A stretch of DNA of 64,000 bases from Paenirhizobium selenitireducens ATCC BAA-1503 (lineage in GTDB: Bacteria > Pseudomonadota > Alphaproteobacteria > Rhizobiales > Rhizobiaceae), in assembly GCF_000518785.1 (NCBI RefSeq), contig NZ_JAEG01000015.1, positions 62,001 through 126,000 of the forward strand, written 5' to 3'. How positions within the stretch are numbered: the first letter of the stretch is position 1; each line of letters starts with the position of its first letter. A program made the translations under genes and the position numbers. This document shows, piece by piece, positions 1 through 64,000 of this stretch. The notes beneath the pieces are model-generated. The model was not told the origin of the DNA. It ran no database searches and saw only the letters and a list, made by a program, of their open reading frames with translations.

Positions 1-2
1 CC

Positions 3-1145
3 CAGGACCGCGTGTTCTACCGCGTCGACGGGCCGCCCGGCAGTTTCATCACCGGCTACCAGAACCTGCCCACCTTCGTCGATCTCGGCGGCCAGTCGTC
101 CTTCTACACGGACGCGATCTTCCGCGGCGAGCCGATCCGGGTCGCGGTGCTGCAGCGCTCAGCCTCCACCGGTATCGATTCCGTGCCCTTTTCCGTCACG
201 GTCGCGGAAACCACCATCGCCCGACAGCAGCTGGCGCAGGCGATCCTGCTGCGCTCGGCCGCCCGTCTGGCGCTGATGATCGGCGGTGCGGGCGCGATCG
301 TCTGGATCGCGGTCACCTATTCCCTGCGGCCGCTCTATCGCCTGGGCGAAGCGATCGCCGAGCGCAATCCCGACGACCTCCACCCGATCGAGCAGTCCGT
401 GCCGACCGAAGTCCAGGGGCTGGTCGACACCGTCAATTCCTTCATGATCCGCCTCGGCTCGGCGCTTGATGCGCTGCGCAACTTCACCGGCAATGCCAGC
501 CACCAGCTGCGCACGCCGCTGGCCATCATCCGCACCCAGCTGGCGCTGTCAGCCCGGGCGACGACGCTGGAGGAGGCGAGGGCCGCGGCGCTCAAGGGCG
601 ACCGCGCCGTCGGCCATGCCGAGCATGTGCTGGCGCAATTGCTGTTGATGGCGAAGATCGACGCCGCCGGCTCGGATCATCGGCCGCCGGTGGCCAAGAT
701 CGATCTGGTCCGGCTGGCGCAGGAGATCACGGCCGACAACGTGCCGAAGGCCACCCAGTCCGGTATCGATCTCGGATTCGAGGGCGAGGGGACGGCCCTG
801 GTGCTAGCCGAGCCGCTGCTGATCGGCGAATTGCTCGGCAACCTGATCTCCAATGCGATCGCCTATGCCGGATCGGGTACGGAGGTCACGGTCCGCGTGT
901 GTACCCGTCCCGAAGGCGTCTGCCTCGAAGTGGAGGATGACGGTCCGGGCATCCCGCCTGAGAAGCTCGCCTCGGTGCGGCAGCGCTTTTCCCGCGGAAA
1001 CAAGGGAGAGGGTGCCGGCCTCGGCCTGCCCATCGTCGAGGAAATCGCCCGCCTCTTTGCCGGACGGCTCGACCTTTCCCAGGGGCCGAGCGGGCGCGGC
1101 CTCAAGGCGACAGTCACCTTCCCCCCGGCTGAAGCGGCAAGCTGA
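3..1145 (+). CDS. Sensor histidine kinase (TctE/QseC-like), 5' end cut by window
   Basis: The reading frame is open to the left edge, so the N-terminus lies outside. The visible part carries the end of a periplasmic sensor region, a membrane segment at about residues 84-104 (counting from the GTG at 12), a HAMP-like stretch, the phospho-acceptor H-box NASHQLRTPL (His about 164), an N-box around Asn278, a G1 box DDGPGIP (about 310) and a G2 box GEGAGLGLPIV (about 333). This is a complete catalytic core of a two-component kinase. Family knowledge: relatives with an RVDGPPG-type sensor region resemble TctE, which senses tricarboxylates. A partner response regulator would normally lie just upstream, outside the window. 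The ligand is not shown. The gene converges on the ABC-2 permease, 11 bases away. Confidence 0.9.
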   Translation, partial: QDRVFYRVDGPPGSFITGYQNLPTFVDLGGQSSFYTDAIFRGEPIRVAVLQRSASTGIDSVPFSVTVAETTIARQQLAQAILLRSAARLALMIGGAGAIVWIAVTYSLRPLYRLGEAIAERNPDDLHPIEQSVPTEVQGLVDTVNSFMIRLGSALDALRNFTGNASHQLRTPLAIIRTQLALSARATTLEEARAAALKGDRAVGHAEHVLAQLLLMAKIDAAGSDHRPPVAKIDLVRLAQEITADNVPKATQSGIDLGFEGEGTALVLAEPLLIGELLGNLISNAIAYAGSGTEVTVRVCTRPEGVCLEVEDDGPGIPPEKLASVRQRFSRGNKGEGAGLGLPIVEEIARLFAGRLDLSQGPSGRGLKATVTFPPAEAAS

Positions 1146-1156
1146 TCCGGCACCGC

Positions 1157-2269
1157 CTATTTCAGGAAGGCGCGGAAGCGTCCGAGCGAGAAGAGGAAGA
1201 GCACCGTCCCGATCCCGATCAGCCACAGGAAATCCGGCCAGACGACATCCATGCCGGCGCCGCGGAACAGGATCGACTGCGCCATCGCGATGAAGTGCGT
1301 GTTGGGTGCGAAGTTCATGATCAGCTGGATGATCTCCGGCATGCTTTCGCGGGGCGTGAGCCCGCCGGACAGCACCTGGAGCGGCAAAAGGATCAGCATC
1401 AGCAGCAGGCCGAACTGCGGCATGGACCCGGCAACGGTCGCGAGGAAGATGCCGAGCGAAGTGGTGGCGAAGAGCTGCAGCGCCGTGCCGGCCATAAAGA
1501 GGGGCAGCGAGCCCTGGAGCGGCACTTCGAGAATCCAGTGGGCGACGACCACCAGCGAGAAGGCCGATGCCACCAGCACCACCAGGCTCATGGCGAGCAC
1601 CTTGCTGACCATGATCTCGAAGGCGGTCACCGGCATGACCAGAAGATGCTCGATCGTGCCGTGCTCGCGCTCGCGGATGAGGGCGGCGCCGGTCAGGATG
1701 ATCGACAGCATGGTGATGTTCATGATGATGTTGTTGATCGCCCCGAACCAGACATTGTTCAGCTGCGGATTGAAGCGCGCCCGCATGGTAAGATCGACCG
1801 GCATGCTCACTGTGCTGCGATAGCGGTTGACGAACTCGCTCACCTCGCTGTTGACGATGCTCTGGATGTAGCCAGAGCCGCTGAAGGCCTGGGTCATGCG
1901 AGTGGCGTCGACATTGAGCTGGATGGTCGGAACGCGCCCGGCCAGCACGTCCTGCTGGAAGTTGGTTGGTATGTCGAGCGCGAAGGTCGACAGCCCGGCA
2001 TCCATGCGCTTGTCCATCTCGTTCGCCGTGATGATCTCCGGCTTGGTGAAATAGGGCGGGTAGAAAGCGTCCTGGATACGCAGCGAAAGCTGTGAAAGAT
2101 CCTCGTCGACGATGGCGATGGCCGCCATGTTGAGCGTCTCGGGCAATGCCCGCGCCTCGGTGTAGATCGACAGCGAGAAGGAATAGAGGATGAAGACCAG
2201 CAGCATGCGGTCCTGCATGAGGCCGCGCAGTTCCTTGACGATGAGCTGACCGATATGGCGGATGCGCAT
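1157..2269 (-). CDS. ABC-2 type permease, YhhJ-like
   Basis: A 370-residue membrane protein with one hydrophobic segment near residues 20-40, a long periplasmic domain (about 45-175) and a C-terminal block of about five membrane segments (175-365), the standard layout of ABC2_membrane_3 permeases. It follows the ATPase/permease fusion with a 4-base gap and is the last gene of the three-gene minus-strand operon. The order HlyD adaptor, double-ATPase fusion, permease matches E. coli yhiI-rbbA-yhhJ. Likely role: half of an inner-membrane exporter whose substrate is unknown (drugs, lipids or other small molecules in related systems). Its long periplasmic loop resembles the one in the permease half of the upstream fusion, suggesting the two form a heterodimeric pore. 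Confidence 0.85.
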   Translation of the reverse strand: MRIRHIGQLIVKELRGLMQDRMLLVFILYSFSLSIYTEARALPETLNMAAIAIVDEDLSQLSLRIQDAFYPPYFTKPEIITANEMDKRMDAGLSTFALDIPTNFQQDVLAGRVPTIQLNVDATRMTQAFSGSGYIQSIVNSEVSEFVNRYRSTVSMPVDLTMRARFNPQLNNVWFGAINNIIMNITMLSIILTGAALIREREHGTIEHLLVMPVTAFEIMVSKVLAMSLVVLVASAFSLVVVAHWILEVPLQGSLPLFMAGTALQLFATTSLGIFLATVAGSMPQFGLLLMLILLPLQVLSGGLTPRESMPEIIQLIMNFAPNTHFIAMAQSILFRGAGMDVVWPDFLWLIGIGTVLFLFSLGRFRAFLK

Positions 2270-2273
2270 GGCC

Positions 2274-5066
2274 TTACCTCGCCTGCTTTTTCAGGAGAAT
2301 GGCGGTCAGCCCGAGGAGGATCGGGATGGCGATCAGCAGGTAGATCATCTGCTGCTGAAGGTCGGCAAAGCCGAGAGCCTTGGAGAAAGTACCGCGCGCA
2401 ATGGTGACGAAATGGGTCGTCGGATAGATGCTGCCGATGAAGGCACCGGCACCCTTGAGCGATGATACCGGGTCGATGATGCCGGCATATTGCACGGCGG
2501 GAATGAGGGTCAGAAGTGCCGTGCCGAACAGGGCGGCGATCTGGCTCGACACGAAGGTCGAGACCAGCATGCCGAGCGCCGTCGTCGAGATGACGTAGAA
2601 GAGGGCGGCGACGGCGAAGGTCACAAAGCTTCCGGTGAACGGCACCTTGAAGACAAGGATGGCGAAGGCGGTCAGCAGCACGAAGTTCATCATGGCGAGC
2701 AGGATATAGGGTAGCTGCTTGCCGATCAGGAATTCCAGCCGGGTCGTCGGGGTCACGTAGAAATTGATGATCGAGCCGAGTTCCTTCTCGCGCACGACGC
2801 TGAGCGCGCCCAGGATTGCCGGGATCAGCAGCAGGAGCAGCGGGATGACGGCCGGCACCATGGCCACCAGGCTCTTGACGTCCGGATTGTAGCGGTAGCG
2901 GGTTTCGAGCGTGAAATTGCCCCTGGTCGCCTCTTCCCCATAGGCTTCGCGGATCTTTTCCGTGATCCAGTGGGCGTGCATGCCCTGCACATAGCCGCTG
3001 ACCGTTTCCGCGCGGGTCGGCATGGCGCCGTCGATCCAGGCGCCGATCTCGACCGCGTCGCCGCGCAGGGCGTCCCGACCGAAATTGGGCGGGATCTCGA
3101 TCGCCAGGCTGATTTCACCGCTGCGCATGCGCTTGTCGAGGTCGGCATAGTCCTTGAGCGGCGGGTGTTCGACGAAGTAGCGCGAGCCGGAAAGCTGTGC
3201 GACATAGTCGTCGCTGATCGTGGTCCGGTCGTAGTCGAGCACGGCGAAGCTCAGCTTCTCGATGTCGAGATTGATACCGTAGCCGATCACGAACATCAGG
3301 ATGACGCTGCCGATGGTCGCCAGCGTGCCGCGGATCGGGTCGCGCTGCAGTTCGAGCGCCTCCCGGCGGGAATAGCTCATCATCCGCCTGAGATCGAAGA
3401 AGCGGCTGAAGAGCGACTTCCGCGGCGGTGCCCCGACTACGGCCGCCGGCTCGGCTGCTTCTGTCGTCTCCGGCGCCGCTTCCGCGGCGAACTCGGCATT
3501 GCCGGCGATCGCATCCTCCAGATAGGCGATGAAGGCTTCCTCGAGCGAGGCGGCGCCGCGCTTCTCGACGATCCCGTCCGGGGTGTCGCTCACCAGCACC
3601 GTGCCGGCATGCATCAGCGAAATGCGGTCGCAGCGCTCGGCCTCGTTCATGAAATGGGTGGAGACGAAGATGGTGACGCCGTCCTTGCGGGAAAGCTCGC
3701 CGAGGATCTGCCAGAAGTCGTCGCGGGCAATCGGGTCGACGCCGGAGGTCGGCTCGTCGAGGATCAGGATTTCCGGCGCATGCACCATGGCGACGGCGAG
3801 CGACAGGCGCTGGCGAATGCCGAGCGGCAGCGCGTCGGGCATGGCATCCATGACGTCGATGAGGTCGAAGCGCTTTGCCATTTCCGCGACGCGCGCGCCG
3901 ATGCGCTCCTTCGGCATGTCGAACAGGCGGGCATGCAGGTCGAGATTCTGCCGTACCGTCAGTTCGCCATAGAGCGAAAAAGCCTGGCTCATGTATCCGA
4001 TGCGGCGCCGGACGGCGAGATCGGAGCCGTCGACGGCGCGGCCGAAAAGCTGCGCCGTGCCTTCGCTGGCGGTCAAAAGCCCGGTCAGCATCTTCATCGT
4101 CGTGGTCTTGCCGCAGCCGTTGGAGCCGAGGAAGCCGAAGATCTCGCCGCGCTCGATGCGGAAGCTCACGTCGTTGACGGCGGTGAAATCGCCGAAGCGC
4201 ATCGACAGGTGGCTCGCCTCGATGGCGATCTCGCCGTCAAGTTCCGGATTGCGCGGCGGAATGGAGAGTTCGCCGTGACCCCTGCGTTTCTCCTCCGGCA
4301 AAAGGGCGATGAACGCCTTGTCGAGGTTCGGCGCGCCGGTGCGCTCCAGCAGATCCTGCGGCGTGCCCGTCGCCAGCACCTTGCCGTCGTCCATGGCGAC
4401 CAGCCAGTCGAAGCGGGCGGCCTCCTCCATATAGGCGGTGGCCACCAGGACGGTCATGCCGGGGCGGCCTTCCCTAATGCGGTCGATCAGTTCCCAGAAC
4501 TGGCGGCGCGACAGCGGATCGACGCCGGTCGTCGGCTCATCAAGGATCAAGAGGTCCGGATCGTGGATCAGCGCGCAGCACAGGCCGAGCTTCTGCTTCA
4601 TGCCGCCGGACAGCTTGCCGGCCGGGCGATCGGCGAAGGGTGAGAGGTCGGTGCTCTTCAGCAGTTCGGCGATGCGGCGCTGGCGCTCCTTGCGCCCATG
4701 GCCGAACAGGCGGGCGAAGAAATCGACGTTTTCGAAAACCGAGAGCGTCGGATAGAGGTTCTTGCCGAGGCCCTGCGGCATGTAGGCGATGCGCGGGCAG
4801 GTGCGGGCCCGGTGGCCGGAATCCGCCATGTCGCCGCCGAGCACGCGAACCGTGCCCTGCTGCACGGCACGGGCGCCCGAGACAAGCGACAAGAGGCTCG
4901 ATTTGCCGACGCCGTCGGGACCCAGCAGGCCGATCAGGCGGCCGCTCGGCAGATCGAGCGAGATGTCGCTGAGCGCCTGGGTGCGGCCATAGGACAGGGA
5001 GACGCCCTTGATGCCGACGACGGTGCCGGACATCCCGGCCGCCTCGTTCCGCGCGGGCTCGCTCAT
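2274..5066 (-). CDS. rbbA: Fused ABC exporter: two ATPase domains plus ABC-2 permease (RbbA-like)
   Basis: 930 residues with two nucleotide-binding domains and a permease in one chain. Domain 1 (about 14-240): Walker [10 protein letters not shown] at 49, signature LSGGM at 152, Walker B LLILDEP at 172. Domain 2 (about 280-500): Walker [10 protein letters not shown] at 314, a non-canonical signature LPLGI at 413, Walker B at 433. An Ala/Glu-rich linker (about 505-550) leads to an ABC-2 membrane domain (about 575-930). The length and order match E. coli RbbA (YhiH), reported as a ribosome-associated ATPase; the family also looks like an exporter. The start overlaps the HlyD stop by 4 bases (ATGA). 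The degenerate second signature suggests one weak or inactive ATPase site. Export is inferred from the HlyD and permease neighbours. Confidence 0.88.
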
Positions 5067-6136
5067 CGGACGACGTCGCCCTCAACACCGGCCGGCCATT
5101 GCGCTGCCGGGTCGAGCCGCACATAGGCGACGCCCGGCAGGCCGGTCTTGACCATCTCGATGTGCTTCAGCAGCAGTTCCGGATTGATCTTCGCCTTGAC
5201 GCGGAACATCAGCTTCTCACGCTCGATCTGCGTTTCAACCGTCTTCGGCGTGAATTGCGCGACATTGGCGACGAAGGAAACGGTTGCCGGAATGATGTAT
5301 TGCGGCGCAGCGTCGAGTTTCAGGCGCACTTCCGCGCCGATCGCCACCCGGCCCGCCTGGTCGGTCGGCAGGAAGAAGCTCATGTAGACGTCGCCGAGGT
5401 CGACCAGGTTGATGACCTTGCCGCCGCCGGCGACGATCTCGCCCGGCTGGGCGACGCGGAACTGGATGCGGCCGTCACGCGGGGCGGTGAGCGTGCTGTC
5501 GGCGATGACGGTTTCGATGTTGTCGATCGCGGCTTCCGCCGCATCGGCGGCGGCCTCTGCGTTCACCACCTGGGCCTTGGCATAGCTGATGGCGGCATCG
5601 GCTGCGGCCGACTGGGCTTCGGCTGCGGCAAGGGCCGCGCGCGCGCCTTCCGCGGCGGCCTGGTCGTCCTCCAGCGTCTGCTGCGAGATGGTGCTGGAAC
5701 TGGCGAGCTGCTTGGAGCGCACCATCCGGCGGTCGGCCGAATCCAGCAGGATCTGACGCTGTGAGACGGCGGCGACGGCCGCTGTCTTCTCGGCATTGCG
5801 CTGTTCGACGAGCGCCTGGGCGGTTTCGATACCGATATCGGCCCGGCGCTTCTCGGCCTCAGCCTGGCGCAGCTGCGATTCCAGCTGTTTAGTATCCATC
5901 TGAGCGAGTTTCTCGCCGGATTTGATGAAGTCGCCTTCGTCGACAAAGATCTCGCTTATGCGTCCGGCGGTCTTGGCCGCGACATCGATCTCGACCGCTT
6001 CGATCCGGCCATTGCCGCTGGCGATGCCATCGGCCAGTTCGGATGCCTGCAGCGACTGCCAGAAATAGTAGCCGCCGCCTGCCGCCGCGGCGAGGACAAG
6101 AGCGACAATGATCCCGTTTCGGCTGGCTGGTTTCAC
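5063..6136 (-). CDS. HlyD-family membrane fusion protein (YhiI-like)
   Basis: First gene of the export operon. From the chosen GTG start it has 357 residues: one N-terminal membrane segment (about 5-23, Gly/Ala-rich, ending in YYFW), a biotinyl-lipoyl-like half motif ([20 protein letters not shown]), a long Ala/Glu/Gln-rich coiled coil (about 75-195) and a beta-barrel half with [10 protein letters not shown]. It would bridge the inner-membrane ABC exporter to an outer-membrane channel. The GTG at 6136 is preferred because AGGAG sits 9 bases upstream; the longer form from the ATG at 6193 adds 19 polar residues with no visible ribosome binding site. It ends in a 4-base overlap with the fused ABC gene. 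Confidence 0.86.
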
Positions 6137-6196
6137 TGCTTCGATCTCCTGTAGAGCGAGCTTCTCCCACCGTTGAGATCGGCCCCGGTTCATTTC

Positions 6197-6210
6197 TAAT
6201 CATTCGATTA
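6197..6210. promoter_or_regulatory. Small palindrome upstream of the export operon
   Basis: TAATC-ATTC-GATTA is a 5-base inverted repeat just upstream of the HlyD gene, in an AT-rich patch of an otherwise GC-rich region. The position fits an operator or promoter element. No TetR- or MarR-type gene is adjacent in the window, so the binder is unknown. Confidence 0.25.
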
Positions 6211-6310
6211 AAGCAACATCCTTCTCGCAGGTGCAATAGCGCGGACGTGACAGTTCGACGAAATCCGAAGCGATTTGGAACAGCCGTGAGACAGGGACCC
6301 GCGATCGCCC

Positions 6311-7705
6311 TCACATTGCGGGCGGCTCCGGCCAGTTCTTCACGCCGCCGGTCCACGTCTCATAAAGCTTGGAGAGCTTCAGCACCCGCATGTCGTCGAA
6401 GCGCGGGCCGACGATCTGCAGGCCGATCGGCATGCCGCTCTTCGCAAAACCGCAATTGATCGAGGCGGCCGGCTGTTCCGACATGTTCCACGGCACGGTA
6501 AAGGCGATGTGCTCGAACGGCTGTTCGGGGTCGTTGGTCGGCGAGGCCCAGTCGGCCGGGTAGGAGACGATCGGATTGGTCGGGGTCAGCACCGCATCGA
6601 CCGTGGTGAACAGCCGGCCGCAGGTCTTGCGCATCTCGATGGTCTGGCCAAAGCCCTGCACCGCCTCGACGCCGGTGACGTCCGCGCCCTTTTCCGCCCA
6701 TTGGTAGATGTAGGGCAGGATCTTGGCGCGGCGTTCGTCGGGGAGGTTACGAATGTCGCCCCAGAACTTGGCGCGCCAGAATGCGTCCAGCCCGTCCAGC
6801 ATCGCTCGCGTCATGACCGGCTCCACCTCGAAGACCACGGCGCCCGCGTCCTCGAAGCGTTTGGCCGCCGCCAGCACCGCGTCGCGGATCTCCGGCTCTG
6901 CCTCGAGGCCGCAGCCGGCGTCGAGCATGACGCCGATCCGCATGCCGCGCACGTCGATATCGTGATCCATCCAGTCGAAGTCGTTGGGCGACAGGCTGGT
7001 GCCGTCGCGCCAGTCGGGCCGCGACAGTGTCGCCATGGCCATTGCCGCGTCGTCGACGCAACGCGTCATCGGCCCGGCGCAGCGGCCGACATAATAAGGG
7101 TCGACCGGAATGCGGCCATGGCTCGGCTTGAAGCCGAACAGCCCGGTCCAGCCGGCCGGCAGGCGCACCGAACCGCCGATGTCGGTACCGATATGCAAGG
7201 GGCCGTAGCCGGCCGCGCCGGCTGCCGCCGCCCCTGCGCTCGAGCCGCCGGGGTTCTGGCTGAGATCCCAGGGATTGCGGCTCAAGGGGTGAAAGCTCGA
7301 CAGGCCGGAGGACAGCATGCCGTAGTCGGGGCAGGTGGTCTTGGCGAAGATCACCGCGCCGTCTTCCTTCATTCGGGCGGCGACCGGCGCGTCCGTCTCC
7401 GCCGGGATCAGTTCGACCGCCGCAGTGCCGAGCGGCACCGGCTGGCCCCTGGTGGCGATCAGTTCCTTGAGCGTCACCGGAATGCCGTCGAGGACGCCTT
7501 GCGGCGCGTCCCTCAGCCAGCGTTCCGTCGAGGCCTTCGCCTGGGCGCGGGCGCTTTCCGGGTCATAGGCATAGAGCGCGGCGACATGCGGCTCGAAGGC
7601 TTCGATACGGGCTTCCACCGCCAGCCAGTATTCGTAAGGGGACAGCGTTTTCGCCCGGAAGCGGGCGAGGAGATCCTTGATGGTCAAATGCAGGTCATCG
7701 GTCAT
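6311..7705 (-). CDS. Amidase signature family hydrolase
   Basis: 464 residues from the chosen ATG. The catalytic Ser-cisSer-Lys triad is visible: Lys80 in VTLKELI, the cis-Ser at 155/156 in NPGGSSAG, and the nucleophile Ser179 in GTDIGGSVRLPAG. These define the amidase-signature (AS) fold, which cuts C-N bonds of amides, acyl-ureas or aryl-acylamides; the substrate cannot be read from sequence. The ORF could extend a further 106 residues upstream, but that stretch overlaps the ATPase gene and has shadow-like composition. It sits last in the peptide-type ABC operon, 40 bases after the ATPase gene, so it may act on the imported compound. Confidence 0.85.
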   Translation of the reverse strand: MTDDLHLTIKDLLARFRAKTLSPYEYWLAVEARIEAFEPHVAALYAYDPESARAQAKASTERWLRDAPQGVLDGIPVTLKELIATRGQPVPLGTAAVELIPAETDAPVAARMKEDGAVIFAKTTCPDYGMLSSGLSSFHPLSRNPWDLSQNPGGSSAGAAAAGAAGYGPLHIGTDIGGSVRLPAGWTGLFGFKPSHGRIPVDPYYVGRCAGPMTRCVDDAAMAMATLSRPDWRDGTSLSPNDFDWMDHDIDVRGMRIGVMLDAGCGLEAEPEIRDAVLAAAKRFEDAGAVVFEVEPVMTRAMLDGLDAFWRAKFWGDIRNLPDERRAKILPYIYQWAEKGADVTGVEAVQGFGQTIEMRKTCGRLFTTVDAVLTPTNPIVSYPADWASPTNDPEQPFEHIAFTVPWNMSEQPAASINCGFAKSGMPIGLQIVGPRFDDMRVLKLSKLYETWTGGVKNWPEPPAM

Positions 7706-7745
7706 GTCGACATTCCGTCTCTGCTCAAATGAATTGGTTTGAAGT

Positions 7746-8747
7746 CTATTGCCCATCCGCCGAAGGCGGTCGTGCGGCCATGTCCTCGGCCCTGTGGCAA
7801 GCGGCCTGGCGTCCCGGCATGACCGTCCGCAACTCGGGTCGCTCCGTGGCGCAGCGCGCGATGGCCAGCGGACAGCGGTTGCGGAAGGCGCAGCCGCCGG
7901 TCTCGCTGAGCGGGGCGGGCGGCGGCGCACGTTCGGAAGGTTGCGGGCGGCCGAACCGCTCGATGCTCGGCTCGGCATCGGCCAGCACCTTCGTGTAGGG
8001 ATGCAGCGGCTGCTCGAAGACATCGTGCGCCGCGCCCGTTTCGACGAGCCGTCCGCGATACATCACGCCGACCCGGTCGGCGATGCAGTCGACCACGGCG
8101 AGGTTGTGGGTGATGAACAGGAAGGTCACGCCGCGCTTCTCGCGCAGGTCCATCAGCAGGTTCAGCACCTGCGCCTGCACGGAAAGATCGAGCGCCGAGA
8201 CGGCCTCGTCGGCGACCACCAGCTTCGGTTCGGTGACCAGCGCGCGGGCAATGGCGATGCGCTGGCGCTGGCCGCCAGAAAACTCGTGCGGATGGCGCTC
8301 GGCATGCTCGGCCTTCAGCCCGACGCTTTCCAGCATGTCGACGACGCGGTCGTTGATTTCAGCCCGGCCCGGCTTGCGGGCCAGTACATGCAGCGGTTCG
8401 GCGACGATCCGGCCGACCTTCTGGCGCGGATCTAGCGAGCCGAAGGGGTCCTGGAACACCATCTGGAAGTTCTCGCGCTTGCGCATCAGCTCCTTCGGCG
8501 GCAGCGAGAAGAGATCGTCGCCGTCGAACAGGACGTGGCCGGAGGTCGGCTTGTCGAGCGCCATGACGAGGCGCGCAAGCGTCGACTTGCCGCAACCACT
8601 TTCGCCCACCACGCCGAAGATCTCGCCGGCATCGACGGTGAGCGAAACGTCATCGAGCGCGCGGGTGTGGTGCGGGGCGCCGAACAGGGAGTGGCTGACA
8701 TAGTCGCGGGTGAGGGTGCGGATATCGAGGAGGGGGGGCTTGCTCAA
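7746..8747 (-). CDS. Dipeptide/oligopeptide ABC transporter ATPase (DppF/OppF type)
   Basis: 333 residues with Walker A GESGCGKST (about 48), Q-loop FQMVFQDPFGSLDP, signature FSGGQRQRIAIA and Walker B LVVADE. The C-terminal oligopeptide/dipeptide domain has the Cys-rich CAFRNRCPLAIARC pattern, which in this family holds an iron-sulphur or metal-like cluster. The TTG start at 8747 is chosen because GGAGG lies 6 bases upstream. The longer in-frame ORF would translate the palindromic repeat at 8809-8854, which is unlikely to be protein. It is separated from the DppD-like gene by 307 bases of repeat, an unusual break inside this operon. Confidence 0.88.
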   Translation of the reverse strand: MSKPPLLDIRTLTRDYVSHSLFGAPHHTRALDDVSLTVDAGEIFGVVGESGCGKSTLARLVMALDKPTSGHVLFDGDDLFSLPPKELMRKRENFQMVFQDPFGSLDPRQKVGRIVAEPLHVLARKPGRAEINDRVVDMLESVGLKAEHAERHPHEFSGGQRQRIAIARALVTEPKLVVADEAVSALDLSVQAQVLNLLMDLREKRGVTFLFITHNLAVVDCIADRVGVMYRGRLVETGAAHDVFEQPLHPYTKVLADAEPSIERFGRPQPSERAPPPAPLSETGGCAFRNRCPLAIARCATERPELRTVMPGRQAACHRAEDMAARPPSADGQ

Positions 8748-9054
8748 CGGGGACCTCCACTCTTGCCGGAAACGCGTCCGGCTCCGGGGTGTCGCCATGC
8801 GTGACTTGCCCCCCTCTGCCCTGCCGGGCATCTCCCCCTCAAGGGGGGAGATCGATAGGCGGCACGCACGCCATCCCACTCAAACGTCACCGTTTGGGGA
8901 TTTTGAATTGATTGTACTCTGCCTGTCCCATTGACGCTTGCCACCTTTGGTCTCCATCGAGCGGCATCCGTTCGGCCGATCTCCCCCCTTGAGGGGGAGA
9001 TGCCCGGCAGGGCAGAGGGGGGTAGCCGCGCAGTTCGTAAATCCGGCCAACCCA
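8748..9054. other. Gene-free gap in the peptide ABC operon, filled by an inverted repeat pair
   Basis: No supported gene. The gap holds two 46-base arms in inverted orientation (8809-8854 and 8977-9022) around 122 bases of unique sequence. It lies between the DppD-like and DppF-like ATPase genes, so the repeat is likely transcribed. Confidence 0.8.
8809..9022. repeat. Perfect 46-base inverted repeat pair (palindrome family 1, copy 1)
   Basis: The left arm (8809-8854) and right arm (8977-9022) are exact reverse complements over 46 bases. Each arm is also a hairpin on its own: near its inner end it contains ATCTCCCCC-TCAA-GGGGGGAGAT. The same arms recur at 11918-12159 with an unrelated spacer. 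This resembles the extragenic palindromes (RIME/REP-like) known from rhizobial genomes. It carries no coding potential of its own. Confidence 0.9.
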
Positions 9055-10035
9055 TCACTTCACCTCCCCTTCCGCCCGGATGCAGCGCACGCCGCGTCCG
9101 TCGGCAAAGCTCGTCCAGCCGGGTTCGCCGGCATGGCAGGCGGCGATCACCTCCGGACAGCGGTCGGAAAAGACGCAGCCGGCGGGCAGCCGGTTGAAGC
9201 CCGGCACCGTGCCGCGAATGGTCGAAAGCCGGCCGCCGTCGCCGATGCGTTTCGGCACGGCGGCGATCAGTCCGCGCGTATAGGGATTGCGCGGTGCCGT
9301 CAGGACGTCGCGGGTCCCGCCTTCCTCCATCCGGCGCCCGGCATACATGACTATGGTACGCCGGCACATGCGGGCGATCACCCCGAGGTCGTGGCTGACC
9401 AGCATCAGCGCCATGCCGTATTCGCGGGCCAGTTCGCCGAGAATGTCGAGCACTTCGGCCTGCACCGTGACGTCGAGCGCGGTCGTCGGCTCGTCGGCGA
9501 TCATCAGGGCGGGCTTCAGTGCCAAGGCGATAGCGATGCCGACGCGCTGGCGCTGGCCGCCGGACATTTCGTGCGGATAGGTCTTTGCCCGGCGTTTTGC
9601 ATCCGGGATCCGCACCTGGTCGAGCAGGTCCACGGCCTGCGCCCGTGCATCGCGCCAGGACAGGCCGCGATGCCAGACAAGCCCTTCGGCGATCTGGTCG
9701 CCAATGGTCATGGCCGGGTTGAGCGCCGTCATGGGCTCCTGGAAGATCATGCCGATACTGTTGCCGCGGATCTCGCACAGTCGTTCTTCCGACGCGGCGA
9801 GCAGGTTTTCGCCGGCAAGCGCGATCGTGCCGCTGGCTTCAGCGACGCCGGGAAGAAGCCCCATGATCGCCAGCGACAGCAGCGACTTGCCCGACCCGCT
9901 TTCGCCGACCACGCCGAGCGTATCCCCGGCTTCGAGGTCGAAGGCGACATCGGTCAGGATCGGCATGCGGCTTCCGTCTCCGAGACGGACGGAGACCGAG
10001 AGATCGCGGACGGAGAGGAGAGGGGCGTCGGTCAT
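9055..10035 (-). CDS. Dipeptide/oligopeptide ABC transporter ATPase (DppD/OppD type)
   Basis: 326 residues with Walker A GESGSGKSL (about 44), signature MSGGQRQRVGIA, Walker B LMIADEP, and the C-terminal oligopeptide-transporter domain with CVFSDRCPEVIAAC. It pairs with the DppF-like ATPase to power the two permeases. The ATG at 10035 has GGAGG 8 bases upstream and lies 2 bases after the permease stop. An alternative GTG at 10041 would leave only 2 bases after the same GGAGG, so it is less likely. Confidence 0.88.
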   Translation of the reverse strand: MTDAPLLSVRDLSVSVRLGDGSRMPILTDVAFDLEAGDTLGVVGESGSGKSLLSLAIMGLLPGVAEASGTIALAGENLLAASEERLCEIRGNSIGMIFQEPMTALNPAMTIGDQIAEGLVWHRGLSWRDARAQAVDLLDQVRIPDAKRRAKTYPHEMSGGQRQRVGIAIALALKPALMIADEPTTALDVTVQAEVLDILGELAREYGMALMLVSHDLGVIARMCRRTIVMYAGRRMEEGGTRDVLTAPRNPYTRGLIAAVPKRIGDGGRLSTIRGTVPGFNRLPAGCVFSDRCPEVIAACHAGEPGWTSFADGRGVRCIRAEGEVK

Positions 10036-10037
10036 CG

Positions 10038-10910
10038 TCACATCCTCCCCTTCTCACGCGGGTCGAGCAGGTCGCGCAAGCCGTCGCCCAGCATGTTGAA
10101 GCCGAAGACGGTGAGCGCGATGGCGAGACCCGGCAGGATGGCGAGCCAGGGCGCGAGGGCGAGATAGGTCTGGGCGTCGGCCAGCATGCGGCCCCAGGTG
10201 GGGGCCGGCGGCGGCATGCCGAGACCGAGGAAGCTCAGGCCCGCTTCTGTCAGGATCGCCAAACCGAGCTGGATCGTCGCCTGGACGATGATCTGGTTGG
10301 AAATGTTCGGCAGCACGTGTTCGAGCGTGATCAGGAACGGCCCCTTGCCGGCGCCGCGGGCGGCGAGCACATAGTCGCGCGACCAGATCTGCTGCGCGGC
10401 ACTGGCCGTCACGCGGGCAAAGACCGGCACCATGAAGACGGCGATGGCGATGATCGCGGTGAACCGGCCCGAGCCCATCAACGCGCCGAGCATCATCGCC
10501 GAGAGGATCGGCGGCACGGCGAAGATCACGTCGTTGGCGCGCATGACGAAGGCTTCGGTCAGTCCTCTTCGGGCAGCAGCGAGTACGCCGAGAGCCGTGC
10601 CGAGCGAGCCGCCGAGGGCGACGGCCGCGGCTGCGGTCGACAGCGAATTCCACGCGCCGACCATCAGCATCGAGGCAATGTCGCGGCCGAACTGGTCGGT
10701 GCCGAGAAGGCCGTAGGCGAGCGGCGGCTTGAGCTTGTGGATGATCTGCATCTTGGCCGGCGGCAGCGGCGTCCAGACGAGCGACAGCAAGGCGATCACC
10801 AGGAGCGTCAGGATGAACGCGCCGCCGATCGCCAGATTGGGCCGGCGCAGGATCAGCCAGGGGCTGCAGGCAGCAGGTTTTGCCGCGGTTTTCTCTGCGG
10901 GCGCGCTCAT
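10038..10910 (-). CDS. Peptide-type ABC transporter permease (DppC/OppC type)
   Basis: 290 residues with an N-terminal membrane segment (about 28-48), then a BPD_transp_1 domain with about five more. LLGTDQFGRDIASML is the classic DppC/OppC motif, and the EAA-like cytoplasmic loop (RGAGKGPFLITLEHVLPN) docks on the ATPases. The start overlaps the DppB-like stop by 4 bases. It forms the inner-membrane channel with DppB for the ligand delivered by the periplasmic binding protein at 12210-13733. Confidence 0.88.
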   Translation of the reverse strand: MSAPAEKTAAKPAACSPWLILRRPNLAIGGAFILTLLVIALLSLVWTPLPPAKMQIIHKLKPPLAYGLLGTDQFGRDIASMLMVGAWNSLSTAAAAVALGGSLGTALGVLAAARRGLTEAFVMRANDVIFAVPPILSAMMLGALMGSGRFTAIIAIAVFMVPVFARVTASAAQQIWSRDYVLAARGAGKGPFLITLEHVLPNISNQIIVQATIQLGLAILTEAGLSFLGLGMPPPAPTWGRMLADAQTYLALAPWLAILPGLAIALTVFGFNMLGDGLRDLLDPREKGRM

Positions 10911-11857
10911 CGGCCACGTCCTCTCAGCCGCGGGTCGAGCACGAGATAGGAGAGGTCGACCAGGAAGTTCATGACGATGACGAGGCCGGCGAAGAACAGT
11001 ACGACGTCCTGCATGACGATCACGTCGCGCTGGGTCAGCGCCTGATAGGCGAGGCGGCCGAGACCCGGCAGGTTGAAGACGTTCTCGATCAGGATCGCGC
11101 CGGCGATCAGGAAGGTGAATTGCAGGCCGAGAATGGTGATGACCGGCACCAGCGCATTGGGGACGGCATGACGCCAGAGTGCGGCCCTTCGCGGCAGGCC
11201 CTTGGCGCGGGCGGTGCGGACGAAATCCTCATGCAGCACTTCGAGCACCGCGGACCGCGTCACCCGCGTCAGCACGCCGGCCTGCGGCAAGGCAAGGGCC
11301 ACCGCCGGCAGGAGCAGGGCATTGAGCCCGGCGATGAGCCCCGCTTCCCAGCCGGGAAAGCCGCCGGCCGGCATCCAGCCGAGCGAGATCGAAAAGCCAA
11401 GGATCAGCAGGAGCGCCACCCAGAAGCCGGGCACGGCGATGAACAGCTGGGAGAGCACGCCGGCGAGATAATCGAAGCTCGAATTGCGTTTTGCCGCCGA
11501 AGCGACGCCGAGCGGGATGGCGATCGCCACCGAGATCAGGATCGCCATCACGGCAAGCGGCAGGGTGACGGCCAGGCGCTCGGCGATCAGCCCGGCCACC
11601 GGCACGCCATAGGTGTAGGAGGTACCGAGATCGCCGGTCGCCAGGCCGCCGAGCCAGAGAAAATAGCGCACCAGCAAGGGCTGATCGAGGCCGAGTTCGT
11701 GGCGAAGGGCCGCCAGCGTGTCGGGACTTGCCGACGTGCCGAGCATGATCGCCGCCGGATCGCCGGGCAGCACATCCATGACGACGAAGATCAGGGCCGA
11801 AACTGCGGCAAGCGTCAGCATGAGGCTGCCGAGCCGTCGGGCGATGAGTGTCAGCAT
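10907..11857 (-). CDS. Peptide-type ABC transporter permease (DppB/OppB type)
   Basis: 316 residues with six predicted membrane segments. The first segment is followed by the family's PGDPAAIMLG and LGLDQPLLVRY motifs, and the EAA loop is RTARAKGLPRRAALWRHAVPN. Its stop overlaps the DppC-like start. It is separated from the binding-protein gene by 352 bases that hold a second large inverted repeat, so the binding protein and membrane genes may be unequally expressed. Confidence 0.88.
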   Translation of the reverse strand: MLTLIARRLGSLMLTLAAVSALIFVVMDVLPGDPAAIMLGTSASPDTLAALRHELGLDQPLLVRYFLWLGGLATGDLGTSYTYGVPVAGLIAERLAVTLPLAVMAILISVAIAIPLGVASAAKRNSSFDYLAGVLSQLFIAVPGFWVALLLILGFSISLGWMPAGGFPGWEAGLIAGLNALLLPAVALALPQAGVLTRVTRSAVLEVLHEDFVRTARAKGLPRRAALWRHAVPNALVPVITILGLQFTFLIAGAILIENVFNLPGLGRLAYQALTQRDVIVMQDVVLFFAGLVIVMNFLVDLSYLVLDPRLRGRGR

Positions 11858-12209
11858 GGGTGTTCCCTCCCGGGCGCGGCGAGGCTTGGGCGTGCATGCT
11901 GGGCGGCATGAGCCGGGACACCCCCCTCTGCCCTGCCGGGCATCTCCCCCTCAAGGGGGGAGATCACCCGTGGCTGCCAATATGCGTACTCATGAGCGCC
12001 GGAAGACGTGGCTGCGCGATCATTCCAGCGTGCGGATACGATGCCCCGGTTGTCGACGCTGGCGGTGTGGCGCGTGGGGCAGCCGCCGCTTAGCGAAGGC
12101 GAGCCGCGGTCGATCTCCCCCCTTGAGGGGGAGATGCCCGGCAGGGCAGAGGGGGGTGTCATGCACATCACCTATTCGTGAGGAACCGAAGATCAGCGAA
12201 CGCCGTCCC
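11858..12209. other. Gene-free gap between binding protein and permease genes
   Basis: Holds palindrome family 1, copy 2, and no supported gene. In ABC operons a stable hairpin after the binding-protein gene often protects that part of the mRNA; the position fits such a role (inference). Confidence 0.75.
11918..12159. repeat. Perfect 48-base inverted repeat pair (palindrome family 1, copy 2)
   Basis: Arms at 11918-11965 and 12112-12159 are exact reverse complements over 48 bases, with a 146-base spacer. The arm sequence is the same as in the copy at 8809-9022, but the spacers are unrelated. The arms are therefore the conserved units. Confidence 0.9.
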
Positions 12210-13733
12210 TCACTCCTCCCAATAGACCTCGGTCAGCACGTTGGACGGGATCGGTTCGTTTTCCCACAGGCCCTTCAGTTTCTTGTCCCAGATGCCGAGC
12301 TTGGGCATGACGAACAGGAACAGCGCCGGCACGTCCTCGGCGAGAATTTTCTGCGCCTCGCCGTAGAGTCTGTCCTGCTCGGCCGTGTCGGCCGTCGCCT
12401 CGATCTTCTTCAGGATGTCGTTGAAGGCCGGGTTCTTATAGCCGAAATAATAGGGGTCGCGGGCATAGATGTCGATGTCCATCGGCTCGGCATGGGCGAC
12501 GATGGTCATGTCGAAGTCGCGGCCCTTGAACACGTCCTGCACCCATTTGGCCGGGAATTCGGTCGGCTCGATGTTCATCGTCACGCCGATCTCGGCAAAC
12601 AGCGCCTGCATCACCTGGGCGGAGCGCGGCGCATAGGCCATCTGCGGCGTCTTGATGGTGAAGGTGAAGCCGTCCGGATAGCCGGCCTCGGCGAGAAGCG
12701 CCTTAGCCCTTTCCGGGTCGTAGGGGTAGGTACCGGTCAGGTCGACATAGCCGCGGTCGTTCGGCGTGTAATGGCTGCCGATCGGCGTGCCGTAGCCCGA
12801 CCATGCGCCGTCGACGATCACCGCGCGATCGAGCGCCATCATCAGCGCCTGGCGCACGCGCTTGTCGTTGAACGGCTTGCGCTCGTTGTTCATGCCGGCC
12901 ACGACCTTCAGCTCGGTATTGCCGATCACGGTCGTCAGCTTCGCGTCGTCCTTGAAGCTCTCCACCAGTTCCGGCGCGCCGAATTCCGGGAAGGCGTCGA
13001 TATCGCCGGATTTGAGCGCCGCGGCCTGGGCCTGCGGGTCGGCGATGAAGCGGAAGGTGACCTTGTCCAGCTTCACCTTGACGTCTTCGTTCCAGTAGTC
13101 GGGATTGGCGGCAAGCTCCACCTTGTCGCCCTTGGCCCAGCTGACGAACTTGAAGGGGCCGGTACCGATCGGCGCGGTCTTGGCCTCAGTCGCGCTCTTC
13201 GTTCCGACGATGACCGAGGACGGCCAGCCGAGCCAGTAGAGCAGGCTGCCGGCCGGCTCCTTCAGCTTCAGCACCAGCGTTGCCGCATCCGGCGCCTCGA
13301 TCGTGTCGATGGCGGCGAAGAAGCGCTTCTGCGGATTGACGCTGTCGGCCCCGCGGGCGCGCTCGAGAGAGGCCTTGGCGACCGAGGAATCGAAGACCTC
13401 GCCGTCATGGAATTTCACGCCGTCCTCGAGCTTGAAGGTATAGGTCAGCCCGTCCCCGGAAATCGCCCAGCTTTTCGCCAGCTGCGGCTGGATCTTGCCG
13501 TCACGGTCGATCGTCACCAGACCCTCGAAGACGTTCTGCCAGGTGACCTGGCCGATGGCCACGGGTGCGGCAATCGTCGGGTCGAGCCCGGTCGGCTCGA
13601 TGGTCATGCCGAGCGTCAGGTCCTTCTGGGCGGCCACAGCCGGGCTGGAGAGGATGACGGCCACGGTGGCGGCCAGGCTGAAGGCGAGGCTGCGAAGAGC
13701 CCTGGGCTTGGCGGCAGGCAAAGCATCGGTCAT
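12210..13733 (-). CDS. Periplasmic substrate-binding protein, peptide/nickel ABC family (SBP_bac_5)
   Basis: 507 residues. The N-terminal signal peptide has a basic stretch (KPRALR), a hydrophobic core and a likely cleavage after AVAA at about residue 35. The mature part has the SBP_bac_5 hallmarks: LDPTIAAPVAIGQVTWQNVF near the start, a YTFKLEDGVKFHDGEVF motif, GTGPFKFVSW and RVRQALMMALDR. It captures the ligand for the DppBCDF-like genes downstream. The ATG at 13733 follows CAGGGGAA; the longer ORF adds 20 residues without a better ribosome site. Peptides, glycosides and opines are all possible ligands; the operon's amidase suggests an amide-bearing compound (inference). Confidence 0.88.
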   Translation of the reverse strand: MTDALPAAKPRALRSLAFSLAATVAVILSSPAVAAQKDLTLGMTIEPTGLDPTIAAPVAIGQVTWQNVFEGLVTIDRDGKIQPQLAKSWAISGDGLTYTFKLEDGVKFHDGEVFDSSVAKASLERARGADSVNPQKRFFAAIDTIEAPDAATLVLKLKEPAGSLLYWLGWPSSVIVGTKSATEAKTAPIGTGPFKFVSWAKGDKVELAANPDYWNEDVKVKLDKVTFRFIADPQAQAAALKSGDIDAFPEFGAPELVESFKDDAKLTTVIGNTELKVVAGMNNERKPFNDKRVRQALMMALDRAVIVDGAWSGYGTPIGSHYTPNDRGYVDLTGTYPYDPERAKALLAEAGYPDGFTFTIKTPQMAYAPRSAQVMQALFAEIGVTMNIEPTEFPAKWVQDVFKGRDFDMTIVAHAEPMDIDIYARDPYYFGYKNPAFNDILKKIEATADTAEQDRLYGEAQKILAEDVPALFLFVMPKLGIWDKKLKGLWENEPIPSNVLTEVYWEE

Positions 13734-13860
13734 GAAATTCCCCTGTTCCTGGCGCTCTTTCCGTTCCGGCATGTTAGCCATGGCGCACTGCAAAAAATAC
13801 TGGCATCTCGCCGGCGCTCACACAATGCGGTTTTTTGTGTTCTCGGTGCATCGAAAATCG

Positions 13861-14781
13861 CTACACTCCCTTGCCCGGCAGTTTCGGCATGGCATCGCGC
13901 ATGAAACGGTCGATGGCATCGAGCAGCTTGGCCGCGGCAAAGGACAATTGCCGGTCGGCGGCGACACAGAGGTCGATCGGCGTGCGGATGCCGCGGCCCC
14001 CGGCAATCGGGATCGCCACCAGCTGGCCGGCCCGGCATTCGCGCAGCACGGTCAGCGCCGGCAGCAGCGTGACGGCCGCACCCCGCAGCACGAGTTCCTT
14101 CTGCATTTCCAGCGAACTGGTGACGAAGACCGGATCGAGGGTCAGGCCGGCCTGCTTGAACAGCGCATCGAAGGCAAGCCGCGCGCCGAAGGACTGGTCG
14201 GGAACGGCGAGCGGATATCGGGCAAGCGCGCTCACGCTCAGTTCCGAATGGGCGGCCGCCGGGTGATCGGCGGCGGCGATGACGTCGTAGACGATCTCCG
14301 AGCGCAACCGAACCTTGGTGCCGGGCTCCGGCTTGGAGAACAGGGTGACGGCGATATCGGCCTCGGCATTGGCGACGGCCTCGACGGCGGCGCGGGCCGA
14401 GGCGATTGTGACGGAAAAGCGGATGTTCGGGAACTTGAGGCTGAAATCGGCGAGTGCCGGCGCCAAGAGGTTGGCGACGGTCGCGCCGCTGGCGAAGATG
14501 GCGACTTGACCGCGCTTCAACCCTTCGAGATCGTCGATCAACTGGCGTACATGGTCGAGTTCCCGCAGCGTCTTGCCGGCACGGGCGGCGAGCAGCTCGC
14601 CGGCCGAGGTCAGCCGCACGCCCCGGCTGGAGCGTTCAACGAGGGCCGTGCCGAAATAATGCTCGAGCTGGTCGATCTGGCGGGCAAGGGCGGTCGGCTG
14701 GATGTTGAGCTTGTCGGCCGCTGCGCGGATCGAGCGGGCGCGCACCAATTCGTCGAAATAGATCAGCGCCCGGATCTGCAT
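13861..14781 (-). CDS. LysR-family transcriptional regulator
   Basis: 306 residues from the ATG at 14781. The N-terminal winged helix (about 1-60) contains IRAAADKLNIQPTALARQID, followed by the conserved LFGTAL-like segment (HYFGTALVERSSRGVRLTSAG) and a LysR_substrate effector domain (about 90-300). It lies upstream of the peptide-type ABC operon on the same strand with a 127-base gap, so it probably controls that operon. A longer GTG form (14817) adds 12 residues. The effector is unknown. Confidence 0.85.
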   Translation of the reverse strand: MQIRALIYFDELVRARSIRAAADKLNIQPTALARQIDQLEHYFGTALVERSSRGVRLTSAGELLAARAGKTLRELDHVRQLIDDLEGLKRGQVAIFASGATVANLLAPALADFSLKFPNIRFSVTIASARAAVEAVANAEADIAVTLFSKPEPGTKVRLRSEIVYDVIAAADHPAAAHSELSVSALARYPLAVPDQSFGARLAFDALFKQAGLTLDPVFVTSSLEMQKELVLRGAAVTLLPALTVLRECRAGQLVAIPIAGGRGIRTPIDLCVAADRQLSFAAAKLLDAIDRFMRDAMPKLPGKGV

Positions 14782-14925
14782 GTAAGCTCTTGCCGCCTTC
14801 GCCTTTTCGGGCGGCACCTGCGCCGCCTGCTGAAACCGTAGGCGGGGCGGGGAGCCGAGGCAAGCCCGCCCAGGCTTTCTCCCCTTCGGTTGACGGCGAA
14901 CTGCTTCGCCCTTGACGGTCAGGCA

Positions 14926-15222
14926 TCAGGCGACGGCCGTGCGTGTCGCAGCCGGGTCTGCGCCTTCGGAATTTTCCCCGGCCAGCATGCCGGCCTGTCG
15001 GGCCGCGGCGATGAAGGCCTTGCGGGCGACGTCCGCCGCCTGGTCGGTTTCGATCGCCAGCCGGCACCAGCGCCGGGCGCGGTCATAGGCGACGCCGTGC
15101 CGGGTCGGCCATTCCTCTTCGAGGAAGTAGAGGGCGTCGAAGGCTTCGCGGAAGGTTCTGTTGAGGCCGGACTGCAGTCTGATCTCGACCGGATCGGGCC
15201 AGGTGGGATGGCTGTCGTTCAT
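14926..15222 (-). CDS. DUF982 family small protein
   Basis: 98 residues matching the DUF982 pattern: DPVEIRLQSGLNRTFREAFDALYFLEEEWP, then AYDRARRWCRLAIE and ARKAFIAAARQAGML. DUF982 proteins are small, often multi-copy proteins found largely in rhizobia; no function is established. The ATG at 15222 is chosen because GGAG lies 6 bases upstream. No operon partner is obvious: the LysR gene downstream begins 144 bases away and the kinase upstream ends 119 bases away. Confidence 0.8.
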   Translation of the reverse strand: MNDSHPTWPDPVEIRLQSGLNRTFREAFDALYFLEEEWPTRHGVAYDRARRWCRLAIETDQAADVARKAFIAAARQAGMLAGENSEGADPAATRTAVA

Positions 15223-15341
15223 GGCATACTCCATTGCGCCGAACCGAACACCCGGGCGAGGCAAAAGTTCCGCGCCGGTTCGCTGGCCATTTCAATTGAT
15301 TGTGATGGCCGGGCGGCAGGTTGGCGCTGTGGTCCGGGCCG

Positions 15342-16217
15342 CTAGTCTGCGAGATCCTCGGGTTCTTCGGACCAGTCCGGTCTCGACGCTGCGTCGCGCG
15401 CTGCCAGCCACGCCGTCGTCGCTTCGCTGGCCCATTCCGCCGCCTGCATCAGGCTCTCGCCGCCGATCAGCGCATGAAGCAGGGCGGCGCTGAAGCTGTC
15501 GCCGGCGCCGGTGGTGTCGCTGGTCGAAACGGGGTGGGCGACACGCACATCTCGGCGGTCCCTGCCATCATAAACGGTGGTCTCGCGCGGCCCGTCGGTC
15601 AGGGCGAGATGCCGGAGGCGGTCGCCGCAGATTGTGAGGGCCGTCTGCCAGATTTCTTCCAGGCTGCGACCCGGAAAGTCGGCCTTCGAGCCGACCATGA
15701 TATCGGCCGGGCGAGAGGTCGGCGTACCCAGGGGAAACTGCGAGACCACCAGAGGCGCGAAAGCCAGCGAGCGGACGATGTTGTCGCAGAGACGGGCGCC
15801 GTTGACGTAGAAGGCCTTGCCCTCGATCGGGTCGGGTACGGAAAAGCTGCGGCTGATGCGTTTCTCACCCGACAGGATCGTCCGTTCGCCATTGGGTTCG
15901 AGCAGGATGTCGGCACAGTCCGTCTCGCCGTTCAATGCGCCGACATGCGAGAGGTCGTAGTGCCGGGCGCTCAGCACGTCGAAGGCCCAGCGTCCGTGGC
16001 GGTCATTGCACAGCGTCGACACCAATCGCACCGGGCGGCCTAGATCCATCAGCCGGCGCGCGGTGTAATAGCCGCCGCCGCCGAGCCGGATCCGGCGTTC
16101 CGACCAGGTGATCCGCGCACCGGAGCGCAGCGGCGCCTTCAGTCGCCAGATGCGGTCGTGGTTGATGTGGCCGATGACGACGACGGAGGATGCGGTGGCT
16201 GTGGGCAGATCGGGCAT
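15342..16217 (-). CDS. PfkB-family carbohydrate kinase
   Basis: 291 residues of ribokinase/PfkB fold. The substrate-side glycine motif [17 protein letters not shown] (about 44-60) and the ATP/catalytic motif [17 protein letters not shown] (about 234-250, base Asp240) are both intact. It phosphorylates a sugar or nucleoside not identifiable here. It is transcribed divergently from the thuA-like gene across a 217-base region, so the two may share control. It is shorter than IolC and lacks DUF2090. Confidence 0.85.
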
Positions 16218-16434
16218 GCCTTGCGGTCGCCTTTTTGATGGGGTCAGGATGCGAAACGTTCAGTCGCCGGTCAGGAACATGCCCTTGCGGCAGAATGGCG
16301 GCAAGGCCCCGCTCCATCAAGAGTGTCCGGCAGGTTGTCCCGCATCCATCATGCTTCTTGCGGAACCGGGCAAGGTCCGATTTCATTTCGACGGGGAGCA
16401 CCTTCGCTCACGTTACAGCAACAGGAGAACAAGC

Positions 16435-17220
16435 ATGGCGATCAGAGCGGTTGTCTGGGGCGAGAACGTCCACGAGCAGACCAATGACGTGGTCCGGGGC
16501 ATCTATCCGGACGGAATGCACTCCACCATCGCCGCGGCGCTCAATACGCAGGAAGGCATCGAGGCGACGACCGCGACCTTGCAGGAGCCGGAACACGGGC
16601 TGAGCGTCGAGCGCCTGGCTGCGACCGACGTGCTGGTGTGGTGGGGCCACAAGGACCATGGTGCTGTGTCCGACGAGGTGGTCGAGCGCGTGGCGCGGCG
16701 CGTCTGGGAAGGCATGGGGCTCATCGTTCTGCATTCCGGCCATTTCTCCAAGCCGTTCAAGCGGCTGATGGGCACGCCCTGCGCGCTGAAATGGCGCGAG
16801 GCGGGCGAGCGCGAGCGTATCTGGACGGTCAGCCCGGGCCATCCGATCGCCGAGGGCATCCCGGAAAACTTCGTTCTGGAAAATGAGGAAATGTACGGCG
16901 AGTTCTTCTCCGTGCCCGAACCGCTGGAGACGGTGTTCATCTCCTGGTTCGCCGGCGGCGAGGTCTTCCGTTCCGGGCTCACCTGGCGGCGCGGTGCGGG
17001 CAACATCTTCTATTTCCGCCCCGGCCACGAAACCTATCCGACCTATCATGACGCCACCGTGCAGAAGGTCATCCGCAATGCAGTGAAATGGGCCCATAGT
17101 CCGCGGCCGGCCTATGTCGGCGTGCATGACGCCCCGAACGTGCCCGTCGACCAGGCGCTCGAGCCGATCACCGAGCGGGGTCCGAAACTGCATCAGGCGG
17201 GTGACGAGGGCTACAAATGA
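16435..17220 (+). CDS. thuA: ThuA-domain protein (trehalose-utilization family)
   Basis: 261 residues with a glutamine-amidotransferase-like ThuA fold: [10 protein letters not shown] at the N-terminus, [39 protein letters not shown] and [16 protein letters not shown]. In Sinorhizobium ThuA takes part with ThuB in converting trehalose-type disaccharides to 3-keto derivatives. Here the thuEFGK transporter genes are absent, so the sugar is uncertain. The start follows AGGAGAACAAGC. The stop overlaps the next start by 4 bases (ATGA), indicating coupled translation with the dehydrogenase. Confidence 0.82.
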
Positions 17221-18272
17221 TGACCCCGATCCGTCTCCTGGTGCTGGGCACCGGCGGCATGGCCAATACCCATGCGATGAACTTCGCCACGATTGCGGAC
17301 GTGCAACTGGTGGCGGCGGTCGATGTCGACCTTGCCAAGGTCCGTGCCTTTGCCGCCCGCCACGACATCCCCAACACCTTCACCTCGCTCGACGAGGCGA
17401 TTGCCTGGGGGCAGTTCGATGCCGTGACCAATGTCACGCCCGACCGCATCCACCATGCGACGACGCTTGCGCTGCTCGCCGCCGGCAAGCATGTGATGTG
17501 CGAGAAGCCGCTCGCCGAAACCTATGCCAAGGCCGACGAGATGGCGACGGCGGCCGAAGCGTCCGGCCTCGTCAACATGGTCAACCTCACCTACCGCAAC
17601 GTCGCGCAGGTGCAGAAGGCGCGGCAGATGGTGGTCGACGGCGAGATCGGCCGGGTCCGCCACATCGAGGCCTCCTACCTGCAGAGCTGGCTGGTGTCCA
17701 AGGCCTGGGGCGACTGGACGACCGAGAGCCAGTGGTTGTGGCGCCTGTCCACCAAGCACGGCTCGAACGGCGTGCTCGGCGACGTCGGCATCCACATCCT
17801 CGACTTTGCCGGCTTCGGCGCGGCGACCGAGATCGACCATGTCTTCGCCCGGCTCAAGACCTTCGACAAGGCGCCGGGCAACCGCATCGGGGAATATGAT
17901 CTCGATGCCAATGACAGCTTCACCATGACTGCCGAATTCACCAATGGCGCGATGGGTGTCATCCATGCGAGCCGCTGGGCTACCGGGCATCTGAACGAGC
18001 TCAGGCTCCGGGTGCATGGCGACAAGGGCGCGCTCGAGGTCATCCACCGGCCCGACGCCTCGCAACTGCGCGCCTGCCTCAAGGAGGATGTGGAAAACGC
18101 GGTGTGGAAGGACATCGAGGTCGATCCGGTCGAGACCAACTACCAGAAGTTCATCGCGGCGATCCGCGGCGGCCACATGCAGGAGCCGAGCTTCCGGCAC
18201 GCCGCCAACCTGCAGAAGATCCTCGATCTGGCGCTGGTGACAGAGATCGAGCGGCGGGAACTCGCGGTCTAA
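17217..18272 (+). CDS. thuB: Gfo/Idh/MocA-family oxidoreductase, ThuB-like
   Basis: 351 residues. The NAD(P)-binding GTGGMA is at 11-16, the conserved CEKP at about 95-98 supplies the catalytic-site lysine, and the C-terminal GFO_IDH_MocA_C domain includes [13 protein letters not shown], where the Asp and His fit the active site. Coupling to thuA makes ThuB, a 3-keto-sugar dehydrogenase, the best guess. The symbol is tentative because many MocA relatives are alike. A 9-base perfect hairpin (18281-18308) follows the stop and may end the transcript. Confidence 0.78.
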
Positions 18273-18280
18273 CTTGCTTG

Positions 18281-18308
18281 CCCCTTCTCACTGTCGGGGG
18301 AGAAGGGG
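18281..18308. terminator. Hairpin after thuB-like gene, degenerate palindrome family 2
   Basis: CCCCTTCTC (18281-18289) pairs with GAGAAGGGG (18300-18308) across a 10-base loop. The following bases (GCCCCGGATGAAG) resemble the tail of the palindromes at 46548-46683 and 54665-54784. No U-run follows, so termination is only possible, not clear. Confidence 0.5.
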
Positions 18309-18359
18309 ACGCAGCCCCGGATGAAGCGGAGGCGAAACTTCAGAGGATGACCCGAAGCC

Positions 18360-19355
18360 TCAGTAGGCGACCTTGACTGCCGCCTTCTGTTCCACGGACT
18401 TGATCGCCGCGTCGGCCAGCGCCAGCGCGATCAGGCCGTCCTCGGCCGAAGGCGAAAGCGGCGTGCCCTTTTCCAGGCTGTCGATGAAGGCCGAGATCTC
18501 GGCGGCATAGGCCGCGGTGTAGCGGGTCATGAAGAAATCGTGCAGCGGCGGGCGGGTATAGCCGTCCTTGGTGGCGATCTCGATCGACACCGGCCGCTGG
18601 TTTTCCGCCGACACGGCGCCCAGCGAGCCATGCACCTCGATGCGCTGGTCATAACCATAGGAGGCGCGGCGCGAGTTGGAGATCATTGCCTGGCGACCGC
18701 TCTTGGTCGTCAGGATCAGGCTCGCCGAGTCATAGTCGCCGAGCTGGCCGATCTTGGGATCGACCAGAACCGAAGCCGAGGCCATCACCGTGTCGATCTC
18801 CTCGCCGAGCAGGTAGCGGGCCATGTCGAAGTCGTGGATCGTCATGTCGCGGAAGATGCCGCCGGACACCTTGATATAGTCCGCCGGCGGGGCACCCGGA
18901 TCGCGGCTGGTGATCGTCACCATCTCGACCTTGCCGATGGAGCCCTTGTCGATCTCCTTGCGCACCGCCTGGAAATGCGGGTCGAAGCGGCGGTTGAAGC
19001 CGAGCATGACCTTGCCGCCGACCTTGCGCACCGTTTCAAGGCAGGCGCGGGCGCGGTTGACATCGAGGTCGATCGGCTTCTCGCAGAAGATCGCCTTGCC
19101 GGCTTTGGCGAAACGCTCGATCAGGTCGGCATGGGTGTTGGTCGGCGTGCAGATGATGACGGCGTCGATGTCATTGTCGGCCTCGATTTCGTCGATCGTC
19201 TTTACCGCCGCACCGGAAGCCGCGGCGATCGCGTTCGCCGCCTCGGGGAAGGCGTCGGCGACGGCGACCAGTCTCGCCCGCTTGTCTTCGGCGATGGCGC
19301 GTGCGTGTACCTTGCCGATCCGCCCGGCGCCCAGAAGGGCCAGTTTCGTTACCAT
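18360..19355 (-). CDS. idhA: myo-Inositol 2-dehydrogenase
   Basis: 331 residues, the usual length of IdhA/IolG. Rossmann motif GAGRIG at 9-14, CEKP with Lys93, and the TIHDFD block with Asp170 and His174 correspond to the Lys-Asp-His set known in IolG (Lys97, Asp172, His176 in B. subtilis). It oxidises myo-inositol to scyllo-inosose with NAD+, the first step of the pathway completed by iolE, iolD, iolB and iolC next door. The ATG at 19355 follows GGGAGGAG. It diverges from iolR over a 223-base region holding candidate IolR operators. Confidence 0.92.
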   Translation of the reverse strand: MVTKLALLGAGRIGKVHARAIAEDKRARLVAVADAFPEAANAIAAASGAAVKTIDEIEADNDIDAVIICTPTNTHADLIERFAKAGKAIFCEKPIDLDVNRARACLETVRKVGGKVMLGFNRRFDPHFQAVRKEIDKGSIGKVEMVTITSRDPGAPPADYIKVSGGIFRDMTIHDFDMARYLLGEEIDTVMASASVLVDPKIGQLGDYDSASLILTTKSGRQAMISNSRRASYGYDQRIEVHGSLGAVSAENQRPVSIEIATKDGYTRPPLHDFFMTRYTAAYAAEISAFIDSLEKGTPLSPSAEDGLIALALADAAIKSVEQKAAVKVAY

Positions 19356-19493
19356 GGTTTTCTCCTCCCTTGGTCGCCTTGCCGAACCGGCCTCAAGCGC
19401 CCTAGACACATGTTCTGGCATTCCACCGCGCCCGGTCGTCGCTCTTCGCCGAGAAACGTAAAATACGAGCGGGGTCTGCCTCCCGAATGGACG

Positions 19494-19524
19494 TTCCAAA
19501 TCTCCATTTGGAATATACATTCCA
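19494..19524. promoter_or_regulatory. Overlapping palindromes, candidate IolR operator between idhA and iolR
   Basis: TGGAATATACATTCCA (19509-19524) fits GGAA-N6-TTCC, the motif described for IolR in Sinorhizobium meliloti. It overlaps a second perfect palindrome, TTCCAAAT-CTCC-ATTTGGAA (19494-19513). Both lie in the AT-rich centre of the divergent idhA/iolR promoter region, where a repressor could block both directions. Confidence 0.7.
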
Positions 19525-19578
19525 TTTTGCTAGATTGCGATATCGTTTGTGTCAAGCGGCATTGCGGAAAGGACAGTC

Positions 19579-20397
19579 ATGACGGAAACCGGCGGGCCAA
19601 CCAGCATCAAGGCCTTCGAGGAGCGATTGCTGGAGGTTTCCGAAAGCCTGCCGAAACGGCTGCGCCAGTGCGCCGACTATGTCGCGGCCAACAAGGATCG
19701 CATCGCGGTTTCGACCGTGGCGGAAATGGCCGAAGGGGCGGGCGTCCAGCCGTCCGCCTTCATGCGATTCTGCCAGATCCTCGGTTTTTCCGGCTTTTCC
19801 GAAATGCAGAAGCTGTTTCGCGATTCCTTCGTCGGCGGCTGGCCGGATTATACGACGCGCCTGCAGCACCTGCGGGAAAAGGCCGAGGGCAGCCCGACGG
19901 CCCTGCTGGCGGAGTTCGTCGAGGCGGGTCGCACATCGCTGGAAGGATTGCTGAAAACGGTCGAGCCGCAAATGCTGGAGCGGGCGGTCGAGACGCTGGC
20001 CAAGGCGAAGATGATCCACATCATCGGTCTCAGGCGCTCCTTCCCGGTTGCCAGCTACCTCGCCTATGCGCTGGAGAAGATGAATGTTCCGGCCATGCTG
20101 CACAGCGCTGTCGGCAAGCTGGAGAACCATCACGCCATTCGGCCGGGCGATGTGTTGCTAGCCATCACCTTCTCTCCCTATTCCACTGAGACCATCGATC
20201 TGGTCGAGGCAGTCGCCGCCCGCGGCATTCCGGTGGTCGCCGTCACCGACACGATCGTCAGCCCGCTGCGGCGGTTCGATGCGATCACGCTTTCCGTATC
20301 GGAGGTCGATTTCGGCGCCTTCCGTTCTCTGTCGGCAACGCTCTGTCTGGCGATCACGCTGTCCGTCGCGGTGGGTACGGCGCGGCAGGATGATTGA
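19579..20397 (+). CDS. iolR: RpiR-family repressor of inositol genes
   Basis: 272 residues: an N-terminal HTH_6 domain (about 10-85, STVAEMAEGAGVQPSAFMRFCQILGFSGF) and a C-terminal SIS sugar-phosphate-sensing domain (about 125-255, MIHIIGLRRSFPVASYLAYAL and TFSPYSTET). Rhizobial inositol operons use an RpiR-type IolR rather than the DeoR-type of Bacillus. The likely inducer is a phosphorylated intermediate of the pathway (family knowledge). The ATG at 19579 follows GGAAAGGAC; an upstream in-frame start would add 10 residues. iolC begins 132 bases downstream after a second, weaker operator-like site. Confidence 0.9.
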   Translation: MTETGGPTSIKAFEERLLEVSESLPKRLRQCADYVAANKDRIAVSTVAEMAEGAGVQPSAFMRFCQILGFSGFSEMQKLFRDSFVGGWPDYTTRLQHLREKAEGSPTALLAEFVEAGRTSLEGLLKTVEPQMLERAVETLAKAKMIHIIGLRRSFPVASYLAYALEKMNVPAMLHSAVGKLENHHAIRPGDVLLAITFSPYSTETIDLVEAVAARGIPVVAVTDTIVSPLRRFDAITLSVSEVDFGAFRSLSATLCLAITLSVAVGTARQDD

Positions 20398-20423
20398 ATA
20401 TTTGTATTGAAAGTTCCAAAAAT

Positions 20424-20437
20424 AGAATTTATAGTCC
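20424..20437. promoter_or_regulatory. Degenerate IolR-like site upstream of iolC
   Basis: AGAA-TTTATA-GTCC matches the GGAA-N6-TTCC pattern at six of eight fixed bases and lies in an AT-rich stretch about 95 bases before the iolC start. It could be a weaker operator of an internal promoter. Confidence 0.35.
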
Positions 20438-20529
20438 ATTCTTAGAGGAGATGGGAGGCCGCCGCCGCGCGGTTGCCTGAAAGGACGGACGGCGGGGCAA
20501 GCGACCGCGTCGCCGACAGGGAGGTTCGC

Positions 20530-22455
20530 TTGGCACAACTCGATCTGATCACGATCGGCCGATCTTCGGTCGACCTCTATGGCGCACAGGTCGGCGGCCG
20601 GCTCGAGGACATGGCCTCCTTCAACAAGTATATCGGCGGCTCCCCCACCAATATCGCGGCCGGAACCGCCCGGCTGGGGCTGAAGTCCGCCGTGCTCACG
20701 CGGGTGGGCGACGAGCACATGGGCCGCTTCATCCGCGAGCAGCTGATGCGCGAGGGGGTCGACATCCGTGGCGTCAAGACGGATCCGGAGCGGCTGACGG
20801 CGCTCGTTCTCCTTGGCATCCGTGATGAACACCAGTTTCCGCTGATCTTTTACCGTGAGAACTGCGCCGACATGGCGCTCTGCGAAGACGATGTCGATCC
20901 CGACTTCATCGGCGCGGCGCGCTGCGTGCTGGCGACCGGCACCCATCTGTCGCATCCGCGCACCGAGGCCGCGGTGCTGAAGGCGCTGAAGATCGCCCGC
21001 GAAGGTGGCGCCAGGACCGCGCTCGACATCGACTACCGCCCCAATCTCTGGGGGCTCGCCGGCCATGGCGCGGGCGAGAGCCGTTACATCGAATCGAGGG
21101 CCGTCACGACCAAGCTGCAGGCGACGCTGCACCTGTTCGATCTGATCGTCGGCACGGAAGAGGAATTCCATATCGCCGGCGGCACGACCGATACGGTCGA
21201 GGCGCTGAAGGCCGTGCGGCGCGTCTCCGATGCCGCGCTGGTCTGCAAGCGCGGCGCCATGGGCGCCGTGGTGTTCGAAGGGGCCATCCCCGACAGTCTC
21301 GACGAAGGCCAGGCGGGAGAGGGCTTTCCGATCGAGGTGTTCAACGTGCTCGGCGCCGGCGACGGTTTCATGTCCGGGCTTCTGAAAGGTTGGCTGACCG
21401 GCGAGGACTGGCCGACCAGCCTCAAATTCGCCAATGCCTGCGGCGCCTTCGCCGTCTCGCGCCACGGCTGCACACCGGCCTATCCGAGCTGGGAAGAGCT
21501 GCAATATTTCTTCAAGACCGGCATCCGCAACAAGGCGTTGCGCAAGGACGAGGCGCTGGAGCAGGTGCACTGGTCGACCAATCGCAAGGGCGACTGGTCG
21601 GAAATGCGCGTCTTCGCCTTCGACCACCGCCTGCAGCTGGAGGCCATGGCCGACGAGGCGGGCGTGCCGCGCGAGCGGATCGGCGCCTTCAAGACCCTGT
21701 GCCTGAAGGCGGCCCTCGATGTCGCCGGCGGCGCGCCGGGTTACGGCATCCTGTGCGACAGCCGGCTCGGCCGCGATGCGCTCTATGCGGCCAGCGGATC
21801 GGGCCTGTGGATCGGCCGTCCGGTCGAATGGCCCGGCTCGCGTCCGCTGGTGCTGGAACCGGAAATCGGTCCCGACTTCGGCGGGCTCGTCGAATGGCCG
21901 CTTGAGGATGTGGTCAAGGTTCTGTGCTTCTACCATCCGGACGATACCGCCGAGATGCGCGCTGAGCAGGAGGCGACCGTACTTCGGCTGTTTGCCGCCG
22001 CCCGCCGCAACCGGCTGGAAATGCTGCTCGAGGTGATCCCGTCCAAGGTCGGCCCGACCGATGACGACACGGTTGCCCGGATCATCGACCGCTTCTACGA
22101 GATCGGCGTCTATCCCGACTGGTGGAAGCTGGAGCCGATGCGCACCGAAGCCTCCTGGGCCAATGCCTGCGCCGCCGTCGAGCGCCACGATCCCTATACC
22201 CGCGGCATCGTCGTGCTCGGGCTCGATGCGCCGCAGGCCGAGCTGGAGGAGAGCTTCGCGCTGGCCGCCCGCTTTGCGCTGGTGAAAGGTTTTGCCGTCG
22301 GCCGGACGATTTTCGGCGAGGCGGCACGCAAATGGCTGTCCGGCGCGATCAGCGACGGGCAGGCCGCGGAGGAAATGGCGCAGCGCTACCGCAGCCTCTG
22401 TTCCGTCTGGGACAAGGCCCGGCAAGGATCAGGCGCACTGGGAGAAAAGGCATGA
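20530..22455 (+). CDS. iolC: IolC kinase fused to DUF2090 aldolase-like domain
   Basis: 641 residues, about twice the size of a single kinase. Residues 1-325 are a PfkB domain (GGSPTNIAAGTARLG near 37; NVLGAGDGFMSG with catalytic Asp278) that phosphorylates 5-dehydro-2-deoxy-D-gluconate. Residues about 335-640 are DUF2090, which begins with VFAFDHRLQLEAMADEAG and is related to class I aldolases; the fusion is commonly annotated as bifunctional, replacing a separate IolJ aldolase. No iolJ is seen nearby, which fits. The TTG at 20530 is chosen because GGGAGG lies 5 bases upstream; an earlier start would add 19 residues. The stop overlaps iolD by 4 bases. Confidence 0.92.
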   Translation: MAQLDLITIGRSSVDLYGAQVGGRLEDMASFNKYIGGSPTNIAAGTARLGLKSAVLTRVGDEHMGRFIREQLMREGVDIRGVKTDPERLTALVLLGIRDEHQFPLIFYRENCADMALCEDDVDPDFIGAARCVLATGTHLSHPRTEAAVLKALKIAREGGARTALDIDYRPNLWGLAGHGAGESRYIESRAVTTKLQATLHLFDLIVGTEEEFHIAGGTTDTVEALKAVRRVSDAALVCKRGAMGAVVFEGAIPDSLDEGQAGEGFPIEVFNVLGAGDGFMSGLLKGWLTGEDWPTSLKFANACGAFAVSRHGCTPAYPSWEELQYFFKTGIRNKALRKDEALEQVHWSTNRKGDWSEMRVFAFDHRLQLEAMADEAGVPRERIGAFKTLCLKAALDVAGGAPGYGILCDSRLGRDALYAASGSGLWIGRPVEWPGSRPLVLEPEIGPDFGGLVEWPLEDVVKVLCFYHPDDTAEMRAEQEATVLRLFAAARRNRLEMLLEVIPSKVGPTDDDTVARIIDRFYEIGVYPDWWKLEPMRTEASWANACAAVERHDPYTRGIVVLGLDAPQAELEESFALAARFALVKGFAVGRTIFGEAARKWLSGAISDGQAAEEMAQRYRSLCSVWDKARQGSGALGEKA

Positions 22456-24272
22456 AAACGGTGAGACTGACGGCGGCGCAGGCGATGATGCGCTACCTCG
22501 CCAACCAGCTGAACGAGGACGGCGTTCCCTACATCGCCGGTGTCTGGGCGATCTTCGGCCACGGCAATGTGGCGGGCATCGGCGAGGCGCTCCACGGCGT
22601 GCGGGATCGGCTGCAGACGCTGCGCGGCCAGAACGAGCAATCCATGGCCCATGCGGCGATCGCCTATTCCAAGCAGCTGCGTCGGCGCCGTGCGATGGCC
22701 GTGACCTCATCGATCGGACCGGGTGCGGCCAACATGGTGACGGCGGCGGCGCTTGCCCATGTCAACCGCCTGCCGGTGCTCTTCATTCCGGGCGACGTGT
22801 TCGCCAATCGCGGGCCCGATCCGGTGTTGCAGCAGCTGGAGGATTTCGGCGACGGCACGATGACGGTCAACGACTGCTTCAAGCCGGTCAGCCGCTATTT
22901 CGACCGCATCATGCGGCCCGAACAGATTCTGACGGCGCTGCCGCGCGCACTGCGCACGATGACGGACCCGGCCGATTGCGGCCCGGTGACGCTATCCTTC
23001 TGCCAGGACGTGCAGGCCGAGGCTTACGACTACCCCGAGAGCTTCTTCGAGCCGAAGGTCTGGCGCCAGCGCCGGCCGGAGCCGGACGCACAGGAGTTCG
23101 AGGCGGCGGTCGCAGTACTGAAGGCGGCCAGGAACCCGGTCATCGTTGCGGGCGGCGGCGTGCACTTCTCCGGCGCGACGGACACGCTCAAGGCCTTCGT
23201 CGAGAAACATGGCATCCCGGTCGTCGAGACCCAGGCCGGCAAGTCGGCGCTAGCCTGGGACCACGATCACAATTTCGGTCCCGTCGGCGTCACTGGCGCC
23301 GAATGCGCCAACGTCATCGCCGAAAAGGCCGATCTGGTGTTCGGCGTCGGCACGCGCTTCCAGGATTTCACCACCGGCTCCTGGGGCCTGTTCAAGAACC
23401 CGGAGCGGCGCATCCTGGCGCTCAACGTCCAGGCCTATGACAGCACCAAGCACGACGCGATCCCCCTGACCTCGGACGCGAAGATCGGCCTTGAAAGACT
23501 GTCGGCCGCGCTCGGCGATCATCGCTTCACCCCGCCGGACGCCGCCATCAAGGCCGGCTGGTTCGCCAGGGCCGATGCCGTCACCGCGCCGCCGAAGGAT
23601 GGCAATCAGTTGCCGACCGACATGCAGGTGATCGGTGCCGTGCAACGCCAGTCGCGCGACAACACGGTCGTGATGTGCGCGGCCGGCACCATGCCGGGCG
23701 AGCTGCACCAGCTGTGGAAGGCCAAACTGCCGCTTTCCTACCACATGGAATACGGCTTCTCCTGTATGGGTTACGAGATTGCCGGCGGCCTCGGCATCAA
23801 GATGGCCGAACCGGACCGCGACGTCATCGTCATGGTCGGCGACGGCTCCTACATGATGATGAATTCGGAGCTCGCGACTTCGGTCGCCATGGGTCTCAAG
23901 ATCACGGTGGTGATCACTGACAACCGCGGCTACGGCTGCATCAACCGGCTGCAGATGGGCACCGGCGGGGCCGAGTTCAACAATCTCTACGCCCATACCA
24001 ATGTGCATCCGATGGCGATCGACTTCGCCGCGCATGCCGGCTCCATGGGGGCGAGCGCCCGCAAGGTGTCCTCGATCGCCGAGCTGGAACAGGCGCTTGC
24101 CGCCGCACGCGACGCGACCGTGACCACGGTCATCGTCATCGATACCGACCCCTATCCGACGCCCGAGGCCGGCGGGCATTTCTGGGACGTCGTGGTTCCG
24201 GAAGTCTCGCCCCGCGCCGAAGTCAATCAAGCCCGTGTCCGCTACGAGGCGGCTCTCAAGGAAAGACGCTAA
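22452..24272 (+). CDS. iolD: 3D-(3,5/4)-trihydroxycyclohexane-1,2-dione hydrolase
   Basis: 606 residues of thiamine diphosphate enzyme fold. The activating Glu62 lies in [12 protein letters not shown], the central domain (about 205-330) follows, and the ThDP/Mg motif begins GDGSYMMMN at 463 and ends in an Asn about 25 residues later. IolD opens the cyclohexane ring of the dione made by IolE. Start and stop are tightly packed: ATGA overlap with iolC, and 2 bases to iolE. All family landmarks are intact. Confidence 0.93.
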
Positions 24273-24274
24273 GC

Positions 24275-25180
24275 ATGATCTCCTATGGTACCAATCCGAT
24301 TGCCTGGTCGAACGACGACGATCGCTCGCTTGGCGCCCATATCAGCCTAGAGCAGTGCCTCGACGAAACGGCGAAGATCGGCTTCGACGGCATCGAGAAG
24401 GGCCACAAGTTCCCGCAGGATCCGGCCGGCCTCAAGGCCGTGCTCGAGCCGCGCGGCCTGCGCTACGTCTCCGGCTGGCATTCGCTGAACCTGCTCACCC
24501 ACACGATCGAGGAAGAAAAGGCGGCGATGCAGCCGGCGCTCGACCTGCTGAAGGCCATGGGCTCGAAGGTCATCATCGTCTGCGAAACCTCCAACGCCAT
24601 TCACGGCAATGATGCGGTGGCCGTCAACGACCGTCCGAAGCTCTCCGACGTCGACTGGGCCAAATTCGGTGCCGGTGTCGAGGCGCTGGCCGAATATGCC
24701 GCCGCCCAGGGCATCGCGCTCGTCTACCACCATCACATGGGCACGATCGTCGAGAGCGAAGAGGAAATCGACAGGCTGATGGCCCATACCGGGCCGCATG
24801 CGAAGCTCCTGCTCGACACCGGTCATTGCCTGTTCGGCGGCGGCAATCCGGAGCGGGTGGCGCAGAACCACATGGCCCGCGTCGGCCACATTCATGCCAA
24901 GAATATCCGGCCGGTGATCGCCCGGCAGGTGCGCGACGAAAATCTCTCCTTCCTCGAAGGCGTGCGCCGAGGTGTCTTCACGGTGCCGGGCGACGCGGAA
25001 GGCGGGGTCGACTTCCTGCCGGTCTTGCGGATCGCCGCCGAGCATGGTTACCAAGGCTGGCTGGTCATCGAAGCCGAGCAGGACCCGGATGTCCGCAATC
25101 CCTTCGAATATCAGAGCCTTGGTTTGAAATCGCTGAAGGCCATGGCCAGGGAGGCCGGGCTGGACAAGGAGACAGCGTGA
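24275..25180 (+). CDS. iolE: Inosose dehydratase
   Basis: 301-residue TIM-barrel protein of the AP_endonuc_2 (xylose isomerase-like) superfamily, the usual IolE size. Metal-ligand segments are visible: [34 protein letters not shown], and [10 protein letters not shown] near the end. It removes water from scyllo-inosose to form the trihydroxycyclohexane dione for IolD. It starts 2 bases after iolD. The stop overlaps the start of a small membrane protein gene (GTGA). Confidence 0.92.
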
Positions 25181-25422
25181 AATTTCTCGACCCGCAGCAT
25201 CCGTTCTTCAAGCCGCTCTGGCGCCGCATCCTGACCGTCGTCGCGCCGGTGGCCTGGGGGCTCTTCGAGTTCTCGAACGGTGAGGCGGGCTGGGCCATCG
25301 TCTTTATCGGGGCGGCGGCCTATGCGGGTTACGAGCTGTTCCTGGCACCGCAGCCCGCGCCGGGTGAAAAGCCTGCGGCAGAAGAGGCGGCGGCCAGGGA
25401 CGACAAGGGAGACGAGGGATGA
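25177..25422 (+). CDS. Small membrane protein between iolE and iolB
   Basis: 81 residues starting with GTG inside the iolE stop (GTGA) and ending inside the iolB start (ATGA), so it is double-coupled in the operon. It has two hydrophobic segments (about 18-32 and 38-56), a short aromatic N-terminus ([16 protein letters not shown]) and a charged, Ala/Glu/Asp-rich cytoplasmic-type tail. I do not recognise a named family. The overlaps on both sides argue that it is a real translated gene and not a shadow. A link to inositol uptake or enzyme anchoring is conjecture. Confidence 0.75.
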
Positions 25423-26228
25423 GCAATCTGCTACGCAAGCCGAAGGGTTCCTTGGGCAAGGTGCATGACATCACGCCGGCGGATGCCGGCTGGGGCTATG
25501 TCGGTTTCGGCCTCTATCGGCTGAAGGCCGGCGAGACGGCCACCGAACCGACCGGCGAGACCGAGGTCATTCTCGTTCTGGTCGAGGGCAAGGCGGAGAT
25601 CTCGGGCGCGGATAAGGACTTCGGCGAACTGGGCGAGCGGATGAGCGTCTTCGAGCGCACCCCGCCGCACTGTGTCTACGTGCCGGCCGGTTCCGACTGG
25701 TCGGCGACCGCCACCACCGACTGCACGCTCGCCGTCTGCACGGCGCCGGCCATGCCCGGCCGCGAGGCCCAGGTGATCGGCCCTGCCGGCATTTCGCTGG
25801 TGGAACGCGGCAAGGGCGCCAATACCCGCTACATCTATCCGATCGCCATGGAAGACCGCGACGTCGCCGATGCCCTGCTGGTGACGGAAGTGTTCACGCC
25901 GTCGGGCAACTGGTCGTCCTATCCGCCGCACCGCCATGACGAGGACCGGTTTCCCGAGATGACCTATCTCGAGGAGAGCTATTACCACCGTCTCAATCCG
26001 GCCCAGGGTTTCGGCTTCCAGCGCGTCTTCACCGAGGACGGTTCGCTCGACGAGACGATGGCCGTCAGCGACGGCGACGTCGTGCTGGTGCCCAAGGGAC
26101 ATCATCCCTGCGGCGCGCCCTATGGCTACGAAATGTACTACCTCAACGTCATGGCCGGCCCCTTGCGCAAGTGGCGCTTCCAGAACCATCCGGACCACGA
26201 CTGGATCTATCGGCGCGACAATCCGTAA
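25419..26228 (+). CDS. iolB: 5-Deoxy-glucuronate isomerase
   Basis: 269 residues, double-cupin IolB/KduI family. It isomerises 5-deoxy-D-glucuronate to 5-dehydro-2-deoxy-D-gluconate, the substrate of IolC. The metal site is visible in PPHRHDEDRFPEMTYLEE and a later HHPCGAPYGYEMYYLNVMAG motif typical of IolB. The start overlaps the small membrane protein stop (ATGA). A MocA-like gene follows after 42 bases with its own strong ribosome site. Confidence 0.93.
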   Translation: MSNLLRKPKGSLGKVHDITPADAGWGYVGFGLYRLKAGETATEPTGETEVILVLVEGKAEISGADKDFGELGERMSVFERTPPHCVYVPAGSDWSATATTDCTLAVCTAPAMPGREAQVIGPAGISLVERGKGANTRYIYPIAMEDRDVADALLVTEVFTPSGNWSSYPPHRHDEDRFPEMTYLEESYYHRLNPAQGFGFQRVFTEDGSLDETMAVSDGDVVLVPKGHHPCGAPYGYEMYYLNVMAGPLRKWRFQNHPDHDWIYRRDNP

Positions 26229-26270
26229 GCGCTCAGCGACGTTTCAAAATTCGACTTGTGGGAGGAAGAC

Positions 26271-27389
26271 ATGGCGGGTCTCGGTATCGGGCTCATCGGC
26301 ACGGGCTATATGGGCAAGTGCCACGCGCTGGCATGGAACAATGTCTCGGGCACTTTCGGCGATGTCGATAGGCCGCATCTGGCCACGCTGGCCGAGGTCA
26401 ATGCCGAGCTTGCGGCGAAGAAGGCGACCGAGCTCGGCTTTGCCCGGTCGACCGGCAACTGGCGCGACCTGCTGTCAGACCCGTCGATCGATGTCATCTC
26501 GGTGACGACGCCGAACGCCTTCCACGCCGAGATGGCGATCGAAGCGCTTGAAGCCGGCAAGCATGTCTGGTGCGAAAAGCCGATGGCGCCGGCGCTGGCC
26601 GACGCGATCCGCATGCGCGACGCGGCCGCCCGGTCGGGCAAGGTGGCGGTCATGGGCTACAACTACATACAGAACCCGATGATCCGTCATATTCGTCGCC
26701 TGATCGAGGAAGGTGCGATTGGTACGGTCAACCATGTGCGCGTCGAGATGGACGAAGATTTCATGGCAGACCCGGCCCAGCCCTTCTACTGGAAGAGCGA
26801 GGCCTCGTCCGGCTACGGCGCGCTCGACGATTTTGCCGTCCATCCGCTGTCGCTGCTGTTCACGCTGTTCGGCCATGTCGAGGCGGTGGTGACCGACATG
26901 GTGAAGCCCTATGAGTCGCGGCCGCTGGCCAACGGCGGCGACCGGCCTGTCGAGAACCACGACATTGCCAGCGTGCTTCTCCGCCTGGGGGGCGGCATTT
27001 CCGCCGCGCTGATGGCCAATCGTTCGGCCTGGGGGCGCAAGGGCCGCATCGCCGTGCAGATTTTTGGCTCGGCCGGCTCGATCCTGTTCGACCAGGAACG
27101 CATGAACGAGTTCCAGCTCTACCAGGCTTCCGGTCGCCCGGAGGAGCAGGGGTTCCGCACCATTCTCGCCGCCCCGCATCACAAGCCCTATGACCGCTTC
27201 ATCCCGGCCCCCGGCCACGGCCTCGGCTTCAACGATCTGAAGGTCATCGAATGCCGCGAGCTGATCGCCGCGATCGGCGGTGACAAGGCGCATGTGATCG
27301 GCTTCGACGACGGCCTCAGGATCGAGCGCAGCGTTCATGCCATGGCGCAGTCCTTCGCCGAACAACGCTGGGTCACCGTCGAGGGATAG
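26271..27389 (+). CDS. Gfo/Idh/MocA-family oxidoreductase in the iol operon
   Basis: 372 residues. NAD(P)-binding IGLIGTGYMGKCHA at the N-terminus, WCEKPMAPALADA with the conserved Lys, and the C-terminal MocA domain (SGYGALDDFAVHPLSLLFTLFGH). It is clearly paralogous to IdhA but divergent. In iol clusters a second MocA-type enzyme often handles scyllo-inositol or another inositol isomer; which one cannot be told here. The ATG at 26271 follows GGGAGGAAGAC. Confidence 0.82.
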   Translation: MAGLGIGLIGTGYMGKCHALAWNNVSGTFGDVDRPHLATLAEVNAELAAKKATELGFARSTGNWRDLLSDPSIDVISVTTPNAFHAEMAIEALEAGKHVWCEKPMAPALADAIRMRDAAARSGKVAVMGYNYIQNPMIRHIRRLIEEGAIGTVNHVRVEMDEDFMADPAQPFYWKSEASSGYGALDDFAVHPLSLLFTLFGHVEAVVTDMVKPYESRPLANGGDRPVENHDIASVLLRLGGGISAALMANRSAWGRKGRIAVQIFGSAGSILFDQERMNEFQLYQASGRPEEQGFRTILAAPHHKPYDRFIPAPGHGLGFNDLKVIECRELIAAIGGDKAHVIGFDDGLRIERSVHAMAQSFAEQRWVTVEG

Positions 27390-27499
27390 CCTCGCCTCGC
27401 TTCCGGCCCGATTGATCCGTCGTCGCCTTCCGGCCGTAGTCCATGGCAGAGACGCGGGGACAGCTGTCCGCTGCCCCGCCTTGTCGCAGAGGGTCGATC

Positions 27500-28213
27500 A
27501 TGGAAAGCAAAATTCTGCCGTCGCTCGGGCGCGGCTATCACGCGCTGGTGCTCGGCGCATCGGGCGGCATCGGCTCTGCCTTTCTCCGCGCCTTCGAAGA
27601 CGATCCGGCCTGCGCGCGGGCGACCGACCTTTCGCGTCGCGCCGATGGTTTCGACGTGACCGACGAGGCCTCCGTCGCGGACGCTGCAAAGTGGCTGGAC
27701 GGCGAGGGGATACGGTTCGACGTCATCGTCTGCGCCACCGGTGCGCTCACCATCGATGGCGTCGGCCCGGAGAAATCGATCCGCGCCATCGAGGCTGATG
27801 CCATGGCGGCGCAGTTCGCCCTCAATGCCATTGGCCCCGCCCTGGTGCTCAAACATTTCAGCGGGCTGCTGCACCGCGACCGCCGCAGCCTGATGGCCTT
27901 CCTGTCGGCGCGGGTCGGCTCGATCGGCGACAATCGGCTCGGCGGCTGGATTTCCTATCGCGCGGCTAAGGCGGCGCTCAACCAGATCGTCCGCACGGCC
28001 TCGATCGAGATCGCCCGCACGCGGCCGCAGGCGGTGGTGGCGGCGCTGCATCCGGGAACCGTCGCCACCGCGCTCTCCGATCGCTTCCCGGCCGGCCACG
28101 AGCGGTTCACGCCCGAGGACAGTGTACGACGTTTGCTCGCCGTGCTGGATGCTCTGGAGCCCGTCCAGACGGGCGGCTTTCATGCTTATGACGGCCAGAC
28201 CATCCCCTGGTGA
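27500..28213 (+). CDS. Short-chain dehydrogenase/reductase
   Basis: 237 residues of classical SDR fold: cofactor motif GASGGIGSAFLRAFE near 20, VIVCATGAL for the NAG-like position, a Ser in MAFLSARVGSI, and the catalytic YRAAKAALNQIVRT. It resembles the CsgA (C-factor)-like group. The ATG at 27500 follows AGAGGG. It lies 110 bases after the MocA-like gene on the same strand, so it is probably the last gene of the iol transcript. The substrate is unknown. Confidence 0.82.
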   Translation: MESKILPSLGRGYHALVLGASGGIGSAFLRAFEDDPACARATDLSRRADGFDVTDEASVADAAKWLDGEGIRFDVIVCATGALTIDGVGPEKSIRAIEADAMAAQFALNAIGPALVLKHFSGLLHRDRRSLMAFLSARVGSIGDNRLGGWISYRAAKAALNQIVRTASIEIARTRPQAVVAALHPGTVATALSDRFPAGHERFTPEDSVRRLLAVLDALEPVQTGGFHAYDGQTIPW

Positions 28214-28287
28214 GGTGAACGGCCTAAAGATCCGCCGGCGCTTGCGGTGCGTACTGGGCCAAGAGAACTCACACAGGAACCCTGCCC

Positions 28288-28827
28288 ATGTTCAGGACCG
28301 CTTCCTTGTTCTTCGCACTGCTCTTGCCCGCCATGATATCCGCCTCCGGCGTCGCTGCGGCCGAGAGGTTCACCCTGGAGGATTTCTTTGCCGGCAAGAG
28401 CAAGGCGGTGGGATCCTTCAGCGCCATCAACGGTGTGAAACGCCAATTCACGGTGGATCTCACCGGCAAATGGGACGGGCGCATGCTGACGCTGCGCGAG
28501 GATTTCGTCTTCAACGACGGCACCCGCGATACCAAGACCTGGCGCTTCGTCAAAACCGGCCCGTCCACCTATTCCGGCCCCCGCGAGGACGTGATCGGCG
28601 AAACCAAGGTGGCGCTGCAGGGCAACGCCGCGCGCTTCAGCTACCTCGTCTATCTCGACTCCGTCAAATAGGCGAACAAGGTCCGCTTCTACGACAAGAT
28701 GGTCCTGCGCAGCGACGGCATGGTGCTCAACACCGTCATCGTCACCAAGTTCGGCCTGCCGGTCGCCAGGACCGTCGTCGCGTTCGAAAAGACCGGCGGC
28801 GCGAAGGGCAAGGTGCGGTCACGCTGA
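28288..28827 (+). pseudogene. DUF3833 gene interrupted by one in-frame TAG
   Basis: The first 127 codons encode a signal peptide (MFRTASLFFALLLPAMISAS) and most of a DUF3833 domain (FTVDLTGKWDGRMLTLREDF, FNDGTRDTKTWRF). TAG at 28669-28671 stops it. The same frame continues without another stop to TGA at 28825 and supplies the missing C-terminus (NKVRFYDKMVLRSDG, VTKFGLPVARTVVAFEK). Total length would be 179 residues, the usual DUF3833 size. A single CAG-to-TAG change would explain it. Alternatives are a sequencing error or UAG readthrough. It would be an envelope or secreted protein of unknown role. Confidence 0.82.
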
Positions 28828-28850
28828 TCGTTCTTCCCTGAAAACAAAAA

Positions 28851-28870
28851 GGCGGCGCCGGGGCGCCGCC
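28851..28870 (-). terminator. Rho-independent terminator of the inositol ABC operon
   Basis: On the minus strand GGCGGCGCC pairs with GGCGCCGCC across 2 bases and is followed by TTTTTGTTTT (28841-28850 on plus). It lies 28 bases after the permease stop. This is the clearest intrinsic terminator in the window. Confidence 0.85.
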
Positions 28871-28897
28871 AGGTGGCTTTCGCGGTGGGAGTTATTG

Positions 28898-29926
28898 TCA
28901 GACCTTGCGCTTCTTCTGCCGGTAGACGTCGGCGACCACGGCGGTGACGATGATCATGCCCTTGATGATCTCCTGGTAGTAGGCGTCGACCCTGAGAAAG
29001 GTGAAGCCGGAGGTCATCACGCCGAGGATGATCGTGCCGATCACCGTGCCGGTGATGCGGCCGGCGCCGCCGGCCAGCGACGTGCCGCCGATGACGGCCG
29101 CGGCGATCGCGTCCAGTTCGTACATCACGCCCATGCCGGCCTGCGCGGTCTGGGCGCGGGCGGCCGTCACGACGCCGGCCAGCCCCGCCAGCATGCCGGC
29201 GATGGCATAGACCTTGATCAGGTGGGCTTCGACGTTGATGCCCGAGACGCGGGCCGCCTGGACATTGGCGCCGATCGCATAGGTGAACTTGCCGTAGCGG
29301 GTATAGCGCAGCGCGATGTGAAAGATGATCGCAACGACGAGGAAGACGACGACCGGGGCGATGCCCGTGCCGATGAAGATGAAATCCTCGCTGAGGCCGG
29401 AGACCGGCTGGCCCTTGGTGTACCACTTGGAAATGCCGCGTGCCGTCACCATCATGCCGAGCGTGGCGATGAAGGGCGGGATCTTGGTGCGGGCGATCAA
29501 CTGGCCGTTGATGAAGCCGGCCAGCAGGCCGATCGCGATGCCGACGGCGATCGGCACGAAGAAGGGCATGTCGGTCAGGCTCGGATAGAGCGCACGCGGC
29601 CAGGTCGAGGCCTGGGCGAAGCTCGCCGAGAACATCGCCGTCATGCCGACCACCGAACCGGAGGAGAGGTCGATGCCGCCGGTGATGATGACCTGGGTCA
29701 CGCCAACGGCGATGATGCCGATCACCGAGACCTGCAGGATCATGATCGTCAGGCGCTGCTGGTTCATCAGGAAGCTCTGGCCGACGAAGAACCAGCCGAG
29801 CAGTTCGAAGACCAGCGCGATGCCGATCAGTACGAAGAGGATATTGGCTTCCGGCGGGATGCGGCGGTGAAGGGGCTGCCCGGTCTTCAGGTCGACCTCG
29901 CCCTTGGTCAGGATCTTGCTGTTCAT
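28898..29926 (-). CDS. iatP: Sugar ABC transporter permease, probably for inositol
   Basis: 342 residues, RbsC/BPD_transp_2 family with about ten membrane segments. ITGGIDLSSGSVVGMTAM and the DAIAAAVIGGTSLAGGAGRITGT block are hallmarks. Third gene of a binding protein, ATPase, permease operon. Assignment to inositol is inferred from adjacency to the iol genes and the IolR-like operator upstream of the binding protein; ribose or another sugar is possible. The symbol follows the Caulobacter ibpA-iatA-iatP naming and is tentative. Confidence 0.82.
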   Translation of the reverse strand: MNSKILTKGEVDLKTGQPLHRRIPPEANILFVLIGIALVFELLGWFFVGQSFLMNQQRLTIMILQVSVIGIIAVGVTQVIITGGIDLSSGSVVGMTAMFSASFAQASTWPRALYPSLTDMPFFVPIAVGIAIGLLAGFINGQLIARTKIPPFIATLGMMVTARGISKWYTKGQPVSGLSEDFIFIGTGIAPVVVFLVVAIIFHIALRYTRYGKFTYAIGANVQAARVSGINVEAHLIKVYAIAGMLAGLAGVVTAARAQTAQAGMGVMYELDAIAAAVIGGTSLAGGAGRITGTVIGTIILGVMTSGFTFLRVDAYYQEIIKGMIIVTAVVADVYRQKKRKV

Positions 29927-29962
29927 CTCTTCCTCCCTCGAAGGTCCGTGGACGGCTGCCGC

Positions 29963-31501
<1,539 letters not shown>

Positions 31502-31571
31502 GGCAAATCTCCTCACGCTTCATGCGGGTGGAATGCGGGCAAGAGCCCGCATTCCCGGATCCCCGAAGGGA

Positions 31572-32501
31572 TCAGTTCTTGGCCTGGTAGTCCTTGAGGT
31601 TTTCCGGCGTGACGAGTTCGAAGGGAATGTAGACCTTCTTCTCGACGCTCTCGCCCTTGGCGATCTTCAAGGCTGCGTCGAGGGCGCCCTTGCCCTGGCC
31701 GGCGGCGTTCTGGAACACGGTCACGTCGAGGTCGCCGGCTTCCATGGCGGCAAGCGCGTCCTGGGTGGCGTCGACACCGGCGACAACATAGTCCTTCATG
31801 TCCTTGCCGGCGGCCTTCAGCGCCTGCACGGCGCCGATCGCCATTTCGTCATTGTTGGCGATGACGGCGTTGAACTCCAGCCCGCTCGACAGCCAGTTGG
31901 TCACCAGGTCGGCACCCTGCGTGCGCTGCCAGTTGGCGGTCTGTTCCTCGACGATCTCGATGCCCTTGCAGTCGTCGGTGGCGACGACGTCATGGACGGC
32001 CTTGGTGCGCATGCGGGCGCCCTGGTTGGACAGTTCGCCCATCATGACGACGGCCTTGCCCTTGCCGCCGAGCAGACGGCAGACTTCCTTGGCTTCCAGC
32101 GTGCCGGCGACGATTTCTTCCGAAGCGACGAAGGACTGCTTGTCCGGCAGTTCGTTGACGTTGACCGGCTCGCGGTTGACATAGACCAGCGGAATGCCGG
32201 CATCGGCGGCGATCTTCGACATGGCGACGGTCGCGTCGGTATCGACCGGGTTGACGATGATCGCATCGACGCCGGCGGCGATGAAGTTCTGGATCTGGCT
32301 CTGCTGCTTGGCGACGTCGTTCTGCGCGTCTTCGACCTGGAGCGTCACGCCGTCGAGTGTCTTGGCATAGTCCTGCATGCCGTTGCGAAGCACGGTCAGG
32401 AAGTTGTCGTCGAACAGCGCCATCGATACGCCGACGGTCTCGGCATGGGCGGCCGTGCTCAACAGAACGGACATGGCGGCGCCCAGAATAAGCTTCTTCA
32501 T
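31572..32501 (-). CDS. ibpA: Periplasmic sugar-binding protein, probably inositol-binding
   Basis: 309 residues, Peripla_BP_4 (RbsB-like) fold. A 20-residue signal peptide ends in AAHA before ETVGVSMAL. The mature protein has GVDAIIVNPVDTDATV, VYVNREPVN, the hinge-side NDEMAIGAVQALKAAG and VAGVDATQDAL. The strong ribosome site AGGAGG lies before the ATG. It is the first gene of the importer operon; a GGAA-N6-TTCC palindrome sits about 260 bases upstream. Inositol specificity rests on context. Confidence 0.84.
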   Translation of the reverse strand: MKKLILGAAMSVLLSTAAHAETVGVSMALFDDNFLTVLRNGMQDYAKTLDGVTLQVEDAQNDVAKQQSQIQNFIAAGVDAIIVNPVDTDATVAMSKIAADAGIPLVYVNREPVNVNELPDKQSFVASEEIVAGTLEAKEVCRLLGGKGKAVVMMGELSNQGARMRTKAVHDVVATDDCKGIEIVEEQTANWQRTQGADLVTNWLSSGLEFNAVIANNDEMAIGAVQALKAAGKDMKDYVVAGVDATQDALAAMEAGDLDVTVFQNAAGQGKGALDAALKIAKGESVEKKVYIPFELVTPENLKDYQAKN

Positions 32502-32757
32502 GATATTTCCTCCTCAGATGGTGTCCGGCTCCACCTTCTCCTGCCGGAGGTCGCCCGTTCGGGCCGACCCTGCACTTGCTTCGCGCTCCCGACGCGTCGG
32601 ATAAAACGGAATGAATAGACCGCTGACCCTGAAATGCAGATAATTTATTCCATTTTTTCGATCGCGCGTCAACGGCGCTTGCGGTAGCTTGCAGCAGATT
32701 TCCGCTAGGGCTCTGGAAAACCGGGAAAAATCGCACGAGATGCCATGCCGCATGGAT

Positions 32758-32771
32758 GGAATTTCCATTCC
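32758..32771. promoter_or_regulatory. Candidate IolR operator upstream of the importer
   Basis: GGAA-TTTCCA-TTCC fits the GGAA-N6-TTCC motif exactly, as at idhA/iolR. A further GGAAT half-site lies at about 32609 and ATTCCA at about 32648. The shared motif supports joint control of uptake and catabolism by IolR. Confidence 0.6.
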
Positions 32772-32876
32772 ATTTCGCTTGCGAGCCGCAGGGGAGGGGT
32801 ATTGGGAGCAAGAGGCGCGTGGCGATCCCGGATGGCGGTGGGCCCGGCCGAGGACGAAGCCCGCGGCTTGGGTTCG

Positions 32877-32909
32877 GCGAGCGGGGACCGTCACAGGTCT
32901 CCCGCTCGC
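32877..32909 (-). terminator. Hairpin downstream of the TIM-barrel gene
   Basis: GCGAGCGGG-GACC pairs with GGTC-TCCCGCTCGC with one bulge and a 6-base loop, starting 7 bases past the stop at 32917. No U-run follows on the minus strand, so termination is uncertain. Confidence 0.4.
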
Positions 32910-32916
32910 GCCAGGT

Positions 32917-33720
32917 TCAGACGGCGGCCGCGATGTAGTCCATGCTCGCCTTGACCGCAGCGCCCGGATCGCTCAGCGCGTGAACGCTGTCGGCGAAGGG
33001 CTCGAAGGACAAGGGGCCGTCATAGCCGGCGGCCCGCAAGGCAAGGATCTGGCCGATATTGTCGAGCCGATCGGCAGGATCGACGAGGACACGATGGCTG
33101 TCGCGCATGTCGGCGACGGAGACGGACGGATCCGTGACGCCGGAAATGTGCACGAGCCCGGTCAAGGCGGGAAAGAGGGCGGGTTCGCCGGCGAGGTGAT
33201 GATGGAAAGTGTCGTGGACGAGCCGGAACACACCGCCTCCGCCGACCGCGTCGATCGCATCCGCCGCCTCCTGCTTGGAGCTCAGCGAGCAGACGGCAAA
33301 GCCGAGCGGCTCGACCAGGCCGGTCACGCCGGCCGCTTCGAGGCGGGGCTTCAGCGCTGAGAGCGCTTCTTGCAGGTTCCGCTGGCGCTCGCCGTCCTTG
33401 AGGCCCGTGCCGTCGTTCTTCGGCACCAGGACCAGGGCCTTTGCGCCGCAATCGCGGGCATAGGCGATCAGTTCATCGGCTTGCCCTGCGCGCGCCTCGG
33501 TCCACTCGTTGAAGCGCTGCAGCGCATTGATCGAAATGATCTCGATGCCGCGATCCTCGGCCAGTTTGCGGATCTCGCCGGGCGCTGTGCCGTCGAGGAT
33601 GGCGTTGTCGGCAAGGTCGTTGCGGATCTCGACGGCGTTGATGCCCAGCGAGACTGCTAGGTCGAAAAAATCCGCGACCGGCATGGCCGGTGTGGTCATG
33701 TGATTGAGGGCAAATTTCAT
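32917..33720 (-). CDS. TIM-barrel protein of the sugar phosphate isomerase/epimerase family
   Basis: 267 residues of AP_endonuc_2 fold: VSLGINAVEIRNDLADNA, IISINALQRFNEW, VLVPKNDGTG, GLVEPLGF, RLVHDTFHHHLAGE and VHISGVTD, with the metal-type Glu, Asp and His spaced as in IolE/IolI/IolH relatives. Its position next to an inositol-type importer suggests inosose isomerase (IolI) or a similar role, but this is inference. The start at 33720 has GGGAGG upstream at a rather long distance (12 bases). The frame extends upstream as an ORF but only as a shadow of the flavoprotein gene. Confidence 0.78.
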   Translation of the reverse strand: MKFALNHMTTPAMPVADFFDLAVSLGINAVEIRNDLADNAILDGTAPGEIRKLAEDRGIEIISINALQRFNEWTEARAGQADELIAYARDCGAKALVLVPKNDGTGLKDGERQRNLQEALSALKPRLEAAGVTGLVEPLGFAVCSLSSKQEAADAIDAVGGGGVFRLVHDTFHHHLAGEPALFPALTGLVHISGVTDPSVSVADMRDSHRVLVDPADRLDNIGQILALRAAGYDGPLSFEPFADSVHALSDPGAAVKASMDYIAAAV

Positions 33721-33911
33721 CGGTTTTGGTTTCCTCCCGGCGGCGCCCGATCGCCCCGCCCTCGCACGCGTGAGCGTAGGGCAGCCCTGCCGCAGCGTCA
33801 AAGCGTCAGCCGTGGCGAACGCAGCGGGAGCGAGCGAGGTCGCCATTCCAGGGCCGCCCCCGACGATGCATGCGTCCTCGGCGGAGATCGGGACTGCGCG
33901 GGGCTGAACAG

Positions 33912-35126
33912 CTAGACGTTCTTCGCCAGCCAGTCTTCGATGCCGCGGGCGGCGGTCCCGCCACTGGCAAGACAGGCCGTCAGCAGGTAGCCTCCGGTCG
34001 GCGCCTCCCAGTCCAGCATCTCGCCGGCGACGAAGGTGCCGGTCAGGGCTTTCAGCATCAGGTTCGCGTCGACGCTGTCGAAGGTGATGCCGCCGGCGGA
34101 CGAAATCGCCTCGGCGATCGGACGGGGCGAAACGACCGGCAGAGGCAGTGACTTGATCGTTTCGGCGAGGCGCCGGGCATCGAGACGATTGGCGTCGGGA
34201 GTGAGTTCCCTGACCAGGGCCGCCTTGACCCCGTCGAGGCCGGTTCCCTTGCGCAAGCGATTGGAAAAGCTCGCCTTCGCGTCCTGCCGTTCCAGGTCGC
34301 GGGTCAGCTTGTCGACCGTCCGGCCGGGTGCGAGGTCGAGGACAAGGCTGGGTGCTCCGTTCCTCTGCAAGGCGTCGCGCAACGCGCCGGCATGGGCGTA
34401 GATCAGGCTGCCCTCGATACCGTTGCGGCTGATGACGAACTCGCCCTGCGTCGTCCCGGCCGCGCTGGTCGCGGTCACCGATTTGACCGGCTCTCCGGCG
34501 AAACGCTCGACAAAGGTCTCGGAGAAGGCGCAGTCGAAGCCGCAATTGGCGGGACGGAAGGGGGCGACCTCGACGCCCTGGGCCTGCAGCCAAGGGACCC
34601 AGACGGCGTCGGAGCCGAGCCGCGGCCAGCTCGCGCCGCCGAGCGCCAGCAGCACGGCGTCGGCCTCGACGGTCTCCTGGCCATGCGGCGTGTCGATCCG
34701 GCAGGCATTGCCGTCGAAGCCGATCCAGCGATGGCGGGTGAGGATCGTCACGCCCTGTGCTTCCAGCCGCTTCAGCCAGGCGCGCAGCAGCGGCGAGGCC
34801 TTCATCACCGTGGGAAAGACGCGGCCCGACGTGCCCGTGAAGGTCTCGGTGCCGAGGCCATCCGCCCAGTCGCGCACGTCCTGCGGCGTGAAGCCGTCGA
34901 GCATCGGGCGCAACCAGTGCGCCGCCGAGCCGAAGCGGGTGACGAAGCGCGCATAGGGCTCGGCATGGGTGATGTTCAGCCCAGACTTGCCCGCCAGCAG
35001 GAATTTGCGCGCCACGGTCGGCATGGCCTCGTAGACCGTGACCGCGTGGCCGGCGCGGGACAGCTGCTCGGCGGCCATCAGGCCGGCCGGTCCGCCGCCG
35101 ATGATCGCGATGCGCTTTGCCGCCAT
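33912..35126 (-). CDS. Flavoprotein of the HI0933/YhiN (BaiN-like) family
   Basis: 404 residues. FAD-binding IAIIGGGPAGLMAAEQLS at the N-terminus, the family motif RKFLLAGKSGLNITHAE, FTGTSGRVFPTVMKASPLLRA, and a C-terminal GGYLLTACLASGGTAARGI. These match the TIGR03862/HI0933 group of NAD(P)/FAD-dependent oxidoreductases of mostly unknown substrate; some relatives act on bile acids. The start follows AAGGAGG. It lies 23 bases downstream of the aminotransferase on the same strand. There is no clear functional link to its neighbours. Confidence 0.83.
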   Translation of the reverse strand: MAAKRIAIIGGGPAGLMAAEQLSRAGHAVTVYEAMPTVARKFLLAGKSGLNITHAEPYARFVTRFGSAAHWLRPMLDGFTPQDVRDWADGLGTETFTGTSGRVFPTVMKASPLLRAWLKRLEAQGVTILTRHRWIGFDGNACRIDTPHGQETVEADAVLLALGGASWPRLGSDAVWVPWLQAQGVEVAPFRPANCGFDCAFSETFVERFAGEPVKSVTATSAAGTTQGEFVISRNGIEGSLIYAHAGALRDALQRNGAPSLVLDLAPGRTVDKLTRDLERQDAKASFSNRLRKGTGLDGVKAALVRELTPDANRLDARRLAETIKSLPLPVVSPRPIAEAISSAGGITFDSVDANLMLKALTGTFVAGEMLDWEAPTGGYLLTACLASGGTAARGIEDWLAKNV

Positions 35127-35149
35127 GGGTCGTCCCTCCTTGTTACGGC

Positions 35150-36325
35150 TCAGCCGAGGGTGAAAGCGGCGAGGCGGTCGGCCAGCGAGGCGATGGTCGG
35201 GCTGTCGGCATTGGCGAAGGCGAAGCGCAGGTAGTTCTCCTGGCCCTCCCCGAAATAGGCGCCGGGAATGCAGACCACGCCGGCCTCGCGCGCCAGCTTT
35301 TCCGCCACTTCGGCCGAGGGCGTGCCGGCGAAGGGATGGCGGATGAAGGCGAAATAGGCGCCGATCGAATCCATCTTCCAGTCCGGCAACCCGGCCATGA
35401 CGGTGCGCAGCGTGTCGGCGCGTCTGGCGATCTCGGCGCGGTTGGCCTTGCGCCACTCCTTCAGCGCCGGGATGGCGCGGGCAACGGCGGCCTGTGGGGC
35501 GCGTGGCGCGCAGATCTGCAGGTTGTCCATCACTTTGGCGATCTCCGCGACGGCCTTCGGGCCCGCCGTCACTGCGCCCAGCCGGTGGCCGGGAATGCAG
35601 AAGGACTTGGAAAAGGAGTAGAGCAGGATCAGGTTGTCCTCCCAGCCGGGAACCGACAGGAGATCGTGCGGGCGCTGGCCTTCGGGCAGGAAGTCGCGAT
35701 AGGTTTCGTCCAGCATCAGCCAGGCGCCGGCGTCGCGGCAGGCGTCGAAGATTTCGCGCAGAAGCCCGGCCGGATAGATCGCCCCGGTCGGGTTATTGGG
35801 CGAAACCAGTCCCAGCGCCTTGACGCCGGTTGCGAGGATCTTTCTCACGGCGCCGATGTCCGGGACGAAACCGCCGGCCGGATCGAGCCACAGCAGACGG
35901 CGCTCGATGCCCATCATCGCCAGCGTCGTTTCCTGGTTGAAATAATAGGGATCGGTCAGCGCCACCGAATCGCCTGGTCCAGCAATCGCCATGGCGGCTG
36001 CCATGAAGGCCTGGTTGCAGCCCGAGGTGATGTGGATGTTCTCCATCCCGACGGCCGCGCCATAGACTTCGGCCATCTCGGCTGCATAGGCGGTGCGCAG
36101 ATCACTCTCCCCTTCGATGGGCCCGTAGCCGGCGTAGGCGCGCGACGCGGCCGTCTCGCCGAGCCAGGCCAGCATGTCGGGATGCGGCGGATAGCCGGGC
36201 ACGGCCTGGCTGAGGTCGATCAGCGGGCCACGGGCGCCGTCATAGGCGCGCGCCCAGGCAAAGACCGAGGGGATGGGCGGCGGCGAGAGGCGGGAAATCA
36301 GCGGGTTGAAGGCGGATGCAGGCAT
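35150..36325 (-). CDS. Pyridoxal phosphate aminotransferase, class I/II
   Basis: 391 residues, fold type I. The PLP lysine is Lys240 in YSFSKSFCIPGHRLG; Asn178 (SPNNPTG) and Asp206 (LDETY) complete the cofactor site. It resembles AspC-like aminotransferases with broad substrate range. An upstream TTG at 36346 overlaps the LysR stop (TTGA) and would add 7 residues by translational coupling; neither start has a strong ribosome site. Co-transcription with the LysR gene is likely. Confidence 0.83.
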   Translation of the reverse strand: MPASAFNPLISRLSPPPIPSVFAWARAYDGARGPLIDLSQAVPGYPPHPDMLAWLGETAASRAYAGYGPIEGESDLRTAYAAEMAEVYGAAVGMENIHITSGCNQAFMAAAMAIAGPGDSVALTDPYYFNQETTLAMMGIERRLLWLDPAGGFVPDIGAVRKILATGVKALGLVSPNNPTGAIYPAGLLREIFDACRDAGAWLMLDETYRDFLPEGQRPHDLLSVPGWEDNLILLYSFSKSFCIPGHRLGAVTAGPKAVAEIAKVMDNLQICAPRAPQAAVARAIPALKEWRKANRAEIARRADTLRTVMAGLPDWKMDSIGAYFAFIRHPFAGTPSAEVAEKLAREAGVVCIPGAYFGEGQENYLRFAFANADSPTIASLADRLAAFTLG

Positions 36326-36342
36326 TGTCTTGCTCGTTTGTT

Positions 36343-37353
36343 TCAAGGGGTCTGGTCGGCGATCTCGCCGGTGTCGGAATGGGTTGTCTCGAGGGCCGGC
36401 GCCACCTTGGCGGCACGCGGTGCCCGGCTGCGTCCGGCCTGGCGGATCGCCGGGCTCGGCTGCGAACTGCGCTCGTTTTCCAGCGTGGCAAACAGCCAGT
36501 CGATGAAGACGCGCACGATCGGCGCGGCGCGCATCTCGTTGCGGGTCGCGACGTAGAACGCGTCCGAGGCGGGCACCGAAAGATCGAAGGGAATGATCAG
36601 CTCACCCGCGGCAATCAGGCTGGAGGCGGTGATGCTGTCGCCCAGCGCCACCCCCTGGCCATGGCGTGCGGCCTCGATCGAAAGCCGCGCATCGCTCATG
36701 AAATGTTCGCGCCCGCGCGGCATGTCGAGCTGGTCGGCGGCGGCGAGCCAGGTGTTCCATTCCCGCCCGTCGTCGCCATGCAGCAGCACGTGATCGCGCA
36801 GGTCGCGGATCGAGCGCAGCGGGCGCGCGTTGAGCAGGGAAGGCGAGACGACGGGAAAGAGCTGGAGCGTGCTCCACTGGCGAGTCCAGCAGTCGCGCCA
36901 GCCGCCCGGGCCGTAGAGAATGGCGACGTCGATGTCAGGCGAGTGGATGAGATCCACATCATTGCTGGACGAGAGCTTGAGGCTGATCTCCGGATATTGC
37001 TCGGAGAAGGCGTTCATCCGCGGAATGAGCCAGAAGGACAGGAGGGCCGGAACGCAGGAAATGCGCAGTCGTCCGCTGGTCGACGGTCGGTTCATCAGTG
37101 CGGTTGCGGCGGCGATGCCGTCGAAGGCCGACGAGACCGCGGGGAGCAGCAGCGCGCCCTGGGGTGTCAGCTTCAACCGCTTGCCGCCACGCTCGAACAG
37201 GGCCGCCTTCAACGTTTCCTCCAGCGTCTTGATCTGGTGGCTGACGGCGCCGTGGGTGACGTTCAGCTCGCGCGCGGCCGCCGAAATCGAGCCGCGGCGG
37301 GCCGCCGCCTCGAAGGCGCGGAGCGGGTTGAGCGGCGGCAGGCGGTTCGACAT
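36343..37353 (-). CDS. LysR-family regulator, GcvA-like
   Basis: 336 residues. HTH: LRAFEAAARRGSISAAARELNVTHGAVSHQIKTLEE, with the VSHQIKTLE motif typical of the GcvA group. The effector domain spans about 95-300, and the last 35 residues are a poorly conserved Arg/Ala/Pro-rich tail. It is divergent from the agmatinase-family gene (171 bases apart), so it probably controls that gene and the polyamine-type importer. Its own transcript continues into the aminotransferase. Confidence 0.85.
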   Translation of the reverse strand: MSNRLPPLNPLRAFEAAARRGSISAAARELNVTHGAVSHQIKTLEETLKAALFERGGKRLKLTPQGALLLPAVSSAFDGIAAATALMNRPSTSGRLRISCVPALLSFWLIPRMNAFSEQYPEISLKLSSSNDVDLIHSPDIDVAILYGPGGWRDCWTRQWSTLQLFPVVSPSLLNARPLRSIRDLRDHVLLHGDDGREWNTWLAAADQLDMPRGREHFMSDARLSIEAARHGQGVALGDSITASSLIAAGELIIPFDLSVPASDAFYVATRNEMRAAPIVRVFIDWLFATLENERSSQPSPAIRQAGRSRAPRAAKVAPALETTHSDTGEIADQTP

Positions 37354-37524
37354 CAGGGGACGACTCTATGAATTTTTCTCACAAGGATTGCTATAACATC
37401 GTGAATTGCATTTCCATAGGCTTTGCGAATTAATGCTCACATTAAAGGCAGGCCGACGATCTGCCGCATAAACAGTCGTTGCACGTTCGGCCAGCCATCG
37501 TGCGCATGCGAAGAGGGTGATGAG

Positions 37525-38580
37525 ATGACGTTCGACGAAAAGAAGCTTGCGGACCTGCGCGCCAAATACGGCGGCGACAATGCGGGCGAGATCTTCGATC
37601 CGAAGTTCGCCAAGGTCGGCGCCAAGATCTTCCAGAACGGCACCCGCGCAGCCCCCTATGCCGGCGTTCCCACCTTCCTCTCGGCGCCGCACCGGCCGAT
37701 CGATCCGCAGGACCCCGATTTCGGCGACCTGCAGGTGGCGATTGTCGGCGTGCCCATGGACCTCGGCGTTTCCAACCGTCCGGGCTCGCGGTTCGGACCG
37801 CGGGCGCTGCGCTCCATCGATCGCATCGGACCCTACAACCATGTGCTCGAATGCTCGCCTATCTTCGATATCAAGGTCGGCGACATCGGCGACGTACCGT
37901 TCTCCAGCCGCTACCGCCTGGAACTCAGCCACGAGGACATCGAACGCCATATGTCGAAGATCGTCGAGGCCGGCATCCTGCCGCTGTCGGTCGGCGGCGA
38001 CCATTCGATCACCCAGTCGATCCTGAAGCCGATTGCCAGGAAGCATGGCCCGGTGGGCCTCGTCCATATCGATGCCCATTGCGATACCGGCGGGCCGTTC
38101 GACCAGTCGAAGTTCCATCATGGCGGCCCCTTCCGCAATGCCGTTCTCGATGGCACGCTGGATCCGACCCGCACCATCCAGATCGGCATTCGCGGTCCGG
38201 CCGAATATCTGTGGGAATTCTCCTACGAGTCCGGCATGACCGTCATCCATGCCGAAGAGATCACCGGGCTCGGTATGCCGGCGATCATCGAGAAGGCGAA
38301 GAAGATCATCGGCGACGGCCCGACCTATCTCTCCTTCGACATCGACAGCCTCGATCCGAGCATCGCGCCGGGCACCGGCACGCCGGAAGTCGGCGGTCTG
38401 TCCTCGCGCGAAGTGCTCGAACTGATCCGCGGGCTCAAGGGCATCAACCTCGTCGGCGGCGACGTCGTGGAAGTGGCGCCGCAATATGACGCGACCCACA
38501 ATACCGCCCATGCGGGTGCGCAGGTTCTCTTCGAAATTCTCAGCCTGATGGTCTATAGTCCGGCAATCAACGGCCGCTGA
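37525..38580 (+). CDS. Agmatinase/arginase-family ureohydrolase
   Basis: 351 residues. All six metal ligands of the family are present: His160 (GGDHS), Asp183, His185 and Asp187 (DAHCDT), Asp272 and Asp274 (SFDIDSLDPS). It hydrolyses a guanidino compound to urea plus an amine; agmatine, guanidinobutyrate, arginine or guanidine itself are candidates and cannot be separated by eye. The N-terminal extension of about 60 residues before the core is longer than in E. coli SpeB. It is followed 77 bases later by a polyamine-type binding protein gene, suggesting import of the substrate or export-reuse of the amine product. The start follows GAGGG. Confidence 0.85.
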   Translation: MTFDEKKLADLRAKYGGDNAGEIFDPKFAKVGAKIFQNGTRAAPYAGVPTFLSAPHRPIDPQDPDFGDLQVAIVGVPMDLGVSNRPGSRFGPRALRSIDRIGPYNHVLECSPIFDIKVGDIGDVPFSSRYRLELSHEDIERHMSKIVEAGILPLSVGGDHSITQSILKPIARKHGPVGLVHIDAHCDTGGPFDQSKFHHGGPFRNAVLDGTLDPTRTIQIGIRGPAEYLWEFSYESGMTVIHAEEITGLGMPAIIEKAKKIIGDGPTYLSFDIDSLDPSIAPGTGTPEVGGLSSREVLELIRGLKGINLVGGDVVEVAPQYDATHNTAHAGAQVLFEILSLMVYSPAINGR

Positions 38581-38657
38581 GCGGCGCCATCTCCGGGGTG
38601 GCGCTCGGCGCCCCGCAACAGAGTTCACGACTAGCAATCAAGAAAAGGGAACGGAAT

Positions 38658-39746
38658 ATGAAGAACATTCTCAATGCCTCCGTCAGCCGCCGCAGCGTGC
38701 TGGCCGGCTCGCTTGCCGGTGCCGGCATGCTCGCCATGCCGTCGATCCTCAGGGCCCAGGACAAGTCGCTGAAGGTCGGCGTCTATGGCGGCTACTTCAA
38801 GGATTCGTTCGACAAGAACATCTTCCCGGAATTCACCAAGGCGAGCGGCATCGCCGTCGGATCGGTTGCCGAGCCGACCGGCGAAGCCTGGCTCGTGCAG
38901 CTCGAACAGGCCGCCAAGGCCGGCCAGGCGCCGGCCGACGTTTCGATGATGTCGCAGGTCTCGATGCTCAAGGGCCAGTCCACCGAGCTCTGGGCGCCGC
39001 TCGACACCGCCAAGATCAAGAATGCCTCGGGCCTGATCGACGCCTTCGTCAACAAGTATCCGGACGGCCGTGTCGCCGGCATCGGCGCGGTTGCCTGGTA
39101 CATCACGCTCGTCACCAATACCGACGTCTACAAGGAAGCCCCGACCTCGTGGGCCGCCCTTTGGGATCCGGCAAACGAAGACAAGCTCGGCCTTCTGGCG
39201 CTCGTCTCGAACTCCTTCCTGCTGGAAGTGACCGCCAAGACCCATTTCGGCGGCACCGAAGTGCTCGACACCGAGGAGGGCATCCTCAAGGTGTTCGACA
39301 AGCTTGCCGAAGTGAAGCCGAACGTGCGCCTGTGGTATCGTGACGAAGCCCAGTTCGAACAGGCGCTGAAGTCGGGCGAAATCCCGATGGGCCAGTACTA
39401 CCACGACGTCACCGGCCTTGCCGCCGCCGACGGCCATCCGGTCCGCTCCACCTTCCCGAAGGAAGGAGGCATCATGGATTCGGGCTGCTGGGCGCTGTCG
39501 CGCGCTTCGACCAAGACGGAAGAGGCTCACGTCTTCATCGACTACATGTCCCAGCCGTCGATCCAGGCGACCCTGTCGCGCAAGGTCGGCACCGCGCCGA
39601 CGGTCAAGCGCGAGCTGCTCGACCTGACGGCGGAAGAGTTCGCCGCCGTGTCGTCCGACATCGCGCCGATCATTCCGCGCTACGACCTCTACCAGACGAA
39701 GTCGGACTGGCTGAACCAGAAGTGGACCGAGCTGATCGTCGGCTGA
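38658..39746 (+). CDS. Polyamine-type ABC substrate-binding protein with Tat signal
   Basis: 362 residues, SBP_bac_8 / PotD-like. The N-terminus carries a twin-arginine motif (SRRSVLAGSLAGAGMLA, Arg11-Arg12) and a likely cleavage near residue 33, so export should be folded via Tat. Mature motifs: LKVGVYGGYFKDSFDKNIFPEF, TSWAALWDPANEDKLG and GGIMDSGCWAL. Partner of the ATPase and permeases at 40583-43265, but separated from them by a hairpin and the vapBC-like pair. The ligand is inferred to be a polyamine or guanidino compound from the upstream ureohydrolase. Confidence 0.83.
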   Translation: MKNILNASVSRRSVLAGSLAGAGMLAMPSILRAQDKSLKVGVYGGYFKDSFDKNIFPEFTKASGIAVGSVAEPTGEAWLVQLEQAAKAGQAPADVSMMSQVSMLKGQSTELWAPLDTAKIKNASGLIDAFVNKYPDGRVAGIGAVAWYITLVTNTDVYKEAPTSWAALWDPANEDKLGLLALVSNSFLLEVTAKTHFGGTEVLDTEEGILKVFDKLAEVKPNVRLWYRDEAQFEQALKSGEIPMGQYYHDVTGLAAADGHPVRSTFPKEGGIMDSGCWALSRASTKTEEAHVFIDYMSQPSIQATLSRKVGTAPTVKRELLDLTAEEFAAVSSDIAPIIPRYDLYQTKSDWLNQKWTELIVG

Positions 39747-39753
39747 TCGGATT

Positions 39754-39790
39754 GCCGTCGCCTCCTTTCTGTAAGGGAGGAGGCGATGGC
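39754..39790 (+). terminator. Hairpin after the binding-protein gene
   Basis: GCCGTCGCCTCC (39754-39765) pairs with GGAGGCGATGGC (39779-39790) with one G-U pair. A T6 run lies further down at about 39803-39808. It may attenuate transcription or protect the binding-protein message, giving more binding protein than membrane parts. Confidence 0.5.
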
Positions 39791-39867
39791 TTCGTGTGTG
39801 CCCCTTTTTTGCAGTGCGGGCAGGCACGTGGTAATGTTGTTGCGTGTGTATATCCGGAGACGAAGTC

Positions 39868-40119
39868 ATGACGACGGTCAGCTTGCGGGATGTGAATACC
39901 GATCTTTCCGAGCTTGTGGACGAGGCAATCAAGGGTGGCAGCGTGACGATCACCCGTGACGGCAAGCCGGTGGCGACGTTGGTGCCAGTTGAGCAAACAG
40001 CCAACACGACAACCGAGCCGAAAACCAAGCGTAGTTTCCTTGAGCACCTGATGGCGTTCCCCGAACCCGACATGGTTCTTGAACGCAATCCCTCCCGCGG
40101 GCGAGATGTCGATCTTTGA
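39868..40119 (+). CDS. Phd/YefM-like antitoxin (VapB role)
   Basis: 83 residues. The N-terminal Phd/YefM DNA-binding part is clear: TTVSLRDVNTDLSELVDEAIKGGSVTITRDGKPVATLVP. A C-terminal tail (about 50-83) would wrap the toxin. The start follows GGAGACGAAGTC. Its stop overlaps the TTG start of the PIN toxin by 4 bases, as usual for toxin-antitoxin pairs. It looks lower in GC than the flanking ABC genes, consistent with insertion. Confidence 0.85.
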   Translation: MTTVSLRDVNTDLSELVDEAIKGGSVTITRDGKPVATLVPVEQTANTTTEPKTKRSFLEHLMAFPEPDMVLERNPSRGRDVDL

Positions 40120-40550
40120 GCGGATATCTGATCGACACAAATGCGATTTCCCTCCTTTCCAACGGCAGGGCTTCACCGGCTTTCCTAGACTGGCTAAAAC
40201 AGCAGCAGCAACGGGACTTGTTGTATGCCTCATCGATTATGCTTCAAGAAATTGAAAAGGGCGTCGTGAAGCTGGAACTGGTGAAGGCGGGGAGCCCGGC
40301 TAAGGCCAAACGTTTGAGGCTATGGCTCGAGACGGTGATGTCGGATTTTCAGGATCGGTTCCTGCCAGTCGATATCGAGGTTGCATTGGCTGCAGGACGG
40401 CTTGAAGGAGCGATGCTTGCCCGTGGGCAAAATGTCGAACTCGCCGATATCCTAATTGCTGCAACAGCCCAAACGCATGACCTCACGGTCGTCACGGCCA
40501 ATATCAGGGACTTCGAGCCTCTAGGCGTCGACTGTCTTGCACCCTTTTGA
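40116..40550 (+). CDS. vapC: PIN-domain toxin, VapC-like RNase
   Basis: 144 residues from a TTG start in the antitoxin stop (TTGA). The acidic PIN active site is complete: Asp7 (YLIDTN), Glu45 (MLQEIEKGV), Asp111 (ELADILIAATA) and Asp132 with Asn129 (TANIRDF). VapC toxins cut tRNA or rRNA when the antitoxin is degraded. It is embedded between the binding-protein and ATPase genes of one ABC system, on the same strand. Base composition is more AT-rich than its neighbours. Confidence 0.87.
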   Translation: MSGYLIDTNAISLLSNGRASPAFLDWLKQQQQRDLLYASSIMLQEIEKGVVKLELVKAGSPAKAKRLRLWLETVMSDFQDRFLPVDIEVALAAGRLEGAMLARGQNVELADILIAATAQTHDLTVVTANIRDFEPLGVDCLAPF

Positions 40551-40582
40551 ACAACCTTTCTTCTGATTGGAAACTACATCCC

Positions 40583-41617
40583 ATGTCAGGTCTGACACTC
40601 AATGCCGTCACCAAGCAGTTCGGTCCGTTCACGGCCGTCGACCAGGTGCAACTGGCCGTGCCGCACGGCACCTTCGTCTGCATGCTCGGACCTTCGGGCT
40701 GCGGCAAGACCACGCTGCTTCGGATGATTGCCGGCCTCGACACGCCGACCGGCGGTTCGATCGTGCTCGACGGCGAGGACATCACGGCCGTGCCGACCCA
40801 CAAGCGCAATCTCGGCATGGTGTTCCAGTCCCTGGCGCTGTTCCCGCATCTGACGGTGGGCGAGAACATCGCCTATCCTCTGCGCATCCGCGGCATCGGC
40901 CGTGAGGAACAGGTGAAGCGTGTCAACGAACTGCTCGCCATGATCCATCTCACCGGCTATGCCGACCGGCCGGTCACCAAGCTATCCGGTGGTCAGCGCC
41001 AGCGCGTGGCGATCGCCCGGGCGCTCGCTATCTCGCCAAAACTCTTCCTGCTCGACGAGCCGCTCTCGGCGCTCGATGCCAAGCTGCGCGAGGCCATGCA
41101 GGTCGAACTGCGCAAGCTGCAACAGCAGCTCGGCATTACCACCATCGTCGTCACCCACGACCAGCGCGAGGCCATGACCATGGCCGACACCGTGGTGGTG
41201 ATGAACGGCGGCAAGATCCGCCAGGCGGCAAGCCCGATCGAGATCTACCGCAAGCCCGCCGACCGTTTCGTCGCCGATTTTATCGGCTCCACCAATCTCC
41301 TGCCGCTCACCGTCGAGGGCGGGCGCACGCTGGTGCTCGGCCAGGCGGTCGAAGGTTTCGCGCCGCCTGCGGGCCTCGCCGCGGCCAGCCTGTCGGTCCG
41401 CCCGGAGGATATTCATCTATCCGCGCCGGGTGAGGGTCGGCTCACCGGCCGCGTCACCTTCATCCGCGATCTCGGCGGCACGATCGAGACTTTCATCGAC
41501 GTGCGCGGCACCGAAGTGGTGGCCGTCTCGACGCCGCGCGAACGGCCGGTCGTCTCGGTCGGCCAGGATGTCGGCGTGGTGATCGATCCCGCCACCGCCG
41601 TGGTGCTTGCCGCATGA
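40583..41617 (+). CDS. Polyamine-type ABC transporter ATPase (PotA-like)
   Basis: 344 residues. Walker A GPSGCGKTT (36-44), signature LSGGQRQRVAIARAL, Walker B LFLLDEPLSALDAKLR, switch His in VVTHDQREAMTMAD, and a C-terminal TOBE domain (about 270-340). It powers the two following permeases. The ATG at 40583 is chosen, but a TTG at 40547 overlapping the toxin stop (TTGA) would couple it to vapC and add 12 residues. The stop overlaps the next start by 4 bases. Confidence 0.87.
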   Translation: MSGLTLNAVTKQFGPFTAVDQVQLAVPHGTFVCMLGPSGCGKTTLLRMIAGLDTPTGGSIVLDGEDITAVPTHKRNLGMVFQSLALFPHLTVGENIAYPLRIRGIGREEQVKRVNELLAMIHLTGYADRPVTKLSGGQRQRVAIARALAISPKLFLLDEPLSALDAKLREAMQVELRKLQQQLGITTIVVTHDQREAMTMADTVVVMNGGKIRQAASPIEIYRKPADRFVADFIGSTNLLPLTVEGGRTLVLGQAVEGFAPPAGLAAASLSVRPEDIHLSAPGEGRLTGRVTFIRDLGGTIETFIDVRGTEVVAVSTPRERPVVSVGQDVGVVIDPATAVVLAA

Positions 41618-42468
41618 GACGCGAACCGCCCCAGAGAGCTCTCGACTATGCGCCGCTCGCCTTTCCGGCGGCCATGCTGATCCTGTTCTTCGTCGTGCCG
41701 TTCGCGACGATGATTGCCGTCAGCTTCTTCCAGCGCAATCCCTCCGGTTTCTATTCCCCGGCCTTCGTGCTCGACAATTATGCCCGCTTCATCAGCCCCT
41801 TCTTCGCCGGCGTGCTCGGCTTCTCGCTGATGCTGGCGATCGCGGTGGCCGTGGTCTGCGTGGTGCTCGGCCTGCCATTCACCTATCTGCTCGCCCGCAT
41901 GTCGCGCAAAGCCCAGGTGCTGTGGCTGGTGGCGCTGCTGTCGATCCTGTCCCTGTCGGAAGTCATCATCGGCTTTGCCTGGTCGACGCTGTTTTCGCGC
42001 ACCGCCGGCATCACCAACCTGCTGGTCATGATCGGGCTGATGGAAAAGCCCGTGGCGCTGATGCCGAATTTCGGCGCGGTGCTGACCGGCATGGCCTATC
42101 AGGCGCTGCCCTATACCGTGCTGGTGCTTTATCCCGCGCTCGTTCGGCTCGATCCGACGCTGACCGAGGCGGCCCGCACGCTCGGCGCCTCGCCGATCCG
42201 GGCCTTCTTCACCGTGGTCGTCCCGGCGCTTCGCAACACCATTCTCGCGACGCTGATCATGGTCTTCATCTTCGCGCTCGGCTCCTATCTGCTGCCGCAG
42301 ATCCTCGGGCGGCCGCAGCACTGGACGCTGTCGGTGCTGATCACCGACCAGGCGATCTACCAGTCGAACATGCCGTTCGCAGCGGCCATGGCGGTGTTCC
42401 TCGTGCTCGTCACGCTTGGCATGGTGGCGCTGACTCTGTTCGTCGGCCGCAAGGGAGAGACGGCATGA
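41614..42468 (+). CDS. Polyamine-type ABC transporter permease (PotB-like)
   Basis: 284 residues with six membrane segments and the EAA loop EAARTLGASPIRAFFTVVVP. The large periplasmic loop between the first two segments is typical of PotB. Start and stop both overlap neighbours by 4 bases (ATGA), so ATPase and permeases are made together. Confidence 0.86.
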   Translation: MRREPPQRALDYAPLAFPAAMLILFFVVPFATMIAVSFFQRNPSGFYSPAFVLDNYARFISPFFAGVLGFSLMLAIAVAVVCVVLGLPFTYLLARMSRKAQVLWLVALLSILSLSEVIIGFAWSTLFSRTAGITNLLVMIGLMEKPVALMPNFGAVLTGMAYQALPYTVLVLYPALVRLDPTLTEAARTLGASPIRAFFTVVVPALRNTILATLIMVFIFALGSYLLPQILGRPQHWTLSVLITDQAIYQSNMPFAAAMAVFLVLVTLGMVALTLFVGRKGETA

Positions 42469-43265
42469 ACACGCTGCTGACCCGTATCTACTTCACCCTG
42501 ATCGGTATCTTCCTCGCCGCCCCGATCGTCGTGGTCGCCGGCGTCTCGGTCAACGAGAAGCAGAGCCTGACCTTCCCGCCGCAGGGCTTTTCGCTGGCCT
42601 GGTATGGCGCGATCTTCACCGACACCGGCTGGCGCTCCGCCTTCTTCGCCTCGGTCCTATTGGCGCTCGCCTCGGCGGCGCTGGCGGTTACGATCGCCCT
42701 GCCGCTTGCCTGGTTCCTATGGCGGCGTATCGCGCCCTGGGCCAACATCTTCCAGGTGCTCGGCATCGCGCCCTTTACCCTGCCGCCCGTCATCACGGCG
42801 CTGGGTCTCCTGACCTTCTGGGCGACCACCGGCTTCTACGGCCAGCCGTGGACGGCGGTGATCGGGCACGCGATCTTCTTCGTGACGCTGCCGCTCGTCA
42901 CGCTGTCGCTCGGCTTTTCCGCCATCGACCGCTCGCTGGTCGAGGCGGCGGCCACCATGGGGGCCGACGACAGGACGGTGTTCCGCACCGTCGTGCTGCC
43001 GCTGATCCGGCCCTATCTGGTGTCCGGCTATGCGTTTGCCTTCGTCCTGTCGCTCAACGAATACATCGTCGCCTACATGACGGTCGGCTTCACCATGGAG
43101 ACGCTGCCGATCAAGATCTTCAACGCGCTACGCTACGGCTATACGCCGACCATGGCCTCGGTGACGATCCTGTTCGTCGCGGTCGCGGCGTTGGTCTTCG
43201 GTCTCGTCGCCCGGTTCGGCGACCTGCCGAAGCTGCTCGGCGCCATGGCCGAAGACGAGCGCTGA
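42465..43265 (+). CDS. Polyamine-type ABC transporter permease (PotC-like)
   Basis: 266 residues, six membrane segments, EAA loop EAAATMGADDRTVFRTVVLP, and the PotC-like segment FVLSLNEYIVAYMTVGF. Last gene of the importer; a hairpin follows within 40 bases. The ATG start overlaps the PotB-like stop. Confidence 0.86.
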   Translation: MNTLLTRIYFTLIGIFLAAPIVVVAGVSVNEKQSLTFPPQGFSLAWYGAIFTDTGWRSAFFASVLLALASAALAVTIALPLAWFLWRRIAPWANIFQVLGIAPFTLPPVITALGLLTFWATTGFYGQPWTAVIGHAIFFVTLPLVTLSLGFSAIDRSLVEAAATMGADDRTVFRTVVLPLIRPYLVSGYAFAFVLSLNEYIVAYMTVGFTMETLPIKIFNALRYGYTPTMASVTILFVAVAALVFGLVARFGDLPKLLGAMAEDER

Positions 43266-43281
43266 CCGGCGATCTTGCACA

Positions 43282-43304
43282 GGCGTCGGGGTTCGCCCCG
43301 GCGT
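43282..43304 (+). terminator. Probable terminator of the polyamine-type ABC operon
   Basis: GGCGTCGGGG-TTCG-CCCGGCGTC-type stem with G-U pairs and a TTCG loop, 16 bases after the last permease and followed by TTTCC. The short U-run makes it moderate. Confidence 0.5.
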
Positions 43305-43721
43305 CTTTCCAGTTCGTAAGCGCAAATCCTAAAGACTAGCCGGCCAGATTTACCCTTCGTTTAGGTTTGAGGCCTAACCCTTGCTTTGTTCCGGATGGAA
43401 CTCCGCGCATGACGTAGCGGATGATGAAACATGGGGATGAGGCACATGATGTGCGCAACAGGGTCCGCGATCATTGCGGACATGAATGAACACCTGCCGT
43501 CACGGCTCGTGACGCCAAATCGGGCACCCTCGGCGGTGTCCCTTGCGTTTCCCGGCTCTAGCCGGTCCTTGGCCCTTTGGCCAATCCAGTCCACCCTTTT
43601 GAGACAAGCGGCCGTCCTTCGGCTGGTCCGCGCCCTGCGACCCGCGCGAGCGGCCGTCGCGGCGAGCCCGCGCGCCCCGAAGTCCAGATAGTCACGCCAT
43701 CGGTCCCGCCAAGGGACCGTC

Positions 43722-43786
43722 GCGATGCCTATCGGTGCCGTCCCGTCACCCCATGCCGGACGGCCCATGACCTCGATAGGCATCGC
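43722..43786. repeat. Two-step inverted repeat in the gap
   Basis: GCGATGCCTATCG (43722-43734) pairs with CGATAGGCATCGC (43774-43786), and inside it GCCGTCC (43737-43743) pairs with GGACGGC (43758-43764). The two stems form one 65-base folded unit. Confidence 0.65.
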
Positions 43787-43787
43787 G

Positions 43788-43832
43788 GGAGGAGCACGGC
43801 ACGCCCCCACCCCCCCAGAGTCGTGCTCCTCC
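43788..43832. repeat. 11-base inverted repeat with C-rich loop
   Basis: GGAGGAGCACG (43788-43798) and CGTGCTCCTCC (43822-43832) are perfect reverse complements around a 23-base loop rich in C. The right arm contains a CTCCTCC anti-Shine-Dalgarno-like stretch. Confidence 0.6.
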
Positions 43833-43846
43833 ACCCCTTTCCAAGA

Positions 43847-43884
43847 CAGAACGGCCGACGGAATCGCTTCCGCCGGCCGTTCTG
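43847..43884 (-). terminator. Strong hairpin after the 3-hydroxyisobutyrate dehydrogenase gene
   Basis: CAGAACGGCCG pairs with CGGCCGTTCTG, and after one mismatch CGGAA pairs with TTCCG around a TCGC loop, giving 16 pairs. It lies 20 bases past the stop at 43905. On the minus strand the tail is GTCTTGG, a weak U-run, so it may be a stability hairpin. Confidence 0.55.
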
Positions 43885-43904
43885 CTGCGCAGGAGGGAGG
43901 ACAC

Positions 43905-44780
43905 TCAGCCGCGCAGCATCTCGATGATCGCCGAGAAGTCCCGGCCGCCATGGCCCTGCTTGTCGAACAGGTCGAAGAGCTGGGCGGCTTCGGCGCCGAG
44001 CGGGGTTGCAGCACCCGCTGCAAGGGCTGCTTCCTGCGCCAGTTTCAGGTCCTTCAGCATCAGGGCCGCGGCGAAGCCGGGCTTGTAGTCGTTGTTGGCC
44101 GGCGAGGTCGGCACGGGGCCGGGGACCGGGCAATAGGTGTTGATCGACCAGCACTGGCCGGACGAGGTGGACGCGACGTCGAACAGCGCCTGGTGGCTCA
44201 GCCCCAGCTTTTCGCCGAGCGCGAAGGCTTCGCAGACACCGATCATCGAAATGCCGAGGATCATGTTGTTGCAGATCTTGGCGGCCTGGCCGGCGCCGTT
44301 GCCGCCGCAATGGACGATCTTCTTGCCCATGGCTTCGAGGATAGGCTTTGCGCTGGCGAAGGCCTCGTCGCTGCCGCCGGCCATGAAGGTGAGCGTGCCG
44401 GCCGAAGCGCCGCCGGTGCCGCCGGATACGGGAGCGTCGAGCGACAGGCAATCGGCGCCGGCGGCAAGCTCATGCGCCTTGCGGGCGCTTTCGACATCAA
44501 TGGTCGAGCAGTCGATCAGCAATGTACCGGCCTTCGCCGCCGAGACGAGTTCGCCCCAGACCGAGAGCACATGCGCTCCCTTCGGCAGCATGGTGACCAC
44601 CGTGTCGGCGCCGGCGATGGCGTCCTTGATCGACGTCGCGGGCGACACGCCGGAAGCTGTCGCGGTCTTCAGGATCTCGGCCGAGAGGTCGAAGCCCTTC
44701 GCGACATGGCCGGCCTTGACGAGGTTGGCGGCCATGGGGCCGCCCATGTTGCCCAGTCCGATGAATGCGATAGTGGCCAT
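43905..44780 (-). CDS. mmsB: 3-Hydroxyisobutyrate dehydrogenase family protein
   Basis: 291 residues of the beta-hydroxyacid dehydrogenase family. N-terminal FIGLGNMGGPMAANLVKAG binds NAD, DAPVSGGTGGASAGTLTFMAGG is the substrate motif, GAGQAAKICNNM carries the catalytic Lys, and KDLKLAQEAALAAG is the C-terminal signature. The size and motifs fit MmsB, which oxidises 3-hydroxyisobutyrate to methylmalonate semialdehyde in valine breakdown. It lies 22 bases after the GMC oxidoreductase gene. Valine/propionate genes nearby support the role. Confidence 0.87.
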   Translation of the reverse strand: MATIAFIGLGNMGGPMAANLVKAGHVAKGFDLSAEILKTATASGVSPATSIKDAIAGADTVVTMLPKGAHVLSVWGELVSAAKAGTLLIDCSTIDVESARKAHELAAGADCLSLDAPVSGGTGGASAGTLTFMAGGSDEAFASAKPILEAMGKKIVHCGGNGAGQAAKICNNMILGISMIGVCEAFALGEKLGLSHQALFDVASTSSGQCWSINTYCPVPGPVPTSPANNDYKPGFAAALMLKDLKLAQEAALAAGAATPLGAEAAQLFDLFDKQGHGGRDFSAIIEMLRG

Positions 44781-44802
44781 TTCAGTCTCCTGTCTTTAAG
44801 CG

Positions 44803-46398
44803 TCAGCGATTGTCCGCGAGGATCATCTCGGCCGCCTTCTCGGCGATCATGATGGTCGGCGAATTGGTGTTGCCGGAGGTGATCGTCGGCATGATCGAGG
44901 CATCGGCGATCCGAAGCCGCTTCAGCGCTCGCATTTTCAAGCGCGGATCGACGACGCTCTGCTCGTCCGAACCCATACGGCAGGTGCCGACCGGGTGGAA
45001 GATCGTCGTGCCGATTTCACCGGCCGCGCGCATTAGATCTTCGTCTGACTCGTAGGCCGGACCCGGCTTGAATTCCTGCGGATTATAGCGGGCGAAGGAC
45101 GGCTGCTGGGCAATCTTGCGGGTGAGCCGGATCGACCTGACGGCGACGTCCCGGTCGGCCGGTGCGGTCAGGTAGCGTGGGGCAATGACCGGCTGGGCGG
45201 CGAAGTCCGGTGTCGTCGCATGGACCGAGCCACGGCTTTCGGGTCTGAGATTGCACACGCTGGCAGTCACCGCCGGGAAGGGGTGCACGGGCTCGCCGAA
45301 TTTTTCCAGCGTTACCGGCTGCACGTGATACTGCAGGTCGGGCGTTTCCTTGTCCGGGCCCGAGCGGGTGAAGATGCCGAGCTGGCTCGGTGCCATGGCC
45401 ATCGGGCCGGAGCGTTTCAACAGGTATTCCAGGCCGATCGAGGCCTTGCCGATCAGGCTCGAGGCTTTCTCGTTCAAGGTCGGCACGCCGGTGACCTTGA
45501 AGGCGAGGCGCAGCTGCAGATGGTCCTGCAGGTTCTCGCCGACGTCGCGCACGTCCTTCTTCACCTCGATCCCGGCATTCGTCAGCACTTCGCCACGGCC
45601 GATGCCGGAGCGTTCGAGAATATGCGGCGAGCCGATCGCGCCGGCGCACAGCACCGTCTCGCGCCTTGCCGAGAACTTCTTGGTCACGCCGTCATGATGC
45701 ACCTCGACGCCGGTCACGGCATCATCCTCGATGATCAGGCGCTTGACATGCGCCTTGATCAGAACGGTGAGGTTGCCGCGCTTGACGGCAGGGCGCAGGA
45801 AGGCCTTGGAGGTGTTCCAGCGGATGCCGGAGCGCTGGTTGACGTCGAAATAGCCGGACCCTTCATTGCTGCCACGGTTAAAGTCGGCGGTCTCGGGGAT
45901 GCCGGCTTCCTTGGCCGCCTGCTGGAAGGCTTCGAGCACCGCCCAGCGGACGCGGGCCTTTTCCACCCGCCATTCGCCGCCCGCGCCGTGCATTTCGTCG
46001 GCGCCCTTGTAGAAGTCTTCCGACTTCCGGAAGAGCGGCAGGACATCGTCCCAGCCCCAGCCCTCGCAGCCCATCTGGCGCCACTGGTCATAGTCCCGGG
46101 CCTGGCCGCGCATGTAGATCATGCCGTTGATCGACGAGCAGCCGCCGAGCACCTTGCCGCGCGGATAGCTGAGCGAGCGGCCGTTCAGGCCCTCTTCCTT
46201 GGCTGTGGTGAAGCACCAGTCGGTGCGCGGGTTGTTGATGCAATAGAGATAGCCGACGGGGATGTGCACCCAGTGGTAATTGTCGCTGCCGCCGGCTTCC
46301 AGGAGCAGGACGCGCGTCGCCGGATCGGCCGCCAGGCGGTTGGCCATCACGCAGCCGGCCGTGCCGGCGCCGATGACGATGTAGTCGTAGCTTTCCAT
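44803..46398 (-). CDS. GMC-family FAD oxidoreductase (choline dehydrogenase-like)
   Basis: 531 residues. FAD motif YIVIGAGTAGCVMANRLA at the N-terminus, GMC signatures PRGKVLGGCSSINGMIYMRG (about 80-99) and GAIGSPHILERSGIG (about 255), and the C-terminal active-site regions FHPVGTCRMG (catalytic His) and TSGNTNSPTIMIAEKAA (Asn). It resembles BetA and the broader alcohol/choline dehydrogenase clade; BetA proper cannot be claimed since betB and betI are absent. It is co-directional with mmsB and could supply an aldehyde or acid to it. Confidence 0.85.
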   Translation of the reverse strand: MESYDYIVIGAGTAGCVMANRLAADPATRVLLLEAGGSDNYHWVHIPVGYLYCINNPRTDWCFTTAKEEGLNGRSLSYPRGKVLGGCSSINGMIYMRGQARDYDQWRQMGCEGWGWDDVLPLFRKSEDFYKGADEMHGAGGEWRVEKARVRWAVLEAFQQAAKEAGIPETADFNRGSNEGSGYFDVNQRSGIRWNTSKAFLRPAVKRGNLTVLIKAHVKRLIIEDDAVTGVEVHHDGVTKKFSARRETVLCAGAIGSPHILERSGIGRGEVLTNAGIEVKKDVRDVGENLQDHLQLRLAFKVTGVPTLNEKASSLIGKASIGLEYLLKRSGPMAMAPSQLGIFTRSGPDKETPDLQYHVQPVTLEKFGEPVHPFPAVTASVCNLRPESRGSVHATTPDFAAQPVIAPRYLTAPADRDVAVRSIRLTRKIAQQPSFARYNPQEFKPGPAYESDEDLMRAAGEIGTTIFHPVGTCRMGSDEQSVVDPRLKMRALKRLRIADASIMPTITSGNTNSPTIMIAEKAAEMILADNR

Positions 46399-46707
46399 GC
46401 TTCACTCCGCATCGGCCTTGGGACCGATTTTTTGTCAAAGGTGGCGACAGGTCCTGAAGGCACCCGTCTGCCCTTGTGAGTTTGTCAAAGGGCGAGGATC
46501 GTCCCTCGGGGGGGGACCGAACGTGGCAGGCCGGTGGCCGACGGATACCCTCTTCTCCCCGACGGGGAGAAGTGCCGAGCGTAGCGAGGCGATGAGGGGG
46601 CCAAGTGCACTCAGATCAGTTGGCTTCGCCCCCCTCATCCGGCGCTGCGCGCCACCTTCTCCCCGACGGGGAGAAGAGGGGTACCGCCTCCGCTTTCCGT
46701 CTCGTCC
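46399..46707. other. Gap with palindrome family 2 between livM and the GMC gene
   Basis: 309 bases without a supported gene. It contains the paired palindromes at 46548-46683. Confidence 0.7.
46548..46683. repeat. Paired palindromes, family 2, copy 1
   Basis: CTTCTCCCCGACGGGGAGAAG occurs at 46552-46572 and again at 46656-46676. The inner flanks differ: left GTGCCGAGCGTAGCGAGGCG then ATGAGGGGG, right CCCCCTCATCCGGCGC then TGCGCGCCACC. The same two-arm unit occurs in reverse orientation at 54665-54784. Confidence 0.85.
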
Positions 46708-47706
46708 TTACCGTCGGTATTCGAAGCCGAACCTGCGGCCGAGGCGCGAGGCGTAGAATTCGCCGACGATGCCGCGCCGGAAGACCAGCACGCAGACCAT
46801 GAACACCACGCCGGTGATGACCGTCACCGGGAACCCGGTGGTGGCGAGGTAATTGCCGAGCGTCACCACGAGGCCGGCGCCGAAGATCGGGCCGATCAAC
46901 GTGCCGATGCCGCCGAGCAGGGTCATCAGGATAACCTCGCCGGACATCTGCCAGGTGACGTCGGTCAGCGTGGCGAACTGGAAGACCAGCGCCTTCAGCG
47001 AACCGGCAAGGCCGGTCAGCGCCGCCGACATGACGAAGGCGCCGAGCTTGTAGCGGGCGACCGAATAGCCGAGCGAGGTGGCACGCGCCTCGTTCTCGCG
47101 GATCGATTTCAAGATCATGCCGAAGGGCGAGTTGATGAAGCGCCAGATGACCAGCAGGCCGATGACGAAGACGGCGAGCACGAGATAATACATCGACAGC
47201 GGCTGGCTGAGGTCGATGAAGCCGAACAGATGGCCGCGCGGTACCGACTGGATGCCGTCCTCGCCATGGGTGAATTCGGCCTGCAGGCAGAAGAAGAAGA
47301 ACATCTGCGACAGCGCCAGCGTGATCATGGCGAAGTAGATGCCCTGCCGGCGGATGGCGAAGAAGCCCATCACAAGTCCGAGGATGGCCGCGCCTATGAC
47401 GCCCGTCAGGATGCCGAGCTCGGGCGAAAAGCCCCATTCCTTCACCGCATGGGCGGTGAAGTAGGAAGCCCCGCCGAAGAAGGCGGCATGGCCGAAGGAC
47501 AAAAGACCGGTATAGCCGAGCAGCAGGTTGAAGGCGCAGGCGAACAGCGCGAAGCACAGCACCTTCATCAGGAAGACGGGATAGAGGAAGAAGGGCGCGG
47601 CGATGAGCAGCAGCAGTCCGGCGCCGATAAGGACGGCGCGGGCGGCGGTTGCGTTGCCCGAGGCCGGCGGAACGTGGGTCGAGGTTGTTGTCGTGGTATG
47701 AGCCAT
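46708..47706 (-). CDS. livM: Branched-chain amino acid ABC permease LivM
   Basis: 332 residues, about ten membrane segments, BPD_transp_2 family. Landmarks are LLLGYTGLLSFGHAAFFGGASY near 65 and VILMTLLGGIGTLIGPIFGA near 260. Last gene of the livKGFHM operon. Two starts are possible: ATG at 47706 (GGGA 8 bases upstream) or ATG at 47715 (3 residues longer, overlapping the livH stop). Confidence 0.88.
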   Translation of the reverse strand: MAHTTTTTSTHVPPASGNATAARAVLIGAGLLLLIAAPFFLYPVFLMKVLCFALFACAFNLLLGYTGLLSFGHAAFFGGASYFTAHAVKEWGFSPELGILTGVIGAAILGLVMGFFAIRRQGIYFAMITLALSQMFFFFCLQAEFTHGEDGIQSVPRGHLFGFIDLSQPLSMYYLVLAVFVIGLLVIWRFINSPFGMILKSIRENEARATSLGYSVARYKLGAFVMSAALTGLAGSLKALVFQFATLTDVTWQMSGEVILMTLLGGIGTLIGPIFGAGLVVTLGNYLATTGFPVTVITGVVFMVCVLVFRRGIVGEFYASRLGRRFGFEYRR

Positions 47707-47707
47707 G

Positions 47708-48595
47708 TCACGCATCCCGGCCGAAGAGGCCTGCAGGCCTGATGAGAAGAACGATCGCCATGATGACGAAGATCACGATGTTGGAGGCTTCCGGGTAGAA
47801 GACCTTGGTCAGGCCCTCGGCGATGCCGAGCATGTAGCCGGTGACGATGGCGCCCATGATCGAGCCCATGCCGCCGACGACGACCACCGCGAAGACAACG
47901 ATGATGATGTTGGAGCCCATCAGCGGCGAGACCTGGTAGATCGGAGCCGCCAGCACCCCGGCAAAGGCGGCGAGCGCCACGCCGAGGCCGTAGGTAAAGG
48001 TCAGGAGCACCGGCACGTTGACGCCGAAGGCCTGGACGAGGGTCGAGTTTTCGGTCGCTGCGCGCAGGTAGGAGCCGAGCTTGGTCTTCTCGATCAGCAC
48101 CCAGGTGGCGAGGCAGACGATCAGCGAGACGACGACAACCCAGCCGCGATAGATCGGCAGGAACATGAAGCCGAGATTGGCGCCGCCGGCGAGGGCCGGG
48201 GGCGTGGCATAGGGCTGCCCCGACGAGCCGTAGAAATAGCGGAACGTGCCTTCGATCGTCAACGCCAGGCCGAAGGTGAACAGCAGGCCGTAGAGCGGAT
48301 CGAGGTCGTAGAGCTGGCGCAGGAAAAAGCGTTCCACCACCGCGCCGACGCCGCCGACGATCAGCGGAGCCAGGATCAGCGCCGGCCAGTAGCCGATGCC
48401 GGCGAAGGTGAGCAGCAGGTAGGCGACGAAGGCGCCGAGCATGTACTGCGCCCCGTGGGCGAAGTTGATCATCCTGAGAAGGCCGAAGATGATGGCGAGG
48501 CCAAGCGACAGCAGGGCGTAGAAGGAGCCGTTGATCAGGCCGATCAGCAACTGGCCGAACAGCGCCTGGAGGGGAATGCCGAAGATCATCGTCAT
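47708..48595 (-). CDS. livH: Branched-chain amino acid ABC permease LivH
   Basis: 295 residues, about eight membrane segments. LGLAIIFGLLRMINFAHGAQ is the LivH hallmark, and the C-terminal part has FAVVVVGGMGSIMGAIVTG. The ATG at 48595 lies 2 bases after the livF stop. It forms the inner-membrane channel with LivM. Confidence 0.89.
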   Translation of the reverse strand: MTMIFGIPLQALFGQLLIGLINGSFYALLSLGLAIIFGLLRMINFAHGAQYMLGAFVAYLLLTFAGIGYWPALILAPLIVGGVGAVVERFFLRQLYDLDPLYGLLFTFGLALTIEGTFRYFYGSSGQPYATPPALAGGANLGFMFLPIYRGWVVVVSLIVCLATWVLIEKTKLGSYLRAATENSTLVQAFGVNVPVLLTFTYGLGVALAAFAGVLAAPIYQVSPLMGSNIIIVVFAVVVVGGMGSIMGAIVTGYMLGIAEGLTKVFYPEASNIVIFVIMAIVLLIRPAGLFGRDA

Positions 48596-48597
48596 CG

Positions 48598-49298
<701 letters not shown>

Positions 49299-49302
<4 letters not shown>

Positions 49303-50081
49303 GCGTCCTCCGTTCCCATGTAGGCGGTGCGGACGCGCGGGTCGCGGCTGACCGTTTCATAATCGCCTTCGGCGAGGATCTCGCCGCGCTGCAGGACCGT
49401 GACGTGGTGGCAGATGTCGGCGACGACGGAGAGATTGTGCTCGACCATCAGCACGGCGCGGGTCTTGGCGACTTCGCGGATCAGTTCGGCGATGACGCTG
49501 ACGTCCTCCTGGCCCATGCCGGCCATCGGCTCGTCGAGCAGGAGCACCTTGGGATCGAGGGCAAGCGTCGTGGCGATCTCGAGCACGCGTTTGCGGCCAT
49601 AGGACAGGTCGGCGGCCACATGGTCGCGCTCCTTGGTCAGGCCGACGCTTGCCAGCAGATCCTCCGCATGGCCGTTCAGCGTGTCAAGCGCCGAAAGCGG
49701 CCGCCAGAACTGGTGGGCGAGGCCATTCGGCCGCTGCAGGGCGACGCGGACATTGTCGAGAACGGTTAAGTGCGGGAAGACCGCGGAAATCTGGAACGAC
49801 CGCACCAGGCCCATGCGGGCGACCTTGTCGGGCGGCGTGCGGGTGATGTCGGTGCCAAGCAGGGTAATGGTGCCGGCCGACGGCTGCAGGAACTTGGTCA
49901 GCAGGTTGAAGACCGTCGTCTTGCCAGCGCCGTTCGGGCCGATCAGGGCATGGACCTGTGCGTGGTGCACGTCGAGATCGACATCGCGCACCGCGGTGAA
50001 GCCGCCGAAGTCGCGGCGGAGACCGCGGGCGGACAAGACCACCCGCGGCTCCTTTTCAGTTGGGACTGAAACGTTCGTCAT
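49299..50081 (-). CDS. livG: Branched-chain amino acid ABC ATPase LivG
   Basis: 260 residues. Walker A GPNGAGKTTVFN, the LivG motif RTFQISAVFPHLTV-like segment (VRSFQISAVFPHL), signature LSYGRKRVLEIA (canonical for LivG), Walker B VLLLDEPMAGMG. It forms the ATPase heterodimer with LivF. It lies 10 bases after livK. Confidence 0.9.
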
Positions 50082-50091
50082 CAGTCGGCGC

Positions 50092-51294
50092 TTACTTGAC
50101 CAGCTCGCAACCGCTCTTGGCGGGGTCGATATAGGCCTCCGCGCCAGGAATGGTGGCGAGGACGTTGAAGTAGTCCCACGGTTCGCTGGACTCGCCCGGC
50201 TTCTTCACTTCGAGCAGGTACATGTCGTGGATCATGCGACCATTGGCGCCGACGGTGCCGCCACGGCCGAAGACGTCGTCGACCGGCATTTCATGCAGGG
50301 CCTTGGCGACGGCTTCCGTTTCGTCGGTGCCGGCCTTGTCGATGGCCTTGAGGTACTGGGTCACCGCCGAATAGGTGCCGGTGTGGACCATGTTTGGCAT
50401 CTTGCCGGTGCGCTCGAAGAAGCGCTTGCCGAACTTCTGGCTTTCCTCGTCGCGGTTCCAGTAGAAGCCCTCGGTCAGCGTCAGGCCCTGGGCCGCTTCG
50501 AGGCCGAGGCCGTGCACTTCGGCAAGGGTGAAGAGCAGGGCCGCAAGGCGCTGGCCGCCCTGGGTGATGCCGAACTCGGCCGCCTGCTTGATGGCGTTCT
50601 GGGTGTCGGCGCCGGCATTGGCCAGGCCGACGACCTTGGCACCGGATGACTGGGCCTGGAGCAGGAAGGACGAATAGTCGGTGGTGGCGAGCGGATGTCG
50701 GACCGCGCCGGTGACCGTGCCGCCGCTTGCCTTGACGAAGTCGGAGGTCTGTTGTTCGAGCGAGTAGCCGAAGGCGTAGTCGGCGGTCAGGAAGAACCAG
50801 CTGTCGCCGCCCTGCTTGACGAGCGCGCCGCCGGTTCCGACGGCCAGCGCATGGGTGTCATAGGCCCAATGGAAGCCGTAAGGCGAGCACTGTTTGCCGG
50901 TCAGTTCGGTGGTCGCCGCACCGGTGACGATGTCGATCTTCTTCTTTTCCTTGGCGATCGCCTGGACGGCCAGCGCGACCGACGAGGTGGTCAGTTCCAT
51001 GATGGAATCGACCTGCTCGGTGTCGAACCACTGGCGGGCGATGTTGGAGGCGATGTCGGCCTTGTTCTGGTGGTCGGCGTCGACGATCTCGACCGGAACG
51101 CCCAGCACCTTGCCGCCGTAATCCTCGATCGCCATCTTCGCCGCTTCGACCGACGACTTGCCGCCGAAGTCGGCATAGACGCCGGACTGGTCGTTCAGGA
51201 TGCCGATCTTCACTTTGCCATCGGACGGCTCGGCGAGAACCGCCGTGCTCGATGCCAATACCATTGCCATGGACGCGATGAGCTTGTTGCGCAT
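50092..51294 (-). CDS. livK: Branched-chain amino acid-type binding protein LivK
   Basis: 400 residues, Peripla_BP_6 family. The 21-residue signal peptide ends in AVLA before EPSDGKVKIG. Family motifs GILNDQSGVYADFGG, VEIVDADHQNKADIASNIARQW and LTADYAFGYSLEQQ are present. The strong GGGAGGAG lies before the ATG at 51294. It is the first gene of the operon, divergent from a LysR gene. The ligand could be valine/leucine/isoleucine or another amide or acid, since this family is broad. Confidence 0.87.
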   Translation of the reverse strand: MRNKLIASMAMVLASSTAVLAEPSDGKVKIGILNDQSGVYADFGGKSSVEAAKMAIEDYGGKVLGVPVEIVDADHQNKADIASNIARQWFDTEQVDSIMELTTSSVALAVQAIAKEKKKIDIVTGAATTELTGKQCSPYGFHWAYDTHALAVGTGGALVKQGGDSWFFLTADYAFGYSLEQQTSDFVKASGGTVTGAVRHPLATTDYSSFLLQAQSSGAKVVGLANAGADTQNAIKQAAEFGITQGGQRLAALLFTLAEVHGLGLEAAQGLTLTEGFYWNRDEESQKFGKRFFERTGKMPNMVHTGTYSAVTQYLKAIDKAGTDETEAVAKALHEMPVDDVFGRGGTVGANGRMIHDMYLLEVKKPGESSEPWDYFNVLATIPGAEAYIDPAKSGCELVK

Positions 51295-51433
51295 TTGATC
51301 TCCTCCCAGAGTGCAGGTCGCAAACCTGTTCAAAATTGACCAGCCGTACTCCTCAGAACGGCATGTCATGGCGGCATGATCCCGGAAAGTGTCGGTTGAC
51401 GCAAGCGCAAGGCTTGGCTAATTGCAAACAGGG

Positions 51434-51453
51434 TCTGTTCATTTCTGAACAGA
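51434..51453. promoter_or_regulatory. Perfect palindrome in the livK/LysR divergent region
   Basis: TCTGTTCA-TTTC-TGAACAGA, with 8-base arms, begins 30 bases before the LysR start. Its core GTTCATTTCTGAAC fits the T-N11-A rule of LysR boxes. A related GTTCA half-site lies at about 51329, on the livK side. Confidence 0.6.
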
Positions 51454-51463
51454 GTGAGGGCCG

Positions 51464-52405
51464 ATGAGCAATGCTAGTTTCACTTGGGACGATCTGCAGT
51501 TCTTTCTGGCCGTCGCCAGAACAGGGCAGCTTTCGACTGCGGCCCGGCAGCTAAGGTCAAGCCATGCGACGGTCTCGCGGCGCATCGACCGGCTCGAATT
51601 CGACCTCAAAGTCAAGCTTTTCGAGCGCAATCCGCGTGGTTACGTGCTGACGACGATGGGACAGCGCTTCATCGAGACGGCGGAGAAGATCGAGCAGGAG
51701 ACCGAGCGGCTACAGGCCGATCTCGCCGGTGGGCCGACGGCCCAGCGCGGGGTGGTGCGGCTCTCGGCACCGGAGGGTTTTTCCAACTTTTTCTTCACGC
51801 AGATGTTACCGGATTTCACCACCGGGCATCCGGGCATCTCGCTTGAGCTGGTGACGATCCAGCAGATCATGGCGCTGTCGCGCAAGGAGGCCGATGTCGC
51901 CGTGGTCCTCGATCCGCCGAAGGGCGGGCCGTATTACACCGAGAAGCTCACCGATTATCACCTGAAGATCTACGCGACCCGCGACTACATGGCGAGGCGC
52001 GGCGAGCCGAAGAGCCGGGACGAACTGCTGGAACATGCCTTCATCGGCTATATCCAGGACATGATCTTCGCGCCGGGGCTGGATTATCTCGGCGACATCC
52101 ATCCGCGCATCCGGCCGCATTTCCAGAGTTCGAGCATTTTTGCCCAGCTGACCGCGACCCGCAGCGGGCTGGGGCTCTGCGTGCTGCCGATCTTCATCGC
52201 CGCGCGCTATCCGGAGCTGCAGGTGGTGCTGGAAGACGAGATCGACCTCTGCCGCCATTACTGGATCGCCTGCCATCATGATCTCAGGCAGGTGGCGCGG
52301 GTGCGCACCGTGATCGAGTTCCTGCGCGGCGTGGTCAGTGACAATGCCCTGGCCTTTACCGGACGCCCCCTGGTCGGGCGTCCGGTCATCGAGGCGGTGG
52401 GCTGA
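51464..52405 (+). CDS. LysR-family regulator next to the liv operon
   Basis: 313 residues. HTH: LQFFLAVARTGQLSTAARQLRSSHATVSRRIDRLE, then LFERNPRGYVLTTMGQRF and a LysR_substrate domain. Divergent from livK with 169 bases between and a palindrome in the middle, so it likely controls the liv operon and itself. Its stop lies 4 bases from the convergent scpA stop. Confidence 0.87.
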   Translation: MSNASFTWDDLQFFLAVARTGQLSTAARQLRSSHATVSRRIDRLEFDLKVKLFERNPRGYVLTTMGQRFIETAEKIEQETERLQADLAGGPTAQRGVVRLSAPEGFSNFFFTQMLPDFTTGHPGISLELVTIQQIMALSRKEADVAVVLDPPKGGPYYTEKLTDYHLKIYATRDYMARRGEPKSRDELLEHAFIGYIQDMIFAPGLDYLGDIHPRIRPHFQSSSIFAQLTATRSGLGLCVLPIFIAARYPELQVVLEDEIDLCRHYWIACHHDLRQVARVRTVIEFLRGVVSDNALAFTGRPLVGRPVIEAVG

Positions 52406-52409
52406 CGCC

Positions 52410-54545
<2,136 letters not shown>

Positions 54546-54585
54546 CGATCGGTCTCCCTGAACATCCATTGCCCATCACACTGAG

Positions 54586-54656
54586 CTTCTCCCGGCAAGC
54601 GGGGAGAGTGAATTGAAACGCTGCGGCTCGTCCGTCTCCCCGCTTGCGGGGCGAGG
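54586..54656. repeat. Degenerate palindrome pair upstream of scpA
   Basis: CTTCTCCCGGCAAGCGGGGAGAG and, inverted, TCTCCCCGCTT around 54635-54645 form an inverted pair close to the family 2 element that follows. Probably an older, partly decayed copy. Confidence 0.5.
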
Positions 54657-54664
54657 CCTGGTTG

Positions 54665-54784
54665 TTCTTCTCCCCAGCGGGGAGAAGGTGGCCCGCAGGG
54701 CCGGATGAGGGGGCGAAGCATCATGCCTGCGGCCCCCTCATCGCCTCGCATTCGCTCGGCACTTCTCCCCGTGGGGAGAAGAGG
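54665..54784. repeat. Paired palindromes, family 2, copy 2 (inverted relative to copy 1)
   Basis: Arms CTTCTCCCC-AGC-GGGGAGAAG and CTTCTCCCC-GT-GGGGAGAAG flank inner tails ending in GGATGAGGGGG and CCCCCTCATCGCC. The right tail (CTCGCATTCGCTCGGCAC) is the reverse complement, with few changes, of the left tail of copy 1 at 46573-46592. It lies between pccA and scpA. Confidence 0.85.
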
Positions 54785-54793
54785 TCGGGACGG

Positions 54794-56796
<2,003 letters not shown>

Positions 56797-56800
<4 letters not shown>

Positions 56801-57162
56801 GGCTTTCCGGCTTCCATTGTGTCTTCGAAGGCTTGCGGGAAGTTCTTCCGCGCCAGGCTTGCATTGAGTTTCAGCAGGGCAAAATACGAGGCTGGGTCGA
56901 AGGCCCGTTCCGCCGGCAACACTTCGCGCCCGAACAGGCGGCACAGCCGTTCGCCATCCAGATTTCCGCGCTGGAACGGCTCCGTGCCGAAATGGCGCCA
57001 GAGGGCCTGAACGAACTCGATGTCGGCAAGCGCCACCGACTTGTCCATGGTGCGGTGGCGCGGCCAGGCGGCGAGCGGCGTGACCTTGGAATTGGCCCTT
57101 CGGATGGTGAACTGCCACTGGGTTCCGAGCAGTCCGGCCGGGAAGCCCTGATGCTTGGGCAT
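56797..57162 (-). CDS. Unknown protein, tandem paralogue A, coupled to pccA
   Basis: 121 residues from the ATG at 57162 (AAGGA 7 bases upstream); the ATG at 57180 would add 6 residues without a ribosome site. I do not recognise the family. It aligns along its whole length with the gene at 57220-57597: GFPxGL near the N-terminus, FTIRR, ALWxHFG, RGNLD, LFGREV, PAE then FDPxSY, ALL, and RKxFPxAFED at the end. No signal peptide or membrane segment is seen. Its stop overlaps the pccA start (ATGA), so it is translated in step with the carboxylase. Confidence 0.75.
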
Positions 57163-57219
57163 GAGCGGATCCTTGGCCATCAGCCGCGACCCCGCTTGCG
57201 GATTTCGTCGAGCGCCATG

Positions 57220-57597
57220 TCAGATTTCCATCACGTCTTCGAAGGCTTCCGGGAAGCTCTTGCGACCGACGCGCTCGTCGATCCGCAACAGGGCTTCATA
57301 GGAGGTCGGATCGAACGGTGTTTCCGCCGGGATCACCTCCCGGCCGAACAGCAGGTTCAGCCGCCCGGCATCGAGATTGCCGCGCTCGAACGGTTCGTCG
57401 CCGAAATGGTGCCAGAGCGCGTGCAGGAAGGCGGCGTCGACCTTCTGCTCGATCGTGTTGGGGCGGGCGAGGCGTTGCAGGACTTTCAGCGGCGTCGCCC
57501 CGTTCTGGTTCGGCCGCCTGATGGTGAAGTGATGCCCGTGCCCCGGCAGTCCGGACGGAAAGCCGCGATGCTTGGTCATTTCGGGGGTCTTGGTCAT
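57220..57597 (-). CDS. Unknown protein, tandem paralogue B
   Basis: 125 residues from the ATG at 57597, which follows AAGGAG. Clear paralogue of the gene at 56797-57162 with the same order of conserved blocks; roughly half the positions look identical by eye. It is soluble, rich in Arg/His/Pro in the N-terminal third and alpha-helical-looking later. It sits 73 bases after the DUF2442 gene. No known domain recognised. A role tied to the propionyl-CoA carboxylase, or cargo inserted with the DUF4160/DUF2442 pair, are both possible. Confidence 0.72.
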   Translation of the reverse strand: MTKTPEMTKHRGFPSGLPGHGHHFTIRRPNQNGATPLKVLQRLARPNTIEQKVDAAFLHALWHHFGDEPFERGNLDAGRLNLLFGREVIPAETPFDPTSYEALLRIDERVGRKSFPEAFEDVMEI

Positions 57598-57670
57598 CCC
57601 GGTCTCCTTCAAGCCTGGGCGATCGTGTCTTGGTGGGGCGAGGGCTTGTGGTCTGGTGTCGAAGTCGATT

Positions 57671-57955
57671 TCATTCCGCTGCTTGCGCCGGCGGTTTGGC
57701 ACCGGGCGCTGCTCCACCGATGATGAGAGCCTTGGCGCTGATATATTCGTCTATCTCCTCCCATCCCACGGCATCGCCGAAGGGCAGGATCTGCCAGTGC
57801 ATGCGCTGTTCGGCGGAGGCCGCGTGAAGGCGAGGATACCACCACAAAGGTGCTTCGATTCTGCGGCCATCGGCCATCTTGAAGATGATGGCGTCGTTGT
57901 TCACCTCGACGTCCGAGACGAGCAGCTGTTTGTCGTCAATGTCCAAAGTGGTCAT
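57671..57955 (-). CDS. DUF2442 protein
   Basis: 94 residues. The DUF2442 core is clear: VSDVEVNNDAIIFKMADGRRIEAPLWWYPRL, then HWQILPFGDAVGWEEIDEYISAKAL. The ribosome site GGAGG precedes the ATG. It overlaps the DUF4160 gene by 20 bases. Pairs of DUF4160 and DUF2442 genes are frequent and have been proposed as toxin-antitoxin-like modules; I treat that as unproven. Confidence 0.86.
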   Translation of the reverse strand: MTTLDIDDKQLLVSDVEVNNDAIIFKMADGRRIEAPLWWYPRLHAASAEQRMHWQILPFGDAVGWEEIDEYISAKALIIGGAAPGAKPPAQAAE

Positions 57956-58172
57956 GCCATGCCTCCAAGAACGCCTGTCTGTTTTCTCCGATGACCTTCA
58001 GGATATCATTGACCTCGTGGGCGGCGAAGCCGGCCTTTCGGGCAACCCGAAGATCCTTCAGCCAGACTTTCAATTGCTTGCCGTCCTTGAGCACATGGAC
58101 ATGAGGCGGTTCACCGATCTCTTTCGAGTAGAACAGGAAACGATGGCCCTTCCACAGCAGGAGGGTGGGCAT
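57936..58172 (-). CDS. DUF4160 protein
   Basis: 78 residues with the family pattern GHRFLFYSKEIGEPPHVHV and AGFAAHEVNDILKVIGENRQAFLEAWHDHFG. HxH motifs suggest a nucleic-acid- or metal-binding role. It starts only 12 bases after the pccB stop, so it is read from the pccB transcript, and overlaps DUF2442. Likely partner of DUF2442. Confidence 0.87.
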   Translation of the reverse strand: MPTLLLWKGHRFLFYSKEIGEPPHVHVLKDGKQLKVWLKDLRVARKAGFAAHEVNDILKVIGENRQAFLEAWHDHFGH

Positions 58173-58184
58173 CCCTGTCTACCC

Positions 58185-59717
58185 TTACAGCGGGATGGTG
58201 TCGTGCTTCTTCCAATGCGTGCCGACCTGCTTGTTGCGCAGCGAGGCGAAGGCGCGGGCGATGCGGCGGCGCGAGGAATGCGGCATGATCACCTCGTCGA
58301 CGAAGCCACGTTCGGCGGCCTTGAACGGGTTGGCGAAGTTGACCTCGTATTCCTTGGTGCGGGCCGCGATCTTTTCCGCGTCGCCGAGTTCGGAGCGGTA
58401 GAGGATTTCGGTCGCGCCCTTGGCGCCCATGACGGCGATCTCGGCGGTCGGCCAGGCATAGTTGATGTCGGCGCCGATATGCTTGGAGGCCATGACGTCG
58501 TAGGCGCCGCCATAGGCCTTGCGGGTGATGAGCGTGACCATCGGCACGGTCGCCTGGCTGTAGGCGAACAGGAGCTTGGCGCCGTGCTTGATGACGCCGC
58601 CATATTCCTGGGCCGTTCCGGGCAGGAAGCCGGGGACGTCGACCAGAGTGAGGATCGGGATGTTGAAGGCGTCGCAGAAGCGGACGAAACGGGCGGCTTT
58701 GCGCGAGCTATCGATATCGAGGCAGCCGGCGAGCACCATGGGCTGGTTGGCGACGACGCCGACCGACTGGCCTTCCATGCGGATGAAGCCGGTGATGATG
58801 TTCTTGGCGAAGGCTTCCTGGATCTCGAAGAAATCGCCCTCGTCGGCCAGCGCGTAGATCAGCTCCTTCATGTCGTAGGGCTTGTTGGAGCTGTCCGGGA
58901 TCAGCGTGTCGAGGCGGGCCTCGACGCGGGCCGGGTCGTCGTGGAAGGGACGGACCGGGGGCTTTTCGCGGTTGTTGAGCGGCAGGAAGTCGAACAGCAG
59001 GCGAACCTGTTCCAGTGCCTCGATGTCGTTCTCATAGGCGCCGTCGGCGACCGAGGACTTCTTCGTATGGGTGCCGGCGCCGCCGAGTTCTTCGGCCGTG
59101 ACGATCTCGTTGGTGACGGTCTTCACCACGTCCGGACCGGTGACGAACATGTAGGACGAGTCACGCACCATGAAGATGAAGTCGGTCATGGCGGGCGAAT
59201 AGACCGCGCCGCCGGCGCAGGGGCCCATGATGACGGAAATCTGCGGCACGACGCCCGAGGCGTCGACATTGCGCTTGAAGACGTCGGCATAGCCGGCGAG
59301 GGAGGCCACGCCCTCCTGGATGCGGGCGCCGCCCGAGTCGTTGAGGCCGATGACCGGCGCGCCGTTCTTCAGCGCCATATCCATGATCTTGCAGATCTTC
59401 TGCGCGTGGGTCTCGGACAGCGAGCCGCCGAGCACGGTGAAGTCCTGGGAGAAGACATAGACCTGGCGGCCGTTGATCGTGCCCCAGCCGGTGACCACGC
59501 CGTCGCCGGCGATCTTCTGCTCGGCCATGCCGAAGTCGGTACAACGATGCGTCACATACATGTCGTATTCTTCGAAGGAGCCGTCGTCGAGCAGGACTTC
59601 GATGCGCTCGCGCGCCGTCAGCTTGCCCTTGGCATGCTGGGCGTCGATGCGGCGCTGGCCGCCGCCGAGATGGGCCTCGGCGCGGCGCGCCTCAAGCTGG
59701 TCCAGAATCTGTAACAT
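58185..59717 (-). CDS. pccB: Propionyl-CoA carboxylase beta subunit (carboxyltransferase)
   Basis: 510 residues with the N- and C-terminal carboxyltransferase crotonase folds. Landmarks: [58 protein letters not shown] (oxyanion region) and [21 protein letters not shown]. It transfers carboxyl from biotin on PccA to propionyl-CoA. The start follows GGGAGGAAGC. It is the first gene of the minus-strand unit and divergent from the ScfR-like regulator. Confidence 0.93.
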
Positions 59718-59775
59718 GCTTCCTCCCGACAAAATGCAAGGCACCTATGTGATTTGTGCCCTTAAACGCAGGGGC

Positions 59776-59848
59776 TTGCAAAGAAAATGATTGAACAGGT
59801 GCAATTGTGGATTTATGAATTTGCAAACAGCGAAATGCGAAATTGCAA
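59776..59848. promoter_or_regulatory. Cluster of TTGCAA palindromes between pccB and its regulator
   Basis: TTGCAA occurs at 59776-59781, 59821-59826 (within the perfect TTTGCAAA at 59820-59827) and 59843-59848, the last one touching the regulator's start codon. TTTGCAAA-type motifs are known targets of the RamB/PrpR relatives of this regulator. The layout fits autoregulation plus control of pccB. Confidence 0.65.
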
Positions 59849-61258
59849 ATGGCGATCGGCAAGCTTTTCATCGGGCGCAAGGTGCGCGAAATTCGGCAGG
59901 CGGGCCATGCCACGCAGGCCCAGTTTGCCGACAAGATCGGCATTTCCACCAGCTATCTGAACCAGATCGAGAACAACCAGCGGCCGGTCTCGGCCTCGGT
60001 GCTTCTGGCGCTGGCGGAGAAGTTCGGTATCGACATCACTGAACTTTCGTCGGGTCAGAACGACCGGCTTTTGTCGGCGCTGTCGGAGGCGCTGAGCGAC
60101 CCCTTGTTCGAGACCTATTCGCCGAGCCTGCAGGAGTTGAAGCTCGTCACCCAGAACGCGCCGGGGCTCGCCCATGCGCTGATCACCTGCCACCAGGCCT
60201 ATCGCCGCAACAGCGAGCAGCTGGTGAGCTATGACGACCGGTTCGGCGCCGCCCCCTCGAACGAGACGACCTCCTATGACGAGGTGCGCGACTTCTTCCA
60301 CTTCGTCGACAACTACATCCACGACATCGACATATTGGCGGAAAGCCTGGCCGGCCAGCTGAAGCTCGGGGAGGGCGAAAACCACGCGGCGCTCGCCGGC
60401 TTCCTCGAGAGCCGATACGGGGTGCGCGTGGTGCGCGGCGATGCGGGCGAGGAGGCGATCCGTCGCTTCGACCCGGCAAGCCGCATCCTGACGCTCAGCC
60501 GCTATGCCTCGGCGCCGACCCGCGATTTCCAGATCGCCATCCAGGTGGCGCAGCTCCATGCCCGCGACACGATCGAGCAGGTGCTGAAGCAGGCGGGCTT
60601 CCGCACGGAAGAGGCGGTCGAGGTCTGCCGCATCGGCTTGCACAACTATTTCGCCGGCGCGCTGATCCTGCCCTATCGCAGCTTCCACCAGGCGGCGCGC
60701 GAGCTGCGCCACGACATCGAGCTTCTCGCCGCCCGGTTCGGCGCCTCGCTGGAGCAGGTCTGTCATCGGCTGTCGACGCTGCAGCGGCCGGGGCTGAAGG
60801 GCGTGCCGATCTTCTTTGCCCGCATCGACCGGGCCGGCAACATCACCAAGCGACACAGCGCGGCGCGTCTGCAATTCGCCCGTTTCGGGGCGGCCTGTCC
60901 CTTGTGGAACGCGCATCAGGCCTTCGAGGCGCCGGGACGGATCATCCGCCAGCTGGCCGAGACGCCGGATGGGGTGCGCTATCTCTGTCTCGCCATGCAG
61001 GTCAACAAAGGCACGCTCGGCTTTCGCGCCGCCCAGCCGCGCTATGCCTTGGCGCTCGGCTGCGAGATTTCCTATGCGGATCAGTTCGTCTATGCCGACG
61101 ATCTCGACCTCTCCAACCGCGCCGCCTTCGACCCGATCGGCATTTCCTGCCGGATCTGCGAAAGGGTCAAATGCACCAGCCGCGCCGTGCCGCCCTTGAA
61201 GCGCAAGCTGGTGGTGGACCACAGCGTGCGGAACGCGACGCCTTACGAGATCGAGTGA
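59849..61258 (+). CDS. XRE-type short-chain fatty acyl-CoA regulator (ScfR/PrpR-like)
   Basis: 469 residues. HTH_3 at about 8-65 (KVREIRQAGHATQAQFADKIGISTSYLNQIE), a central IrrE-like domain (about 150-280) and a C-terminal DUF2083 domain with GISCRICERVKCTSRAVPP; Cys residues there recall the iron-sulphur cluster of mycobacterial PrpR. Members control propionate/methylcitrate or acetate genes and sense short-chain acyl-CoA. It is divergent from pccB with TTGCAA sites between. A TTG two codons earlier is an alternative start. Confidence 0.87.
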   Translation: MAIGKLFIGRKVREIRQAGHATQAQFADKIGISTSYLNQIENNQRPVSASVLLALAEKFGIDITELSSGQNDRLLSALSEALSDPLFETYSPSLQELKLVTQNAPGLAHALITCHQAYRRNSEQLVSYDDRFGAAPSNETTSYDEVRDFFHFVDNYIHDIDILAESLAGQLKLGEGENHAALAGFLESRYGVRVVRGDAGEEAIRRFDPASRILTLSRYASAPTRDFQIAIQVAQLHARDTIEQVLKQAGFRTEEAVEVCRIGLHNYFAGALILPYRSFHQAARELRHDIELLAARFGASLEQVCHRLSTLQRPGLKGVPIFFARIDRAGNITKRHSAARLQFARFGAACPLWNAHQAFEAPGRIIRQLAETPDGVRYLCLAMQVNKGTLGFRAAQPRYALALGCEISYADQFVYADDLDLSNRAAFDPIGISCRICERVKCTSRAVPPLKRKLVVDHSVRNATPYEIE

Positions 61259-61276
61259 GGGGCGCGTCATCGGCGT

Positions 61277-61762
61277 TCAGGCGCCGAGATCACCATCCGC
61301 CAAGGCTTTCGTGGCGGCTTGGGCCTCCGTGAGCAGGCCCTGCCAGTCGTCCGGCGGATGGCCCTGTTTCAACATCTTGGCGAAGACGCGATAAGCGTCC
61401 GTCGGGCTTTCATAGGCTCGCTTGGTATTGTCGTCGTTCACCCAGGCCAGAATGATGATCCGGTCTTTGGCGCTAAACCGGAAGAAGAGCCGATACTGCG
61501 CAACGTATTTGCCACGGAACCAGTGTTTGTAGCCCTCACCCAGCGTGCCCCCCATTCGGAACCTGGAGTGAGATGGATCGGCGGGGATTTCCTCGAAAGC
61601 CATCTTCATCGTGGCTGCCAGCAGCTTGGCATTGCGCCGCGTCTTGTAATTTTCCGGGTCATTCGCCCGGTCGTGCCTCACGGCCGCGATCATTGCCCGG
61701 TACTGCGCGAGGAAAAGGGGATGGAGGAAGAGCCGCCACCCGTTGATCGTTATGTCAGTCAT
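61277..61762 (-). CDS. yhaV: YhaV-family toxin (RNase)
   Basis: 161 residues matching YhaV along its length: INGWRLFLHPLFLAQYRAMI, NAKLLAATMKMAFEEIPADP, GGTLGEGYKHWFRGKYVAQY, RLFFRFSAKDRIIILAWVND, TKRAYESPTDAYRVFAKML and PPDDW. YhaV is a ribosome-dependent mRNA-cutting toxin neutralised by PrlF. The ATG at 61762 overlaps the antitoxin stop by 8 bases. It converges on the ScfR-like gene with 18 bases between the stops. Confidence 0.9.
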   Translation of the reverse strand: MTDITINGWRLFLHPLFLAQYRAMIAAVRHDRANDPENYKTRRNAKLLAATMKMAFEEIPADPSHSRFRMGGTLGEGYKHWFRGKYVAQYRLFFRFSAKDRIIILAWVNDDNTKRAYESPTDAYRVFAKMLKQGHPPDDWQGLLTEAQAATKALADGDLGA

Positions 61763-62081
61763 CGTCGAGTGGGCTATCAAGATCGACGGAGACATCACCG
61801 ACAAGATCGTGGCCTTCCTGCAGGAGCTCCAGACTCAACGGAACGGGCGCTTGGGGATTGCGGGCGATATCGTGCGCAAGGAAGGTAAGGAACGCCTCCA
61901 GCGCGGGGTCCTCTTCGGTCTCGTCTCGCTTCGCTTCAACGATCACCGTGCCATCAGGCATCGCCTTGAAGACGATTGCGCCTTTGGAGACGCCCAGCAT
62001 CTTGCGGATCGCCGCGGGCACCGTGGTCTGTCCCCGTTCCGTGATCGTGGCGTCGATTTCCAGCGTCGCTGTCGTGCTCAT
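61755..62081 (-). CDS. prlF: PrlF-family antitoxin
   Basis: 108 residues. The N-terminal SpoVT/AbrB swapped-hairpin domain is visible in ATITERGQTTVPAAIRKMLG. The acidic C-terminal half (EETEEDPALEAFLTFLAHDIA and a final run of Asp) would bind YhaV. The ATG at 62081 has AGGAGG 5 bases upstream; the longer ORF adds 24 residues. A small palindrome (ATGCAAATGCAT at about 62109-62120) upstream may be its operator. Confidence 0.88.
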   Translation of the reverse strand: MSTTATLEIDATITERGQTTVPAAIRKMLGVSKGAIVFKAMPDGTVIVEAKRDETEEDPALEAFLTFLAHDIARNPQAPVPLSLELLQEGHDLVGDVSVDLDSPLDDD

Positions 62082-62153
62082 ATCAGCCTCCTGCAGAAGG
62101 CTTAAGTAATGCAAATGCATTGTGTCGTCAATGTGACACGTTCTTGGGATCAC

Positions 62154-63050
62154 TCACGCTCCCAACTCCTCCACCATCAGATCAATGAAGCGCCTGACGC
62201 GGGGTTCGAGCAGGCGCTTGTCGGGGTAGAGCGCGATGATGGGCACGTCGCCGGAACCATGCCCGGGCAGGATCCGGCGCAGATGTCCGACCGCGAGATC
62301 CGCGGCGATGAGGAAATCCGGGAGGAAGGCGATGCCGAGGCCGGCGCGTGCGGCGTCCAGCAGGGCCTCGCCGCTGTCGAGCCGCAACCGGCTGCGTCCC
62401 TGCGCCTTGATCCAGCCGCCCTGTTCGCCGGGAAAGCGCCAGGCCTGGCGCTGGTTGCGGCTGCTGAAGACGAGGCAGTCATGGGCGGCGAGATCGTCGA
62501 GATCCACCGGCTCCCCCCGCGCGGCGATATAGGCGGGCGCAGCGCAGAGCATGGCCCGGCAGCGGGCGACGACCCGCGAGACGAAGCTTGAATCCGCGCT
62601 GGTGACGCCGATCCTGATCGCCAGGTCAAAACCTTCCTCGACGATGTCGGCGACCCGGTCGGTGAAGCTCACCTCGACCTGAACGTCGGGCCAGGCCTTC
62701 AGGTACTTCCCGATGATCGGGAGAAGCACATGCCGCCCGTAGGCATCGGGTACTGTCAGTCTCAGCACGCCGCGCGGCATGCCGCTCTTTCCCGCCACGC
62801 TTGCCTCCGCCTCGTCGACCGAGGCGAGGATCTGCAATCCGCGTTCATAGAGCAGCCGGCCTTCGTCGGTCGGGCTCAGCGTGCGCGTCGTGCGATTGAG
62901 CAGGCGTACGCCGAGGCGGTCCTCCAGGCGCATGACGGCCTTGCCCGCCGCCGAGCGCGAGAGGCCCATGGCCTTGCCGCCGGCGATGAAACTGCCGGCG
63001 TCGACCACCGCCATGAACACCTGGATGTCGTTCAGATTGGCACGCAGCAT
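62154..63050 (-). CDS. LysR-family regulator divergent from ridA
   Basis: 298 residues. HTH: LNDIQVFMAVVDAGSFIAGGKAMGLSRSAAGKAVMRLEDRLG, RLLNRTTRTLSPTDEG, then the effector domain. It belongs to the DmlR/CrgA-like branch by these motifs. The ATG at 63050 follows GGAGTGAG. The 120-base gap to the RidA-family gene suggests that it regulates that gene. Confidence 0.87.
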   Translation of the reverse strand: MLRANLNDIQVFMAVVDAGSFIAGGKAMGLSRSAAGKAVMRLEDRLGVRLLNRTTRTLSPTDEGRLLYERGLQILASVDEAEASVAGKSGMPRGVLRLTVPDAYGRHVLLPIIGKYLKAWPDVQVEVSFTDRVADIVEEGFDLAIRIGVTSADSSFVSRVVARCRAMLCAAPAYIAARGEPVDLDDLAAHDCLVFSSRNQRQAWRFPGEQGGWIKAQGRSRLRLDSGEALLDAARAGLGIAFLPDFLIAADLAVGHLRRILPGHGSGDVPIIALYPDKRLLEPRVRRFIDLMVEELGA

Positions 63051-63170
63051 CGGCTCACTCCGCTCTTTCGCTTCTGTGTCGACGCCCATTCGCCAATCAA
63101 CCGGCTATAGCGGCCGTGCTTTGCGGCGGCTTTAGACCGGGAAGCGGAACGACGACAGGAAGGAAGAGAC

Positions 63171-63578
63171 ATGGCACAAACACTTCACCGTTTGAACCCG
63201 CCGACTTTGCCCGATGCGGGCGCACTCGGCTATTCGCAGATCAGCGTCACGGAGCCCGGCAGGCTAGCCTTCGTTTCCGGCCAGGTCGCCTGGCGGGCGG
63301 GCGGCGAACCCGCGCCTGATTCCCTTGGCGAGCAGGCCCGCCTGGTCTGTGCCAATGCCAAGGCGGCGCTCGATGCGATCGGGGCCGCCCCGCAGGACAT
63401 CGTCATGGTGCGCGTCTACATGACGGATCTCACGCCCGAGCGTATCGGCGAGGCCATGCCGCATATCACCGCCTTCTTCGACGGCGCGCAGCCGAGCCTC
63501 ACCGGCGTCGGGGTCGCGGCCCTTGCCGGCCCCGACCTGCAGATGGAAATGGAAATGACCGTCCGGCTGTCCGATTGA
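63171..63578 (+). CDS. RidA-family protein (YjgF/YER057c/UK114)
   Basis: 135 residues of RidA fold: FVSGQVAWRAGG, EQARLVCANAKAALDAIGAAPQDIV, VRVYMTDL, and the C-terminal GVGVAALAGPDLQMEMEM. Classical RidA has an Arg near position 105 that binds the carboxylate of enamine/imine acids; here the comparable region reads LTGVGVAAL without an obvious Arg, so it may belong to a non-deaminase Rid subgroup. The start follows AGGAAGGAAGAG. Confidence 0.83.
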   Translation: MAQTLHRLNPPTLPDAGALGYSQISVTEPGRLAFVSGQVAWRAGGEPAPDSLGEQARLVCANAKAALDAIGAAPQDIVMVRVYMTDLTPERIGEAMPHITAFFDGAQPSLTGVGVAALAGPDLQMEMEMTVRLSD

Positions 63579-63622
63579 CGGCGGCGGCGCAGAGGCAGCC
63601 AACGTCGCTGTATGGCATGACG

Positions 63623-63641
63623 GGGCGGGCAATGCCCGCCC
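63623..63641. terminator. Symmetric hairpin between convergent genes
   Basis: GGGCGGG-CAATG-CCCGCCC lies between the convergent RidA-family gene and the hydrolase gene. No U-run is present, but the position suits two-way transcript ending. Confidence 0.45.
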
Positions 63642-63654
63642 TGCCGAAGGAGGT

Positions 63655-64000
63655 TCAGCCGAACAGCGGCTGCGGATGGGGCTTCAGAAAGGCCTCGACG
63701 ATCTCAGGGCCGACTTCGTTCAACGTTGCGGGAGACCAGCGCGGATTGCGGTCTTTGTCGATGATGGCGGCGCGGATGCCCTCGAAGAAGTCGGGGGTCT
63801 TCAGCGTCTGCGCGGTCGCGGCGAATTCGCGGGCAAGGCAGGTTTCGAGATCGGGCGATGTCCGACCGGCGCGCAGCAGCGCCAGCGTCACCTTGAGGCT
63901 GGTCGGCGATTTCGTCAGCATGGTCGCCTTGGCTTTTGCGGCGAAGTCGTTGTCCTCGGCGTCGAGCGCGGCGAAGATCTGCTCTACGGTGTCGAAGGCG
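63655..64000 (-). CDS. 3-Hydroxyisobutyryl-CoA hydrolase-like protein, C-terminal part
   Basis: Only the last 114 residues are in the window; the frame is open to the right edge. The segment FDTVEQIFAALDAEDNDFA, then LTKSPTSLKVTLALLR, then DFFEGIRAAIIDKDRNPRWSP is the C-terminal signature of HIBCH/ECH_2 hydrolases of the enoyl-CoA hydratase superfamily. The enzyme releases 3-hydroxyisobutyrate in valine breakdown, the substrate of MmsB. The catalytic N-terminal half is not visible, so the substrate is inferred. Confidence 0.83.
   Translation of the reverse strand, partial: AFDTVEQIFAALDAEDNDFAAKAKATMLTKSPTSLKVTLALLRAGRTSPDLETCLAREFAATAQTLKTPDFFEGIRAAIIDKDRNPRWSPATLNEVGPEIVEAFLKPHPQPLFG

Follow-up and report, generated by a model that had tools for sequence, protein, structure and literature searches.

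The window, a 64,000-nt stretch of DNA, encodes two small paralogous proteins between the genes for the two subunits of propionyl-CoA carboxylase (PCC), pccB and pccA, and the linkage of their family to these carboxylase genes is strong. The first and second paralogue are here called Pa and Pb. It is very probable that both are functionally tied to the PCC pathway. Our best explanation, which we hold tentatively, places them as accessory proteins in the methylmalonyl-CoA pathway. They would be produced alongside PccB and PccA, bind PCC or its individual subunits, and most likely act as small proteins that modulate the enzyme or assist its assembly. Direct binding of Pa and Pb to PCC would be a somewhat bolder claim, which we regard as possible.

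Gene order and duplication within the pcc operon

Between positions 54794 and 59714 of the window, the minus strand carries pccB, DUF4160, DUF2442, Pa, Pb and pccA, in that order. All four small genes that a first-pass annotation of this DNA had placed between pccB and pccA on one strand were thus present. The product of pccB (58185..59714 from the first likely ATG, minus strand) is the beta (carboxyltransferase) subunit, with the PCC beta subunit 3n6r_B as its best PDB sequence match (E = 3e-286). The alpha subunit, which carries the NCBIfam biotin carboxylase and biotin carrier matches, is encoded by pccA (54794..56800, minus strand). A methylmalonyl-CoA mutase gene (mcm; 52410..54569, minus strand) lies 3' of pccA; it was named from its sequence, and public records annotate homologues 3' of pccA likewise. 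A divergent gene (59843..61258, plus strand) encodes an ScfR-family regulator (PF09856 ScfRs, E = 1e-64, with M78 and HTH_3), which is PccR-like by position and scored 437 bits against NCBIfam RamB, under the cut-off of 700. PccR, of the ScfR family, is described as controlling pccB in Rhodobacter (PMC12632250, PMC10370305), and the gene at 59843-61258 probably encodes the PccR of this locus.

Pa (57220..57597, minus strand) has 125 aa and was assigned to an unnamed pcc-linked family by sequence comparison, synteny and tree. Pb (56797..57180, minus strand) has 127 aa when counted from the first Met conserved in orthologues; of the two lengths given previously, 125 and 121 residues, the former was correct and the latter counts from the second Met of Pb. 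The ATGA overlap of Pb with pccA was confirmed in the sequence, the TGA stop of Pb sharing these four nucleotides with the ATG of pccA. The same coupling was found in comparison loci L032, L033, L034, L036, L039 and L040, and wherever Pb is intact in the remaining loci of a 39-locus set, at least 8 nt separate it from the start of the following gene or of pccA. No promoter-like or terminator-like sites were detected on the minus strand between pccB and pccA, a weak result given that approximately 0.6 promoter-like sites are expected in the whole stretch. A 12-codon open reading frame (MALDEIRKRGRG) fills the Pa-Pb gap (57181-57219, minus strand) and overlaps Pb by TGATG; gaps of similar length and ending were present in L032, L034 and L036, and not in L039. 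Two comparison loci showed anomalies. The pccB, pccA and mcm products of L039, from a MAG labelled Arenimonas, share 97-98% identity with the Rhizobiaceae-type proteins of the window, and its bin label or contig is therefore probably misassigned. In L067 (Rhizobium sp. RCAM05350), the frames of pccB, Pa, Pb and mcm are all broken within 10 kb, a pattern suggestive of sequencing error.

Over 124 positions, Pa and Pb share 54% identity, and they are the sole two family matches in the window's own genome. In the family tree, the Pb sequences form a single clade of 25 (SH-aLRT 99), which takes in the lone Pb-type copy of genome G094, and Pb directly follows Pa in 24 of the 39 loci. The duplication is therefore old and shared, and not local to the window's genome. 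Comparison with six relatives each gave dN/dS values of 0.07-0.12 for Pa and 0.03-0.17 for Pb, and both genes are kept by strong purifying selection. Retention of both copies, previously proposed as a sign of function, is thus more than chance: dN/dS lies within 0.03-0.17 for the two proteins, and synteny of the family extends across many genera. Across the family, Pa ranges from about 113 to 137 aa, and the motif F-x-R-G-N-L-D is intact even in the most distant member (L110).

Distribution of the Pa family and its linkage to carboxylase genes

The Pa family was found in 49 of 151 genomes of the window's own family and in 139 of 149 genomes of a second family, f25 (126 of 132 among good genomes). 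On the basis that named relatives group with each, these families were taken as the Rhizobiaceae and the Rhodobacteraceae in the wide sense, respectively. A class-wide sample yielded the family in 5 of 385 genomes, namely the window's own and four of f25, and a phylum-wide sample of 398 gave 32 matches, of which four were in the window's family, 26 in f25 and two by chance. Within the window's order, a distant member was present in one further genome of 150; one further weak match aside, no other true member was found among 136 genomes of that genome's family. Weak matches in G1119, G844, G1300 and G1287 were rejected as chance matches, which lie antisense to, within or beside unrelated genes; G1253 gave another weak match (E = 0.007).

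Among the 39 loci, which come from named genomes and overlap as a sample with the own-family genomes (L066 and contig C26 of G039 share length and layout), Pa lies between pccB and pccA in 36. In two of the other three, pccA flanks Pa and the contig stops short of pccB on the opposite side; the third, from Shinella (L054), has only a glutathione S-transferase (GST) gene, with no pcc gene within 5 kb. In f25, Pa lies 9-2429 nt (median 1112) 3' of pccB on the same strand in 129 of the 139 carriers, a count that leaves out a second Pa place in G593 (C78), a second piece in G650 and two pccB paralogues (53-54%; G541 and G580). The remaining ten carriers comprise three without pccB in the search, six with pccB on another contig and one with pccB 424 kb away; in two of these ten (G679 and G597), pccA is located just 3' of Pa. 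When one Pa was counted per own-family genome, leaving out the second copies of G000 and G011, 40 of the 49 carriers had Pa beside pcc genes, eight had it beside a YghU-type GST gene instead, and one (G094) beside neither. The 40 consist of 37 with Pa next to pccB and three added on closer look, in which Pa lies beside a truncated pccB and pccA (G001), beside pccA with pccB elsewhere (G082), or on a contig that starts just before GST-Pa-pccA (G039). Even the most distant true member (L110, 41% identical) is encoded directly between pccB and pccA. A strain of Paracoccus denitrificans also has a Pa homologue, and in another strain of that species, Pd1222, pccB (Pden_3688) and pccA (Pden_3684) are separated by three locus tags (PMC10370305).

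These results strongly support, by synteny, the suggestion of the first-pass annotation that Pa and Pb could be a carboxylase-linked factor: pcc genes are beside Pa in 38 of the 39 loci, and Pa is just 3' of pccB in 129 of the 139 f25 carriers. The genes are not scattered at random, and the minority that lies away from the pcc operon (8 of 49 own-family carriers) does so with a GST gene. That interpretation held only in part, since its other suggestion, that Pa and Pb are the second half of a DUF4160/DUF2442 module, fails on the distribution of DUF4160 given below.

Within the window's family, Pa appears to be an old companion of a single PccB lineage, and a dispensable one. Own-family PccB proteins were divided into an upper group, 74-100% identical to the window's PccB, and a lower group, 71-74% identical; this split is a score rank in one search and was checked on a tree of 46 sequences, in which the deepest split is weakly supported (41). 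Pa was present in 48 of the 82 genomes with an upper-group PccB and in none of the 51 with the lower group only. Among the 18 genomes without a scored pccB, Pa was found in one, which holds a truncated pccB, and all nine own-family carriers with Pa away from same-strand pcc genes still have an upper-group pccB. In the tree of 46, nine of the 10 lower sequences fall in one starred clade, and the upper group stands beside the f25 sequences with weak support. Upper-group genomes without Pa are scattered (9 rows, 8 changes), so that Pa was probably lost several times. Genomes with pccB and without Pa number 34 of the 82 in the upper group and 9 of 145 in f25.

Searches for a related fold and alternative roles

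The first-pass annotation could not name the family of Pa and Pb, and our profile searches agreed. Neither protein matched a Pfam family at E values up to 10, and searches against NCBIfam, PHROGs and PADLOC (the latter two with the window's proteins) gave nothing beyond chance. For the members of two wider alignments, of 36 (A1) and 25 (A2) sequences, Pfam and NCBIfam yielded no more than isolated matches at chance level, with one member of each matching an unrelated family (E = 0.13 and 0.3, respectively). Pa alone had no sequence match in the PDB, and the only match by profile was a weak one to 2cpm (Sperm-associated antigen 7; E = 0.075 with A1 and 0.04 with A2), which we take to be an R3H domain. 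A Pa-family gene is annotated as a hypothetical protein in plasmid records of Paracoccus ferrooxidans (CP038202), Agrobacterium vitis F2/5 (NZ_CP081843) and Paroceanicella profunda (NZ_CP040819), and the gene order in the A. vitis record is acyl-CoA carboxylase beta, two hypothetical proteins, alpha. A literature search, which covered mainly papers outside subscription journals, returned no recognisable description of the family.

The AlphaFold2 prediction for Pa is confident (mean pLDDT 89.6), and the core alone, residues 43-125, reaches 91.1. Foldseek returned no significant match for Pa in the PDB or BFVD, the best PDB match having an E value of 1.6. With VIA-align, the best match of the core had a Z score of 4.9 (7jk5_E, rmsd 3.8, 74 residues aligned), followed by 4.8 (2jtv, rmsd 3.0, 64 aligned), and many of the matches listed were winged-helix proteins (MarR, PadR, ORC, forkhead, ScpB), all with Z scores of 4.9 or less. 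No R3H chain was among the matches listed, which carries no weight either way. DUF3253 (PF11625), presumably the family of 2jtv, was absent from the 21 genomes searched. Thus, the modelled Pa core appears weakly winged-helix-like, which is a lead rather than a result.

Winged-helix-like cores often bind DNA, and the many winged-helix chains listed for the Pa core, even at Z scores of 4.9 or less, raise the question of whether Pa regulates the pcc operon or pathway by binding DNA. The protein has a basic N-terminal arm that might serve such a role: over 116 sequences, the median net charge is +7 for the first 45 residues and -8 for the remainder. However, this acidic core would argue against DNA contact through the core and would fit a protein partner, Foldseek gave no PDB match better than an E value of 1.6, and a divergent ScfR regulator already stands beside pccB in the window; a regulatory role is therefore very unlikely. 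It is quite unlikely that Pa and Pb are mere passengers, Pa being one cassette among many in a well-expressed operon whose pccB-pccA interval tolerates insertions. Such tolerance is indicated by the length of the interval, 401-3245 nt in 36 loci, and by its contents in these and further loci (including L083, L085 and L086), namely GST, the DhiTA-like pair considered below, KptA/Tpt1, SpoIIAA-like, cupin, TPR-like, DUF6497 and DUF559 genes. A passenger would nevertheless hardly be expected in 139 of 149 f25 genomes and beside pccB in 129 of those 139, or to be under strong purifying selection in both copies, as is the case in the window's relatives. Moreover, GST, Pb and DUF4160 occur in 27, 24 and 7, respectively, of the 39 loci, all of which were selected on the presence of Pa.

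Another explanation is that Pa is the partner of the YghU-type GST, as a thiol/redox or electrophile-handling pair, and that Pa belongs to the pcc operon only secondarily. A GST homologue lies 5' of Pa in 27 of the 39 loci. In 29 of the 49 own-family carriers the two genes share a strand and are no more than 2.5 kb apart, and in eight of the 49 the GST-Pa pair is outside the pcc operon. The one GST tested (L035:4063-4989) passes NCBIfam PRK11752, which we take to be the model for the gene name YghU, with 508.2 bits against a cut-off of 325. The Pa tree requires five or more switches of state between "pcc" and "moved", which suggests that the pair moved more than once; the tree is poorly resolved, and the number could rise because every f25 row was entered as "pcc" and "no GST", and L102 (G659) has no pcc gene within 1.5 kb. 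In contrast, no YghU-type GST is beside Pa in L069, L070 and L086-L089 of f25, where the Pa family is nearly universal, or in further f25 loci (examined over flanks of approximately 1.5 kb in most cases and of 5 kb in L143 and L146). Likewise, Pa adjoins pccB and has no GST beside it in 17 own-family carriers, and a search of the window's own genome gave no YghU-type GST match at E = 1e-50. We therefore consider a primary GST partnership unlikely; in Rhizobiaceae, the GST may be a functional partner of Pa or a neighbour moving along with it. The GST-Pa pairs seen outside the pcc operon are those of L054, L076-L082 and L084. L054 and seven of the eight own-family pairs have unlike neighbours, while the eighth (G113, L078) is located 0.4 kb beyond mcm on the other strand, in a genome in which pccB and pccA are adjacent without Pa.

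The proposal that Pa and Pb belong to a module with DUF4160 and DUF2442 rests on their adjacency in the window and on L084, where GST and Pa, away from the pcc operon, have a DUF4160/DUF2442 pair between them. In the window, DUF4160 (57936..58172, minus strand; PF13711, E = 3e-16, 59.8 bits against a cut-off of 23) and DUF2442 (57671..57955, minus strand; PF10387, E = 3e-12, 46.9 bits against 23.9) overlap by 20 nt and encode the putative toxin and antitoxin, respectively, of a DhiTA-like pair. The dhiTA system of Dickeya dadantii is listed as a two-gene toxin-antitoxin system consisting of DUF4160 followed by an overlapping DUF2442 (PMC8198452, Table 1), and the window pair has the same two domains, toxin-first order and overlap. 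It differs in that the DUF4160 protein scores only 16.5 bits on NCBIfam DhiT, against a cut-off of 100; the pair is therefore DhiTA-like rather than DhiT itself. It is also unrelated to Pa and Pb. DUF4160 was found in only 7 of the 39 loci, before the Pa-Pb block in five and after it in two, and three of the seven are distant versions (47-49% identical). From this low frequency and the two positions, it follows that the pair is not a partner of Pa and Pb, and since dhiTA itself is described as a two-gene system (PMC8198452), membership of Pa and Pb in such a module, already largely refuted by distribution, is hardly tenable. The pair looks like a separate mobile DhiTA-like toxin-antitoxin cassette inserted in a busy interval of the pcc operon. 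A second DUF4160 gene is present in the window's own genome (G000:C4:40581-40778). L035 has a short DUF2442-like match just before pccA (5843-5926), perhaps a remnant of a second cassette, in addition to a whole DUF4160/DUF2442 pair before GST. Overall, the pccB-pccA interval has the look of an insertion hot spot for diverse small genes.

A proposed accessory role and its parallels in known systems

If Pa and Pb are accessory proteins of PCC, the factor would be made in step with the PCC subunits, and its product would bind PCC and alter its assembly or activity, as AccE/PccE do in actinobacteria; Pa and Pb would have had split or paired roles since their old duplication. Such a factor would be facultative. 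Pa is missing from many genomes with pccB and thus is not needed for catalysis everywhere. Similarly, the crystals of a chimeric PCC from Roseobacter and Ruegeria were grown from a recombinant complex of alpha and beta subunits (PMC10148081; 3n6r), so Pa is not needed to form PCC. The eight own-family carriers with Pa beside GST outside the pcc operon, and the many other genes taken up by the pccB-pccA interval, also speak against an accessory role. Published work on alphaproteobacterial PCC provides two further points of reference, the first of them also against an accessory role. In Dinoroseobacter shibae, Strep-Tactin co-purification enriched PccA and PccB (PMC10890935), and the one hypothetical protein listed, Dshi_1084, could not be matched to Pa. 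In C. sphaeroides, pcc transposon mutants lose growth on propionate, and the section on them is silent about the genes that lie in the pccB-pccA interval.

A more far-reaching form of the accessory role, which we consider doubtful, is that the family represents an overlooked facultative third subunit or assembly factor of alphaproteobacterial PCC. This would be a separately evolved epsilon analogue, nearly universal in Rhodobacteraceae and duplicated into Pa and Pb in Rhizobiaceae, where it would also be teamed with the YghU-type GST. A near-universal f25 protein that is encoded almost always beside pccB would be a missing piece in the building or control of PCC. Bacteria such as Rhodobacteraceae process much marine propionate and acrylate. 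In people, faulty PCC assembly causes propionic acidaemia (PMC10148081).

For a bacterium of the Roseobacter clade, a small gene within the pcc operon has been described previously. Proteogenomics of Ruegeria pomeroyi reported that SPO_PG022 is co-transcribed with SPO1094, a propionyl-CoA carboxylase gene (PMC3305630), and by this description, on which our comparison is based, it is, like Pa, a small gene of the pcc operon. It was, however, reported to resemble one other annotated gene (PMC3305630), which does not fit the wide distribution of Pa, and may therefore be another gene.

The closest known parallel is with AccE/PccE, the actinobacterial epsilon subunits. Pa and Pb differ from these in that they match no Pfam family, and the epsilon-subunit family is, we assume, contained in the Pfam copy searched. 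Accordingly, Pa and Pb were rejected as members of that family for want of a profile match, even though they are encoded near the beta gene. The Pa core is at best winged-helix-like, and alphaproteobacterial PCC forms without Pa. The epsilon subunits are described as being encoded near beta genes and as affecting both efficiency and assembly (PMC13118682). Like them, Pa and Pb are small, are encoded close to the PCC beta gene and are multiplied in some genomes (PMC13118682).
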